Below, piece by piece: positions 1-46,809 of a DNA stretch of 46,809 nucleotides. The stretch spans positions 1 to 46,809 of the forward strand of contig JAJPHU010000091.1 in the NCBI GenBank assembly GCA_021325115.1. The letters are read 5' to 3'. Under the pieces are notes generated by a model. It did no database searches. It saw only the letters and a program-made list of their open reading frames with translations, and had not been told where the DNA came from. The stretch comes from Planctomycetota bacterium (lineage in GTDB: Bacteria > Planctomycetota > Planctomycetia > Gemmatales > Gemmataceae). Each line of letters starts with the position of its first letter. Within the stretch, counting starts at the first letter, position 1. Made by a program: the position numbers and the translations under genes.

Positions 1-1601
1 AGCGTTTGCAATTCGCTGAAATCCACCGGCTTAACCAGGTGCGCATTGAAACCCGCTTCCCGCGAGCGGCGTTTGTCTTCCTCCTGGCCGTAGCCGGTCA
101 TAGCAACCAAGAAGGTATCGCGCAAACCCAGATCGCCGCGAATCCGCCGCGCCGCCTCCAAACCGCTTAGCCGCGGCAAGCCGATGTCCAACAACACCAC
201 GTCTGGAGAGAACTCCTGGGCAACGCGCAGGCCCGTCTCGCCGTCGTAGGCTGCCCGCACCTCATGGCCAAGCATCTGAAGCAGCATGGCAAGACTCTCG
301 GCGCTATCGCGGTTGTCATCGACGATGAGAACGCGCCGCGGGGCCGTCGGTTCGCCGCGCAAGTAAGGAGGAATCTTTTCCTTGCTGTTGCGACAGGCGG
401 GTAATTCCGCTGGGGCAGGTACGGCTGGCAAACGGACCACGAACTCGCTGCCTTTGCCAGGTCCTGCGCTGAAAGCTTGCACCGTGCCGCCGTGCAGCTC
501 GACCAGGCGGCGCACCACCGTTAGACCGACGCCCAAGCCGCCTTGAGCACGATCCAGTGTACGCTCGCCCTGGGCAAATAACTCGAAGATTCTTGGCAGC
601 GTTTCCGGAGGGATACCCATGCCACTGTCGCGGACGCGCAGAACAGCCTCTGTGTCCGATCGCTCGATGCTCAGGCAGATGTATCCCCCCTCCTCGGTGT
701 ACTTGGCGGCATTGTTGAGGAGGTTGAGAATCACCTGGGCCAGCCGGGTGGGGTCAGCCTCGACGAAAATCGGCTCGTCCGGCAAGTGGATATCGAAGTG
801 ATGCCGCCGGGCTTCCAGGAGCGGCCGGCTCGTTTCCACGGCCTGGGCTGCTACCTCTGCCAGTTCCAGCGTTTGCTTGCGCAGGATGATTTGGCCACGC
901 GTGATGCGCGAGACGTCGAGCAGATCGTCCACCAGTCCGGCCAGCTGTCGGGCCTGGCGATCAATCACGTCCAGAGGCTGGCGCAGGGATTCGTCGTCCG
1001 GCATCCGCAGCTGAAGGATGTGGACAGCATTACGGATGGGCGCCAACGGATTGCGTAGTTCGTGGGCGAGCATGGCCAAAAATTCATCCTTACGCCGATC
1101 AGCTTCCTTCAGTAGCGCCTCGGCCCGTTTGCGTTGAGCGATCTCAACTTCCAGCTCACGCTGGCGGCGCAGCGCTTCACGGGCCAGCGCGCGCGATTCG
1201 ACCAGCTGACGCTCGGTGCGGACCTGTTTGAGAACACGTTCGACGGCGGGCAGGAGATAGTCGAGATATTCCGGCGTTTTGAGGACGAAATCGCGGACAC
1301 CGGCACGGAGAGCTTGCAGCAGTAGCTCATCTTCACGCAGGCCAGTTACGAGGATAGCTGGCACGTCCAGATTCGCTGCACGCATACGCTGATACAGCTC
1401 CAGGCCGCTGACGCCGCCGGGCAGTCGTTGATCGAGAATGAGCAGATCAATATCACCCTGCGCGGCGCGCTGAAAGGCCTCCTCAGCGCTGGCCGTCACT
1501 TGCACGGTATAGCCCGCGCGCTCCAACCGTCGCTGCTGCAAGCGCGCGAGGCCCAGATCGTCTTCGACGATCAGCAAAGTGGCACGCGGGACACGATTCA
1601 T
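1..1601 (-). CDS. hybrid sensor histidine kinase/response regulator (3' end beyond window)
   Basis: Partial gene, absent from the ORF track because its stop lies beyond the left edge. ATG at 1601 follows GGGAGAAG. Reading the minus strand, the protein starts with a receiver domain (TLLIVEDD, residues about 8-125), then a charged linker. Next comes a HisKA box with the phospho-acceptor His in AHELRNPLAPIRNA, then a HATPase_c domain ending near GGLGVGLTVVRRLVELHGG. A second receiver domain (RRVLIVDDN, acceptor Asp in VVLLDIGLP) is still open at base 1. The REC-HK-REC order is that of a soluble hybrid kinase in a multistep phosphorelay; no membrane segment is seen. It is the last of three same-strand signalling genes, so it probably exchanges phosphate with the receiver and kinase upstream. 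The signal is unknown. Confidence 0.9.
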   Translation of the reverse strand, partial: MNRVPRATLLIVEDDLGLARLQQRRLERAGYTVQVTASAEEAFQRAAQGDIDLLILDQRLPGGVSGLELYQRMRAANLDVPAILVTGLREDELLLQALRAGVRDFVLKTPEYLDYLLPAVERVLKQVRTERQLVESRALAREALRRQRELEVEIAQRKRAEALLKEADRRKDEFLAMLAHELRNPLAPIRNAVHILQLRMPDDESLRQPLDVIDRQARQLAGLVDDLLDVSRITRGQIILRKQTLELAEVAAQAVETSRPLLEARRHHFDIHLPDEPIFVEADPTRLAQVILNLLNNAAKYTEEGGYICLSIERSDTEAVLRVRDSGMGIPPETLPRIFELFAQGERTLDRAQGGLGVGLTVVRRLVELHGGTVQAFSAGPGKGSEFVVRLPAVPAPAELPACRNSKEKIPPYLRGEPTAPRRVLIVDDNRDSAESLAMLLQMLGHEVRAAYDGETGLRVAQEFSPDVVLLDIGLPRLSGLEAARRIRGDLGLRDTFLVAMTGYGQEEDKRRSREAGFNAHLVKPVDFSELQT

Positions 1602-1621
1602 CTCTTCTCCCTTCTGGGTGG

Positions 1622-1673
1622 CTAGATAGTTGGGTGGTTGGGTGGTTAACAAGCCAACCACCTAACCACCTAG
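1622..1673. repeat. intergenic palindromic repeat, TTGGGTGGTT family
   Basis: Two direct copies of a TTGGGTGGTT-like unit face two inverted copies (AACCACCTAACCACC) across a short loop, making a strong hairpin. CTAG lies at each side (1622-1625 and 1670-1673). The right CTAG contains the TAG stop codon of the receiver gene on the minus strand. A diverged relative lies at 26711-26765. Confidence 0.75.
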
Positions 1674-2113
1674 GGGCCGGTGGAGGGCACCCGGACCACT
1701 TGTAAAAACAACCCCAAGCGGTTGATCGCTTCAATAAAAGCGGTATATTCCACCGGCTTGGTGACATAAACACTACAGCCCAGCTGATAACAGCGCTCTA
1801 CCTCGCGCGGATCATCGGTGGTCGTCAGGATGATAACGGGGATGGCGTTGGTACGCGGGTCGGCTTTGAGCCGGCGCAACACCTCAATACCATCCAGGCG
1901 CGGCATGTTGATGTCCAGCAACAACAAGATGTTGCCGCGCGGCGGCTGACCGGCGTAACTACCTTCGCCGCGAATCAGGTCCAAGGCTTCCTGGCCATCC
2001 TTGACGCGGAAAAAGCCGTTGACGACGCCGCTGCGTTGCAAATTGCGATGGATCAACGTCGCATGCCCGTCGTCGTCCTCGGCCAAAACTATGCTGATTG
2101 GCTCCGCTGCCAT
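1670..2113 (-). CDS. single-domain response regulator (Rcp1-like receiver)
   Basis: A 147-residue protein made only of a CheY-like receiver domain. Acidic pocket residues are in VLAEDDDGH near the N-terminus, the phospho-acceptor Asp is in LLLLDINMPRLDG, the conserved Thr is in ILTTTDD and the Lys in YVTKPVEY. The AEDD start and the size match the Rcp1 type of receiver that partners phytochrome-like kinases in cyanobacteria; this is a family resemblance, not proof of light sensing. There is no output domain, so it likely passes phosphate onward or acts by protein contact. Its start lies inside the end of the upstream kinase gene (25-base overlap), which suggests translational coupling. Its stop codon is at the edge of a palindromic repeat. 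Confidence 0.9.
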   Translation of the reverse strand: MAAEPISIVLAEDDDGHATLIHRNLQRSGVVNGFFRVKDGQEALDLIRGEGSYAGQPPRGNILLLLDINMPRLDGIEVLRRLKADPRTNAIPVIILTTTDDPREVERCYQLGCSVYVTKPVEYTAFIEAINRLGLFLQVVRVPSTGP

Positions 2114-3684
2114 AAGTGGATTTCTCCTTGTTCAGGTGCCTGTCCATTGGCCATTGTTCCGTTGCGCGGCTGCGCCGGCAAACTTACGAAAAAGGTGCTG
2201 CCCTGCCCGACCGTCGACTCGACCCAGATCCGCCCGCCGTGCCGTTCCACCATACGGCGGACCAGCGGCAAACCGATGCCCTCGCCTGGAGCGACGTTGG
2301 GATGCAGACGCTGGAAAGCGAGAAAGATCTTCGGCAGGTGTTCCGAGGCAATTCCCAGGCCATTATCCTTTACGTAATACGTGTGCGGATGGTTGAGGGC
2401 ATTCTCCTTCCCATGCTCACTACGGACCCCTACTTCAATGATCCCTGGCCGAGTTGGATCGAGATAGTTAAGGGCATTGCCGATGAGATTGGCGAAAATT
2501 TGCTCAATGGCGGTAGGGTCGCCCCAGGCTGGCGGCAAATCGCCGATGGAGATCCGTGCTCCCTTTTGGGCGATGGTATTACTCAGTGCCGCCACCACCC
2601 GCTCCACAGTAGCTCGAACATCGACCTGTTGCCAATCGTAAACCACCCGGCCAACCCGCGACAACCGCAACAGGGCATCGATGATTGTCGCCAACCGCCG
2701 CACTGCTGTCTGAATGAACTGGATCGACTCGTTGGCCTCATGATCGAGCAGGTCGGCGATGCGCTGGCGCACCGAAGCTGGGACATCCTTTTCTGCAACG
2801 ATACGGCGGAGATCTTGACAAGCCGCCGCCAATTCTTGGCTAAAACCTTGCAAGTTGACCAGGGGCGAGCGCAGATCATGCGAGACGCTGTAGACGAACA
2901 TCTCATTTTCTTGATCTTTCTGGGCCAAGGTGTCGGCCATCTCGTGAAAGACACGATCGAGCCGGCCCAGTTCATCGCGGCCTCCCAGTGGTGTGGCCAA
3001 CTGCTCGCCGGCAGCCAGATGGCGAACGTTGTCCAAGAGGACGGCCAAGCGCGAAGCGATGCCCCGCCGGAATACGAAAGCCAGAGCGGCCGTACTCAGC
3101 AAAGCCAGCACGGCGCCGCCGATCAGTGTCCACATCTCCTCCTCGCGGACGCGCTCCAGCTGCGCCTGCCGCTCGCTGTTCAGACGCTCTTCTTCCTCCA
3201 GGAACTCATCGACCTTCAGCCGCAGTTCGTCCACAAATTGCAGTGCCCAAGGTTCGCTCAGGACAGCCACGGCTTTGCTGCGGGTTTCCGGCTGACGGGC
3301 CAACTGAGCAACCGCATCCATACGGGCCAACGCTTCTGTGGTCTGCTGGAGAATCTGGTCGATCCGCGCTTGCTGCAGCGGATCATCACTCAAAAGGTTG
3401 CGCAGGGAACGCAGCTGCACCGGCACCGCCTGTCGCGCTTTCTCCCAGGCAGAGACGAAGACGGGATCGCCGGTCAGGACCAGACTGCGAACTGCCGCCC
3501 GCGCCTCCATGATGAGGCGGAAGGCTCCCTCGGTCTGGGCAATGACGTCCTTGCTGTGAATAGCCAACTCCTGGGCCTGCAGTTGGTCCTGACGCATTTT
3601 GAATAGTACGGCGAGAAAGACCAACTGGGTAAGGAGAGGGATGGCTGCCAGGATCAGACCTTTTTTGACGATGGACAGGTTCAC
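2089..3684 (-). CDS. membrane sensor histidine kinase with CHASE3-like domain
   Basis: About 531 residues from a GTG at 3684 (VNLSIVKKG), preceded by a GAGG-type ribosome-binding site. The ORF track instead uses a TTG at 3768 with no visible site. Order: one membrane helix (LILAAIPLLTQLVFLAVLF), a helical extracytoplasmic segment of about 150 residues with CHASE3 character, and a second membrane helix (LIGGAVLALLSTAALAFVF). Then come a HAMP linker, HisKA with SHDLRSPL, and HATPase_c with N box NLIGNALNY and G boxes DNGLGIA and GEGIGLPLV. It phosphorylates itself on His and very likely donates to the overlapping receiver gene. A promoter-like sequence lies upstream at 3802-3831. The ligand is not known. 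Confidence 0.88.
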   Translation of the reverse strand: MNLSIVKKGLILAAIPLLTQLVFLAVLFKMRQDQLQAQELAIHSKDVIAQTEGAFRLIMEARAAVRSLVLTGDPVFVSAWEKARQAVPVQLRSLRNLLSDDPLQQARIDQILQQTTEALARMDAVAQLARQPETRSKAVAVLSEPWALQFVDELRLKVDEFLEEEERLNSERQAQLERVREEEMWTLIGGAVLALLSTAALAFVFRRGIASRLAVLLDNVRHLAAGEQLATPLGGRDELGRLDRVFHEMADTLAQKDQENEMFVYSVSHDLRSPLVNLQGFSQELAAACQDLRRIVAEKDVPASVRQRIADLLDHEANESIQFIQTAVRRLATIIDALLRLSRVGRVVYDWQQVDVRATVERVVAALSNTIAQKGARISIGDLPPAWGDPTAIEQIFANLIGNALNYLDPTRPGIIEVGVRSEHGKENALNHPHTYYVKDNGLGIASEHLPKIFLAFQRLHPNVAPGEGIGLPLVRRMVERHGGRIWVESTVGQGSTFFVSLPAQPRNGTMANGQAPEQGEIHLWQRSQSA

Positions 3685-3768
3685 GCCAGCCTCGCTGCCT
3701 CTCGGCCCTGCGGACAAAACACACGTCCTCGGGGAAGAGGACCGAGCGAACTTTTGTCGATTTCCCAA

Positions 3769-4066
3769 CGTCGAGAGACGTCGTTGACTCTCCTAACAAC
3801 TATTGTACCGACATGTCAAAAGATACGACAACATGACATAGGTGAGGTTTAGCAATACTTCTTCCCGGGAATCGCCATCTCGAGTGGCTTGATAACGCTT
3901 GAGCCTCAGGCTTCCCTGGTCCAGATGACACTTAAGCGAAGCCAACTCCCAAGCGTCGCAACAACGCTAAATTCTCCCCACTATGCCGTTTTTGAATCCG
4001 ACTGGCGTCTTCTACATGCGCCGCTCTCTTGCCGAACGACTTAATTCAGCAGTCCGCTAGCCGCTA
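3769..4066. other. intergenic region between signalling cluster and methyltransferase gene
   Basis: About 300 bases without a convincing reading frame. The left part holds the candidate promoter for the kinase cluster. The rest, up to the methyltransferase stop, shows no repeat, RNA gene or coding signal I can support. Confidence 0.5.
3802..3831 (-). promoter_or_regulatory. candidate sigma-70-type promoter of the signalling cluster
   Basis: On the minus strand TTGTCG and TACAAT are separated by 18 bases, upstream of the histidine kinase gene. Match to the consensus is moderate and rests on eye inspection only. Confidence 0.4.
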
Positions 4067-4753
4067 TTACCAGATATAGGGCACCAGACGGAATCTCACC
4101 CGCGCCTCGTAGGCACAGTATCCCGCCAACTCCTGCCGCAACACCTGCTCCTCCAGCACCGCCCGCCTCGCCACCATCCCGATCAGGATTGGCACGCCCG
4201 ACAGTCCGTACCAGGAGCCAAGCAGCAGCGCGGTGCCGACCGTCATAAGGGCGAACGCGGCGTACATTGGGTGGCGCACATATCGATAGGGGCCCGTGCT
4301 CACGACTGTCTGGCCCCTCTCCTTCTGGATGCGGACAGCAGGCGACAGGTAAGTGTTTTCGCGGAACGTCAAAAAGAAGAGATAGAACGAGCCTAAGAGG
4401 ATCAACGCTCCGGCTCCCTGGAACCAGCGCGGTACGTGCGACCACCGAAACCGGACTGCGTCAAGTGACATCAGGGCCAACCAGGCGAAGAAGGCAAATC
4501 CTGTCCATACGAGGTATACTTTATCCCAAGTCTTTTGATCGGGATGGCCGATGCCGCTCATCCTCTCGGCGAGCAGGTCTGGATTGTATCGGAGTAACCA
4601 CGCGCTCAACACGATGACGAAGCCGAGAAACAGTATGAGGAAGGCCCATCCGGCCCACCAATCAATGGTGCCCGCGGGGAGGAACAGCACCAAACCGAAG
4701 ACTCCCGCCATGCCAGCAATTCTAGTTACGAGTTGACCAACCTTGACTTTCAT
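4067..4753 (-). CDS. isoprenylcysteine carboxyl methyltransferase-family membrane protein
   Basis: A 228-residue membrane protein. The start is the ATG at 4753 (MKVKVGQLV) behind GAGGCGG; the longer ORF-track start would overlap the upstream transporter gene. Four to five hydrophobic helices are visible. The C-terminal signature of the ICMT/phospholipid methyltransferase group is clear: GPYRYVRHPMY followed by EEQVLRQELAGYCAY and a final RLVPYIW. Known members transfer a methyl group from S-adenosylmethionine to membrane-embedded or lipid-like substrates. Bacterial members are mostly uncharacterised and a bacterium has no prenylated CaaX protein, so the substrate is unknown. It is separated from the upstream transporter by 125 bases that contain a hairpin. 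Confidence 0.85.
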   Translation of the reverse strand: MKVKVGQLVTRIAGMAGVFGLVLFLPAGTIDWWAGWAFLILFLGFVIVLSAWLLRYNPDLLAERMSGIGHPDQKTWDKVYLVWTGFAFFAWLALMSLDAVRFRWSHVPRWFQGAGALILLGSFYLFFLTFRENTYLSPAVRIQKERGQTVVSTGPYRYVRHPMYAAFALMTVGTALLLGSWYGLSGVPILIGMVARRAVLEEQVLRQELAGYCAYEARVRFRLVPYIW

Positions 4754-4793
4754 AGCCGCCTCGAGATGAGAAGCGTCTTTAACAACGCGAAAT

Positions 4794-4820
4794 CTTTTGC
4801 GACCGCATGGGTCGCAAAAG
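4794..4820. terminator. hairpin between DcuC-like gene and methyltransferase gene
   Basis: Perfect 11-bp stem CTTTTGCGACC/GGTCGCAAAAG with a 5-base loop, downstream of the transporter stop. There is no clean T run after it, so termination is only a guess; it could also be an mRNA-processing or attenuation structure. Confidence 0.35.
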
Positions 4821-4878
4821 AGCAATCGCTGTGTGCACTTGGCGTTCCGGTATTCTCGCCAAATTGCTCTTGCATCGC

Positions 4879-6264
4879 TTAGAAAAGCAGCAGACTCGCC
4901 ATCAATAGCGTCAGGAGGCCAGCCAGCAACGGGATCACAACACGCCGCACCAGTTGGATCGGATTGACTTCGGCCAACGAGGCACACATCAGCGTCACGG
5001 CCGCCACCGGCGACATGGTACGGCCAGCTGCTGAGGCCAGCGAGACCAGAGCGCCCAATCGCAACAAATCATAATGCAGATAGCGGGCTGGCTCGACGAA
5101 AAAACCGAACAGGCTTTGCGTCGTTGCCATGCCGGAGCCGCATAAGGCCGCGAAGGACATCGGTAGAGTGATGGCCGCCGGCGTCAGCAACTTCGGCCAT
5201 GTCTCCAGCGCTCGACCAAGCAACTCCGCCAGACCGATCAGCCGGACTCCCTCGCCGAAACAACTGGCAGCGATAATCAATGAAATGATTTGTGTGAAAG
5301 CAAAACCCACGCCCTCGAAGAACGTCAGGGCCGTGCGATGGATCTGCCGACGCTCCGTCAGGGCAGCCGCTGCCGCGCCGATTAGCATGGCCGAGCCGAT
5401 GAGACGGCAATCGAAAGAGGAACGCAGCTGCGATGAGTCGCCCTGGAAGTGCTTCACATCCACCAGCCATCCCATCGGCACATGAAACAGGCGAAACGGC
5501 TCCGGCAACGCCGTCAGAAACAACAGTGTAATCGGCACGAACGGCATCGCCGCTTTGAGCAGGTTGATGCGAAAAGTGTCTTTCTCTGAGCCGCGGCCGT
5601 AAGAAAGCGGATGAAGTACCGCTCCCTTATGGTCGCGGCTCAGCAGCCAAAACACCGTCGTCGCCACCGCCAGCTCGAGGAGGAGAAGCGGCAAGACGCG
5701 AGCGACCCAACTTTGCGGCGTCAGCGCTACCCCGGATGCCTGGCTGACGGTACGCACCTCTGGCGCGCCGGGATTAAGGATCTCACCGCCGATCGATGTG
5801 CCAAGCAGCAAGGCCGAACCAAGCGTAACAGGCGAGATCCGGGCGGCGCGCAGAAGCGGCACAAGGACTGTGCCGACCAGCGCGGCCGTGCTCGTCTGGC
5901 TGATAACAGGAACGTTCACCAAGGCGCCAATAACTACCGTGCCGGGAACCAGCAGCGGCCGCACACGCTGGATCGGCCGCACCAGCAAATGGACCAGATG
6001 CTCATCGCATCTGGTCTGCCGCAAGACATAGACAAAGCCGAGGCAGCACCCGATCGGGACCACGAACTGTTCGTTGACCAGCGTAGTCAGGAATTTTTGT
6101 GCGATGATTGCGGGCTGGCCTGCCAGGCAGCCCAGCCCCAGGGCCGCTAACAGCAGGACCAGCCGCACGTCCACGCCGCGGACGACAATGACGACAATAG
6201 CAACAGCGATCACCACAAGCCCGGCGAATAAAGTCATGCTCAAGAAATTACGCCAGCTTAGCAT
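4879..6264 (-). CDS. DcuC-family C4-dicarboxylate carrier
   Basis: A 461-residue polytopic membrane protein with about 11-12 hydrophobic segments. The duplicated carrier layout and blocks such as LLLGTSIGGEILNPGAPE and SFAALCGSGMATTQSLFGFF match the DcuC/C4-dicarboxylate uptake C group, which moves succinate, fumarate or related anions across the inner membrane. The actual substrate cannot be read from sequence. Between two membrane segments lies an 18-codon stretch (around HPLSYGRGSE) that corresponds exactly to a 54-base palindromic repeat, so the loop has been enlarged in frame. ATG at 6264 is used; a second ATG ten codons in is possible, and neither has a strong ribosome-binding site. Confidence 0.82.
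   Translation of the reverse strand: MLSWRNFLSMTLFAGLVVIAVAIVVIVVRGVDVRLVLLLAALGLGCLAGQPAIIAQKFLTTLVNEQFVVPIGCCLGFVYVLRQTRCDEHLVHLLVRPIQRVRPLLVPGTVVIGALVNVPVISQTSTAALVGTVLVPLLRAARISPVTLGSALLLGTSIGGEILNPGAPEVRTVSQASGVALTPQSWVARVLPLLLLELAVATTVFWLLSRDHKGAVLHPLSYGRGSEKDTFRINLLKAAMPFVPITLLFLTALPEPFRLFHVPMGWLVDVKHFQGDSSQLRSSFDCRLIGSAMLIGAAAAALTERRQIHRTALTFFEGVGFAFTQIISLIIAASCFGEGVRLIGLAELLGRALETWPKLLTPAAITLPMSFAALCGSGMATTQSLFGFFVEPARYLHYDLLRLGALVSLASAAGRTMSPVAAVTLMCASLAEVNPIQLVRRVVIPLLAGLLTLLMASLLLF
5588..5641. repeat. in-frame palindromic repeat inside DcuC-like gene
   Basis: Arms of about 23 bases (GAGCCGCGGCCGTAAGAAAG and its imperfect reverse complement) around an 8-base loop. The 54 bases are exactly 18 codons and are read through as the protein loop containing SYGRGSE. 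The same family, sharing GTAAGGGAGC/GCTCCCTTATGG, occurs at 9659-9713. Confidence 0.8.
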
Positions 6265-6402
6265 GTGCCGTCAAGACGGACGGTCCCCAACCTGGCAGCT
6301 TATCGCATTCTTGTACCCAACTTCAGCATATCCCACCCTTGCAGGCTTATGGCGGCTTGGCTACAGTGACATATCGAGATCCTTGTTCAAAGGTTGCACC
6401 AA

Positions 6403-7977
6403 ATGATTGACGTTGATCCCATCTGCGTCGTGATCGGCCGAACCCGGCACAAGATGGTCCAAATCGAGATCCAGGAAGCGGCCAAGCAAGGGGCCAAGTT
6501 CATCGAGCTGCGTCTTGATTTTCTCGCCAAAGCACCCGATTTCAAACGCTTGCTCGAAAACAAGCCATGTCCCATGGTGGCCACGGTGCGACGGCCGCAG
6601 GATGGCGGCCGCTGGAGTGGCAGCGAGGAAGCACGGCTGGCTCTGCTTCGTCAGGCCATTGTCGCCGGCTTCGATTGGGTCGATCTGGAGACCGACATTG
6701 CCGACAACGTTCGTCGTTTCAAGGATGTCAAGCGCATCATCAGTTACCACAACATGCGTGAAGTGCCGGCCGATCTGGAGAACATCTACCAGCGCATGTG
6801 TTCCCAAGACGGCGATGTCGTCAAATTGGCGGTGCGTGCCCAGCATCCCAAGGATAATGTGCGCGTCCTGCAATTGCTGAAAAATACACCGAAGCCGACC
6901 GTTGCCTTTTGTATGGGCGATCTCGGTTTGCCCAGCCGTATCCTCGGCGCCAAGTTCGGTGCTCCTTTCACGTATGCTGCCTTCAACAAGGAACGCGGTA
7001 TCGCACCGGGTCTGCCTTCGTATCAGGAAATGAAACGCCTATACTTCTACGACCGCATCAATGCCAATACGCGCGTGTTCGGCGTGATCGGCGATCCGGT
7101 GGCGCATAGCCTCAGCCCGCTGGTGCATAACCTGGCATTTCGCCATCTCGGCATTAATGCTGTGTATGTGCCCTTCCGCATTCCACGACCAGAATTGGCG
7201 GATTCGCTCAAAGCTTTTATGAATGTTCCGGTGCAAGGCTACAGCGTAACCATCCCACACAAGGAAGAAGCGGCGGCATTGGCCAAACACAAAGACGAGT
7301 CGGTGGAGCGTGCCAAGGCCGCCAACACTTTGATCCGCAGCGGCGACGATTTCTCAGCGTATAACACCGATTATCAGGGCGTCATCGATACGCTGCGGGC
7401 GTATCTGCCGACTTCTGTAGCGGAGCGCGAGACGTTGCCGCCCCAAACCATTCAGACTTCGCTGCCGGAGCCGGCATCGTTGAACTCGAAAGTGGTATTA
7501 GTCCTGGGCGCCGGCGGCATCGGCCGGGCCGTAGCTCACGCCCTTCGCGCCGAAGGCGCCCTGGTTATTATCACGAACCGTACCAGTGAACGGGCCGCCG
7601 TGCTGGCCGAGGAGGTCGGCGGGCGACATATCGAATGGCAAGGCCGACACAGCGTTCTCTGCGATGTGGTCATCAACTGCACTTCGGTCGGTATGCATCC
7701 CGATGTGGATGTATCGCCGTTACATCCCAGTTTTCTCAAACCGGGCCTCGTTGTTTTCGACACCATCTATACGCCGGAAACGACGCTGCTCATCAAGGAA
7801 GCTCGCGCCCGCGGCTGTCACGTCATCACCGGCGTCGAGTTGTTCGTCCGTCAGGCCGCTCTGCAATTCAGGTTGTTCACACAGCGCGAAGCGCCTATCG
7901 AGCTGATGCGCCGGGCCGTCAAACGCGCTCTCTCGCCTATCGCTCTGCGCGATGAAGATGACAAGGTGACAGGGTGA
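6403..7977 (+). CDS. aroDE: bifunctional 3-dehydroquinate dehydratase (type I)/shikimate dehydrogenase
   Basis: A 524-residue fusion catalysing steps 3 and 4 of the shikimate pathway: 3-dehydroquinate to 3-dehydroshikimate to shikimate with NADPH. The ATG at 6403 is nine bases after AAAGG; the ORF-track start is an upstream TTG. The N-terminal half (about 1-215) is a type I dehydratase, with ELRLDF, the catalytic His in IISYHNM and the Schiff-base Lys in VVKLAVRAQ. The C-terminal half (about 225-524) is AroE, with AHSLSPLVHN, the catalytic Lys in TIPHKEEA, YNTDYQG and the nucleotide loop LGAGGIGRAV. The same fusion is known from plants, chlamydiae and planctomycetes. The last codons (KVTG and stop) lie in a GGTGACA repeat that runs into shikimate kinase 12 bases downstream. 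Confidence 0.95.
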   Translation: MIDVDPICVVIGRTRHKMVQIEIQEAAKQGAKFIELRLDFLAKAPDFKRLLENKPCPMVATVRRPQDGGRWSGSEEARLALLRQAIVAGFDWVDLETDIADNVRRFKDVKRIISYHNMREVPADLENIYQRMCSQDGDVVKLAVRAQHPKDNVRVLQLLKNTPKPTVAFCMGDLGLPSRILGAKFGAPFTYAAFNKERGIAPGLPSYQEMKRLYFYDRINANTRVFGVIGDPVAHSLSPLVHNLAFRHLGINAVYVPFRIPRPELADSLKAFMNVPVQGYSVTIPHKEEAAALAKHKDESVERAKAANTLIRSGDDFSAYNTDYQGVIDTLRAYLPTSVAERETLPPQTIQTSLPEPASLNSKVVLVLGAGGIGRAVAHALRAEGALVIITNRTSERAAVLAEEVGGRHIEWQGRHSVLCDVVINCTSVGMHPDVDVSPLHPSFLKPGLVVFDTIYTPETTLLIKEARARGCHVITGVELFVRQAALQFRLFTQREAPIELMRRAVKRALSPIALRDEDDKVTG

Positions 7978-8092
7978 GAAGGTGACAAGGTGAACGAGCT
8001 GCCCCGTACAGAGGATTCCCGACGAGAGCCATCTTCGGCCCCTCCCGCGCCCGCAACGGTTTGTTCATTCACCCTGCCACCTTGTCTCTTCC
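7965..8092. repeat. GGTGACA-type inverted repeat spanning aroDE stop and aroK start
   Basis: The left arm has three GGTGACA-like units (GACAAGGTGACAGGGTGA and on); the right arm near 8068-8092 is its rough reverse complement (TTCACCCTGCCACCTTGTC). The left arm contains the aroDE stop codon and the GTG start of shikimate kinase. The region between encodes that enzyme's unusual N-terminal extension. Confidence 0.65.
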
Positions 8093-8589
8093 TGATCGGG
8101 CCGCGCGGTAGCGGTAAAAGCACGGTCGCTCGATTATTGGCACATCAGCTGGGCTGGGACTGGCTCGATGCTGATGACGAACTGGAAAAGCGTTACGGCC
8201 GATCGATTCGTGCTATTTTTGAGGCGGAGGGAGAGGCTGGTTTCCGCGAGAAAGAATCCGTTATTCTGGCGGAGCTATGCTGCTTGCGGCGGTACGTTAT
8301 TGCTACGGGCGGCGGTGTTGTCTTACGCGAATCCAATCGGGCCTTGCTCCGCGCTTCGGGGCGCGTGGTGTGGTTGACTGCCGATGTCGAAACGCTGTGG
8401 CAGCGCGTGCAGACCGATAGCGGCACGGCAGAGCGGCGGCCGCCGTTGACCGTTGGCGGGCGTATGGAAATGGAAGAAATACTCCGCTTACGAGAGCCGC
8501 TTTATCGCCACTGTGCAGACTTGATTGTTGATACCTCCGGACGCACGCCGGCGGAAGTCGCTGCGGAGATTCTGCGCGGGTTAAGTTAA
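7990..8589 (+). CDS. aroK: shikimate kinase
   Basis: A 199-residue NMP-kinase-fold enzyme that phosphorylates shikimate at the 3-OH, the step after the upstream fused enzyme. Seen: P-loop GPRGSGKST, shikimate-binding DADDELEKRYGRSI, GFREKE and ATGGGVV, and the lid region with RRPPLT. The family normally begins just before the P-loop. Here about 32 residues (MNELPRTED to TLPP) precede it, encoded by a palindromic repeat region with no resemblance to the family. The GTG at 7990 is only one candidate start. A GTG or TTG nearer CLFLIGP could be the true one, in which case the extension is untranslated leader. It lies 12 bases after aroDE and clearly forms an operon with it. Confidence 0.92.
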   Translation: MNELPRTEDSRREPSSAPPAPATVCSFTLPPCLFLIGPRGSGKSTVARLLAHQLGWDWLDADDELEKRYGRSIRAIFEAEGEAGFREKESVILAELCCLRRYVIATGGGVVLRESNRALLRASGRVVWLTADVETLWQRVQTDSGTAERRPPLTVGGRMEMEEILRLREPLYRHCADLIVDTSGRTPAEVAAEILRGLS

Positions 8590-8591
8590 GC

Positions 8592-9668
8592 ATGTTCTAT
8601 ATCTGGCTAGTGTTGGTATTCCTCCTCGGTGCCTGCGCCGGGAGCGTCGTCAATTACTGTTTTTATCGTCTGCCGCTGGAAAAGAGCCTTTTTTGGCCGG
8701 GACCGCGCTGCGGCCGTTGCTTGCGGCCGATCCGCTGGTTCGATAATGTACCGCTGCTCAGTTTTGTTCTGCTGCGTGGCCGCTGCCGGAGTTGCAGCGA
8801 ACGCATCTCGCCTCGTTACCCTCTCATCGAACTGTTGACGGGATTGTTATTTGCCGCGCTGTTTTACGTCGAGATCGGCCAAAACGTTCTCGGTTTGCCC
8901 TATCTCCAGATGCGCCGTGCTGCCATCGCGGCGGGAGATATTCCGGCACCAGCCTGGGCAGTGTTTGGCTGTCATGCCGTGCTGGCGAGCTTCCTGCTTT
9001 TGACTTCTCTGTGCGATCTCGACGACATGGCCATCCCGTTGCCCATCACGATCACCGGGACACTAATCGGCCTGGCGTGCAGTGCGTTGTTTGCTTGGCC
9101 TTTCCCCGGTGCAGAGCGGGCGCTGCCGTCGGTCAGCGGCTTTGTCCCGCCGCGCTTGCCGACGGGATTGTATCCCTGGCCGGTATGGTATCCCTTGCCA
9201 GTCTGGTTACCGCCCGGTAGCTGGCAGCTTGGTCTGGCCACTGGATTGGCGGGTGCTTTGGCTGGCATGGCGGTGATACGGCTGGTTCGCTTCACCTACG
9301 GGATGGCACGCGGCATCGAAGGGCTGGGTGTCGGCGATGCGGACTTGATGATGATGGCCGGCGCTTTCGTCGGCTGGCAGCCGATTGTGTTATCGTGTTT
9401 CGTCGCCGCTTTTCCCGGTCTGCTGTTCGGCATATTCCAGCTGTTGCGCCACGGCAATCAGCCGCTGCCGTTCGGCCCTTCCCTGGCGCTGGGCGTGGTG
9501 TTGACACTCTGGCTCTGGCCGTCCCTTGGCGACTTCGAGGCGTTGCGCCTGGTCTTCTTCGAGCCGGGCTTTCTCGGCGGCATCATCGGCGGCGGCGCCG
9601 TCTTTTTGCTGTTGGCCGGTTTGCTCTTCCGCTTCATCCTGGGTACGCCGCCCAAAGCTGAGCTGTGA
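8592..9668 (+). CDS. prepilin peptidase (A24 family)
   Basis: A 358-residue polytopic membrane protease that cleaves the short leader from type IV pilin or pseudopilin precursors and usually N-methylates the new N-terminus. Seen: N-terminal helix followed by the G.VVNYCFYRLP block, a four-cysteine zinc-type cluster (CGRC and CRSC), then the two aspartate motifs of the family: LCDLDDMAIPLPIT and GVGDADLMMMAGAFVGW. Both catalytic aspartates appear present, unlike the paralogue at 38557-39765. An extra proline-rich segment of about 60 residues between membrane helices is shared by both paralogues. It begins 2 bases after aroK, so it is probably cotranscribed. No pilin gene is adjacent. Its stop codon TGA and last codon fall inside a palindromic repeat. 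Confidence 0.9.
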   Translation: MFYIWLVLVFLLGACAGSVVNYCFYRLPLEKSLFWPGPRCGRCLRPIRWFDNVPLLSFVLLRGRCRSCSERISPRYPLIELLTGLLFAALFYVEIGQNVLGLPYLQMRRAAIAAGDIPAPAWAVFGCHAVLASFLLLTSLCDLDDMAIPLPITITGTLIGLACSALFAWPFPGAERALPSVSGFVPPRLPTGLYPWPVWYPLPVWLPPGSWQLGLATGLAGALAGMAVIRLVRFTYGMARGIEGLGVGDADLMMMAGAFVGWQPIVLSCFVAAFPGLLFGIFQLLRHGNQPLPFGPSLALGVVLTLWLWPSLGDFEALRLVFFEPGFLGGIIGGGAVFLLLAGLLFRFILGTPPKAEL

Positions 9669-9713
9669 CCGTAAGGGAGCAACATCTATAACGGCTCCCT
9701 TATGGCCGCAGCT
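9659..9713. repeat. palindromic repeat at 3' end of prepilin peptidase gene
   Basis: Arms AGCTGTGACCGTAAGGGAGC and its near reverse complement around a 12-base loop; same family as the in-frame copy at 5588-5641. The gene's final GAG CTG TGA corresponds to GAG CCG CGA in the other copy, so the stop codon appears to have arisen inside the repeat. The hairpin may also act as a transcript end. Confidence 0.75.
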
Positions 9714-9869
9714 TGGATAGTTACCGCGGTTCGGACGGATGAGTTTTTTTCTTTTCTTGGGGTTGATTCCTGGCTTCACCTTGAAGTACACTTCGCCCCG
9801 CACCTCGAATTGTTCTCCTTGACGTAGGTTCCGGATTAGGTTCCCTCCACACCGCTGGGGTCGTATCAT
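9707..9869 (-). pseudogene. possible small protein or remnant divergent from the MBOAT gene
   Basis: A minus-strand frame starting with ATG at 9869 (MIRPQRCGG) reads NLIRNLRQGEQFEVRGEVYF and KVKPGINPKKRKKLIRPNRG before entering the repeat at 9659-9713. Beyond that it only shadows the prepilin peptidase. The basic, beta-rich text looks more like a real small protein than a random frame, yet there is no natural stop before the repeat and the ATG overlaps the start of the opposite gene. It could be a small gene whose end was replaced by the repeat, or chance. I do not recognise the family. Confidence 0.3.
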
Positions 9870-11355
9870 GCTGTTTTGCTCGTGGGCTTTTTTTCAGTTT
9901 TTCCTCCTCGTCTTCGCCCTCTATTGGTTCCTCCCCTGGCGCCGTCTGCATTGCGAGATTCCTTTGCCTCGGCAGCGGCGCTTCAAGCTGACCGGCGATG
10001 AAGTGCGCGTCTGGTTGCTTCTGATCGCCAGTTTCTACTTCTACGCTTCGTGGAGCCGTAAACTCGCTCTGCTTATCGTTGTGTCCACACTGCTCGATTA
10101 TTGCATTGGCTTGGGTCTGGATGCTTGGCAGAATCCACGCTTGCGCCGCGCCCTCTTGATGCTCAGCATTAGTGCCAATCTGGGCTTGCTCTGCTTTTTC
10201 AAATATTCCAATTTCTTCCTGGCATCGCTGGATGAGCTGCTGATCGCCGCCGGCGCTCCGGTATGGTTCAATACGCTACGCATCATCCTGCCCATCGGCA
10301 TTTCCTTCTATACTTTCGAGGCCATCAACTACACTGTCGATGTCTACCGTGGCCATGTGAAAGCCGAGCGCAACCCGACGCATTTGCTCTTTTTCGTTTT
10401 GTTCTTCCCGCACCTGGTTGCCGGCCCCATCGTCCGGGCCAAGGATTTTCTTCCACAAATCCGCCGCTCCAAACGCTGGAGTTGGGCGCGTTTCCAGCTC
10501 GGCGGTGAATATTTCCTGCTCGGCATGCTCAAGAAATGGGTGGTGGCCGATCAGCTCGCCCTCTACGCCGATCCGGTCTTCTCCGATCCCAGTGCCTACG
10601 GCAGCCTGGCCAACTGGATTGCCATGCTCGCTTTCGCCTTGCAGATTTACTGCGATTTTTCCGGCTATTCCGACATGGCCCTGGGCACAGCACACATGCT
10701 TGGCTACAAACTGGCCATCAACTTCAACATGCCGTATCTGGCTACCAGTGTGTCCGACTATTGGCGACGCAATCACATCTCGCTTTCGACTTGGTTGCGC
10801 GATTATCTGTTCATTCCACTGGGCGGCAGCCGCTGTTCGTTCTGGAAGACCTGCCGCAATAACCTCATTACCATGACGCTGGGCGGCCTGTGGCACGGGG
10901 CCAACTGGAACTTTGCCCTATGGGGTCTGGTGCATGGCGTTTCTCTGTCGGTTAACCGCGCCTTCCGCTCCTTCTGTCAGGTTCGTCCACGCCTGGATGC
11001 TTTCTTGCAGAGTGGGTGGGGCACGACCTTGCGTCGGGCAGTGACGTTCTTCTGGCTGGCTCAGGGGCTGGTGCTGTTCCGTTCGCCGACCTTTGCTCTG
11101 ACGAGAGCGATGTATTATCGTCTGTGGGTGCCCGTGGAAGGTCCCGATATTTCCCACATCTACGGTTACAACCTGTTCTGGGGCATCGTCGCCGGTTTCG
11201 TGCTGTTTCACGTGGCAGCTTGCCAGCGGTGGTGGGAGCGTTTGAGCTTGCGGATGCCGACACCCATCTTGGGATTTACCTATGTTCTTGCTCTTATTCT
11301 CTGCATGGTCATGGCCCCTATTTTTGTGAAGCCGTTTTTGTACATGCAATTCTGA
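9868..11355 (+). CDS. MBOAT-family O-acyltransferase (AlgI-like)
   Basis: A 495-residue polytopic membrane protein of the membrane-bound O-acyltransferase family. The conserved blocks are present: ISFYTFEAINYTVDVYRG, LVAGPIVRAKDFLPQI, CDFSGYSDMALGTAHMLGY, HISLSTWLRDYLFIPLGG, and the catalytic His in GGLWHGANWNFALWGLVHG. AlgI-type members pass acetyl groups across the inner membrane for O-acetylation of an exported polysaccharide. The next gene encodes an SGNH-like periplasmic partner, as in alginate and cellulose acetylation systems. No polysaccharide synthase is nearby, so the acceptor is unknown. The first residues are hydrophobic at once (MLFCSWAFFQFFLLVF), supporting the start at 9868. 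Confidence 0.92.
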   Translation: MLFCSWAFFQFFLLVFALYWFLPWRRLHCEIPLPRQRRFKLTGDEVRVWLLLIASFYFYASWSRKLALLIVVSTLLDYCIGLGLDAWQNPRLRRALLMLSISANLGLLCFFKYSNFFLASLDELLIAAGAPVWFNTLRIILPIGISFYTFEAINYTVDVYRGHVKAERNPTHLLFFVLFFPHLVAGPIVRAKDFLPQIRRSKRWSWARFQLGGEYFLLGMLKKWVVADQLALYADPVFSDPSAYGSLANWIAMLAFALQIYCDFSGYSDMALGTAHMLGYKLAINFNMPYLATSVSDYWRRNHISLSTWLRDYLFIPLGGSRCSFWKTCRNNLITMTLGGLWHGANWNFALWGLVHGVSLSVNRAFRSFCQVRPRLDAFLQSGWGTTLRRAVTFFWLAQGLVLFRSPTFALTRAMYYRLWVPVEGPDISHIYGYNLFWGIVAGFVLFHVAACQRWWERLSLRMPTPILGFTYVLALILCMVMAPIFVKPFLYMQF

Positions 11356-11368
11356 GGAGGAAGCCCCG

Positions 11369-12610
11369 ATGAACTCTCCCGGCTCGGAAGTTCGTGAGGA
11401 AGTGACGCCAGGTAATTCGCCGGACGCACCGCCGGTTCGTTATCCGCTGTCGGTGCGCCGCTATCTGCTGACGGCTCTCGGCCCCAAACGGCCGCAACTG
11501 GACGACGAGGCCGCCACCCTTTGCCTGGCCGTGGCGCGGTCCAGGCGAATGAAACGGAATGCACATCTGGTGATGCTTTTGTGGATACCGTTTTGGTACG
11601 TAATCGGCCAACTGGCGCTTTTCGCCTGGATGGACGAAAGCTGGCAGATGGAACGCACCTTTTCGCCACCCCGCAAATGGGCCATCTTGCACCAGCGCTT
11701 GGCCGAGATGCCGGATCGGCCACTCGTGATTATGCTGGGCAGTTCGCGCACCGATCAGTCTTTCCAGGCCGGACGATTGACCGGCCAGCCTGCCCCCGAT
11801 GGCCGGCCAATCTTGGCTTTCAACTTGGGGCTGCCGGCGGCGGGGGGCGTTCACCATGCCATGTACCTGAATGACCTTCTCGCCGAAGGCGCCCGCCCGC
11901 GTTTGTTGCTTGTCGAGTTGGTCACGGCATTCCTCAATCGCTCGCGGCGCGGCCTTCAGTCTGAAGAGCATTTCACGTTGGTTCCCTGGCTCAGCGCCCA
12001 TGAACTCCTCTTTTTGCAACACTATTACTCCAATCGGCGGAAAATGATTACCGAATGGCTGGAGGCGCGTCTGGCGCCGTGGTACGGTTTTCGGTGGAAT
12101 GTCCACGAACATTTTCTGGGACGTCATTCGCAGCCGCCAGAAGAAACCAAATTCGATCAGTCGTGGCGGCCGATCGACCCCTGGGGCTGGCGTCTGCTCC
12201 GTGATATGCCCGACACGATGGAGTTTCGTGCCCTCCGTTGGATGGGGGCCTACCACATGTATGCCCAGAGTCTCCAGCATTTCGAGTTGTCGCCCAAAGC
12301 GGCTCAGGCGGTTTACGATTTGATCGCCCGCTGCCGCCGTGAGAACATTCCCATCGCCTTTGTCCTCATGCCGGTCTCGCAAGAGTTTCGCGATCTCTAT
12401 AGTCCCGAAGGACGCGCTCAAATAGAAAACTTCATCGCCGGGCTGCGCGACCGCTACAAAGTTGACATCATCGATGCTACCGAATGGCTGAACAAAGAGG
12501 ATTTTGACGATGGGCATCACCCGCTTCTTTCCGGCGCTGAGAAATTCACTACGCGCATGATCCCAGAAGTGCATAAGCTGCTAGCGCGTACAGAACCGTC
12601 CAAAAAGTAA
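11369..12610 (+). CDS. membrane-anchored SGNH-hydrolase-like protein, MBOAT partner
   Basis: A 413-residue protein 13 bases after the MBOAT gene, with GAGGAGG upstream of the ATG. Residues 1-65 are cytoplasmic; one membrane helix (LVMLLWIPFWYVIGQLALFAW, about 68-88) follows, and the rest is likely periplasmic. The domain shows the SGNH pattern: block I with Ser in MLGSSRTDQSF, an Asn-Gly region in FNLGLPAAGG, and a late Asp-His pair in DDGHHPLLSGAEKF. AlgJ/AlgX-like proteins with this fold take the acyl group from the MBOAT protein and transfer it to polysaccharide. That role is inferred here from fold plus neighbour. Overall similarity to AlgJ is weak by eye. The gene ends 12 bases before a perfect hairpin shared with convergent ribF. 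Confidence 0.75.
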   Translation: MNSPGSEVREEVTPGNSPDAPPVRYPLSVRRYLLTALGPKRPQLDDEAATLCLAVARSRRMKRNAHLVMLLWIPFWYVIGQLALFAWMDESWQMERTFSPPRKWAILHQRLAEMPDRPLVIMLGSSRTDQSFQAGRLTGQPAPDGRPILAFNLGLPAAGGVHHAMYLNDLLAEGARPRLLLVELVTAFLNRSRRGLQSEEHFTLVPWLSAHELLFLQHYYSNRRKMITEWLEARLAPWYGFRWNVHEHFLGRHSQPPEETKFDQSWRPIDPWGWRLLRDMPDTMEFRALRWMGAYHMYAQSLQHFELSPKAAQAVYDLIARCRRENIPIAFVLMPVSQEFRDLYSPEGRAQIENFIAGLRDRYKVDIIDATEWLNKEDFDDGHHPLLSGAEKFTTRMIPEVHKLLARTEPSKK

Positions 12611-12622
12611 CCAGGTGCAAAC

Positions 12623-12674
12623 GAGCCGGAAGTGTAAGCAACGGCGAATGGTCCGTTGCTTACACTTCCGGCTC
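12623..12674. repeat. perfect 22-bp-arm palindrome, GAGCCGGAAG family; likely bidirectional terminator
   Basis: Two perfectly complementary 22-base arms starting GAGCCGGAAGTGTAAGC, with an 8-base loop, between two convergent genes. The right arm encodes the last residues and TAA stop of ribF (Glu-Pro-Glu-Val-stop). Family copies: 28185-28244 and 43579-43635. Confidence 0.88.
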
Positions 12675-13598
12675 ATTTGCGATGTACCGCGCCTGTTCGA
12701 TGTCGTGCCGCAGCTGTTCGATCAATTCCGCCCTATCCTTGAAAGGACGCGTATCGCGCAGGCGTTCGAGGAAATCGGCAGCGAGCGACTTTCCGTACAA
12801 ATCACCCTGGAACCCGATCAGGTGTATCTCGACCTTGCGGACATTTTCGCTGAAAGTCGGATTGGGGCCGATATTCGCGGCGCCCGGCCACATCGTTCCC
12901 TCATGCGAAACACGCACCGCATAGACGCCGTCACCAGGAATGAGGGTTAGCATCTGTTCGAGGTTAGCCGTGGGGAAGCCAAGCTTCTGGCCGCGCCGTT
13001 GACCGCTGCCGACTTGGCCGTGCAGCCGATAGGGACGTCCCAAAAGGGCCGCTGCTTCACGGACATTTCCGCTCGTCAATGCAACTCGGATCCGACTGCT
13101 GGATACTTCGATGCCGTCGAGGATGACTGGCGGCACCACCGTCAAACCGATCCCTGCCGATTTGCACAATTCGGCCAACATTGCCACGTTGCCTTCCCGT
13201 CCACGGCCGAAACCGAAGTTGGTCCCCTCCACCAGCGCCCGCGCTCGCAGGCGTTTCTGGATCACCTCGGCGAAGAAGTCCGCCGCACGGAGGCCGAGCA
13301 TCTCGCGAGTGGCCCGGAGAACGAGCACATGATCGGCGCCCAGTCCCAGCAACAGCTGGGAGCGGTCTTCTGTGGTGGTCAAACGCGGCGGCGCCTGGTC
13401 GGGACGCAGCAGCTCGACGGGGTGCGGATCGAAGGTCAAGGCGACAGCAGGTCCGCCGAAGGCGTCGGCCTGGCGGCGCAACTGGGCAAGCAGGGCGGCG
13501 TGGCCGCGATGCACGCCGTCGAAGTTGCCGATGCTGACCGCGCCCTGGCGGCAGTCGCCGGGCGGCGTTGCATTCCAATCGATTGTGTAAACTGCCAT
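12660..13598 (-). CDS. ribF: bifunctional riboflavin kinase/FAD synthetase
   Basis: A 312-residue enzyme converting riboflavin to FMN and FMN to FAD. The N-terminal adenylyltransferase domain (about 1-185) has the nucleotidyl-transferase motif SIGNFDGVHRGH, then FDPHP, and the SSSRIR motif near residue 168. The C-terminal flavokinase domain (about 190-305) has GQRRGQKLGFPTANL and the NIGPNPTF block. Length and order match RibF of most bacteria. It is divergent from the RNase P RNA gene with about 50 bases between. The last residues (NEPEV) are encoded by the palindromic repeat at its 3' end and are unlikely to be functional. Confidence 0.95.
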   Translation of the reverse strand: MAVYTIDWNATPPGDCRQGAVSIGNFDGVHRGHAALLAQLRRQADAFGGPAVALTFDPHPVELLRPDQAPPRLTTTEDRSQLLLGLGADHVLVLRATREMLGLRAADFFAEVIQKRLRARALVEGTNFGFGRGREGNVAMLAELCKSAGIGLTVVPPVILDGIEVSSSRIRVALTSGNVREAAALLGRPYRLHGQVGSGQRRGQKLGFPTANLEQMLTLIPGDGVYAVRVSHEGTMWPGAANIGPNPTFSENVRKVEIHLIGFQGDLYGKSLAADFLERLRDTRPFKDRAELIEQLRHDIEQARYIANEPEV

Positions 13599-13639
13599 GC
13601 ACAGATTCCTGCCCCATCAGGGTGCGTCTGCCTTTTCGC

Positions 13640-13645
13640 TATAAT
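13640..13645 (+). promoter_or_regulatory. -10 box of the RNase P RNA gene
   Basis: A perfect TATAAT ends six bases before the first base of the predicted P1 helix of RNase P RNA, the expected spacing to a transcription start. No good -35 hexamer is seen 16-18 bases upstream. Confidence 0.65.
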
Positions 13646-13650
13646 AGTAA

Positions 13651-14100
13651 AAGTCTGCGGGCCGGCTGGACGATCGCTGTCCGCATCAGCGGAGAGAGGA
13701 AAGTCCGGGCTCCACAGGACGCGGTGATGGGTAATACCCACCGTCCGAGTTTTCTTTCGCTGCCTGACCAGTGAAAGAAGACGAAGGATAGGGATAGTGC
13801 AACAGAAAGAATACCGCCGATGGCCCGGCGGAAGCCGGGATCAGGCAAGGGTGAAAAGGTGCGAGTCTTCGCAGCAGAGCGGGCGGAGACTTTTAGTAAG
13901 AGCGCACCAGCAGCCTGGCGACAGGCTGGCTCGGCAAACCCCACCGGGAGCAAGACCAAATAAGAGGGCAGGACTGGTCCGGTCCGCTACGACCCTCGGG
14001 TAGGTCGCTGGAGCCGCCGGGCAACCGGCGGCCTAGAGAAATGATCGTCGCCGCGCCCCGCGCGGCACAGAACCCGGCTTACAGGCTGGCCCGTGGACTT
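13651..14100 (+). ncRNA. rnpB: RNase P RNA, bacterial class A
   Basis: Catalytic RNA of ribonuclease P, which trims tRNA 5' ends. Conserved blocks are easy to read: GAGGAAAGTCCGGGCTCC near the 5' end, GGGTGAAAAGGTGCG, GTAAGAGCGCACCAGCAG, GGCGACAGGCTGGCTCGG, CAAACCCCACC, CAAGACCAAATA, and the 3' block ACAGAACCCGGCTTACAG. The two ends pair over 13 bases (AAGTCTGCGGGCC with GGCCCGTGGACTT, including G-U pairs), which defines the limits. At about 450 nt it is longer than the usual 350-400, so one or more peripheral helices are enlarged. The gene has its own -10 box and lies between divergent ribF and the ClpS-like gene. Confidence 0.95.
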
Positions 14101-14121
14101 TTTCAGCTGGATAGCGCACGC

Positions 14122-14152
14122 GGCGCCGCCTCGATGCCAGAGCGGCGGCGCC
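14122..14152 (+). terminator. GC-rich hairpin after RNase P RNA
   Basis: Perfect 9-bp stem GGCGCCGCC/GGCGGCGCC with a 13-base loop, 22 bases after the RNA's 3' end. It lacks an immediate T run, so it may block 3' trimming or terminate weakly. Confidence 0.4.
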
Positions 14153-14366
14153 AGCGGCAACATCCACAATTCTCTGGTCTTTTATGACAGCATTCTCGGA
14201 ATAAATGTTAAATTCGGAACCGGCTTCGTCTTCTCCTCATCAAAGGGTTGATAGGCGAGCTAGAGAAGCGACGCGGCTCGTAGTTATAATTAAATACGGA
14301 GTAAGGTCCGTGTGTTGGCACCAATGCTCCTTTCTCTGCCATGCACTCGCGAGAAGGGGTCCACTC

Positions 14367-14687
14367 ATGAGCCAGCCCAACGCCGATCGTCCAGACAAAT
14401 CGCGTCTGTTCAGCCAACTGAATGCGAATAATTGTCCTCTCGAAAAGAAACGGACAATTCCGCGCTTCAAGGTAGTGCTGCTGCAAAGCGCCATCGACGA
14501 CTTAATGTTCGTTGTCCGCAGTCTCATGGAGGTGACACGCTTTCCCCGCGCCGAAGCGACGCACAAAATGTGGGAGGCTTATCATTGTGGACGATCTGTC
14601 TTGCTAACCACTTACCTCGAACGTGCTGAATTATATGTTGAGCAGTTCGCTGGCAAGGGGCTGAATGTGACGATCGAGCCAATGTAA
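14367..14687 (+). CDS. ClpS-like adaptor with altered N-degron pocket
   Basis: A 106-residue protein from ATG 14367 behind GAGAAGGGG; the longer ORF-track start lacks a site. The C-terminal 75 residues match the ClpS fold: RFKVVLLQSAIDD, MFVVRSLMEV, EATHKMWEAYHCGRS, YLERAELYVEQF, NVTIEP. ClpS delivers proteins with destabilising N-terminal residues to the ClpA/ClpC unfoldase. In E. coli ClpS the motif VNDDYTPMEF supplies Asn34 and Asp35, which hold the substrate amino group. Here the aligned positions read LQSAIDDLMF, so that pair is replaced, while the pocket His (AYHCG) is kept. It may bind a different ligand or only regulate Clp. No clp gene is in the window. A TATAAT-like box at 14285-14290 could be its promoter. 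Confidence 0.72.
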   Translation: MSQPNADRPDKSRLFSQLNANNCPLEKKRTIPRFKVVLLQSAIDDLMFVVRSLMEVTRFPRAEATHKMWEAYHCGRSVLLTTYLERAELYVEQFAGKGLNVTIEPM

Positions 14688-14728
14688 GGATCTGGGCGAG
14701 CGAGACGTGTCACCCTTGATTGTTTGGT

Positions 14729-16429
14729 TTACCGGGGCGTTGATACATCCCGCTCGCTTTGTATGCGCTGCCGATAATATTTCAGTCCTGGTATGAAAAA
14801 ACACACTGCCGTCACCACGCCGAACAGCAAAATGCCATAGCGTGGATAGATCGGCCGCAGCGCCATCGGCACGGCACTGAGAAACTCGGCTGCCGCCGCG
14901 AGGTAGAAGACGCCGGACAACATGCCTGCCTTGACAGTAAAGGTGATGCCAGCGACCACTGCCAGCATCGGCGCCAGCGATAATACCTCATAGCCGAGCA
15001 GATATTCGACCACAAAGACACCGATGGTCGCCGCAATGGCCCCGCCCCAGACGTGCGCCACTTGCCGTTCGATGAATAACACGGGACCCGCTCGTTTCCG
15101 CAATTGCCAGAAGATGCAAGCCCAGACAATCAACCCGCCGCCCCACAAGAGCAGATACCACAGCGGATTTTTAACCGCACCGCAAGCCAGTCCGCTCGTC
15201 AGACCGCACATCAACAAAACAACGGCGCTATGCCACATCCATAATAGACCAAAATTCTCCATAATGGCCGCATGCGGCGTGGCACGGAAGGTACGGTTAA
15301 ACACACTGACAAGCCGGCCGGAATGCACCGACAGCACTTCGCCTTGCAGGTACGCCTCCAGATCGGCGGCCAGAGCACCGGCGCTGGCATAGCGTAGTTC
15401 CGGCTCTTTCTGGATGCACTTCAAGCAGATCATCTCCAGGTCGGCATCGACGCCGGGATTGAGCAAGCGCGGGCGCACCGGATCTTGATCGAGCACTAAA
15501 AGCAATGTATCGACCGGCGTGGGCGCTTGAAATGGCGGCCGGCCGGTGAGCATTTCGTAAAGAATGACGCCGAGACTGTAGACATCGCTGAGCGGACTGG
15601 GCGTGCCGCGGCGATTGCTGACCTGTTCAGGCGCCATGTAAGCAGGTGTGCCGACGATGGCACCTGTTGCGGTACGTCTACTCACCGCCGCTTCGCCGGA
15701 GACGCGTTTGGCTAATCCGAAATCCGTGATGTGTGGCTCACCCTTTGAATCAATAAGGATATTCGAAGGCTTCAAATCACGATGCAGAATACCGTGTTCG
15801 TGAGCATATTGCACGGCCCGGCTGATGACGGCGAGATAACGCGCCGCCTCGCGCGGTCGCATCGGTCCCCGCGCCAGCAGCGCAGCGAGCGTCTGTCCCT
15901 CAACGAAACGCATACTGAAATACGCCTGCCCCTCCTGTTCACCGGCATCATAGACGGACACAATGTTAGGATGTTCTAGATGTGCCGCCGCCTGCGCCTC
16001 GGTACGGAAGCGCGTGCGGTCTTCCGGCGTCGCCAATTCACCGCGCAGAATCATCTTGAGGGCGACGATGCGCTTGAGACTGCGCTGATGTGCTTTGTAA
16101 ACCATGCCCATGCCGCCGCGGCCGATCTCTTCGAGCAATTCATAATCGCCGAAGATTTTCGATGTGAACGGCGTAAGCTCCTGAGCAGGAGGCTTACGCC
16201 CCCGGAGAGTCGCCTCTGGGGGTTTACGCCCTCCGCTCAGGGAATGTGCGAATTCCTCAGCAAGCAACACGGCGCCCCACAATTCACGCAATTCAGCGGC
16301 GAGGTCGGGATACTGGACAGCGATGGCGTCAAGGTCGGGTGCTTGCCCGCGACGTCTCTGCTCACTTAAATCGGCCAGCAATTGTGCCAACCGTTGATCG
16401 CGTTCCTCAGTTGGTGTGGGAGGGATCAT
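14729..16429 (-). CDS. serine/threonine protein kinase with C-terminal membrane domain
   Basis: About 566 residues from ATG 16429 (MIPPTPTEERDQ), the usual planctomycete kinase N-terminus. This start overlaps the upstream sigma gene by 23 bases. The kinase domain (about 94-370) is complete: GRGGMGMVY, the Lys in VALKM, HRDLKPSNIL, DFGLAK, GTPAYMAPEQ and DVYSLGVILYEMLTGRPPF. The last 190 residues hold about five hydrophobic segments and no known sensor domain. A stretch of about 26 residues before the kinase domain (GGRKPPEATLRGRKPP and flanks) is encoded by a palindromic repeat, apparently inserted in frame into the linker. Coupling to the ECF sigma gene suggests the kinase modulates that sigma factor or its pathway. 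Confidence 0.92.
   Translation of the reverse strand: MIPPTPTEERDQRLAQLLADLSEQRRRGQAPDLDAIAVQYPDLAAELRELWGAVLLAEEFAHSLSGGRKPPEATLRGRKPPAQELTPFTSKIFGDYELLEEIGRGGMGMVYKAHQRSLKRIVALKMILRGELATPEDRTRFRTEAQAAAHLEHPNIVSVYDAGEQEGQAYFSMRFVEGQTLAALLARGPMRPREAARYLAVISRAVQYAHEHGILHRDLKPSNILIDSKGEPHITDFGLAKRVSGEAAVSRRTATGAIVGTPAYMAPEQVSNRRGTPSPLSDVYSLGVILYEMLTGRPPFQAPTPVDTLLLVLDQDPVRPRLLNPGVDADLEMICLKCIQKEPELRYASAGALAADLEAYLQGEVLSVHSGRLVSVFNRTFRATPHAAIMENFGLLWMWHSAVVLLMCGLTSGLACGAVKNPLWYLLLWGGGLIVWACIFWQLRKRAGPVLFIERQVAHVWGGAIAATIGVFVVEYLLGYEVLSLAPMLAVVAGITFTVKAGMLSGVFYLAAAAEFLSAVPMALRPIYPRYGILLFGVVTAVCFFIPGLKYYRQRIQSERDVSTPR
16170..16240. repeat. in-frame GGCGTAAGCC-type palindromic repeat inside kinase gene
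   Basis: GGCGTAAGCTCCTG pairs with AGGAGGCTTACGCC, followed by a second GGGGG-TTTACGCC unit. On the coding strand each GGGCGTAAGCC-type unit reads Gly-Arg-Lys-Pro, giving GGRKPPE and RGRKPPA in the linker before the kinase domain. The reading frame is kept. Confidence 0.75.
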
Positions 16430-17051
16430 TTTTTTCGCCTGGCAGGAGGGCGGCACGCAGCCGGCGTACCGCCCGCAGATAGCGCATCGATGCGGCAGCT
16501 TCGCTCAGATCCAATTCGCGGGCCACCTCTTGGTTCGACAGCTGCTCGCGGTGCCGCAGAAGAATGATCTCGCGGTCGTCCTCATCAAGGTCGGCGATGG
16601 CGGCGTCGAGGCGGCGTTGTAGCTCGCGGCGAATCGCTTCGGAGGCCGGTGTACGTTCGGGATCGATCAGCTGTCCGGCCAACTCGTAGGATGAGTGGTC
16701 GGCCAATATGGCGGGGACGATCGGCTGTTCGCGGTCGAGGCTGCGACGCTGAGCTTGGCGATGGCGGCGATGGGCGTCGATGATGTGGTCCTTGGCGAGG
16801 TGCCGCAGCCACAGGCAAAAAGGCATGGCCGGATTTTTGAGGTAATCTTGTAAACGACGATGGGCCTCCAGCAGCACGTCTTGCACAATGTCGCTGGCAT
16901 CGAGGCGCGCGGCCAAGGCAGGATCGAGACGCAGACCAATCAAGCGACGCAGCGGCTCACGGTGGACCGTCAGCAAGCGATTGACCGCCTCGGCATCACC
17001 CTGACGTGCTTTCTCAAGCAACGGATCGATTTGCAATTGTTCGGGCCACAT
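16407..17051 (-). CDS. ECF-type RNA polymerase sigma factor
   Basis: A 214-residue sigma-70-family factor. Region 2 (about 15-95) contains the helix DASDIVQDVLLEAHRRLQDY and the WLRHLAKDHIIDAHRRHRQA segment that contacts the -10 element. Region 4 (about 145-205) has the helix-turn-helix around REQLSNQEVARELDLSEAAASMRYLRAVRRL. The linker is longer than in classical ECF factors, as is common in planctomycete ECF groups coupled to kinases. There is no anti-sigma gene. The overlapping downstream serine/threonine kinase is the likely regulator, as inferred from the recurring ECF-kinase pairing in this phylum. Target promoters are unknown. Confidence 0.92.
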   Translation of the reverse strand: MWPEQLQIDPLLEKARQGDAEAVNRLLTVHREPLRRLIGLRLDPALAARLDASDIVQDVLLEAHRRLQDYLKNPAMPFCLWLRHLAKDHIIDAHRRHRQAQRRSLDREQPIVPAILADHSSYELAGQLIDPERTPASEAIRRELQRRLDAAIADLDEDDREIILLRHREQLSNQEVARELDLSEAAASMRYLRAVRRLRAALLPGEKNDPSHTN

Positions 17052-17138
17052 GGAAAAGGATCCAGAGCGGTAGTTTCTCCGAACATCGGAAACTACTTGA
17101 ACGATAACGCGGTCCTACGAGGACTGCAATGATTTTTT

Positions 17139-18482
17139 TCAGGCGGCACGGGCAAGACGAGAGGCAGGACCTGCGGCTGGCTCCGCCGGACGACGCAGCA
17201 ACACGATGAGAGCGGCCAACAACACGAAATAGGCCAGCACAAATGCGCCATATACCTGAGCCTGCTTGGCAAAGAGCTGATAGAGCCGATCGTGATGCGC
17301 CGCCCCGTCTGAGGCGGTGTTGCTGGTCGCGGCCATCAGCACCATCGCCGCCACCAGCGAGCCGATGAGATAGGCGCGCAGCCCCTTGCTCGTCGCAGCT
17401 GTGGCCAGGTAATAGCAGATCACGGCGAACGGCAACAACAAGGTGACGCAGTGATGTTTCCACGTCCGCTCGCTGAAAAGCAACATACCCAAGAGAATGA
17501 TGCTGAATTCAGCGCTGAGGCGCCAACCTTCGCGCGGCATCGTCGGCGTTCGGCACACCCACACGACCATCAGAGCAAACAACCCCATGCAGCTTTTGAC
17601 CAGCCAACGCGCCTGCGCCGGCGAGAGATCGAGCCAGTTGTCGTAGTGCGTCGGCGTATACACATTATGGATGTAGGTGGAGAACGAGGGACTGTGTGTC
17701 GCCAACCGCGCCACCAGACCGGGCAGCGATTGATTGTGATGCTCGCTGGTGACTTTTCCTTCGATGATAAAAGGATACACCATGTCGTAATACCAGCTGA
17801 CGAGATGTTGCTCATTGCGTTCCCAACCCATGAACAGTGCAGGGACCAGGCCGGGCCAAAGGAAAAGGACCAATCCGGCAGCACAGCCGGCCAGGATTTT
17901 CCACGAGCGTTTCCACAGAAAATATGGCACGAACAGGGCCGGCGTGATCTTGCAGGCGATGGCCAGGCCGAGCACAACTCCGGCGGCTCCATCGCGGCGA
18001 CGGTGATAGGCGGTCAGGGCGGCCACGACCAGAAAGAGGATGAACAGGTTGACGTTGCCGTGTTGCAGATCGCTCATGATGGGCCGAAGCGCCAAGAGCA
18101 CCGTGAGGCATTTGGCCCACAACGGGAATGGGCGCGACGGTTCCTCGACAAGCTGGAAGACCCAGTGGAAAGCCAGCATAGTCAGGCCGGCTTTGATGTA
18201 GAACCAGCACAGCGCGGCCCAAAGGGAGGCGATCCTCTCCGGCACCCCTAGCTCCCCGACCACAGCGGGCAGGCGCGCCAGGGGATAGAGCAACAGGGCC
18301 ATGATAGGCGGATTAGGATAATTGTAGCGCTGGGCGATATCCACGCCATCGCCCAGGGCACTGATTTGCGGCTGCCAACGCTGAAAGGCTGAACCGTTGT
18401 GAGATGCTTTGAATGCATAGGGAATGCTCAGGGCTACGAAGAATAGTGCCAAGCCAAGAGCGAGCCAATTGGCAATCTTCAT
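17139..18482 (-). CDS. GT87-family (DUF2029) membrane glycosyltransferase
   Basis: 447 residues from ATG 18482 (MKIANWLALG); the longer ORF-track start runs through a hairpin repeat. About ten membrane helices. The text matches the GT-C mannosyltransferase-like group DUF2029/GT87: YNYPNPPIMALLLYPLARLP in the first loop, LQHGNVNLFILFLVVAAL, GLAIACKITPALFVPYFLWKR, EHHNQSLPGLVARL and a late SERTWKHHCVTLLLPF. Members use polyprenyl-phosphate sugars to extend envelope glycans on the outer face of the inner membrane. Donor and acceptor are unknown here, and no other glycan gene is adjacent. Confidence 0.82.
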   Translation of the reverse strand: MKIANWLALGLALFFVALSIPYAFKASHNGSAFQRWQPQISALGDGVDIAQRYNYPNPPIMALLLYPLARLPAVVGELGVPERIASLWAALCWFYIKAGLTMLAFHWVFQLVEEPSRPFPLWAKCLTVLLALRPIMSDLQHGNVNLFILFLVVAALTAYHRRRDGAAGVVLGLAIACKITPALFVPYFLWKRSWKILAGCAAGLVLFLWPGLVPALFMGWERNEQHLVSWYYDMVYPFIIEGKVTSEHHNQSLPGLVARLATHSPSFSTYIHNVYTPTHYDNWLDLSPAQARWLVKSCMGLFALMVVWVCRTPTMPREGWRLSAEFSIILLGMLLFSERTWKHHCVTLLLPFAVICYYLATAATSKGLRAYLIGSLVAAMVLMAATSNTASDGAAHHDRLYQLFAKQAQVYGAFVLAYFVLLAALIVLLRRPAEPAAGPASRLARAA

Positions 18483-18501
18483 GCGACGCGCGTCCTTGCA
18501 C

Positions 18502-18568
18502 GGCGAGTGGGGCGTGGCAATGCCCCGGTGAAACAACGTAACCAGGGCGTTGCCACGCCCCGCTCGCC
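18502..18568. repeat. palindromic repeat GGCGAGTGGGGCGTGGCAA in GT87 leader
   Basis: Two 24-base near-perfect complementary arms separated by 19 bases, ending 20 bases upstream of the GT87 ATG, so it would form a hairpin in that mRNA leader. A decayed copy begins with the same 14 bases at 32854. Confidence 0.8.
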
Positions 18569-18667
18569 CACTGTACACTGGCCCGGCAGTGGGCCACAAG
18601 GCGACTTTGGCAGTTTGCGCCTGGCATGTGAAGGGCATCTGCCGTGAGGCAGGTGCAGATATGCCGC

Positions 18668-19903
18668 TCAAACCTGGAAGATGCGCTTTACATTATCGCG
18701 GAGCAGACAGCGTGCCAACTCAACTGCCCTCGTCTCACCAAGGATGCCTGGACGCACGAAATCGTCGGCCAGCACACGGGCCAAAATACGGCGATACATA
18801 TTGAACTTCGGTAAGCCAAATTCCAGCTTGTACATATCACTGTAATAACCGATCTGCTTTGTCTTCGGCACTGCTTGCAAGCGTGCCCGCAGATCGGTTT
18901 CGATGTAGGCCGGGATGTTGGAGTACCACCAGTGGCCGCTGGCGACGACATTGGGAAAGATCCAACTGTGGCTGACCAACTCCTGGTTTTGACCGCTGGA
19001 AAGCACCGAGATGCAAAACGTCACCTCCGGGAAAGCGTTGAATAGCTCCGCATATTGCAGAAGTGAGGTGCGCTGATCGAAGAGATCTTGTCCCTGGTAG
19101 ACACCGTTGCGATAAACGCGGCGATTGACGCCAATCATCAGATCGAAGGGCAGCCGAAAATCGCGGCAATATTCGGCGAGCATCCAGAAGGCTTCCTCTT
19201 TCTTAATCCCTCCCCGGTCTGGCGGGAGGCTAAAAGGGGGGAGCGGTGTGAAATCGGGCGGCAGCGAGATGGCACAGGCCTTGGCGCCATGCCGTGTGAA
19301 ATATTCGAACAGTTTGCCGATGGCACGGCGCAGGTTCGCCGCATCGTCCACTTCGATTCCTGTTGCTTTCGCCAGGCGCTGTCGTACTTCCGGCTTATCT
19401 AGGCGAAAAACGAGATCATCCGTGCGCAGACAGGGGACGTAGCGCGTGGTGTCGAAGCCTTCGAGCGGATCGTCGAAATCGTTGGTGAGGAAGATCTTCT
19501 CGATATTGGAGAGGTGCAGTACCTTATCCTCCCAGTCAGGCTGCGCCATGAGGCGCTCGGCAGCGTCCCAGAGGGTATCGGCATCGGCAGCAGTGACGCG
19601 TTCGCCGGAAAAACCGAGAAAAGTACGAGCGATATCTAAAAACCAGGCGTATTGTGCCGTATTGTCGAAGTGATCCATGTGCGCGAGGATAGTACGGACG
19701 CGCTGGCGCGGCTCGACATCGGCAGCAAGCGGCTTTTGGTCCATACCGGCGGAATGGGCCAACTCGGTGTAGTAGTGATAGCCCAGGATGTCATCGAGCG
19801 TGCGCGACGCTGGGCGGTGAGGATTGATGTGCGAATGCGGATCGATCAGCGGGATCTGGCAAATCTCGGTAAACAACTCACGGACAAGTGAATCCATAAA
19901 CAT
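18668..19903 (-). CDS. glucuronate isomerase-like TIM-barrel protein (UxaC/amidohydrolase superfamily)
   Basis: A 411-residue protein; ATG 19903 follows GGGAG. The N-terminal metal motif IDPHSHINPH and the DDILGYHYYTELAH region resemble uronate isomerase. So do the LTNDFDDPLEGFD segment, the HSWIFPNVVASGHWWYSNIP block and the final GYYSDMYKLEFGLPKFNMYRRIL. Known UxaC interconverts glucuronate/fructuronate and galacturonate/tagaturonate with a metal-independent or weakly metal-bound site. This protein is shorter than E. coli UxaC (about 470), so another amidohydrolase reaction is possible. A proline-rich segment (FTPLPPFSLPPDRGG) around residue 225 is encoded by a palindromic repeat and looks like an in-frame insertion. 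No other uronate pathway gene is nearby. Confidence 0.7.
   Translation of the reverse strand: MFMDSLVRELFTEICQIPLIDPHSHINPHRPASRTLDDILGYHYYTELAHSAGMDQKPLAADVEPRQRVRTILAHMDHFDNTAQYAWFLDIARTFLGFSGERVTAADADTLWDAAERLMAQPDWEDKVLHLSNIEKIFLTNDFDDPLEGFDTTRYVPCLRTDDLVFRLDKPEVRQRLAKATGIEVDDAANLRRAIGKLFEYFTRHGAKACAISLPPDFTPLPPFSLPPDRGGIKKEEAFWMLAEYCRDFRLPFDLMIGVNRRVYRNGVYQGQDLFDQRTSLLQYAELFNAFPEVTFCISVLSSGQNQELVSHSWIFPNVVASGHWWYSNIPAYIETDLRARLQAVPKTKQIGYYSDMYKLEFGLPKFNMYRRILARVLADDFVRPGILGETRAVELARCLLRDNVKRIFQV
19204..19246. repeat. in-frame CCTCCCCGGTCTGGCGGGAGG-type repeat inside UxaC-like gene
   Basis: Short GC-rich element with CCCTCCCC and GGGGGGAG edges and an inner CCGGTCTGGCGGG palindrome. It is read through as LPPFSLPPDRGGIKK. 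I judge it an insertion because this segment is low-complexity and unlike the text around it. No intact copy elsewhere in the window confirms its ends. Confidence 0.5.
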
Positions 19904-19938
19904 ATTGCAACTCCCTGATTAGGTCTTGACTCCAAAGC

Positions 19939-20088
19939 GAACCACAGAGTCACAGAGAACACAAAGAGAAGACACGAAGAAAAGACAAAAAGAAAGAGAA
20001 TAACCAAATAACCAGACCTAAACTGTTGTTTATTTTTGTTTCTTGTTTTTTCTTTTCTCTGTGTTCTCTGCGATTCTATGGTTAGTTC
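19939..20088. repeat. intergenic inverted repeat, AACCACAGAGTCACAGAG family
   Basis: Terminal inverted repeats of about 30 bases (GAACCACAGAGTCACAGAG... and its near complement) around an AT-rich, purine-to-pyrimidine-switching core. It fills the gap between the propeller-PHP gene stop and the UxaC-like start. Other copies: 34581-34693 and, inside a coding region, 45005-45144. Confidence 0.85.
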
Positions 20089-20096
20089 TTCATTTT

Positions 20097-22946
20097 TTAG
20101 TTACGTACCCAGATCGGCGACGCCCAGGCCATCTGGCCGTCTTTCTGCACCACGCGGACGTAATAATAACTCGCTTTGTCGCTCTTCTTCGGTGCTGCAT
20201 CTTCCCAATGGAATTTCGCTTCCTCGCTCTCCTTTTTGGGCCGATGCGTATGCACGACCTCGCCGTCGCGCACGATGTCCACGCGGTCGAGCGGATTGGT
20301 GCCAAGCACTACCACGTCCAGCGCCGGCTTAGCAGTGCGGACTTCATCGCCCATCAGATTGCTACCCATGCGTACGTCGAGGACGATGTTGTCCGTGGCG
20401 GCGTAGCTGTGGCGTTTCTTGAGTGCCTCGATCAGTCCCTTGCGGCTGAATTCCTCGGCGAGGATGCACGAATAGCTGATGTGTGTAGAGACGTGATCGC
20501 TCGATGATTGAAAGCCAAGACGCTGGCCCTTGGCCAAGGCCAGCGACACGAAGCCATCCGGCTTGAATGGTCCATGAACACGATCGTTTTGGTCGTTGAT
20601 AGTTCGTGGTGCGCCAGGGGCCTCATAGGACGAGTCGAAACCCTGGAATATTTCGACGACGGGTTCGAGGGCGTCGTCGTGCTCGGCCCAGTTGGTGCCC
20701 TGATCGGTAGCGGAGGTGTGCGGCATACAGATGCCACCGGTGCGGCGCAGGTAGTCGTAGAGCTTGCCGGTGTCCTCGGCCATCGGCTTGGGAAGGCGGC
20801 GCGGCACAGGCAGTGTGCGATGGCCACGCTCCGTCCACAACACATTGCGATGCCCATTGGGGTACGGCACGCTGCGCTCGTATCCATACATCGAGATAAA
20901 AACATTCGGCAGTGTGTACAGGTCGTTGGATTTTTGCGTGCGCCACCAGGGATATTCCTTATCGCTGCCCATGTTATGATCGGTGACGACGATGAAATCA
21001 AGGGCGGCAGCGTCCAGGGCATAGCGATACAGGTCCATCAGAGACCCATCGCCGACGCCATCGGGAGAAATATCGGTGTGGCGGTGCATGTCACCACGAT
21101 AGATGTGATAGGTGCGGCCGCCGGACTCGACCTGATAGGCGCGGATGCGTGAGACCTGCTCGGCTTCGCGCGGATGAACGCGCTTGATGGTTGCTGGGGA
21201 AATGTGAAGATCACGCAGACGGGCTTCGGCGGGCCGGCCGGCGCCGTGCAGGCGGCTAACGGCAATACTGAGGTTGCGTTCTGTCAGGGCGTAGGGAGCC
21301 GGCCAGCCGCGATTATCACTGGCATAAGCGAAGTAAACGCCCCCATTCGGATCGCGTTGCGGTGACAAGCGCATGTCATTGCGGCCTGCCGAGGACGGCA
21401 AGGCCACGACGCCGCTCCAGTGGTCGCCGAGAAACGCCGTGGCATACACGTCCCAGCGGCCTCGCGCTCCCCAGTCGTCCACGCGCGGGTTCCAACAGGT
21501 GCGATGACGGAACGCCAGCCACATGCGACCTTCCGTATCACCTTGCAGACACGGCAATTCGCTGAAAGTACGCAACTCTGGCGGCAGCGCTTGCAGCAGA
21601 CCGGCTTCCGGCTCCTGCCATTTGCCATCGACTAAGCAGGCGATGCGCAGGCTGCGATCGTGATAGAGACGCGTGCCGGTGTTTTCGCGCACTTGATGGC
21701 CGGCATCCTTACCCCATTGCGGGCCGGACTGGTCCCAGGCAACCCAGAGCCGGCCGGTGCGATCGCAAGCCAGGCTCGGATGCGCCTGGAACAGCGGCGA
21801 CGGATCGGGACAGAGAATGTCACCAAGTTGAGGCGACGGTCCACCGGACAGACTGCGGACACGAATGCTGTAATCTCCGCTCTCATAAGTATCCCATCCA
21901 ACCCAGACGCGATCGCTTTTCGGATCGGCAGCGACGACAGGGTTCCAATCGTTGGCCTTGGCCGTACTAACACGGATCGGGTCGTGCCAGCCGTCACCAT
22001 CGACACAGCGGGCGAAAATGTCGGATTGTCCGTTGCGGAACCCCTGCCAGACCAGCCAGGCCCGACCGCGCTGATCGGTGGTCATGGTGTGCCAGATGTC
22101 CGGTCCCGCATCGTTGGTGAGGCGAATTTCCGCGCCGAGCTTGCCGTCTTGATACGGACGCGCGAACAAGTCCCAATTGTGTTCGCGTTGGCTGGCCCAT
22201 ACGATCCACAGCGTGTCGCCGTGCGTGCTGGCCAGGGCAACACGAAAGTGATCGCCCGGCCCGGCCACTTCCTTCGGCTCCGACCAGGCGCCGTCCGGCC
22301 CGTCACGCTCAACGAGCAGGACACGGTCTTTCTCTTGCCGATAGGCGACCCAGGCGAGATATTGCTTGCCAGTCTTATAGCGCACCCAAAAAGCGGGATA
22401 ATCGTCCTGCACGGGATTGGCCGCTTTCGGCGGGGCTGCCGGCCGCAACACACTCGTCTGGGGCAGCCGCTCGACGCGCACCTGACCGTCCAGGTATGTC
22501 CGTGGTTCGCCGAGAGCAATGTCATCACTCTGGAACTTGATCTCACCTGCCGGAAAGGAGACGGTCAAGATCGGTGCTTCGCCATGCACGCGGAGCGTGA
22601 CACCGTTGGGCCAGGGTTGTTGGGGCACCGGCGGCAGTCTCCGGCCTTGAGCATTCTCAATGGGGAAACGTTCGCCGGGTACAATGTTCACGTGTGTGCG
22701 GCACTTCCAGCCCTGCACGCCGTCCACTGCATCTGTCTCCTCGAAGCGCCAGCCGCTGATGGAAGTGATCTGTCCGCCGGATATTTTGACTTTGCCGCTC
22801 CAGTCTGTAGCTTTTTTATCCTGGAACCCGAACGTGATACGGAAGAGGTGTTGCGGCGGCCCAGACTGCTTTTGCGAAGCGGCCACGGCAATCATCAGGG
22901 CAACGGCAACGAGGGCAGCGGCATAACGGCGAACACGCGCGGACAT
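20097..22946 (-). CDS. secreted beta-propeller plus PHP-type metal-dependent phosphoesterase/hydrolase
   Basis: About 949 residues from ATG 22946 (MSARVRRYAAALVAVALM) behind GGGAG, with a signal peptide of about 25-30 residues. After an N-terminal beta domain, residues about 180-570 show repeated blades with Trp-rich strands (AWVAYRQEKDR, LWIVWASQREHNWDLFARPY, RAWLVWQGFRNGQSDIFAR, RVWVGWDTYESGDYSIRVR), like a sialidase-type propeller. Residues about 610-860 form a PHP-like domain: GDMHRHTDISPDG, DFIVVTDHNMGSD, CMPHTSATDQGTNW, GFQSSSDHVSTH. The metal ligand pattern (H.H, TDHN, later H and D.H) is intact. The PHP region resembles the DUF3604 group. Substrate unknown; extracytoplasmic location is likely. 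Probably the end of the minus-strand group starting at 25989. Confidence 0.78.
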   Translation of the reverse strand: MSARVRRYAAALVAVALMIAVAASQKQSGPPQHLFRITFGFQDKKATDWSGKVKISGGQITSISGWRFEETDAVDGVQGWKCRTHVNIVPGERFPIENAQGRRLPPVPQQPWPNGVTLRVHGEAPILTVSFPAGEIKFQSDDIALGEPRTYLDGQVRVERLPQTSVLRPAAPPKAANPVQDDYPAFWVRYKTGKQYLAWVAYRQEKDRVLLVERDGPDGAWSEPKEVAGPGDHFRVALASTHGDTLWIVWASQREHNWDLFARPYQDGKLGAEIRLTNDAGPDIWHTMTTDQRGRAWLVWQGFRNGQSDIFARCVDGDGWHDPIRVSTAKANDWNPVVAADPKSDRVWVGWDTYESGDYSIRVRSLSGGPSPQLGDILCPDPSPLFQAHPSLACDRTGRLWVAWDQSGPQWGKDAGHQVRENTGTRLYHDRSLRIACLVDGKWQEPEAGLLQALPPELRTFSELPCLQGDTEGRMWLAFRHRTCWNPRVDDWGARGRWDVYATAFLGDHWSGVVALPSSAGRNDMRLSPQRDPNGGVYFAYASDNRGWPAPYALTERNLSIAVSRLHGAGRPAEARLRDLHISPATIKRVHPREAEQVSRIRAYQVESGGRTYHIYRGDMHRHTDISPDGVGDGSLMDLYRYALDAAALDFIVVTDHNMGSDKEYPWWRTQKSNDLYTLPNVFISMYGYERSVPYPNGHRNVLWTERGHRTLPVPRRLPKPMAEDTGKLYDYLRRTGGICMPHTSATDQGTNWAEHDDALEPVVEIFQGFDSSYEAPGAPRTINDQNDRVHGPFKPDGFVSLALAKGQRLGFQSSSDHVSTHISYSCILAEEFSRKGLIEALKKRHSYAATDNIVLDVRMGSNLMGDEVRTAKPALDVVVLGTNPLDRVDIVRDGEVVHTHRPKKESEEAKFHWEDAAPKKSDKASYYYVRVVQKDGQMAWASPIWVRN

Positions 22947-23150
22947 GGGTAACTCCCTTGCAAGCAAAAGACAAAGCGAGCACGTCGGCGATTATTAGAA
23001 CATCCGCGATGGCTCAATGCAACCGGCAAGCGTATTGTGGGCACATTCTCCTATCTGCATCTCTTCCCACTGAAATCTTGAATGTCCAGATTATTCGACA
23101 GGCGGTCACAGCAATAAGCTCTTGCGCAAGCTTTGGAGGTAGAAAAATCC

Positions 23151-23585
23151 CTAGCCGGAAGCCAACAGGGTCGGCAACCACATGAGGGCAAAAAGCAGGA
23201 ACAGTGGGGCAAACCCCCTCGCCTCGTTCGTCGCGCTGAGTGACGAGAGCACACCCATACAACAAAAGCCGCTGAGGCCGACCATGCTGAGAATCGCAAC
23301 GAGCAGATGACATATCATTCCCACGAGAAATCCGCGCGGACTTCTCCTGGTCATTCCAACAGAGGCAAAGGCCATTGCCGTCTCCCAGCTTGCCAGCACC
23401 AGAACATACAACAGACCTAGGGTGAAATCAGCAATGTTAAAACGGCCTACTCTACGAAAAAGATCATCGTAAATTTCAAGGAAGAATGCTACAGCATAGC
23501 ACAGGCTGACCAAGACGAGAATCCCTTGATAGATCAGGCGCCAAATAAGGCCGGCCGGCAATCGGTTATCCCTGTCTTCGTGCAT
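23151..23585 (-). CDS. small hypothetical membrane protein
   Basis: A 144-residue protein from ATG 23585 (MHEDRDNRLPAG); the track start at 23678 would overlap the upstream gene by 22 bases and is the alternative. Four hydrophobic helices are clear: LIWRLIYQGILVLVSLCYAVAFFLEIY, FTLGLLYVLVLASWETAMAFASV, FLVGMICHLLVAILSMVGLSGFCCMG and APLFLLFALMWLPTLLAS. No catalytic motif is seen and I do not recognise a family. It sits 71 bases after the PQQ lipoprotein gene on the same strand and may belong to that transcription unit. Confidence 0.6.
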   Translation of the reverse strand: MHEDRDNRLPAGLIWRLIYQGILVLVSLCYAVAFFLEIYDDLFRRVGRFNIADFTLGLLYVLVLASWETAMAFASVGMTRRSPRGFLVGMICHLLVAILSMVGLSGFCCMGVLSSLSATNEARGFAPLFLLFALMWLPTLLASG

Positions 23586-23656
23586 AGTCGAAGCTCGCAC
23601 GGATGAATCGCCGCTGAATAACACTACCTTCGTGTCTTTTATTCTGGTAACGGTAT

Positions 23657-24856
23657 CTATCTCTTCACCGCGATGCAATATAAATGCTTCTCCGTCCGCA
23701 GGTAGATCGCGCCATTAGCGATGGCCGGCGTGGCCAGTAGCGTTTCTTTTAGATCATTGTTGGCCAGGATTTTCGGTTTGTCGCCCAGCTCAACTACGGA
23801 GGTATCGCCTTCTTCCTTGGCGATGTACAGTTTGCCGTCGGCGATGACTGGCGATGCGGAGAAGCCGTGGCCGAGCCGTTCGCGCCAGATCTCTTGGCCG
23901 GTGGCGGCGTCGAGGCAGGCGATACCGATGTCGGTCAGAGCATAAATGCGGCCCTGGTAGACGACTGGCGACGCATAGGCAGCTTTGAGCTTGCGGCTCT
24001 TCCACACCACTTGCGGCTTGCTGTCCGCCGAGACGCGCAGGGCCACGGAAGGTGTGCCTGGTACGATTACCAGATCATCGATGAGCGCCGGCGACGGGAC
24101 AGAGCCGAGATTGTTGCCTTTGTGGCTCCATAATATCTCACCTGTATCTGCGTCATAAGCAGTGATGTCGCCGGCGGTCTGGAACAAGGCGGCCGTCTTG
24201 CCGCGGAAGCGCGTGACGAGTGGTGTCACCCAGTTGATATCGCGGCGCCGCGGCGCCTTCCAGCGATTGCGACCGGTCTTCACGTCCACGCCCAGCGCGA
24301 ACGAATCGCCGGCATTTTCCAGTGGCAACAGCAGCGTCTCGCCGGCCAAAACCGGCGAGGCAGCCATGCCTACTTGATTGGTGATGTCTGGATAATCACG
24401 CTGCAAAGCGCGATACCACAGCAGATCACCGTCGCGGTTGAAGGCGGCGAGATCACCGGTAGCGAACAGTGCATAGATGTGTCGGCCATCCGTAACTGGC
24501 GTCGGCGCGGCCATGCTCGTTTTCGGGTGACGCATGGTATTGCCGGTAGCGGCGAGTTGCCGCTCCCACATTTTTTCGCCATTGGCGGCATCAAAGCAAA
24601 GGACGTGCAGGCGGCGCTCGCGATACATCGAGGCGGCGGTGACGTAGATGCGGCCGTCGGCAACAACCGGACTGGAGACGCCGCGTCCGGGCAATTCCGC
24701 CCGCCAACGAACGTTCTCGGTGACGCTCCACTTCACCGGTAAGCCCTTCTCTTCGGAGACAGCCCTGCCGCCAGGACCGCGAAATTGCGGCCAATCACCA
24801 GCATTGGTGGAACATGCTAACAAAAATAATGTTGAAGATATAATTAGTGGTTTCAT
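23657..24856 (-). CDS. PQQ-like beta-propeller lipoprotein
   Basis: A 399-residue protein with an N-terminal signal ending in a lipobox-like LLAC (MKPLIISSTLFLLAC), then WPQFRGPGGRAVSEEKGLP, the typical opening of planctomycete PQQ-repeat proteins. Blades repeat the pattern GRIYVTAAS...CFDAANGEKMWERQ, YDADTGEILWSHKG and CLDAATGQEIWRERLG, giving a seven- or eight-bladed propeller over residues about 45-395. The repeats lack visible PQQ and metal-binding catalytic residues, so a BamB-like scaffold or binding role is more likely than a dehydrogenase. Its ATG overlaps the upstream stop codon (ATGA, 4 bases), so the two genes are translated together. Confidence 0.85.
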   Translation of the reverse strand: MKPLIISSTLFLLACSTNAGDWPQFRGPGGRAVSEEKGLPVKWSVTENVRWRAELPGRGVSSPVVADGRIYVTAASMYRERRLHVLCFDAANGEKMWERQLAATGNTMRHPKTSMAAPTPVTDGRHIYALFATGDLAAFNRDGDLLWYRALQRDYPDITNQVGMAASPVLAGETLLLPLENAGDSFALGVDVKTGRNRWKAPRRRDINWVTPLVTRFRGKTAALFQTAGDITAYDADTGEILWSHKGNNLGSVPSPALIDDLVIVPGTPSVALRVSADSKPQVVWKSRKLKAAYASPVVYQGRIYALTDIGIACLDAATGQEIWRERLGHGFSASPVIADGKLYIAKEEGDTSVVELGDKPKILANNDLKETLLATPAIANGAIYLRTEKHLYCIAVKR

Positions 24857-25989
24857 GGTACATTGACTTGTGTAAACGGTACGGCCGCGCCCACGGCATC
24901 ACACAAACGCACCTGGAATTTCCACTCCTGGGCCCACTCTTCACTTTGTTCGTTCTGGCACACTTTTATAAGCAGCTCGTTGCGTCCAGCTTTCAACGTG
25001 GCGTGGGCGATGTGCTGATCCACTTCCATGCCGTGATGGTACTCATCGCGGTGATACAGCTCCTGCCTGTTGAGGAAAATCTTGATGCCATTCATCGAAC
25101 CGGCGCGGATCTGGATGGGCCGTTCTTTCGGCGATTCGATTGCAGCATAGGCATAGGCGACGACGCCCTTCTGTTTGCCCAACTCTTTGTTGAGATTGAC
25201 CACACCATAGGGATCATCTGTGGCGACGGCGATCCAGCGAGCCTCTTTGCCGTCTTTGCCTTTATATACGGCTTTTGGATCGACGCTTTTCTCCGGAGGA
25301 TAGGCAATGTTGAAGCCGACATCGTTGTGGTTGTCGAAAGGAGCGATGAGCAGCCATTGACGCACGAAACCGAAATGCGCGGCCACATCGATGTGAACGC
25401 CGAGTTTGTCGAGTTGCTTGACAATGAGGTCTACCTGATCCTTGTCGCAAGCGCCCGTCAGCGCCCGGCGATAGGCGGCGCGGGCAGCATCCTTGTTGCC
25501 CTTATCGAGTTGGCTTCGCGCTTGCTTGAGGACAGCGGCGACGGCATCGCGGCGCAGCTCTGGACTGGAATCTTGCAACATATCGGGCAGCAGACGATCG
25601 GGCGTCTTGGGATCGACACGGCATAGCCATTCGTAGGCGAGGCGGCGTGCAGCGCCGCTGTTCTGGGTTTGGCGGATGAACTGTTTCAGTGCTTCGCTCG
25701 GCAATGGTCTGCCGACCGTCAGGGCACGCTCGACAATGGCATCGCCGGCAGTGCGCAGCCAGTTGGCGGCAACGGCATCGGCATCGTTCATGGCTTGGAG
25801 GATCGGCGGCAGCGCCGCCGGTCCCTGCTGCACTACCTCTTTCCAGGCACGTGCTGCCGTCTCGTTGCCTGCGCCCTCGCGGCCCACCGCCTTGAGCTGC
25901 GCCAACGCCTCGGCAGACACCTGGGTAGACAGGGATACAGCCGGCAGCAGAAGCAGAACGATCCCTTGCCCATAGATCAATCGCCGCAT
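24853..25989 (-). CDS. secreted protein with helical-repeat and jelly-roll-like domains
   Basis: 378 residues from ATG 25989 (MRRLIYGQGIVLLLLPAVSLSTQVSA), which begins with a good signal peptide; the longer track start has no such feature. Residues about 27-180 are alpha-helical and HEAT-like (AARAWKEVVQQGPAALPPIL, ELRRDAVAAVLKQARSQLDKG). The C-terminal 200 residues look like a beta jelly roll common in secreted planctomycete proteins, with NGIKIFLNRQELYHRDEYH and ATLKAGRNELLIKVCQNE, a pattern that usually binds carbohydrate or protein. No catalytic residues are visible. It overlaps the PQQ lipoprotein gene by four bases, so the two probably act together at the cell surface. Confidence 0.72.
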   Translation of the reverse strand: MRRLIYGQGIVLLLLPAVSLSTQVSAEALAQLKAVGREGAGNETAARAWKEVVQQGPAALPPILQAMNDADAVAANWLRTAGDAIVERALTVGRPLPSEALKQFIRQTQNSGAARRLAYEWLCRVDPKTPDRLLPDMLQDSSPELRRDAVAAVLKQARSQLDKGNKDAARAAYRRALTGACDKDQVDLIVKQLDKLGVHIDVAAHFGFVRQWLLIAPFDNHNDVGFNIAYPPEKSVDPKAVYKGKDGKEARWIAVATDDPYGVVNLNKELGKQKGVVAYAYAAIESPKERPIQIRAGSMNGIKIFLNRQELYHRDEYHHGMEVDQHIAHATLKAGRNELLIKVCQNEQSEEWAQEWKFQVRLCDAVGAAVPFTQVNVP

Positions 25990-26199
25990 ATAAACTAAAC
26001 TCCATCTCGGCCTATTCGACCAACGAACTCTCCTCTTGATTGTCCGAATCGTAACGAAGACCGTCCATAGGCGAGCGATGGATCGCACATACAATAAGGA
26101 GCGGTTTTCACTTCTTGCCGGTCCCCCGCGCTCGCAAGGGATGCCTTTGCAGGCGCGGCGAGCTGGCGGGGGAGACAGCATTTCGGGAGGTGGAAAGTG

Positions 26200-26706
26200 A
26201 TGCGCGCCATCCAGGATTATTACGTAGCGGACAACGCTATCGTGACGGGCGATGTTGTGCTATCGGCGGGCGTGAACATCTGGTACGGCTCGGTCTTGCG
26301 CGGCGATTTGGCACGTATTACCTTGGGGCCGCGTGTCAACTTGCAAGATCACTGCATTGTCCATACCGATTACGATGAACCGCAGCTGATCGAAGAGGGT
26401 GTTGTGGTCGGCCATCGCGCCGTATTGCACGGCCGTTTCATCGGCCACGATACACTCATTGGCATGGGGGCGCTGCTGTTATCGGGATGCGAAATCGGCG
26501 CCGAATGCATCATCGCGGCAGGAACGCTCATCACCGAGAAGCGGCGCATTCCGCCGCGCTCCCTGGTTATGGGCGTGCCGGGCCGGGTTGTCCGCGAAGT
26601 CCGTGACGACGACTTGCGGCGAACGCTTGCCATTTGTGCTCATTATCTGGAAATGGCCCAGCGCTACGCTCACGGCGCCTTCCCTGCACCGTGGTTGGGG
26701 GGGTAG
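26200..26706 (+). CDS. gamma-class carbonic anhydrase family protein
   Basis: A 168-residue left-handed beta-helix protein. GGGAGG lies nine bases before ATG 26200, and a GTG three bases upstream is also possible. Hexapeptide repeats run through residues 10-130. The three zinc-ligand histidines of the gamma class are all present: LQDHCIVHTD and GHRAVLHG. The Arg/Asp/Gln positions around VNLQDH are also kept. Members either hydrate CO2 or, as in YrdA/CaiE-type relatives, have low or no activity, so activity cannot be assumed. The gene diverges from the jelly-roll gene upstream and is followed by a decayed TTGGGTGGTT repeat. Confidence 0.88.
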   Translation: MRAIQDYYVADNAIVTGDVVLSAGVNIWYGSVLRGDLARITLGPRVNLQDHCIVHTDYDEPQLIEEGVVVGHRAVLHGRFIGHDTLIGMGALLLSGCEIGAECIIAAGTLITEKRRIPPRSLVMGVPGRVVREVRDDDLRRTLAICAHYLEMAQRYAHGAFPAPWLGG

Positions 26707-26710
26707 GCAG

Positions 26711-26765
26711 TTGGGTAGTTAGATGGCTAAATTGCGAATCATCCAACCCACCTAACCACTAATAG
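26711..26765. repeat. decayed TTGGGTGGTT-family palindromic repeat
   Basis: AGTTGGGTAGTTAGATGG faces CCAACCCACCTAACCACTAA, an imperfect inverted pair related to the element at 1622-1673. It lies just after the carbonic anhydrase stop codon. Confidence 0.6.
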
Positions 26766-27012
26766 ATTAACGATTGTACCGGCTTTATGCGGCGAACGAG
26801 AAGCAGCGATGGCAAGAATGTCATTCCGTTGTCTGCCCTCTCCGTGGTATCCTCACAAGAGGATCTCCTAAGCCGGCTTAGCCGGATCTCACGGAAAACG
26901 TTATCGCTCAGGGAAGCGCGGACCAGGCAGGAGAAGGAAATCAGCCGGGTCGAAGATTGCTCGGCACTGGGTGAACCGGGCGGTCCTGTTCCAGGCTTCG
27001 GGGGGTCCGAAC
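26766..27012. other. leader region of M24-like gene with hairpin and perfect palindrome
   Basis: No convincing coding frame. It contains a hairpin ATCCTC-acaa-GAGGAT (26849-26864) followed four bases later by a perfect 14-base palindrome CTAAGCCGGCTTAG (26868-26881). The palindrome could be an operator and the pair an mRNA structure; neither is recognised as a known regulator site. Confidence 0.4.
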
Positions 27013-28173
27013 GTGACAGCAGAAATACTTGTGCAACCGACTACCCTCACCGCCGGTGTAACCCGGGCCGATACGGTCTCCGATCGGCGTGCCGACATCG
27101 ACGCAAAAATGACGAAGGTGGCGGAACTATTGCGGGAAGTCGGCTGCGAAGGTTTGTTGCTTCTGGACCCGGCCAATTTCGCCTGGTTGACCAGTGGAGC
27201 CATGATACGCGGCCTGACCGAGCCGGCCGCCGAGCCAGCTGCTTACAGCAACGGTGAGCATCGCTGGATCATTGCCAGCAACGTCGATTCGCAACGGCTG
27301 TTCGATGAAGAAGTCGATGGCCTGGGTTTTCAGCTCAAAGAATGGCCCTGGCACTGGGGACGTGATCAATTCCTCGCCGATCTGTGCCACAACCGCAAAG
27401 TGGCCTGCGATCGTCCCGTCAATGGTATTGTCAACGTGGCCGAGCAGATGCGCCGCCTGCGTCGGCAACTAACGCCTTACGAACAAGCCTGCCAGTTGGC
27501 CTTGGGCCAGACCGTCGCCCATGCCCTGGAAGCAACCTGCCGTACCTTGGAGCGCGGCGAGAGCGAGCGTGAAATTGCCGGCCATCTCAGTCATCGCCTC
27601 CTGCACCGCGGCGTTTTGCCGCTTAACATCGGTGTCGCCGTCGATGGTCGATCGCGCCTGTATCGCCGCTTTGGCTTCACTTCAGCGAGCCTGGAACGCT
27701 ATGCCGTGTTGACGGTGACAGCTCGCAAGTACGGTCTGTACGTAACGGCCAGTCGATCCGTGTGTTTCGGCGAAGTACCGGTAGAATTGCGTCAGGAGCA
27801 CAACGCTGTCTGCCGTGTCAGTGCCCTGTACTTATCCTCGACCTGGCCGGACGCCGTGCCGCGGGAAATCCTGATGACGGGCCGGCGCATCTATCTCATC
27901 AGCGGTTACGAGCATGAATGGCAGTTAGCGCCGCCGGGCCATATCACCGGCCGTTGTCCCATCGAAATAGCACTGACGCCTCAGACCAAGGATCTGTTTC
28001 AGACCGGCTGGTCTGTAACCTGGAACGCCAGCGCCGGCGCCGCTAATAGCTGCGATACTTTCCTCATTACGGACGAGGGACCGCGTCTCATCACCCCAAC
28101 GGAGTATTGGCCTCTCAAACGCATCCGCATTCAGGGCGCTGAATTCGTCCGTCCCGATGTGCTGCAACGCTAA
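27013..28173 (+). CDS. M24 (pita-bread) peptidase-like protein lacking metal ligands
   Basis: 386 residues from GTG 27013 (VTAEILVQPTTL) after a run of G; a GTG at 26971 is the alternative. Residues about 35-165 resemble the N-terminal domain of Xaa-Pro aminopeptidases (LLREVGCEGLLLLDPANFAWLTSG). The C-terminal part resembles the M24 fold (MRRLRRQLTPYEQACQLALG, LERGESEREIAGHLSHRLLHRG). The five metal ligands (Asp, Asp, His, Glu, Glu) are not found. The region that should carry the two Asp reads LTVTARKYGLYVTASRSVCFG, GH.....HE reads PGHITGRCPIEI, and the last Glu region reads AANSCDTFLIT. It is therefore likely a non-peptidase binding protein or another enzyme on this scaffold. Cytoplasmic, no signal peptide. 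Confidence 0.72.
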   Translation: MTAEILVQPTTLTAGVTRADTVSDRRADIDAKMTKVAELLREVGCEGLLLLDPANFAWLTSGAMIRGLTEPAAEPAAYSNGEHRWIIASNVDSQRLFDEEVDGLGFQLKEWPWHWGRDQFLADLCHNRKVACDRPVNGIVNVAEQMRRLRRQLTPYEQACQLALGQTVAHALEATCRTLERGESEREIAGHLSHRLLHRGVLPLNIGVAVDGRSRLYRRFGFTSASLERYAVLTVTARKYGLYVTASRSVCFGEVPVELRQEHNAVCRVSALYLSSTWPDAVPREILMTGRRIYLISGYEHEWQLAPPGHITGRCPIEIALTPQTKDLFQTGWSVTWNASAGAANSCDTFLITDEGPRLITPTEYWPLKRIRIQGAEFVRPDVLQR

Positions 28174-28184
28174 CGGACAAACCG

Positions 28185-28244
28185 AACGAGCCGGAAGCGT
28201 GAACGAACGGATATTTTTTCCGTCGCTTACACTTCTGGCTCGTT
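28185..28244. repeat. GAGCCGGAAG-family palindromic repeat
   Basis: AACGAGCCGGAAGCGTGAAC faces a near-complementary arm ending GGCTCGTT, with a T-rich loop. It lies 12 bases after the M24-like stop and may terminate that transcript. Confidence 0.8.
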
Positions 28245-28252
28245 AACTTGCG

Positions 28253-28281
28253 TTGTCCCAAGAGAAAGTCTGTCGTATAAT
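28253..28281 (+). promoter_or_regulatory. candidate promoter for the 660-residue secreted protein gene
   Basis: TTGTCC and a perfect TATAAT separated by 17 bases; the predicted start would be near 28288, giving a leader of about 125 bases. Confidence 0.6.
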
Positions 28282-28287
28282 TTAAAA

Positions 28288-28394
28288 CCTCGGAGAGAAC
28301 GGAGTTCCAGCTTTATCAACCCAGCGACGCCGTCCCTCTCGTGCTCGACAGCAACACGGTCGGCACGATCCCGGTTGCCGAAATGCTGCCCTGA
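28288..28394 (+). pseudogene. upstream copy of a duplicated gene-tail fragment
   Basis: The frame reads ...SDAVPLVLDSNTVGTIPVAE MLP then stop. The fragment at 30398-30548 reads ...GDAVPFVLDGPPVDTMLVNE LLP then stop. Both begin with CTCGGAG.AGAACGG and flank the 28413-30395 gene in direct orientation. They look like C-terminal tails of one unknown protein family, left by a tandem duplication and deletion. No start codon is present. Confidence 0.45.
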
Positions 28395-28412
28395 CACGCG
28401 GAAGGAGCATCG

Positions 28413-30395
28413 ATGCGGTCCATCGCTTCTACTCTTTTATTCGTCTTGGTAGCCGCGATTTTCGGACTGTGTTTCTTTCGGGAAGCGAGCGCGGCCGAGA
28501 AGGCAACGCCCAAGTGGACTACCGCCGATCGGCAACCATCGCCGACCGCAACAGAAACCCGCGCCTTTATGAAAAGTCTTCTCCGCTATGTTGAGGAGCA
28601 TCATCTTAAAAAGAATGAGAAATCAGAGCAGCGGGGACTGGTTTACGAATATTTTGACACGCGTCGCGCCGGCCAGTTCGATCAATGGGTGCAGGGCGAA
28701 GCGCTGGACACCATGCATGATGGCGCCTGGCTGGCTGCCGCTCTGGTTAACGCCTATCGGGCGACCGGCGATCCGGTTTACAAAGATTTCCTCGTTCGCT
28801 GGCAGCTGCCGTTCTACTGCAAGATGCTCAACCATAGCGATCGCCTTTTCTCCGCCAAGCGCGACGATGCTCGACCGACGGCGCATCGCTTCAACCGCGA
28901 ACATCTTTTCCAAGAAGGCGAGAAAGGTTTCGTACCCTATTGGTGGGATGACGGCGCCTCCGTCAGTTTAGAACGGCGGCGTGACAGGAATCCACTAGGT
29001 CCATTCTCCTGTACCGATCGGCTGGCCGGCAAACCGAATCCGAAATTTCTCCTTAATGGCTACTCACACGGCTCGTCCAATCACTTGGCTCAGGATCTCG
29101 GTGTTATGCTGGAGTTGTCCTGGCTGCTGCTGCGTGAGGCTAAGGATCCTACCGAGCGAAAATTGGCGGCGGAAGTAGCCGAGGCCGCTATGAATTTGCA
29201 CGAATGCCGAATGCGTCATCATGGTCACATCCCTATGTGCGACGCTCCCGCCGCCTTGGCCAACAGGAATGCCGCTCTCATGAAGTTTGTGCCTGATCAG
29301 AGCATCTCTGTTGCCGCCGAGTTGGCTAATCACTACTACCGCGCCTTGTACGATTTCAAGCCGGGCCAGCGGCAAGCATTCCCCGGTTTCGCCGACGATC
29401 AAGAGTATCGTTATTACTTCGGGATTGCCCGTCACGGCGGGCGATTGCCGCGCCCGCTCGCTTTCAAAACAATCTACGACGCCTACACCGAACCTCTGCT
29501 TTATCGCTATTATTCTGATGACGCCGAAGTGCCGGCCGGGATCAATCGCTTCGACCTGCATCCGTACTTCGCCGTCGATGGCCGCTTGCCTGATTATCGC
29601 TCTGATCGCAAAGGTCCGAGCGGTCAACCACGCCCTATCGGTTCGCGCATGGGTCCGCAGAACATGGTATGCTGCGGTTGGGCATTGCAAGCGCTGCGGA
29701 CCTATCCTGGCATCTGGGAGGAACACTATCAATGCACGTTTCCTCAGGATCTACGGGTTTACATCGACGAGCGCCCACCGCAATCTTCCCTCGATCCCGC
29801 GCCGGCTGCGGCCCTGCAGCTTGGCTCGGTGAAGTTGGAACTACTCAGTAGCCGCAATACACTGCACGTGAAAGGACAGGTCAAGGGGGATACCCTCACG
29901 CTAAAGCTGTTCAGCCGTCCCGACGGTCAGGGGCATCACGCAGCTGTTACCCTGCGGAAGGACAAAAGCAGCGAAGCGATCAACGATCGCGGTGAGAAAC
30001 TGCAAGGCAAGATCACCATCCTGTCTGCGGAAGATGGTTTCTGCTTCGATGTAGAACTGCCTTACGCCATCATTAAAGGACAGAAATTCTGGTCTAACGG
30101 CGTCGAGTTTGGCCGCTATTCCGTGCAGGCCGGCGAGGCGCGACGTAATTTCTACTTGATGAGTCCTGAAAGGCAAGTCAAGGCGCGCCTGCAACACGAA
30201 CTGGCAGGCGGTCTGCGTACCTGGGAAGCGATTTTCAAGGAGAGGGGTTACATTCCTACTGGCCTGGACGCTGGCGCGGACTGGGAGTATCTCTCCGATA
30301 CCGGCGGTTATGCCCATTTACTGAGCGCGGCATCGCAGTGGTTGTTCGTGCTGGACGGTAAGAACGATTGGGAGCAACATCACCTACAACGTTAG
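28413..30395 (+). CDS. secreted hypothetical protein, probably alpha/alpha-toroid fold
   Basis: A 660-residue protein with a clear signal peptide (MRSIASTLLFVLVAAIFGLCFF ending near ASA), starting five bases after AAGGAG. Residues about 45-400 are helical with aromatic and His-rich loops (GEALDTMHDGAWLAAALVNAYRATGD, LNGYSHGSSNHLAQDLGVMLELSW, HHGHIPMCDAP, NMVCCGWALQALRTYPG). This is the look of (alpha/alpha)6 glycosidase or lyase domains. A beta-sandwich-like part follows (about 430-570). I do not recognise the family and see no confident catalytic pair. A plausible role is polysaccharide or heparin-type degradation outside the cytoplasm. It is flanked by direct-repeat remnants, suggesting a past tandem duplication. 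Confidence 0.65.
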   Translation: MRSIASTLLFVLVAAIFGLCFFREASAAEKATPKWTTADRQPSPTATETRAFMKSLLRYVEEHHLKKNEKSEQRGLVYEYFDTRRAGQFDQWVQGEALDTMHDGAWLAAALVNAYRATGDPVYKDFLVRWQLPFYCKMLNHSDRLFSAKRDDARPTAHRFNREHLFQEGEKGFVPYWWDDGASVSLERRRDRNPLGPFSCTDRLAGKPNPKFLLNGYSHGSSNHLAQDLGVMLELSWLLLREAKDPTERKLAAEVAEAAMNLHECRMRHHGHIPMCDAPAALANRNAALMKFVPDQSISVAAELANHYYRALYDFKPGQRQAFPGFADDQEYRYYFGIARHGGRLPRPLAFKTIYDAYTEPLLYRYYSDDAEVPAGINRFDLHPYFAVDGRLPDYRSDRKGPSGQPRPIGSRMGPQNMVCCGWALQALRTYPGIWEEHYQCTFPQDLRVYIDERPPQSSLDPAPAAALQLGSVKLELLSSRNTLHVKGQVKGDTLTLKLFSRPDGQGHHAAVTLRKDKSSEAINDRGEKLQGKITILSAEDGFCFDVELPYAIIKGQKFWSNGVEFGRYSVQAGEARRNFYLMSPERQVKARLQHELAGGLRTWEAIFKERGYIPTGLDAGADWEYLSDTGGYAHLLSAASQWLFVLDGKNDWEQHHLQR

Positions 30396-30397
30396 TT

Positions 30398-30548
30398 CTC
30401 GGAGTAGAACGGCGGCGAAGTCTGGGAAGCCATCTACACCAGGCGTCGCGAAGCGAACCATCGTATAAGCGGAACTGGCGATGCCGTTCCTTTTGTGCTC
30501 GACGGCCCCCCCGTAGACACAATGCTGGTGAATGAATTGCTGCCGTAA
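30398..30548 (+). pseudogene. downstream copy of the duplicated gene-tail fragment
   Basis: Begins three bases after the 660-residue protein's stop codon. Frame GGEVWEAIYTRRREANHRIS and then GTGDAVPFVLDGPPVDTM... to TAA matches the fragment at 28288-28394 but has about 45 more bases in its middle. It may be the broken end of the upstream gene's own ancestral frame or of a lost neighbour. Confidence 0.45.
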
Positions 30549-30745
30549 TGGCGTATCAAGCACTCAAGAGGGGCTTCGCTGTAACGCAGCACGCCCAATT
30601 GATCGAAAAACCAGGCGTAATACTGCCCAACCGATGTGAACCTGCTGCGCCGATGGCTGAAGCCGGATGTCCCCACTTGTCAAGGCGTCCCGTGCCCTGC
30701 ACAATGGAAAATAGGGTTTTTCCTTCTATCTATTACGTTCCTCCC
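30549..30745. other. spacer before ApbE gene
   Basis: About 200 bases. A forward frame continues into ApbE but its text (MAYQALKRGFAVTQHAQ...) has no family match and no ribosome-binding site, so I treat it as untranslated. No repeat or RNA seen. Confidence 0.4.
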
Positions 30746-31789
30746 ATGAACCGGCGTGCTTTTCTTCAGTCTCGCCATTTTGCGCACAGCGCCGGACACG
30801 TGTTTGGCGCGCTCGGACCTGGGGTTTGTGCTTCCGACTCATCGGACCATGCTCTGCTCCTTCACCTCTGTCGCCGTGCCATGGCCACTCAGTTTGAGAT
30901 CATCCTGCCCTTTGGCACGCCCGCCGCTGTGGCGATAGGCGAAGAAGCATTCCGTTTGCTCGATGCGCTGGAGGAACAGATGACGGTTTATCGAGCCAGC
31001 AGTGAGATCAGCCGGCTCAATCGTTGCGCTTTCGCCAGGCCGGTGCGTGTGGAGCGCCGTCTATTCGGTTTGCTGGAGCTGGCGGCGCAGATTCATCGAG
31101 AGACAGAGGGTGCCTACGACATCACAGCGGGAGCGCTCATCAAAGCGTGGGGATTTTTCCGAGGACCGCGGCGCGTGCCGGGCGACGAAGAACGTGAGGC
31201 GGCCTGCCAACAAACCGGCATGGACAAAGTGACGCTGGACTCTGAGCGCGGTACGGTACGCTATCATCAGCCCGGAATCGAGATCAATCTCGGCAGCATC
31301 GGCAAAGGCTACGCTCTCGATCGCCTGGCGCGGAAGCTGCGTAGCCGAGGGTGCAAGCGAATATTGTTGCATGGAGGCACCAGCAGCGTATACGCTGGAG
31401 GATGTCCTGCCGAAGCGGAGCGCGGTTGGCCAGTGGCGATTCTGCATCCGTGGGAGGGCCGCCGCCTGGCGCGGGTATGGCTGCGCGATCGGGCGCTGGG
31501 AACCTCAGCGGCCACGCATCAGCACCTGGAATATAACGGAAAAAAGCTGGGCCACATTCTCGATCCGCGAACGGGCTGGCCGGCCAGCGGCATCGCCAGC
31601 GCTTCCGTTCTTGCCCCCAGCGCTGCTGAGGCTGATGCGCTCTCGACGGCGTTCTATGTCGGCGGTCTCGAGCTGGCCCGGCGCTATTGTGCCGCCCATC
31701 GCGGCATCGCCGCCATCCTGCTGCCTGAAGGCGAAGGGGCCGGACCCGTGGCGATTGGTCTGGCGCCCCAGGAGTTTTCGTGGAATTAA
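30746..31789 (+). CDS. apbE: FAD:protein FMN transferase (ApbE family)
   Basis: 347 residues from ATG 30746 (MNRRAFLQ), with a twin-arginine-like start suggesting export. ApbE covalently attaches FMN from FAD to Thr/Ser of periplasmic or membrane flavoproteins using magnesium. Family blocks are complete: MATQFEI, LEEQMTVYRASSEISRLN, YDITAGALIKAWGFF, EINLGSIGKGYALDRLA, LLHGGTSSVYAGG, LGTSAATHQHLEYNGKKLGHILDPRTGWP and ADALSTAFYVGG. No obvious target such as RnfG, NqrC or an FMN-binding domain protein is seen in the window. It is followed after one base by the DoxX-family gene, pointing to a shared redox role in the envelope. The ribosome-binding site is weak. Confidence 0.9.
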   Translation: MNRRAFLQSRHFAHSAGHVFGALGPGVCASDSSDHALLLHLCRRAMATQFEIILPFGTPAAVAIGEEAFRLLDALEEQMTVYRASSEISRLNRCAFARPVRVERRLFGLLELAAQIHRETEGAYDITAGALIKAWGFFRGPRRVPGDEEREAACQQTGMDKVTLDSERGTVRYHQPGIEINLGSIGKGYALDRLARKLRSRGCKRILLHGGTSSVYAGGCPAEAERGWPVAILHPWEGRRLARVWLRDRALGTSAATHQHLEYNGKKLGHILDPRTGWPASGIASASVLAPSAAEADALSTAFYVGGLELARRYCAAHRGIAAILLPEGEGAGPVAIGLAPQEFSWN

Positions 31790-31790
31790 C

Positions 31791-32846
31791 ATGAACAAAC
31801 TCACCGCATTTTTTCTGCTTCTGTTGCGTTTGGCAATCGGCTGGCACTTCGCCGCCGAGGGCTATCACAAGCTGAAAGGCTATTGGGAAGGGCCGACGGA
31901 AACAGTCGTGGGCAAATCTAAACCATTCAGCAGCGCCGGCTATTTCCGCGAAGGCACCGGCCCGCTGGCGAAGTACATTCGCAAGGAAATCGGCGATCCC
32001 GATGACGAGGCCTTGAGACTGTTGACGCCCGAACCTGCCGAATCGCCCAATACACCGCTGCATGCGCGCACCCCCTCGCTGCTAGCCCAGGAATGGGCTG
32101 ATTACGTTCGCCGTTTTGGTGCTTATTATGGCTTTGATGACGAGCAACGCAAGAAAGCCGAAGAAGTGCTGATGAAAGTCGAGGATGCTGCCGTCCGCTG
32201 GCTGACAAGCAGAGAGATAACGGACAAGAATTTCCAGGCCCAAACGCAGGAAGGTCGGCTGCCGGCGCCGGTGCGGCTGGAACAATACAAGCAGAAGCTC
32301 GAGGAGTTAGCGGAGCCGAAATATAGTCATTTGGAGCCGATCGGCTCGGATGCCGAATCGGCCCGCCTGCACAACATCAAGGCGGAAGTGGTTCGCCTGC
32401 GTGTCGGCCTGCTGAACGATCTTGACGAATATACCCAAGATCTCCGCAAAGAGCTGGAGAAAATCCCCACCCCCGAGCAGAAAAAAGCTGTCCAGGACAA
32501 AGGTCCACCACCGCAGCCAGCTAAAGAAAACGAAAAACAAAAGTGGATCGACCTGGCCACCATGTACGGCCTGACAATCCTCGGCGCCTGCCTGATTCTG
32601 GGTTTGTTCACACGGCTGTCGTGCTTGTTGGCAGCAGGCTTTCTGTTGATGACATACCTGTGCATGCCGCCGTTTCCCTGGCTGCCTTCGGCGCCCAATA
32701 ACGAGGGCTATTATCTCTTTATCAACAAAAACGTTATCGAAATGTTGGCGCTGTTGGCCCTGGCGACGACAGCCAGCGGGCGTTGGCTGGGGCTGGATGC
32801 GCTTATTCATTGGATGTTTTTCGGCAGCCGTCGTCCGGCGCCGTGA
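31791..32846 (+). CDS. DoxX-family membrane protein with large soluble insertion
   Basis: 351 residues; ATG 31791 lies one base after the apbE stop, so translation is coupled. DoxX features are split. The first helix is FFLLLLRLAIGWHFAAEGYHKLKG, with the usual EG-HK turn. The last three helices include GLTILGACLILGLFTRLSCLLAAGFLLMTYL, EMLALLALATTASGRWLGLDALI. Between them is about 200 residues of charged, partly coiled-coil text (YVRRFGAYYGFDDEQRKKAEEVL..., VRLRVGLLNDLDEYTQDLRKELEKI) that a normal DoxX of 130-150 residues lacks. Such proteins take part in quinone or thiol redox reactions in the membrane, with few studied examples. The insertion probably faces the periplasm. The next gene, a twin-arginine oxidoreductase, is 74 bases away and may be linked. 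Confidence 0.78.
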   Translation: MNKLTAFFLLLLRLAIGWHFAAEGYHKLKGYWEGPTETVVGKSKPFSSAGYFREGTGPLAKYIRKEIGDPDDEALRLLTPEPAESPNTPLHARTPSLLAQEWADYVRRFGAYYGFDDEQRKKAEEVLMKVEDAAVRWLTSREITDKNFQAQTQEGRLPAPVRLEQYKQKLEELAEPKYSHLEPIGSDAESARLHNIKAEVVRLRVGLLNDLDEYTQDLRKELEKIPTPEQKKAVQDKGPPPQPAKENEKQKWIDLATMYGLTILGACLILGLFTRLSCLLAAGFLLMTYLCMPPFPWLPSAPNNEGYYLFINKNVIEMLALLALATTASGRWLGLDALIHWMFFGSRRPAP

Positions 32847-32853
32847 AAAATCG

Positions 32854-32893
32854 AAACCCCGGCGAGTGGGGCGTGTTAACGTCCTGCTCACTT
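32854..32893. repeat. decayed GGCGAGTGGGGCGT palindrome
   Basis: Starts with the same 14 bases as the element at 18502 and pairs weakly with ACGTCCTGCTCACT; the centre of the intact element is missing. It lies between the DoxX and Gfo/Idh genes. Confidence 0.5.
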
Positions 32894-32920
32894 GATTTCT
32901 TTGAGTGGGAGATAACACCA

Positions 32921-34576
32921 ATGGCTCTTGACATTACTCCCGAACAACGTGCCATCGGCAAGGCCAATTTCAACCGCACGGCCGACGGACTGACTCGACG
33001 CGGCTTTATGAAAAGCCTGGTTGCTTCCGGCGCGGCTGTCGCCGTCGCCACGCCAGCTGCTTACTACGGCTACAAAAGCATCGAGGGCAAGCCGGTCAAG
33101 GCCGTCCTCATCGGCTGCGGCGATGAGGGCGGCGTTCTCGTAGGGGAACACAATCCCAACTACCTCGAATTCGTGGCTGTCTGCGACATCCGTCCCTCTA
33201 ACATGCAACGCATCTTCAACGGCGAGCCAGTAGGACTGCGCAAGGGACTCAAAAAGGTCTACGGCAACCGCGCCAATAATATCAAAAAGCTCGACAGTTA
33301 CGACGCTTTTACAGACGAATTACGTAAGAACAAAGACATCGAAGCTGTCGTCATTGCTCTGCCGTTGTGCATGCACGCCAAGGCAGCCATCGATGCCATG
33401 AAGATCGGCAAGGATCGCGGCAAACCGATCCACGTTTTGACCGAGAAGCTGATGGCCTGGAACATCCAGCAGTGCAAGCAGATGATCCGCACAGCCAAGG
33501 AGTGTAGCAGCATCCTCTCGGTCGGCCATCAGCGCCATTACAGTATGCTCTATGCTCACGCCGTCGAGGTTGTCAATGCTGGCGTCCTCGGCGACATTCG
33601 CCACATTCGCGCTCTGTGGCATCGCAATTTCACCTGGCCGTTTGACCCCAAGACGGCTAAAGACGCAATGGTCCCAGACGTGCCGCAGCCGAAATTCCGT
33701 GACGGCTGGTTCCCGCCCATCACACGCACGGATTATGACGCTCTCCACGATAAGACAGACATGCTCAAAAAGTATGGTTTCGATAACATCGAGCAGTTGA
33801 TCCGTTGGCGGTTGTATCAGGCGACAGGCGGCGGCTTGATGGCGGAACTGGGCAGCCATCAGCTCGATGCCTGTAGCATCTTCCTCGGCCATGTTCATCC
33901 TTTAGCTGTCTCCGGCGTCGGTGTGCGCTCGTTCTTCGGTCCCGGCCGCAACGACCGCGACATTGACGACCATGTTTTTGCCACCTACGAATTCCCTGGC
34001 AAGAACCACGCCAAGGACAAGAATGATGTCGTCATCGTCACCTATTCGTCGATCAGCACCAACGCTTTCGAGAATTACGGTGAATGTATCATGGGTGACC
34101 GCGGTACACTGATTGTCGAGAAAGAGGAATCCGTGATGCTGTTCCCGGAGAACGAGCCGGGCAAAGTCAAGACGCCGCCACGCGGTACGGAAGTCAGTGT
34201 CCGCGCCAAAGGCAAGGACGAGCCGGTGTTGGAGTCCGGTTCGACCTGGGGCGGCCCTGCCGCGTCGGTGACAGGCACTGCCGTTGGTCCGGCCGGCCGC
34301 ATCAGCCGCGGTTACACCGAGGAGATGGAAGATTTTGCGTACTGCGTCCGCCTGTGGGACCCCAAACTCGGCTATGCAAAAGATCCAGATGGCAAGTACA
34401 AGCAGCGTCTGACGCGCTGCCACGGCGAGATAGCGCTGGTCGATGCCATCGTGGCCCTGACCGCCAACTACGCTATGCACACACACCAGCGTGTCGAGTT
34501 CAAACCGGCGTGGTTTGACGCCGATAGTCCTGACGTTCCGCCCAGCGACCAAAAAGCTAAGGTCGAAGTTGCCTAA
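32921..34576 (+). CDS. Gfo/Idh/MocA-family oxidoreductase with twin-arginine signal
   Basis: 551 residues from ATG 32921 (MALDITPEQRAIG), behind GGGAG. A Tat-type signal, TRRGFMKSLVASGAAVAVATPAA (residues about 26-48), is followed by the NAD(P)-binding domain starting KAVLIGCGDEGGV. The dehydrogenase signature TEKLMAWN (in place of the usual EKP) and the VGHQRHYSMLY and GGLMAELGSHQLD blocks complete the fold. Planctomycetes have many exported Gfo/Idh proteins, thought to act on sugars or cyclitols with a tightly bound cofactor carried across by Tat. The exact substrate is unknown. About 100 residues beyond the usual family size lie in the N-terminal extension and C-terminal loops. A CCACAGAG repeat follows five bases after the stop. 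Confidence 0.88.
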   Translation: MALDITPEQRAIGKANFNRTADGLTRRGFMKSLVASGAAVAVATPAAYYGYKSIEGKPVKAVLIGCGDEGGVLVGEHNPNYLEFVAVCDIRPSNMQRIFNGEPVGLRKGLKKVYGNRANNIKKLDSYDAFTDELRKNKDIEAVVIALPLCMHAKAAIDAMKIGKDRGKPIHVLTEKLMAWNIQQCKQMIRTAKECSSILSVGHQRHYSMLYAHAVEVVNAGVLGDIRHIRALWHRNFTWPFDPKTAKDAMVPDVPQPKFRDGWFPPITRTDYDALHDKTDMLKKYGFDNIEQLIRWRLYQATGGGLMAELGSHQLDACSIFLGHVHPLAVSGVGVRSFFGPGRNDRDIDDHVFATYEFPGKNHAKDKNDVVIVTYSSISTNAFENYGECIMGDRGTLIVEKEESVMLFPENEPGKVKTPPRGTEVSVRAKGKDEPVLESGSTWGGPAASVTGTAVGPAGRISRGYTEEMEDFAYCVRLWDPKLGYAKDPDGKYKQRLTRCHGEIALVDAIVALTANYAMHTHQRVEFKPAWFDADSPDVPPSDQKAKVEVA

Positions 34577-34580
34577 CAAA

Positions 34581-34693
34581 CGAACCACAGAGTCACAAAG
34601 AACATAAAGAAGACATAAAGAAAAAACAGAAAAAGAATTTCAATATCTCTTTTTGTGTGTTCTTCTCCATATTCTCTGTGACTCTGTGGTTCG
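34581..34693. repeat. intergenic inverted repeat, AACCACAGAGTCACAGAG family
   Basis: Perfect 17-base ends (CGAACCACAGAGTCACA) extended by imperfect pairing (AAAGAACATAAAG against the complement of CTCCATATTCTCTG) around a short AT-rich centre. It occupies nearly all of the gap between the Gfo/Idh stop and the phosphoesterase start and could attenuate read-through. Confidence 0.88.
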
Positions 34694-34711
34694 TTCTTCG
34701 TTTTGAATACC

Positions 34712-35557
34712 ATGCCCGATCCCGACCGTATTTTGGCCACCCTCCGCCGCGCCATCCAACATTTCCGTAACACGCCCGGCCGCCGCGGCCGGATTGTGTC
34801 GCTCACGGACGTATCGGAAGTGTTGGTCTGCGGCGATTTACACGGTAATCTGGAGAATTTCCGCCGGCTGCTGACGAAGGCCAACCTCGCCCAAAATCCT
34901 CAGCGCCATTGCGTCCTTCAAGAAGTCATCCACGGACCTTTTCACTATCCCGCCGGTGGCGACAAATCGCATCAACTACTCGATCTGCTGGCGGCGCTCA
35001 AGTGTCAGTTTCCCCGGCAAGTGCATTTTCTTTTGGGCAATCACGAGTTGGCCCAATGTACCCAGCGGCGCGTCGCCAAGGGTGATCTCGACCTTAACCA
35101 ATGTTTCCGCGAAGGTGTCGGCACCGCCTACGGCAGGCGAGCGCCGGAAGTCTACTCCGTTTATCTGGAATTGCTGAGTGTTGTGCCCGTGGCACTACGG
35201 ACGCCCAATCGTATTCTTTTGAGCCACAGTCTGCCGCCCGCGTCGAAGCTGGAGAATTTCGATCCCACGGCTTTGGAACGCGATGTATCGGCAGAGACCG
35301 ACCTGCGGCCCGGCGGCTCGGTGCATTCTCTCGTATGGGGCCGCGATACCCGTGCCGAGACAGCTGCCGCTTTCCTGGCGAAAATGGACGCCGACCTGCT
35401 CATCAGCGGCCACGTTCCCTGTGATAACGGCTTCGATACGCCCAACGAGCGCCAGCTTATCCTTGATAGCCTCGGCGCAACGGCCTGTTACTGTCTGTTT
35501 CCCACCGACCGTCCGCTCACGCTCCCGGAGTTGGTCCAGAACGTGCATACCTTGTAA
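34712..35557 (+). CDS. calcineurin-like metallophosphoesterase
   Basis: 281 residues from ATG 34712 (MPDPDRILATL); the track start nine bases earlier is TTG. The dinuclear-metal phosphoesterase motifs are in order: VCGDLHGNLENF, the Asp/His region around IHGPFHYP, LLGNHELAQ, ILLSHSLPP and LLISGHVPCDNGF. The middle GD..D motif is weak, since the text reads EVIHGPFHYPAGGDKSH rather than GDYVDRG. It hydrolyses a phosphomonoester or diester, perhaps on protein or nucleotide; the PPP-type spacing suggests a protein phosphatase-like ancestor. Cytoplasmic. The stop and next start overlap (TAATG), so it is coupled to the methyltransferase gene. Confidence 0.85.
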   Translation: MPDPDRILATLRRAIQHFRNTPGRRGRIVSLTDVSEVLVCGDLHGNLENFRRLLTKANLAQNPQRHCVLQEVIHGPFHYPAGGDKSHQLLDLLAALKCQFPRQVHFLLGNHELAQCTQRRVAKGDLDLNQCFREGVGTAYGRRAPEVYSVYLELLSVVPVALRTPNRILLSHSLPPASKLENFDPTALERDVSAETDLRPGGSVHSLVWGRDTRAETAAAFLAKMDADLLISGHVPCDNGFDTPNERQLILDSLGATACYCLFPTDRPLTLPELVQNVHTL

Positions 35558-36267
35558 TGTCTATGAATACCGACCTCCCCGCCAGCCGGCCACCCATGCC
35601 GGAGACGCCTTTCGATGCCCTGGGCCCCCTGCACCGCGAACCGGTCATTGTGGAGGGCCGTACGTTTCTCATCATGCGCCCGAGCGAATCGGATCGCTTG
35701 CTCGATCATCCCAGCGTGCGTTCGGCTTTCGCCGCCGATGAATACATGCCCTACTGGACAGATCTGTGGCCGTCAGCGCGTATGTTGGCCAAGGCCATCC
35801 TCCGCGAAAGTTGGCCACCGGGGTTGCGCGTTTTGGAAGTGGGGTGTGGCCTCGGTCTACCTGGCATTGCCGCTTTGGCGCTGGGCTTGCGTGTCACTTT
35901 CAGTGACTACGACGCCACCGCCCTGCGTTTCGCCGCCGATAATGCCCGCCTGAACGGTTTCCATTCATTCGATACCCTGCAAATGGACTGGCGCTATCCG
36001 CCGGACGGCCTGCAATTTCCCCTGATCCTGGCGTCTGATCTGATCTACGAATTGCGCAATGTCGATCCATTAGTCGCCCTCATTCGAAAGATGCTGGAAC
36101 CGGGCGGCCTCTGTCTGTTGACCGATCAAGACCGTGTGCCGTCGCGCTATCTCCGCGAGGCGTTGACGATGGAGGGCTTGCCGTTCACCACTCAAATGGT
36201 ACGGGCCGGTGAGCCGGGCGGCCGGCGTCTCAAGGGCACCCTGTATCGGATCCGGCGCCCCGCCTGA
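35557..36267 (+). CDS. class I SAM-dependent methyltransferase (METTL21/ETFB-lysine type)
   Basis: 236 residues. ATG 35557 overlaps the upstream stop by one base; a second ATG two codons on is possible. Motif I is VLEVGCGLGLPGIAALALG, then VTFSDYDATALRFAADNARLNG, QMDWRYPP and LILASDLIYELRN. The text PYWTDLWPSARMLAKAIL before motif I is typical of the seven-strand group that includes METTL21-like and ETFB lysine methyltransferases, also called Nnt1-like in databases. The final FTTQMVRAGEPGGRRLKGTLYRI fits that group. Substrate is likely a protein lysine or a small molecule; not determinable here. Coupling to a metallophosphoesterase suggests one shared, unknown modification process. Confidence 0.85.
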   Translation: MSMNTDLPASRPPMPETPFDALGPLHREPVIVEGRTFLIMRPSESDRLLDHPSVRSAFAADEYMPYWTDLWPSARMLAKAILRESWPPGLRVLEVGCGLGLPGIAALALGLRVTFSDYDATALRFAADNARLNGFHSFDTLQMDWRYPPDGLQFPLILASDLIYELRNVDPLVALIRKMLEPGGLCLLTDQDRVPSRYLREALTMEGLPFTTQMVRAGEPGGRRLKGTLYRIRRPA

Positions 36268-36434
36268 AACCTGCACAAACGCCTTCCGATTTTGCGGCGA
36301 TTGGGCTACGATATTGCCAGCACTTGGTCCACTCTGCGAGCATTAGCGAGCAGAAGAACATGGCCGCTTGTTAACACTCACCAACCTGATGAAGCGGACG
36401 GGTAAATAGAAAACAGAGAAAAGGACAAGTCGTT

Positions 36435-36950
36435 ATGAAATGCATAAAAATAGGCAATTTCGTGGCCCTCATAGCAGCATTGGGCTTGGCAGGGGCGCTC
36501 TTGGCCCAATCGGCACCAGACAAGATTGCGGCACGACCCATCAAATACGCCGAACTGGGCAAGTTGGTACGGAGTTATCGAGGTAAAGTGATTGTTGTGG
36601 ATTTTTGGTCTCTCGATTGTGCGCCATGTAAGCGCGAATTTCCCCACCTCGTCGAACTCCACCGAAAATACCACCAGGATGGCCTCGTGGCAATGTCGGT
36701 CGCTCTCGATAACCCGGCAGATAGGACCATTCGCGCCAAGGTAGATGAGTTTCTTCAGAAAAAGCAGGCCGCCTTTACGAATTTGATTGCTGAAGGAGAC
36801 ATCGATGATTGGTATAACACCCTGAAGATCGGCGGCATACCCTGTGTCTTCGTTTTCGATCGGGAGAATCGCCGGGTTAAGAAATTGGTCGGCGAGGAGG
36901 TCGATTACAAAATCATCGAGGCAGAGGTAGCCAAGCTGCTTAAGAAGTGA
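36435..36950 (+). CDS. TlpA/ResA-like thioredoxin-fold protein
   Basis: 171 residues with a signal peptide (MKCIKIGNFVALIAALGLAGALLAQS), then a thioredoxin domain with DFWSLDCAPCKREFPHLVELHRKY. The CAPC active site and the cis-Pro segment GGIPCVFVFDREN are both present, so it should be redox-active in the periplasm, reducing disulfides or supporting cytochrome maturation. An extra Cys sits just after the cis-Pro (IPCVF). AAAAGGA lies about ten bases before the ATG. Its TGA overlaps the GTG start of the GlcD gene (GTGA), yet the functional tie between the two is not obvious. Confidence 0.88.
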   Translation: MKCIKIGNFVALIAALGLAGALLAQSAPDKIAARPIKYAELGKLVRSYRGKVIVVDFWSLDCAPCKREFPHLVELHRKYHQDGLVAMSVALDNPADRTIRAKVDEFLQKKQAAFTNLIAEGDIDDWYNTLKIGGIPCVFVFDRENRRVKKLVGEEVDYKIIEAEVAKLLKK

Positions 36951-38389
36951 TTGATATGATTCTCCCTTCTTCTACCCTGATTGATCGTCTCCGTGCCATT
37001 GTCGGCCGCGAAGGTATTTTGACATCACCCAGCGAGCTGCTCGTCTACGAATGCGACGGCTTCACCATTGAGAAAAACAAGCCCGACGTGGTTGTGTTCC
37101 CCACTTCGACGGAGCAGGTCGTACAAATCGTGAACGTTTGTAACGAGCTGGACGTGCCGTTTCTGCCGCGCGGCGCCGGCACCAGCTTGGCGGGCGGCTG
37201 TCTGCCGGTCGGCGGCGGCGTCATGATTACGCTTTCACGGATGAAACGCATCCTTGAAGTCGATTATCGCAATCGCTACGCTGTGGTCGAACCGGGCGTC
37301 GTCAACCTGTGGCTGACCAATCACCTCAAGCCGCATGGCTGGCACTTCGCCCCGGACCCGTCGAGCCAGGGCGCTTGCACTATTGGCGGCAATGTCGCCA
37401 CCAATTCCGGCGGGCCACATACCCTCAAATACGGCGTTACCGTCAATCATGTCCTTGGTCTGGAATTTGTCTTGCCCGATGGCCGAGTCGTCCGCACCGG
37501 TGGACCGGCGGAGGATAATCCCGGCTACGATCTGACCGGTGTTATCGTCGGCTCGGAGGGGACGTTTGGCATCGCCACGAAAGTCTGGGTACGCCTCACG
37601 CGCAATCCGGAAGCATATCGAACACTCTTAGGTGTCTTCGAGACAGTAGACGACGCCACCAACACCATTAGTGACATCATCGGCGCTGGCATTGTCCCTG
37701 CCGCCTTGGAGATGCTGGATCAGCTCATCTTGCAAGCAGTCGAGGCGGCGTTTCACTTCGGATTCCCGCTCGATGCTGGTGCGGTCCTCATCATGGAAGT
37801 GGACGGCCTGGAAGCGGGGTTGGACAGCGAGGCCGAGCGCATCATCGCCATTGCCAAGAAAAATCATGCTCGCGAAGTACGGCAAGCGGCGAGCGAGGCT
37901 GAGCGCTTGCTATTATGGAAATCGCGCAAGCAGGCCTTCGGCGCCGTCGGTCGGCTGGCGCCAAGCTACTGTACGCAAGACGGCGTGGTGCCGCGCACCC
38001 GTCTGCCGCACATTCTCCGTGAAATTCAGCGTATCGGCAAGAAATACAATATCCGTATCTGCAATGTATTTCATGCCGGCGACGGCAACATTCATCCGAT
38101 TTTGTTGTTCGACGAGCGCAACGCTGAGCAAGTCCGGCGCGTGCTGGATGCCAGCCGCGAGATCCTCGACGAATGCATCCGTGTCGGCGGCAGTGTCACC
38201 GGCGAGCACGGCATCGGTGTCGAGAAAATTGATTTCATGCCCAAGCTATTCACACCAGAAGATCTAGCCATGATGATGCGCTTACGGACCGCATTCAATC
38301 CCGAAGGCCGATGCAGTCCGTGCAAGATGCTGCCGACGGCCGGCGCTTGCATCGAGCCAAGCAAGGCAGGCCGTCGGGCGGCTCTTTGA
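36947..38389 (+). CDS. glcD: FAD-linked oxidase, glycolate oxidase subunit GlcD-like
   Basis: 480 residues; GTG 36947 overlaps the preceding stop, and ATG 36956 is the alternative. The FAD_binding_4 domain (about 40-220) shows PRGAGTSLAGGCLPVGGGVMI, CTIGGNVATNSGGPHTLKYG and VGSEGTFGIATKVWV. The FAD-oxidase C domain follows with VFHAGDGNIHPILLFD, GGSVTGEHGIGVEKIDFMP and FNPEGRCSPCKMLP. This is the GlcD/D-lactate dehydrogenase group, which oxidises glycolate or D-2-hydroxyacids and passes electrons to the quinone pool, normally with GlcE and an iron-sulfur GlcF. Neither partner is in the window, so it may work alone or with distant subunits. Its stop is directly followed by a transposase scrap. 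Confidence 0.9.
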   Translation: MIDMILPSSTLIDRLRAIVGREGILTSPSELLVYECDGFTIEKNKPDVVVFPTSTEQVVQIVNVCNELDVPFLPRGAGTSLAGGCLPVGGGVMITLSRMKRILEVDYRNRYAVVEPGVVNLWLTNHLKPHGWHFAPDPSSQGACTIGGNVATNSGGPHTLKYGVTVNHVLGLEFVLPDGRVVRTGGPAEDNPGYDLTGVIVGSEGTFGIATKVWVRLTRNPEAYRTLLGVFETVDDATNTISDIIGAGIVPAALEMLDQLILQAVEAAFHFGFPLDAGAVLIMEVDGLEAGLDSEAERIIAIAKKNHAREVRQAASEAERLLLWKSRKQAFGAVGRLAPSYCTQDGVVPRTRLPHILREIQRIGKKYNIRICNVFHAGDGNIHPILLFDERNAEQVRRVLDASREILDECIRVGGSVTGEHGIGVEKIDFMPKLFTPEDLAMMMRLRTAFNPEGRCSPCKMLPTAGACIEPSKAGRRAAL

Positions 38390-38539
38390 TCTTCGAGCAG
38401 TGTCTTAGAGTTGGCCCGGAAACGTCCCCACTGGGGCTACCGACACATCACGGTGCGGCTGCGACGGAAAGGCCGGCGAGTCAACCGCAAGCGAGTGTAC
38501 CGGCTGTGGCGGCAGCAAGGACTGAAAAGGCCGCTTTGA
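38390..38539 (+). pseudogene. IS3-family transposase (orfB) fragment
   Basis: Directly after the glcD stop, in frame from 38390, the text LARKRPHWGYRHITVRLRRK and GRRVNRKRVYRLWRQQGLKRPL is the N-terminal HTH_21-type segment of IS3-family OrfB transposases. It ends at TGA 38539; a shifted frame continues a few residues (KRKPS). There is no DDE domain and no terminal repeat, so it is a dead remnant about 45 codons long. The ORF track misses it because it lacks a start codon. Confidence 0.85.
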
Positions 38540-38556
38540 AGAGGAAACCCTCGGAT

Positions 38557-39765
38557 TCAACGGAAAGACACCGAGGATTGCCCTGCAGGCCGAGCAGCAC
38601 TCGCCAGGCGAAGGCAAGCGGCAAAGGCGAACAACAATGAGGCACAGCCGATGACGAACCATAGCATCCGTATGCAGTTGAAAAACAACCCCTGCACCAG
38701 AGGGCCGATCCAATACCAGCCCAGCCAGACCATCATGAGGGCCGGCGCCAGCCACAGAGCGTAGGAAACCCGGCTTCGTTTCTGGATGGTCCACCGCAAG
38801 GTCGCCGTGGTCAGCCCCGGAATCAGCGCGAGCAAGCCGGCAGCTACGGCCGGCTGCCAACCCAAAAATCCGCCCGCGATCATCAGCAGATCTATTTCAC
38901 CCCTTCCCAACGCCGCTGCATCGACGCCGAGGTTGAATAACAGCCGAACCAGCCCTGCAAGAGCAGCCCCGGCCAGGACGCCGGCCAGGCCGGTTGCCAA
39001 ACCCAATCGCCAGCTGCCCGGCGGCAGCCCATCTGGCAGCGGCCCCCAGACCGGCCACGGATACAACCCCTGGTATGGCGTCAAATCGCCTGACCACCAG
39101 GGATGCGCGCTGGGCATGGCGCCGACATACGGTCCATTCGAAAACACGGGGACATTTCTCTTGGGCCAGCCGGCCGAGCCGGGGAGCCAGTAGGTGGAAT
39201 CGATGACTGCCTGCGCCGGTTGATCAGGCCACGGCCAAGGAAGCAACAGCGCAGTCAACAAACCCAGAAAAACTCCCACAACTGTTACACACCTGGGCAC
39301 CCATCCCTGTTCCCAAAGGCACATCGTCGCCACAATCAACAAGCATCCCAACACAGCATGAGTGGAGAAAACTAACCACTGCCGCGGATCAAACATGTGC
39401 ATCAGAGCAAAGACATAATCGTTGTCGTACCAGTTCCAAACCTCGAAGTGGTGAATGTTCCGCGCGATCTCCAGGTGATAGATCAGGACGAAGAGAAGGC
39501 CGGTCAGCAATTCAATCCAGAAATAGCGCATCGAGAACGGTGCACCACAGGCGCGGCAGCGGCCGCGCAGCAGCCAGTAGCTGAGAATGGGTATGTTATC
39601 TTGCCAACGGATCGCTTTGCCGCACTGAGCGCAGGATGAAGGAGGGCGGACCAGGCTGCGGCCCTGCGGCAAACGCACGATGCAGACATTAAGAAAACTG
39701 CCGACCGTGCTGCCGAGCAGGAACAGCATGACAAGAAAGAACGCAATCCAGGCGGCGACAAGCAT
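38557..39765 (-). CDS. prepilin peptidase-like paralogue with altered catalytic motifs
   Basis: 402 residues, clearly paralogous to the protein at 8592-9668: GSFLNVCIVRLPQGRSLVRPP, four cysteines (CAQC and CRAC), the same proline-rich inter-helix segment and the GGFLGWQPAVAAG end. The two aspartate motifs differ. Where paralogue 1 has LCDLDDMAIP this protein has MCLWEQGWVP, and where it has GVGDADLMM this one has GRGEIDLLM. The GxGD aspartate is replaced by Glu and the first by a non-acidic or Glu residue. It is therefore probably not an aspartyl protease in the usual way, though the neighbouring Glu and Asp might substitute. It is convergent with the transposase scrap, its stop only about 20 bases away. 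Confidence 0.85.
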   Translation of the reverse strand: MLVAAWIAFFLVMLFLLGSTVGSFLNVCIVRLPQGRSLVRPPSSCAQCGKAIRWQDNIPILSYWLLRGRCRACGAPFSMRYFWIELLTGLLFVLIYHLEIARNIHHFEVWNWYDNDYVFALMHMFDPRQWLVFSTHAVLGCLLIVATMCLWEQGWVPRCVTVVGVFLGLLTALLLPWPWPDQPAQAVIDSTYWLPGSAGWPKRNVPVFSNGPYVGAMPSAHPWWSGDLTPYQGLYPWPVWGPLPDGLPPGSWRLGLATGLAGVLAGAALAGLVRLLFNLGVDAAALGRGEIDLLMIAGGFLGWQPAVAAGLLALIPGLTTATLRWTIQKRSRVSYALWLAPALMMVWLGWYWIGPLVQGLFFNCIRMLWFVIGCASLLFAFAACLRLASAARPAGQSSVSFR

Positions 39766-39908
39766 GGCGTTATTGTAGGGGCCAGGAACCCGATGGCGAA
39801 CGGCCAGCGTTAACCGGTTGGTTGCCGCCGCTATCAGCTGGCTAACGCTGATCCTTGGCCCTCCCTGGCCTTGCCGCGATTGGGCATAGCCATTACCATG
39901 TGCCTTTC

Positions 39909-41900
39909 ATGGAACACTCTGTATTGCCACAGAAGGGCGATCACTGCGCCTGGCTGTTGCTCCTGCTGGCGCTGTTGGCCTGGCAAGGCTGGATGACGCT
40001 GACACTGTTCGGCGGCGAGCAGCCGTGGAAGCGCCTGGTGGATGATCGACCGATCTTATCCGGTCGGCATCCGCTGCACTTGTATCATGGCTATCTCGGC
40101 GCCCGTGCCCTGCGCGAACACGGCAGTCTGTCATGCTACGATCCGACCTTCCATGCAGGTTATCCCAAAACGCCGGTCTTTGATAGCGGCAGTCGGCCGG
40201 CCGAATTGATGCTGGCTCTGGCGGGCGGGCGCTATTGTCCGGCGGCGTACAAGATCGGCGTAGCCGTGATCTGCACCCTCGTTCCACTGTTTTTATTTGC
40301 AGCCGGCCGAGGGGTGGGATTGAAGCGAGCGCCGGCATGTTTGGCGTGCGTGTTCGGCTTACTGGTGTGGTGGGGACAGCCCTGCCGCGAGACGCTGGAA
40401 TCGGGTGACATCGATCTGTTATTAGCGGCACTCTTGGTGCTGGGGCAGGCTGGTCTGCTCATCCGTTATCATAACGATCCCGGCCCGCTCAGTTGGTTAG
40501 GCGTGTCCACCACTGCCCTGCTCGGCTGGTTTGCTCATCCGCTGCTTTTGACACTGATGATGCCGCTGTTCCTCGTCTACTACCTCAGTGTCGGCGCGCG
40601 CCATCGGCTGGCCTGGCACCTGGCGCTGTTGAGCGGCTTACTGGCGGCTATCGCGGTTAATAGCTTCTGGTTGATCGATTGGATTGATTACTGGTGGATT
40701 CGCGTGCCGCCACCACCCGGTGGGCCATCGCTCGGGGGGACTGGCCGCTCGCCAGTCGAATGGTTAACTGGGGCGATCGCGAAGAATATCTGGGCATCGT
40801 CCTTCTGGGGCGGGCCGATCGATAAGGCATTGGCCTGCATGTTGATGGCGGCAGCGGCAATCGGCGTTCTGCTGTACAACCAGAGCGGCCAGCGCGCCAC
40901 GGCACGCTTGCTCGGCTTGAGCTGGGCCGGCTTTCTCGCGCTCTCGGTGACTGGCCTGCTCTGGGAACCACTGGGGCGATTTGGTACGCCACGGCTGTTG
41001 GCACCGGCCTTACTGTTCGCGGCCCTGCCCGCTGCCCATGCTCTTGCTCTCCTTGCCACCCTGAGCTGGCGCTGGCGCATCGGCCGCTGGGCAAGTTTCA
41101 TCCTGGCTACGGTCCTCGTTGTTTTTCTCTGGCGTGCTCCTCCGCCTTCTTTCGCATCCTGGGTAAGGAGCCTCTGCGGCGCTGTCCCGCTGCAGCTCGG
41201 CCTGGATGCCAATCAGCAAGCCATCGTGGAAGCGTTGCGACAACATACCACTTCGGAGGCGCGCATTCTCTGGGAGGACCGCACCATTGCGTCCCTGGCA
41301 TCACACTGGACGCCGTTGTTGACGCTGTTGACCGAACGCGCCTACATCGGCGGCCTGGATGCAGACGTTCGCATTGAACATACCACCAACGGCTTGGCCG
41401 ACGCCATCCTCATGGGCCGTCCCATCCGCGATTGGGACGATGATGCCCTGAGCGAATACTGCATCCGCTACAACATCGGCTGGATCGTTTGCTGGTCGCC
41501 GGCAGCCGGCGAACGCTTGCGCCACTGGCCAGGGGCAAAATTGCTGGCTACGTTGCCAGCTGCTGTCGCCGGTGAGCCGCCCGGTTGTCTGTTCGCTGTG
41601 CAGCGCCAGGGTTACTCGTTCGCCCTGACTGGTTCGGCTCGCTGGTTGAGCGCCGATACGCAGCGTATCATTTTGGGCGATGTGGTCCCGCCGCGCAGCG
41701 GACCCGACAATCATGGCAAGAAACAAGTCCTCCTGAGCCTGCACTATCAGACCGGCATGCGCATTGCCCCCAGCCGCGTCCTTCTCGATGCCTGTCCGAT
41801 GGAGCGCGTTGGTTCCGTGCCCGGCGATGCCCAACCATTCGTCCGCCTCTGGATCGACGAACCTGTGACGCGCGTCACCATTATCTGGGACAAACGATAG
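39909..41900 (+). CDS. large polytopic membrane protein, GT-C-like
   Basis: 663 residues from ATG 39909 (MEHSVLPQKG); no strong ribosome-binding site is seen and the longer track start adds 18 residues. About 11 hydrophobic helices in residues 15-440 precede a soluble C-terminal part of about 220 residues. The first loop has DDRPILSGRHPLHLYHGYLG and CYDPTFHAGYPKTPVFDSGSRPAE, with acidic residues where GT-C glycosyltransferases carry their catalytic loop. A central loop (RVPPPPGGPSLGGTGRSPVEW) contains a repeat-like GC-rich stretch. I do not recognise a named family; a polyprenyl-linked sugar transferase or flippase-associated protein is the best guess. Its TAG stop lies at the edge of a palindromic repeat. 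Confidence 0.65.
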   Translation: MEHSVLPQKGDHCAWLLLLLALLAWQGWMTLTLFGGEQPWKRLVDDRPILSGRHPLHLYHGYLGARALREHGSLSCYDPTFHAGYPKTPVFDSGSRPAELMLALAGGRYCPAAYKIGVAVICTLVPLFLFAAGRGVGLKRAPACLACVFGLLVWWGQPCRETLESGDIDLLLAALLVLGQAGLLIRYHNDPGPLSWLGVSTTALLGWFAHPLLLTLMMPLFLVYYLSVGARHRLAWHLALLSGLLAAIAVNSFWLIDWIDYWWIRVPPPPGGPSLGGTGRSPVEWLTGAIAKNIWASSFWGGPIDKALACMLMAAAAIGVLLYNQSGQRATARLLGLSWAGFLALSVTGLLWEPLGRFGTPRLLAPALLFAALPAAHALALLATLSWRWRIGRWASFILATVLVVFLWRAPPPSFASWVRSLCGAVPLQLGLDANQQAIVEALRQHTTSEARILWEDRTIASLASHWTPLLTLLTERAYIGGLDADVRIEHTTNGLADAILMGRPIRDWDDDALSEYCIRYNIGWIVCWSPAAGERLRHWPGAKLLATLPAAVAGEPPGCLFAVQRQGYSFALTGSARWLSADTQRIILGDVVPPRSGPDNHGKKQVLLSLHYQTGMRIAPSRVLLDACPMERVGSVPGDAQPFVRLWIDEPVTRVTIIWDKR

Positions 41901-41973
41901 GGAACAGGAAACGGAATTAGATATATAAATAATTTATTTATATTATTTGTATCCTCTATTCTCCTGTCCCTTT
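41898..41973. repeat. AT-centred palindromic repeat between convergent genes; likely terminator
   Basis: GGGAACAGGAAAC and CTATTCTCCTGTCCC arms surround a near-perfect AT palindrome (ATATAAATAA/TTATTTATAT), followed by a T run on the plus strand. The left edge contains the TAG stop of the membrane gene. The right arm encodes the last residues and TAG stop of the GNAT gene (Gly-Thr-Gly-Glu-stop). Confidence 0.8.
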
Positions 41974-42915
41974 TTTTCGATAGAGATGTCCTGTATCGAC
42001 TTGCTCGAAACCCAAAGTGCGGAGCAGATGGATGCCGACCGCATTGTCGGTGCGAACCTGCATCTCAACGAGGGTGAAGAACTGATCCTGCAAATAGCGC
42101 AGCATCCCGGCCAGGAGGAACTTAGCCAAGCCCTGCCGCCGCATCTCGGTGGAAACAACAAGGTCGGTAATACCGATGGCATGTTGGTTCCAGGAAGGCA
42201 CATAGGTCTCCATCTCCCACAGAAGGGCGCGCGCGGTGTTTTGGCCGGTCAGCTTGTCCTGCAAGCGATATTCGTACAGTTCTACCGGGCCAAGGATGCA
42301 CTCCTGCCACCAGGTCATTTTCCGCACAGGATTGATGCAGATCTCATAGCGTAAACGATGGGCGGCGAAACGGCTATCGGAGATGTTAAATGCGCGCAGG
42401 AGGGAACGTTGCAAGACCAGGCAACTGCTTTCGACGACATAACCGTGGTGCGTGAAGAAAGGATATGCCAAGGGATCGCTGTCGAGAAAACCGGGGGAAT
42501 TGCTGCCCCCATACAGACTGAACGTGTATGGATTGAGGGGATACATGGGGCCGGCAAACAGTTTGCTACTTCCGTGTGAACGCAGGTACATTTCAGCGCG
42601 GCGAAGCAACTCGGAACCGATACCTTGGCGGCGATAAGACGGCGCGATGCCGAGGAGACAAACGACGCCGCTGCCGGAATCGAGAGCACTTTGCGAAGCG
42701 TTAGGCCCAAAGCCCGCCCAGGCAAAACCGACGATCTGTTGGTCAGCTTGAGCGATAATCAGACTCTCTGGATCAAAATATGGTTTTGAGAATAGAAAAA
42801 GCTCCAGCCACGAACAACCTTGCAGGCGTACGGCGCCGCGGCCGGTGAAGGCAGCGTTCCAGACCTCGACCAGTCCGGGAGGATCGGTATTGCGGAAAGT
42901 TCGATAGTGAATCAC
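41956..42915 (-). CDS. double-domain GNAT acetyltransferase
   Basis: 319 residues from GTG 42915 (VIHYRTFRNTD), six bases after GGGAGG; this site decides against the longer track start. The N-terminal GNAT domain (about 1-130) has the acetyl-CoA motif VCLLGIAPSYRRQGIGSELLRRAEMYLRS. The C-terminal domain (about 225-315) has ITDLVVSTEMRRQGLAKFLLAGMLRYL and ends ALGFE-like with LLRTLGFEQVDTGHLYRK. Both A motifs (R/Q-x-x-G-x-G/A) look usable, though the second is weaker. The substrate could be a small molecule or a protein. The last four residues come from the palindromic repeat at its 3' end. Confidence 0.85.
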   Translation of the reverse strand: MIHYRTFRNTDPPGLVEVWNAAFTGRGAVRLQGCSWLELFLFSKPYFDPESLIIAQADQQIVGFAWAGFGPNASQSALDSGSGVVCLLGIAPSYRRQGIGSELLRRAEMYLRSHGSSKLFAGPMYPLNPYTFSLYGGSNSPGFLDSDPLAYPFFTHHGYVVESSCLVLQRSLLRAFNISDSRFAAHRLRYEICINPVRKMTWWQECILGPVELYEYRLQDKLTGQNTARALLWEMETYVPSWNQHAIGITDLVVSTEMRRQGLAKFLLAGMLRYLQDQFFTLVEMQVRTDNAVGIHLLRTLGFEQVDTGHLYRKKGTGE

Positions 42916-42990
42916 GCAGCCTCCCTTGGCGAACGGCTGGCGTCGGCCGGCCCCATACAACGAACCAGCCGGCTGACGCCGGCCATTCGC

Positions 42991-43557
42991 CTATGGCTTA
43001 TCGGCGTCCGCCTCAACACGAAGGCGGTCAAGGACGTTCTCTACCCCAACCGTGGTGTTCGCCAACTCGACAGCACGGCGGCGTTGCGTCAGGTCGGCGA
43101 CGGTGCCGTTCAATTCGACCACGCCCGGCCCGGCCAGACGCACCTGCACATCGGCGCCGGTCATGTCGCTGTCCCAGCGCAGCCGCAGGGCAACGCGGCT
43201 ATCCAGGCTGGCTTCGCTTAGCGAACCACGCACCGCCCCCCAGCCATTATGCAGCTTATCGCGCAGACGCCCTGTCACGCCATCGAATTTGGCAGCGGTC
43301 TTGTGGAAGACGCGCGCCAGCAAGTCGGCGTCTTGGCTGCAACCGCAGCTTGTCAACGCTAAGCTCAATATCAGCCCTAGAGCGCATTGCAAGTAGATGG
43401 AGCGGCTATATGTCTTCCTCCCTCCCTCCTTGTGGGGGAGGGCTGGGGTGAGGGGTAGGACGCTCTCCCCCCCCACCCCAACTCTCCCCCACAAGGAGGG
43501 AGGGAGAAAAACGCTACACCCACTTGCAATGCGCTCTAGCCGGAAGCGTCCGCCCAT
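42991..43557 (-). CDS. BON-domain lipoprotein interrupted by an in-frame MITE-like element
   Basis: Currently 188 codons from ATG 43557, which follows a perfect AAGGAG at eight bases. Codons 1-6 read MGGRFR. Codons 7-59 are the 53-codon element at 43377-43539. Then the frame resumes with LGLILSLALTSC, the rest of a lipoprotein signal peptide with Cys as lipid site, and a BON-like domain (about residues 115-185: RVALRLRWDSDMTGADVQVR...GVVELNGTVADLTQRRRAVEL..VGVENVLDRLRVE). BON domains bind membranes or peptidoglycan-associated partners. With the insertion, the charged leader is separated from the hydrophobic core, so export may fail unless an internal TTG (just before QCALGLILSLALTSC) starts translation. 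It lies downstream of the RND adaptor gene. Confidence 0.8.
   Translation of the reverse strand: MGGRFRLERIASGCSVFLPPSLWGRVGVGGESVLPLTPALPHKEGGRKTYSRSIYLQCALGLILSLALTSCGCSQDADLLARVFHKTAAKFDGVTGRLRDKLHNGWGAVRGSLSEASLDSRVALRLRWDSDMTGADVQVRLAGPGVVELNGTVADLTQRRRAVELANTTVGVENVLDRLRVEADADKP
43377..43539. mobile_element. MITE-like element with 18-bp perfect terminal inverted repeats and CTAG duplication
   Basis: CTAGAGCGCATTGCAAGT at the left end and its exact reverse complement at the right, 163 bases in all. The inner part is a second long inverted pair rich in CTCCCTCCTTGTGGGGGAG. Counting CTAG as the duplicated target leaves 159 bases, exactly 53 codons, open in the frame of the BON lipoprotein gene. 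No transposase is encoded, so any movement would need one in trans. Confidence 0.85.
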
Positions 43558-43578
43558 TGAGTCTACTCCTTGTCCGTG

Positions 43579-43635
43579 CCGAGCCGGAAGCGTAAGCGAC
43601 AGATACCTTGCCGTCACTTATGCTTCCGGATCGGC
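43579..43635. repeat. GAGCCGGAAG-family palindromic repeat
   Basis: GCCGAGCCGGAAGCGTAAGC faces a near-complementary arm (CTTATGCTTCCGGATCGGC) with a short loop. It lies between the RND adaptor stop and the BON lipoprotein ribosome-binding site. Confidence 0.82.
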
Positions 43636-43686
43636 GCACGACGAGTATGGCGTGCTTCGCCCTTACGGGCAAGGGCAGAATGGCGG

Positions 43687-45162
43687 TTACGGCTGACGCG
43701 GACGAATGATCACGGTCTGGCCGTCATGCACTTCGGAGAGGTTACTCTCTACGATCTGCTCCGTTCCGGTGAACGACTCCCAGGGACCCCCCGGCCGCGG
43801 CTGTTTTTTCAGCACTTCGACACGAGCGCTATCGCCGGCGGCCAGTTCAATCGGCAGGCGCCGCGCTTTACCATCTTCCACCTGGTAGCAGTAGCTCTGG
43901 TAGCCGCGCGTCACGTCGCCTTCGGTGGCCACGGCGGAACGCGGCAAAGTCAACCGGCCAGGCACATCGGCGCGGAGCGTGACATAGGCGTACATACCGG
44001 GCCGCAGCGGACCATCCTTGTTGGGCAAGTCGATCTCTGCTCGCAGTGTGCGTGTGGCGGGGTCCACTGACCAGGAAGTCCGGGACACCTGTCCCGTGAA
44101 CGTCTGCCCCGGCAACACCTGGACGCGAACTTGCGCCTCAGCCCCTCTTTGGACCCAAGGAACAGCATTCTCCGGCACCTGTATGAAAATACGCATCAAA
44201 TCAGTGCGCTGCACAACGAAGAGGGGCTTGTCCTTGCCGACAGCCGCCGTTTGCACGAAATCGCCGGTGTTGATGTGCCTCTGGGTCACGACGCAATCGT
44301 AGGGAGCAAGCAAGCGGGCATAATCGAGCATGGTCCGTGCGTAATCGCGCTCTTGCCGGGCCACATCCAGATGATCTTGGGCCACGGCCAGGTCGGCTTG
44401 GGCCTTGCTCCAGTGGGCCTTGCTCTCGACCCGAAATGCCAGCGCGTACTTGACGGCGGCCTCGGCCTCGGCCAAGCTGGCCCGTGCCGTCTCGAAGCCG
44501 AGCTGCGCTTCCTCAATGTTTTCTTTGTGGATCACTTGCTCCATTCGAGCCAGGCGGTCATATTGCGATTTCATGCGGTGATAGCGGGCCTGGGCGGCTA
44601 ACCGTTGCGCCTCGGCTGCGGCAACTTTGGCCTCGGCGCTGTGGAAGGCGGCCTCGGCTGCCTCTGCCGCTCGCTGCGCTTGCTCAATCGCCGATTGGGC
44701 CTGCCGTACCAGCGCTTCCCTCTGCCGCAGCTCGACTTCGCGTTCCGGCACCCATAGCTCCGCCAGGATCTCGCCCTTGTGCAGTACGGCGCCGATGTCT
44801 TTCCAGCCCTCCTTGACGTACCCGGCGACCTTGGCGAATATCGGTGTCTCCTCGAACGCCTCGATGGCGCCGGGCTGGGAAACCTCCCGATGAAGGACGG
44901 CGTATTGCGGTGAAATGACCGTAACCGCCACGGCAGCCGGAGTGTCTGGCACTGCAGCCGGCGCGGCACCCATCGGCACGCGGCTACAACCAGATGCCGA
45001 AAAGCTAACCACAGAATCACAGAGAATACAGAAAAAGAAAGAAGAAAGAAAACAGGAAGCACTCAGGCTTCCTTTCCCCTTCTTGCAATTGAATGGCTCT
45101 TTTTCTCCTTTGAATTTCTGTTTTCTCTGTAACTTGGTGGTTAGCGCTTGAAACTTATTCAT
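43687..45162 (-). CDS. RND efflux periplasmic adaptor subunit (HlyD/AcrA type)
   Basis: 491 residues from ATG 45162 (MNKFQAL), seven bases after GGAGG. The ORF-track start further upstream would overlap the permease gene. After a signal region ending in SASGC come the beta-barrel/lipoyl half (PIFAKVAGYVKEGWKDIGAVLHKGEILAEL) and a long alpha-helical hairpin (REALVRQAQSAIEQ... to LDVARQERDYART). Then come the second lipoyl half (LLAPYDCVVTQRHINTGDFV), a beta-barrel (AVPWVQRGAEAQVRVQVLPGQ) and a membrane-proximal domain. It bridges the RND permease to an outer-membrane channel, which is not seen here. Residues about 7-49 are encoded by a CCACAGAG-family repeat that supplies the hydrophobic core of the signal peptide (FLSSFFFCILC). 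Confidence 0.92.
   Translation of the reverse strand: MNKFQALTTKLQRKQKFKGEKEPFNCKKGKGSLSASCFLSSFFFCILCDSVVSFSASGCSRVPMGAAPAAVPDTPAAVAVTVISPQYAVLHREVSQPGAIEAFEETPIFAKVAGYVKEGWKDIGAVLHKGEILAELWVPEREVELRQREALVRQAQSAIEQAQRAAEAAEAAFHSAEAKVAAAEAQRLAAQARYHRMKSQYDRLARMEQVIHKENIEEAQLGFETARASLAEAEAAVKYALAFRVESKAHWSKAQADLAVAQDHLDVARQERDYARTMLDYARLLAPYDCVVTQRHINTGDFVQTAAVGKDKPLFVVQRTDLMRIFIQVPENAVPWVQRGAEAQVRVQVLPGQTFTGQVSRTSWSVDPATRTLRAEIDLPNKDGPLRPGMYAYVTLRADVPGRLTLPRSAVATEGDVTRGYQSYCYQVEDGKARRLPIELAAGDSARVEVLKKQPRPGGPWESFTGTEQIVESNLSEVHDGQTVIIRPRQP
45005..45144. repeat. CCACAGAG-family inverted repeat inside the adaptor's signal-peptide region
   Basis: CTAACCACAGAATCACAGAG at the left and a complementary GTTTTCTCTGTAACTTGGTGG at the right, about 140 bases. 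Unlike the two intergenic copies, it is read through by the adaptor gene. Confidence 0.8.
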
Positions 45163-46809
45163 GATGTCCCTCCGGGGCAAAATATGGGCTGGCCGGGTCA
45201 TCGGGATCGAGCGAGGCAGAACGAACGGGACCGGCCATGATGATAGCGAACAGCATGGGCAAGAACGTGAGCGTGGCCAGGGTAGAAGCGGCCAGGCCGC
45301 CGATGACGGCGCGACCCAAGGGCGCCATCTGCTGACCACCTTCGCCCAGCGCCAGGGCCATTGGCATCATGCCGGCCAGCATGGCGCAGCTGGTCATCAG
45401 GATGGGCCGTAGCCGGCTTGACGCTCCCTGCACCGCCGCCTCGCTCGCCGACCAGCCCTGCCGCCGATTCTCCTCCGCAAACGTCACCAACAAAATGGCA
45501 TTGGACACCGCCACACCGATGGCCATGATTGCCCCCATGAACGATTGAATGTTCAGCGTCGTGCCGGTCACTCCCAGCATTACGGCCACGCCGGCAAGGA
45601 CCGCTGGTACTGCCGAGACCGACGCCAAGGCCAAACGGATCGACTGAAAATAAGCCGTCAGCAACAAGAAAATAACTACGATCGCCAAACTCAATCCCAG
45701 CGCCAGGCCGCGGAATATTTGCTCAAACGGCTCAATCTGCCCACGTACGGCCACTTCGACGCCGCGCGGCGGATCGCCGGCTGCAGTGATTGCTTTCTGG
45801 ATGTGCTGGGCCACGCGCCCCAGATCTTCGCCTTCGATGTTAGCTGTCATGCTAATGACACGCCGCATGTTGTAGCGATCGTATTCGCCCGGCATCGTCC
45901 CTTCCCGAATCGAAGCCACATCGCGCACCAGGAGTTGTTTATCGCTTTTGCCTTTGATAGGCACCATACCGATGGCGTTGGGTGAATCCATCTGAAAAGG
46001 CGGCACTTCCACCTGCACCTGGTAGCCGATGCCGGTCGCTGGATCGGCCCAGAAATTGAGTACAACAAAACGACTCGATGAAGTGGCCGAAATCAAGGAC
46101 CGGCTGACGTCGCCAGCAGTCACCCCGCTTAGTCCCGCCCGTTCGCGATCCACGTGTACCTCCACGGCGGGATAATCCAGCGATTGCGCAATTTGCAGAT
46201 CGCGTAATGAGGATATGCCAGCTAATTGCTCGAAAATCTTGCTGGCGTAGGTGCGGTTGTCTTGCATGTTGCGGCCGCTGACAGCCACTTCCACCGGCGT
46301 GGGTGAGCCGAAGCTCATGACCGTGTTAATGATGTCGCCCGGCTCGAAGGAAAGGCGAAGTTGGCGCACCTGGGACTCGACCTTATCGGGGGATAGTCCT
46401 TCGGCGAGCAATCTCTGCCGCAGCCAGGCGCCGAGGTGCTGTGGCAGCTTCTGCCGTAGTTTTTCTTTGAAATCACTGATTTTTACACCGCTCCCGCGAC
46501 GCAGCACCACGCGCAGGAACGCTTCTTCCGGCCCGCGCATCCACTGGTGAATGGCGCTGATGGTATAAGCAGTGGGGACCAGGCCGACATAGCCGGCCGA
46601 GATGGCGATGTTGTCATCCCCGGCCTCCTCTTTAATTAGAGCCAGGGCTTGCAGAGTGATTTCCTCGGTGGTTTCGATGCGTGTGCCGTCGGCGGCGCGG
46701 AGACGCAGTTGAAACTGCCCGGAATCCACGGTAGGGAAGATCTCCCAACCGAGCCGGCCGCCGACCAGCCAGACCAACAGGACGGCAAGGGCAAGATAAG
46801 CGCCGGCCA
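45155..46809 (-). CDS. RND efflux permease (AcrB/CusA superfamily), N-terminal part beyond window
   Basis: About 551 codons of the C-terminal half; the frame stays open to the right edge, so the TTG start in the ORF track is not real. The periplasmic porter segment has the block PGEYDRYNMRRVISMTANI. The RND membrane helices follow: ALGLSLAIVVIFLLLTAYFQS, VSAVPAVLAGVAVMLGVTGTTLNIQSFMGAIMAIGVAVSNAILLVTFAEENRRQG and SCAMLAGMMPMALALGEGGQQMAPLGRAVIGGLAASTLATLTFLPMLFAII. It exports small molecules or metals using the proton gradient. The GVAVSNAILLV helix is the hydrophobe-type rather than clearly the metal type. It overlaps the adaptor gene by eight bases, with the permease first, the reverse of the common adaptor-permease order. 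Confidence 0.93.
   Translation of the reverse strand, partial: AGAYLALAVLLVWLVGGRLGWEIFPTVDSGQFQLRLRAADGTRIETTEEITLQALALIKEEAGDDNIAISAGYVGLVPTAYTISAIHQWMRGPEEAFLRVVLRRGSGVKISDFKEKLRQKLPQHLGAWLRQRLLAEGLSPDKVESQVRQLRLSFEPGDIINTVMSFGSPTPVEVAVSGRNMQDNRTYASKIFEQLAGISSLRDLQIAQSLDYPAVEVHVDRERAGLSGVTAGDVSRSLISATSSSRFVVLNFWADPATGIGYQVQVEVPPFQMDSPNAIGMVPIKGKSDKQLLVRDVASIREGTMPGEYDRYNMRRVISMTANIEGEDLGRVAQHIQKAITAAGDPPRGVEVAVRGQIEPFEQIFRGLALGLSLAIVVIFLLLTAYFQSIRLALASVSAVPAVLAGVAVMLGVTGTTLNIQSFMGAIMAIGVAVSNAILLVTFAEENRRQGWSASEAAVQGASSRLRPILMTSCAMLAGMMPMALALGEGGQQMAPLGRAVIGGLAASTLATLTFLPMLFAIIMAGPVRSASLDPDDPASPYFAPEGHHE

Follow-up and report, generated by a model that had tools for sequence, protein, structure and literature searches.

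An in-frame insertion of a species-specific MITE ahead of the signal peptide core of a planctomycete BON-domain lipoprotein

RESULTS

The window, a 46,809-bp contig from a planctomycete of the family Gemmataceae, contains a gene for a BON-domain lipoprotein that is interrupted in codon 7 by a miniature inverted-repeat transposable element (MITE). The insertion is real, specific to this lineage, and lies in a gene under constraint; its reading frame was most likely kept by chance. We favor the following account, with a probability of roughly 80%. A nonautonomous MITE, mobilized in trans by a DDE-type transposase, would have inserted at a TA within Y-TA-R in the BON gene of an RND/HlyD group, duplicating the TA. 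The frame would have been preserved by the combination of a 157 + 2 bp length and a single open phase. Translation from the ATG at 43557 would now give a 188-aa preprotein with an n-region ~53 residues longer than before, and export and lipidation probably continue, with an intact core and lipobox preceded by a newly added basic RKTYSR. Separately, a hairpin of -134 kcal/mol just past the start probably cuts output, for example, via RNase III.

Structure of the element and its host gene

A sequence-only reading of this locus had proposed an element with perfect 18-bp terminal inverted repeats (TIRs), and both ends are indeed present: CTAGAGCGCATTGCAAGT occurs without mismatch at 43377-43394 (+) and 43522-43539 (-), with 0.05 matches expected by chance in shuffled sequence. 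Within these 18 bp, CTA is target sequence that includes the TA, and the next 15 bp are the element's own perfect terminal repeat. Pairing of the arms continues imperfectly beyond 15 bp and takes in the entire 157-bp element, and the computed fold of the corresponding RNA is a single hairpin of -134.1 kcal/mol beginning ~20 nt past the ATG. The element plus one TA accounts exactly for the 159 bp (53 codons) that had been described as added (Table 1). Translations of the window copy yield short repeat peptides and no transposase.

TABLE 1 Features at the insertion locus (positions in the window)
Feature	Position	Strand	Remarks
BON-domain (PF04972) lipoprotein gene	42991..43557	-	188 codons at present, 53 from the insertion; ATG aligns with the ATG of the G002 orthologue
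TA target duplication, copy 2	43378..43379	.	
MITE, A family, long form	43380..43536	-	157 bp, GAGCGCATTGCAAGT...ACTTGCAATGCGCTC, near-perfect hairpin
Inverted pair of CTTGTGGGGGAGGG-type modules	inside 43380..43536		
TA target duplication, copy 1	43537..43538	.	5' side of the element in gene reading direction
AAGGAG ribosome-binding site	43566..43571	-	8-nt spacer to ATG 43557
Second, unrelated palindromic repeat, CCGGAAGCGTAAGCGAC...GTCACTTATGCTTCCGG	43582..43632	.	BON gene leader; missing from G002

Four features that define a MITE were found. Inserted lengths are 92 to 159 bp (MITEs being <600 bp and free of transposase coding sequence), the element is almost fully palindromic with perfect 15-bp ends, and the target site is duplicated, as seen also at two ungapped empty sites in a congener (G002). 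Copies are dispersed through the genome (33 end matches; 21 two-ended copies examined).

The BON domain (PF04972) is found in the host protein with an E value of 2.6e-10. On one side, the gene is flanked by an RND-type permease frame (read from its translation) and an HlyD-type protein; on the other side lies a double GNAT protein. A longer 208-aa frame exists from an upstream GTG; the ATG at 43557 is the start that aligns with that of the relative, and it stands behind a perfect AAGGAG, as had been claimed. The proposed reconstruction of a lipoprotein signal also holds: once the element and one TA are removed, the joined flanks encode MGGRFRLGLILSLALTSCGCSQDAD, in which a basic n-region, a hydrophobic core, and a lipobox cysteine are present (MGGRFR-LGLILSLAL-TSC). 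The corresponding signal of the G002 orthologue reads MSRRTWQR...LLSC. The core LGLILSLAL and lipobox LTSC are unchanged by the insertion and now occupy residues 60 to 71, formerly 7 to 18, behind an n-region of ~60 residues to which the element contributes its basic RKTYSR ahead of the core.

Empty site and timing of the insertion

In a protein search of relatives, the G002 orthologue was 86% identical, with the match starting right after the element. When the element and one TA are omitted, the window gene aligns with that of G002 without gaps from ATG to stop (the N terminus above versus MSRRTWQRLMGSLALLSCGCSQDAD), and the HlyD and GNAT genes on either side are conserved there at 82 to 85% DNA identity. 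The orthologue from Planctomycetota bacterium Centralia_MAG_388 is likewise 86% identical over the same residues, and G002 is therefore taken to be this genome. G001 and G003 have short N termini (MRYRW[MI]LVGTV[AS]LCGCSDD) and lack the element; no relative shares the 53 codons. On these alignments, the empty site in G002 and the short N termini in G001 and G003 show that the insertion arose in the lineage of the window species after its split from G002. Because both flanks are syntenic with G002, an assembly artefact at this locus is unlikely.

The sequence-only reading had described a recent, frame-keeping insertion into an intact gene. The empty site bears out the frame and the intact gene. 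Recency does not follow, as the event is dated only to after the G002 split and the nearest long-form copy is 136/158 identical (86%), with no copy identical to that in the window. A recent burst of the element is, given the same 86%, equally unsupported. For a second empty site (L072 versus G002), two bases must be retained to obtain a gap-free alignment. At five further copies (L063, L064, L068, L069, and L078), the flanks were too diverged or split over contigs for the whole junction to be compared.

Fate of the interrupted gene

Over the mature part of the protein (118 codons), comparison with G002 gave 17 nonsynonymous and 42 synonymous changes (dN/dS of 0.094, a value that spans the whole G000-G002 divergence and is no proof of function after the insertion if the insertion came late). 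Relative to two outgroups, four lineage-specific changes fall on the branch of the window species (G000) and four on that of G002, with no acceleration on the former. These substitution counts show that the mature protein has been under purifying selection since the G002 split. Because dN/dS is low, the own branch is not accelerated, and the core and lipobox are intact, we favor a lipoprotein that is probably still translated, lengthened, from its original ATG; this is the simplest reading. Of the outcomes offered initially (a changed protein, an internal start within the element, or loss of function), it corresponds to the changed protein, while loss of function is less favored by the same dN/dS and branch counts.

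A challenge to a still-translated lipoprotein comes from the RNA. As modeled, the hairpin may lower output of the BON gene, and a coding-region RNA hairpin of ~70 bp may even block expression fully. It is therefore possible, if rather doubtful, that the insertion silenced the gene, either by stopping ribosomes or through RNase III cleavage, and that we see a young pseudogene not yet decayed. The predicted stability of the single hairpin and its position so close to the ATG are consistent with silencing, Correia/NEMIS hairpins are RNase III sites (PMC2229807), RNase III processing has also been proposed for an in-frame QMITE2 (PMC5896051), and an open frame would cost a silenced gene only a chance of ~1 in 6 to 1 in 8. 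Against this, the 188 codons contain no stop or frameshift, the four-to-four branch counts give no sign of acceleration on the own branch, and the window copy, being identical to no other, need not be very young. An internal start, at the GTG in GVGG or the TTG in YLQC, would shorten the n-region and restore a near-normal lipoprotein signal. The in-frame GTG has a GGGGAG stretch ~7 nt upstream, and the TTG would yield MQCALGLILSLALTSC (both read from the sequence), yet the GTG and its purine stretch lie within the hairpin stem, the nearest GGAGG is ~24 nt ahead of the TTG, and the original ATG, the homologue of the G002 start, is still in frame behind an intact AAGGAG. We consider such a shift in start site improbable.

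The lengthened lipoprotein also raises the question of whether its frame reflects chance or selection. Only one of the six phases of the window copy is fully open, namely, the phase in use, and across the A family 16 of 126 phase-orientations (21 copies) combine a length divisible by three with the absence of stops (13%). Frame keeping is thus unsurprising, with a chance of ~13 to 17%, and a single gene of this kind gives no reason to infer selection for frame. Among the copies examined, the window copy alone is in frame inside a gene, and most others are intergenic or in stop codons. A search of joined flanks for interrupted frames yielded no further clear in-frame gene insertion, a test weakened by long spurious frames in GC-rich DNA. 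Selection for the 53 codons, as a useful new segment or as a regulated n-region instead of a tolerated addition, is very improbable. In its favor, the frame is preserved and Rickettsia genes contain many in-frame palindromic elements (PMC10969869); against it, a single examined copy behaves in this way, an open frame has a chance of 13 to 17%, and no relative has the insertion. The preferred reading remains a tolerated extension, and the locus offers a natural test of the tolerance of a lipoprotein signal peptide for extra N-terminal sequence, here 53 codons together with a highly stable RNA hairpin.

The A family and its target duplication

Searching with 14 end bases (one mismatch allowed) retrieved 33 A-end matches in the window species' own genome, while a reversed control pattern retrieved none. 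A 98-bp consensus matched 19 copies over most of its length, plus longer copies. The same consensus found no true A copy in 94 other genomes of the family (G002 has the inner module only), and a strict 24-base end pattern had no match in a species-genome collection that possibly does not include the own genome. As far as these searches reach, the A family appears species specific among the genomes scanned; it is new in that no match was found elsewhere, and its kind is already known. The basic copy adds about 92 to 98 bp. Two long forms, the window copy (159) and L026 (158), have a longer center with two inverted CTTGTGGGGGAGGGYTGGGGTG-like modules.

The duplication at the window locus had been given as CTAG. 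Those letters do flank the element, but the duplicated unit is TA: TA is present on both sides in 15/21 A copies, whereas CTAG is on both sides in only 5/21. All 15 of the TA-flanked copies have C or T ahead of the TA, and 14/15 have G or A behind it. This places the duplicated TA in a Y-TA-R context, of which the window's CTAG (C-TA-G) is one instance. In 10 TA-flanked copies, the outer bases are not directly repeated (CTAG..CTAA, TTAG..CTAG, TTAG..CTAA, and CTAG..CTAT), which rules out a 4-bp CTAG duplication. Genome copies without CTAG had been named in advance as grounds for rejection, and their existence disposes of the CTAG part of that claim. The TA is missing on at least one side in the remaining 6/21 copies (CTG..GAG twice, CTC..GAG, CTG..CAG, CCA..TAG, and CTA..TGG). 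Mutation after insertion is a possible cause in some of these; the complementary pairs CTC..GAG and CTG..CAG are not accounted for by TA duplication. Four TA-less copies (L078, L079, L067, and L068) have outer bases that are complementary (TC..GA or TG..CA) or read TG..GA, and at L078 the GCCACCT on both sides may be a longer direct repeat.

Two further observations concern this family. The inner CTTGTGGGGGAGGGYTGGGGTG-like module repeats on its own, with 123 matches in the own genome and 364 in G002, where copies of the form CTTGTGGGGGAGGGTTGGGGTG lie partly in tandem (e.g., L090:1460-1700); G001 and G003, two other species of the genus, have 0 to 1. At L076 (G000:C330:208-303), an A copy lies in an ABC-type ATPase-like frame that stops at the junction; the element may have broken this gene, or the frame may be an older pseudogene.

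Insertions in stop codons

In 7/21 A copies, the insertion is exactly in a stop codon, with the junction TA being the TA of the stop, at the ends of frames of 247 to >500 codons (L062, L063, L064, L065, L070, L072, and L077; junctions at about 1500 or 1598). Without the element, the stop reads TAA or TAG; with it, the stop is rebuilt as TAG because the first base of the element is G. In G002, the orthologues of the genes at L072 and L064 stop at this same point, with TGA and with TAA (the latter read from the sequence), respectively. In the same stretches, stop codons are expected to provide 5 to 6% of all Y-TA-R sites and 9 to 14% of those outside genes. Under the stricter null, the excess has a P value of 0.0004 to 0.018. 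Since the pattern was tested after it had been seen, with simple open reading frame calls and partly overlapping stretches, the apparent enrichment is treated as a lead. We suggest, with more doubt than confidence, that the element ends, which place a purine after the TA, suit insertion into TAA or TAG and rebuild a TAR stop. Elements would then land preferentially in stop codons, where they do no harm, and the window copy would be an exception at a gene start that survived only through its frame-keeping length and phase. Stop-codon insertions suggest a simple route by which mobile elements could spread without gene damage.

Relation to known palindromic elements

In-frame insertion of a MITE or palindromic element is a known phenomenon (PMC10969869), and in this respect the present case is fairly ordinary. 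Rickettsia palindromic elements are ~150-bp palindromic repeats found in frame in protein genes, to which they add tens of residues (PMC10969869). The window copy resembles them in size, palindromic structure, and in-frame position; unlike them, most copies here lie between genes or in stop codons. Neisseria (Correia/NEMIS elements) and pneumococcus (RUP) likewise have short TIR elements with TA at their ends and a TA target, and RUP has been attributed to IS630-Spn1 (PMC2229807). The A family differs from both in its TIR sequence, in that no partner IS was found here, and in having GC-rich instead of A+T-rich internal modules. In QMITE1 and QMITE2 of Coxiella burnetii, too, copies overlap stop codons or extend gene 3' ends, some are inserted in frame, and stable hairpins occur (PMC5896051). 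Their direct repeats are variable, with 2 to 3 nt or 7 to 11 nt (PMC5896051), in contrast to the TA or, in a second family (B), TWA found here. With the present set, a MITE family specific to one species is on record from an environmental planctomycete, together with proven empty sites.

The B family and the mobilizing enzyme

The draft genome (383 contigs, 93.7% complete) was searched for DDE_3, Y1_Tnp, DUF4096, and DDE_Tnp_1 domains with TIR checks, and no transposase with matching ends was found. The domain matches include transposase remnants (IS630-type DDE_3, IS5-type DUF4096, and other DDE_Tnp_1), none of which has these ends. An IS630/Tc1-mariner derivation agrees with the TA duplication of the A family and less well with the TWA of the B family; the five DDE_3 matches are weak or partial, none with a matching TIR. 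An IS5 (IS427/IS1031) derivation agrees with both duplications, while the DUF4096 and DDE_Tnp_1 remnants in this genome lack matching ends. A REP/RAYT origin gains no support from the single weak Y1 transposase match (PF01797), which lies within a 777-aa frame. The IS427 and IS1031 groups of the IS5 family and the IS630 family generally show TA or TNA target duplications and short TIRs, as do the elements described here. TA together with TWA would match the IS427 and IS1031 groups, and TA by itself would be compatible with IS630. The A and B elements differ from both families in that no genome copy of either has their TIRs, the end sequence being GAGCGCATTGCAAG (A) or GAGCTAGCGGACC (B).

The B family was recognized from elements that pair one A end with the differing end GAGCTAGCGGACC. 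Its ends are GAGCTAGCGGACC and GGGCTAGCGGAC, and the family is palindromic and species specific: GAGCTAGCGGACC has 130 matches in the own genome (≤2 mismatches; L117-L186) and essentially none elsewhere. The duplication is 3 bp: of 33 readable copies, 19 show TAA/TAA and 7 show TTA/TTA (TWA in 26/33). Sizes cluster at 56 to 57, 131 to 139, and 168 to 171 bp, which suggests that the size classes arose by module addition. Because A and B ends are joined within single elements (L119 and L146), one enzyme may move both families. Repeats of the CCGGAAGCGTAAGCGAC type, as in the BON gene leader, are elsewhere the target of B-family insertions (L134 and L140).

Follow-up and report, generated by a model that had tools for sequence, protein, structure and literature searches.

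Insertion of a palindromic element of the CCACAGAG family has probably replaced the core of the signal peptide of an RND efflux adaptor in a member of the Planctomycetota, and the segment encoded by the element would now serve as the signal. The gene lies in the window, the 46,809-nucleotide stretch of contig JAJPHU010000091.1 that was analyzed (Table 1). A MITE-like, non-coding repeat is proposed to have entered the adaptor gene near its 5' end, behind codons ~4-6 and ahead of the lipobox, where it would have displaced some eight codons of the original core while keeping, as judged by comparison, the ribosome binding site, the start, and the reading frame. The stretch that it encodes, charged and then hydrophobic, would be arranged roughly like a signal peptide, with the native cleavage-site region behind it, and may now act as a Sec signal or signal anchor. 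A like event appears to have taken place in at least three, and probably four, further exported proteins encoded by the host genome (G000), where the element supplies the start codon as well.

Table 1. Coordinates of the adaptor locus, its palindromic element, and further element copies in the window
Feature	Position	Strand	Remarks
RND efflux adaptor gene (HlyD_D23/HlyD_3), 491 aa	43687..45162	-	ATG 45160-45162; start common to orthologue in G002
Adaptor Shine-Dalgarno GGAGGG	45168..45173	-	sequence reading; conserved in G002
RND permease gene (ACR_tran), 3' part	45155..46809	-	8-base overlap with adaptor start
CCACAGAG-family palindromic element, ~148 bp	45001..45148	.	arms 45004-45047 and 45102-45145; encodes adaptor residues ~6-53
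Purine-rich arm, read first; K/R/Q/E-rich part of adaptor N-terminus	45102..45145	-	
Hydrophobic core CFLSSFFFCILC, residues 37-48	45019..45054	-	from the pyrimidine-rich side of the element
Asp49, element-encoded	45016..45018	-	breaks PS51257 lipoprotein pattern
Native lipobox remnant SASGC, residues 55-59	44986..45000	-	orthologue has AASGC
Further element copy, intergenic	34579..34698	.	
Further element copy	19935..20090	.	

The adaptor gene and its orthologues

The product of the gene matches HlyD/CusB barrel-sandwich domains (PF16576, E 4e-23; PF13437, E 3e-14) and the gene adjoins that of a permease (PF00873, E 5e-69), a combination characteristic of RND periplasmic adaptors. The permease stop codon TAA, at 45155-45157, creates the 8-base overlap with the adaptor ATG. 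The sequence-only reading had regarded the start as fixed by GGAGG and this overlap, and the nearest orthologue (G002, 83% identical) bears this out, as it has the same Shine-Dalgarno sequence, ATG, and overlap but no repeat. This identity argues against initiation downstream of or inside the repeat, by which most of the repeat would be a 5' leader and the annotated N-terminus would be absent. Such a start is very improbable, even though the element supplies the ATG at other loci, often after a purine-rich stretch, and the window copy has a CTG (residue 33) behind GGGGAAAGGAAG; no in-frame ATG, GTG, or TTG occurs inside the element ahead of the core, and a start at Met64 would leave the adaptor without any signal.

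The arms of the element are 44 nt each and 80% complementary, and its RNA strand has a folding energy of -62.2 kcal/mol (z = -6.7 against shuffles); comparison of the element with Rfam matched no known RNA element. The adaptor residues assigned to the repeat from the letters alone (about 7-49) proved nearly right, the arms setting slightly wider limits (6-53), and the repeat does supply the only hydrophobic core of the adaptor, at residues 37-48. The KD12 maximum of this core is 2.43, against 1.91-2.18 in the orthologues, with a 99th percentile of 2.03 for 549 internal segments of mature proteins. The n-region that precedes it is unusually long (~36 aa), charged, and K/R-rich, so that the Sec-type order of a positive n-region followed by a hydrophobic core is present. 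Signal-peptide character was judged from hydropathy and the PS51257 pattern, which calls for six residues before the lipobox free of D, E, R, and K and for a Cys at position 15-35. All three adaptor orthologues match this sequence pattern, with the Cys at 17 or 29, and the window adaptor does not, as Asp49 falls in the six-residue stretch and the Cys is at 59. Lipidation of the adaptor may thus be impaired and is doubtful, while Sec targeting is likely from these features. Classical HlyD-type adaptors use an uncleaved membrane anchor, and as a sub-case of signal replacement the element-encoded stretch could be such an anchor and not a lipoprotein signal. The same two departures from the lipoprotein rule and the 12-residue core after many positive charges are compatible with an anchor, which is nevertheless rather unlikely: a stable anchor would be expected to have a longer core with less serine (although a crude 19-residue scale is positive), and the native, lipobox-like ASGC remains.

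The G002 adaptor has a short lipoprotein signal of its own at the N-terminus, MNKASLLVVGMLAASGC. When its start region, MNKASLLVVGMLAASGCSRAP, is set against MNKFQA...FSASGCSRVP of the window, the element lies between the two ends. About eight native codons are missing from the window adaptor, the core LLVVGMLA among them, and the ...SASGC end alone remains, which indicates that the repeat replaced the native signal. An orthologue without the repeat that has the same ATG and a native core next to it had been named beforehand as evidence against a repeat-derived signal, and G002 is literally such a case; yet the absence of that core from the window gene supports replacement. In two further relatives, G001 and G003, the adaptor has no repeat at the site, and its native signal, different again, ends in WSGC. 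The site, filled in the host and empty in G002, G001, and G003, is that of a recently mobile element, which by parsimony would have entered in the host lineage. An assembly artefact was considered unlikely, as the genes on either side and the 8-base overlap agree with those of G002, and a second case occurs in two genomes.

Element-derived signals in other exported proteins

A search for further proteins with the repeat in their signal, proposed in the sequence-only reading, was successful: element-derived signal sequences were detected in a prolyl oligopeptidase, a DUF1570 lipoprotein, a DUF3352 protein, and an esterase of the host genome and, with less certainty, in two more proteins. The gene of the prolyl oligopeptidase (PF02897) has lost its Shine-Dalgarno sequence, its start, and its ~15 initial codons to the element; MLKLSTWSVLVLVGILFRMTTLWADE of G002 becomes MFLMTRFSFFSLYFCVSVVSILFSMTPLWADE in the host, with the join at ILFxMxxLWADE in both genomes. 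The DUF1570 lipoprotein takes its start and n-region from the element, fused at LGLALLFSLGC, and a residual element arm lies upstream at this locus in G002. The esterase (alpha/beta hydrolase) starts MRLRFFSLRVWFFLRIILLCFFLLCVLGDSVVK in the host, as compared with MITHRCHSRPEGLWTYLLVSLIFLGIPGIWA in G002. For the DUF3352 protein, the host signal MGACFLSRTFRFGIFFKVLWAFVVSSSVSWAATPRE has a diverged version in G002, MCACFFPRTVLFWVWLCFLWDWGVGCPLLWAATPRE, whereas G001 has the native MRKYVSILLLASLLPAASPAAGPRE (MRKYVSILLL...) and G003 a similar native signal; at this locus the end of the preceding gene is shared, and what remains of the element can be aligned along its length. The 32 element-derived codons of G000 and G002 align without an indel, at a dN/dS of 0.38; the frame thus appears to have been kept while the palindrome decays, and in this one genome pair the element-derived signal seems to have been retained after speciation. 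The genes C79 and C40 also start inside an element and have a good signal; no orthologue of the C79 gene was found among ten relatives, and in C40, a BNR gene, the orthology and the native N-terminus are ambiguous. Among 43 genes adjoining elements, all seven with element-encoded N-termini look secretory, and a hydrophobic N-terminus is present in 5 of the 36 whose start lies beyond the element (Fisher p = 2.5e-5, or 3.4e-4 with only the five orthologue-checked genes), a test that is partly circular because the starts were chosen by hand and two of the seven genes are without a checked orthologue.

Base composition offers a reason why the arms read as signals. The 3' 60 nt of the elements are open and hydrophobic in 45% of readings (both orientations, three frames); the corresponding values are 0% for the 5' 60 nt and 2.5% for random 60-mers of the window. 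Composition-shuffled arms reach 39%, which identifies base composition as the cause of the hydrophobic reading, and a sequence-specific signal design was rejected as the shuffled arms do nearly as well. Whichever way the element lies, the purine arm is read before the pyrimidine arm, and an open frame therefore gives a charged segment and then a hydrophobic one. The claim that the pyrimidine-rich strand reads as Phe/Ser/Leu/Cys-rich text held as well, with Phe, Leu, Ser, Cys, and Val in most open frames.

These results also bear on the view that the insertion is a lesion, in which the lipoprotein signal was destroyed and the open frame is luck, with a mislocalised protein or an operon on its way to decay. 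The failure of the adaptor to match the pattern found in its orthologues would agree with a lesion, as would a strong hairpin that begins ~14 nt past the ATG and could lower translation. In addition, chance alone leaves 24% of element frames open throughout, for which reason an open frame was rejected as proof of selection. However, the adaptor frame is open across all 491 codons, element included, the mature part is conserved (dN/dS 0.13 against G002, a figure that mostly reflects the time before the insertion), and the core is at least as hydrophobic as the native ones. The same replacement is moreover seen in several exported proteins, one of them apparently kept across speciation, and a lesion is considered unlikely. 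On the preferred reading, signal replacement, signal peptides are the N-termini likeliest to survive an insertion, given that almost any charged-then-hydrophobic sequence is tolerated. Of the original proposal that the repeat was adopted as an export signal and offers a route to new signals, the first part gains support from several exported proteins whose signal text comes from the repeat; the second must be reworded as turnover and not gain of export, because every protein with a usable orthologue already had a signal.

Comparison with known repeat systems

To our knowledge, the gain and replacement of bacterial signal peptides are largely unexplained. In-frame palindromes (Rickettsia) and a repeat-derived predicted signal (RU-2) are already known. 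RU-2, an enterobacterial MITE-like repeat of ~168 bp, forms residues 1-30 of the predicted signal peptide of Yersinia pestis YPO1552 (Delihas 2007, PMC2759123); in other genera, the native signals of its relatives are unrelated to it (PMC2759123). The likeness is that a small dispersed repeat supplies a putative signal peptide where relatives have native ones; however, RU-2 belongs to another repeat family and phylum and is one predicted case compared across genera, whereas the CCACAGAG replacements concern several genes of one genome, with congeners sharing the start or the neighbours, and one of them has diverged and yet been kept. Rickettsia palindromic elements (RPEs) are palindromic repeats of ~150 bp that occur in frame in protein-coding genes (PMC10969869), and the adaptor element resembles them as an in-frame palindrome in the ORF of a conserved gene whose orthologue is without it. 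By description, RPEs carry a conserved peptide frame and sit in many kinds of ORF, while copies of the CCACAGAG element are almost all intergenic, the coding ones lie at exported N-termini, and the arms are variable. PARCELs (palindromic amphipathic repeat coding elements) are palindromic coding DNA associated with membrane-targeted proteins (PMC2996958), and differ in forming tandem 25-residue repeat domains as opposed to single signal-replacing insertions. A survey of Enterobacterales described whole signal peptides gained or lost as N-terminal insertions or deletions (PMC5952966), as here; in contrast, its ISEScan search for transposable elements near N-termini found none, and no repeat source was identified (PMC5952966).

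What appears to be new, on the basis of sequence comparison, is the occurrence of several replacements in one genome relative to congeners, one of them maintained past speciation, together with the compositional explanation. These observations suggest repeat insertion as a means for bacteria to renew their signal peptides. More tentatively, palindromes with purine and pyrimidine arms might be portable signal modules and a recurrent source of signal turnover in genomes that carry such repeats. Such a module could possibly work in either orientation and would bring a charged segment and a hydrophobic core, along with something like a Shine-Dalgarno sequence and, in some copies, the start codon. 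With copies of the repeat family in both lineages of a species split, replacements can be tested in several proteins, and there is a simple compositional reason for the repeat to read as a signal. For annotators, N-termini in repeat-rich genomes may be miscalled, or real ones dismissed as repeat artefacts.

The repeat family in the host and other genomes

A similarity search of the host genome with the adaptor element returned 55 similar places. The 18-base end motif AACCACAGAGTCACAGAG gave 91+85 genome matches at <=3 mismatches, against 2+3 for a reversed-pattern control, so the repeat is not a chance match. An arm-profile search located 88 elements, 78 of which have both arms in + then - order; their ends read AAGARCTAACCACAGAGTCACAGAG, the size is mostly 110-170 bp among those measured, and the GC content is 0.32-0.47, as opposed to ~0.58 in the flanks. 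The short size, the many dispersed copies (~88), and the terminal inverted repeats (78/88 with paired arms) are those of MITE-like elements. Arm sequences differ strongly from copy to copy. Few copies lie outside intergenic DNA, and those that code form the N-termini of exported proteins. At the adaptor and prolyl oligopeptidase junctions, compared by eye with G002, target bases seem to have been replaced and not duplicated.

End-motif hits were patchy among 299 relatives: the host has 118, the three congeners have few or none (G002 11, G001 1, G003 0), and some other genera have >100 hits per genome. G014, G016, G018, G040, G055, and G079 have 100 or more, with 0 in sister genomes. Such jumps in copy number between related genera suggest bursts, whatever drives them. 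An exact 27-mer of the repeat is present in several phyla. No convincing case of signal-peptide use was found among 54 elements examined from named genomes, and 57 elements from other genomes of the family included one (L272, in another genus). In a literature search by repeat sequence, a 16-mer had no match and 8-mer matches were uninformative.

The repeats also trim the 3' ends of host genes: 30 of the 83 genes upstream of elements stop inside the element or at its edge, often at the element's own TAA (CTAACC), such as at C182:24000, C309:5940, and C79:4491. In L030 and L077 (C103:7675-7953 and C323:9587-9801), GGGAGGG-type repeats are nested within CCACAGAG elements. The gene downstream of the adaptor, encoding a small putative lipoprotein (window 42991-43557, - strand), contains a different palindromic element (43377-43539), with outer arms CTAGAGCGCATTGCAAGT and an inner GGGAGGG stem, which lies in frame between MGGRFR and the native core GLILSLALTSCGC; the orthologue in G002, which has no element, starts as MSRRTWQRLMGSLALLSC.
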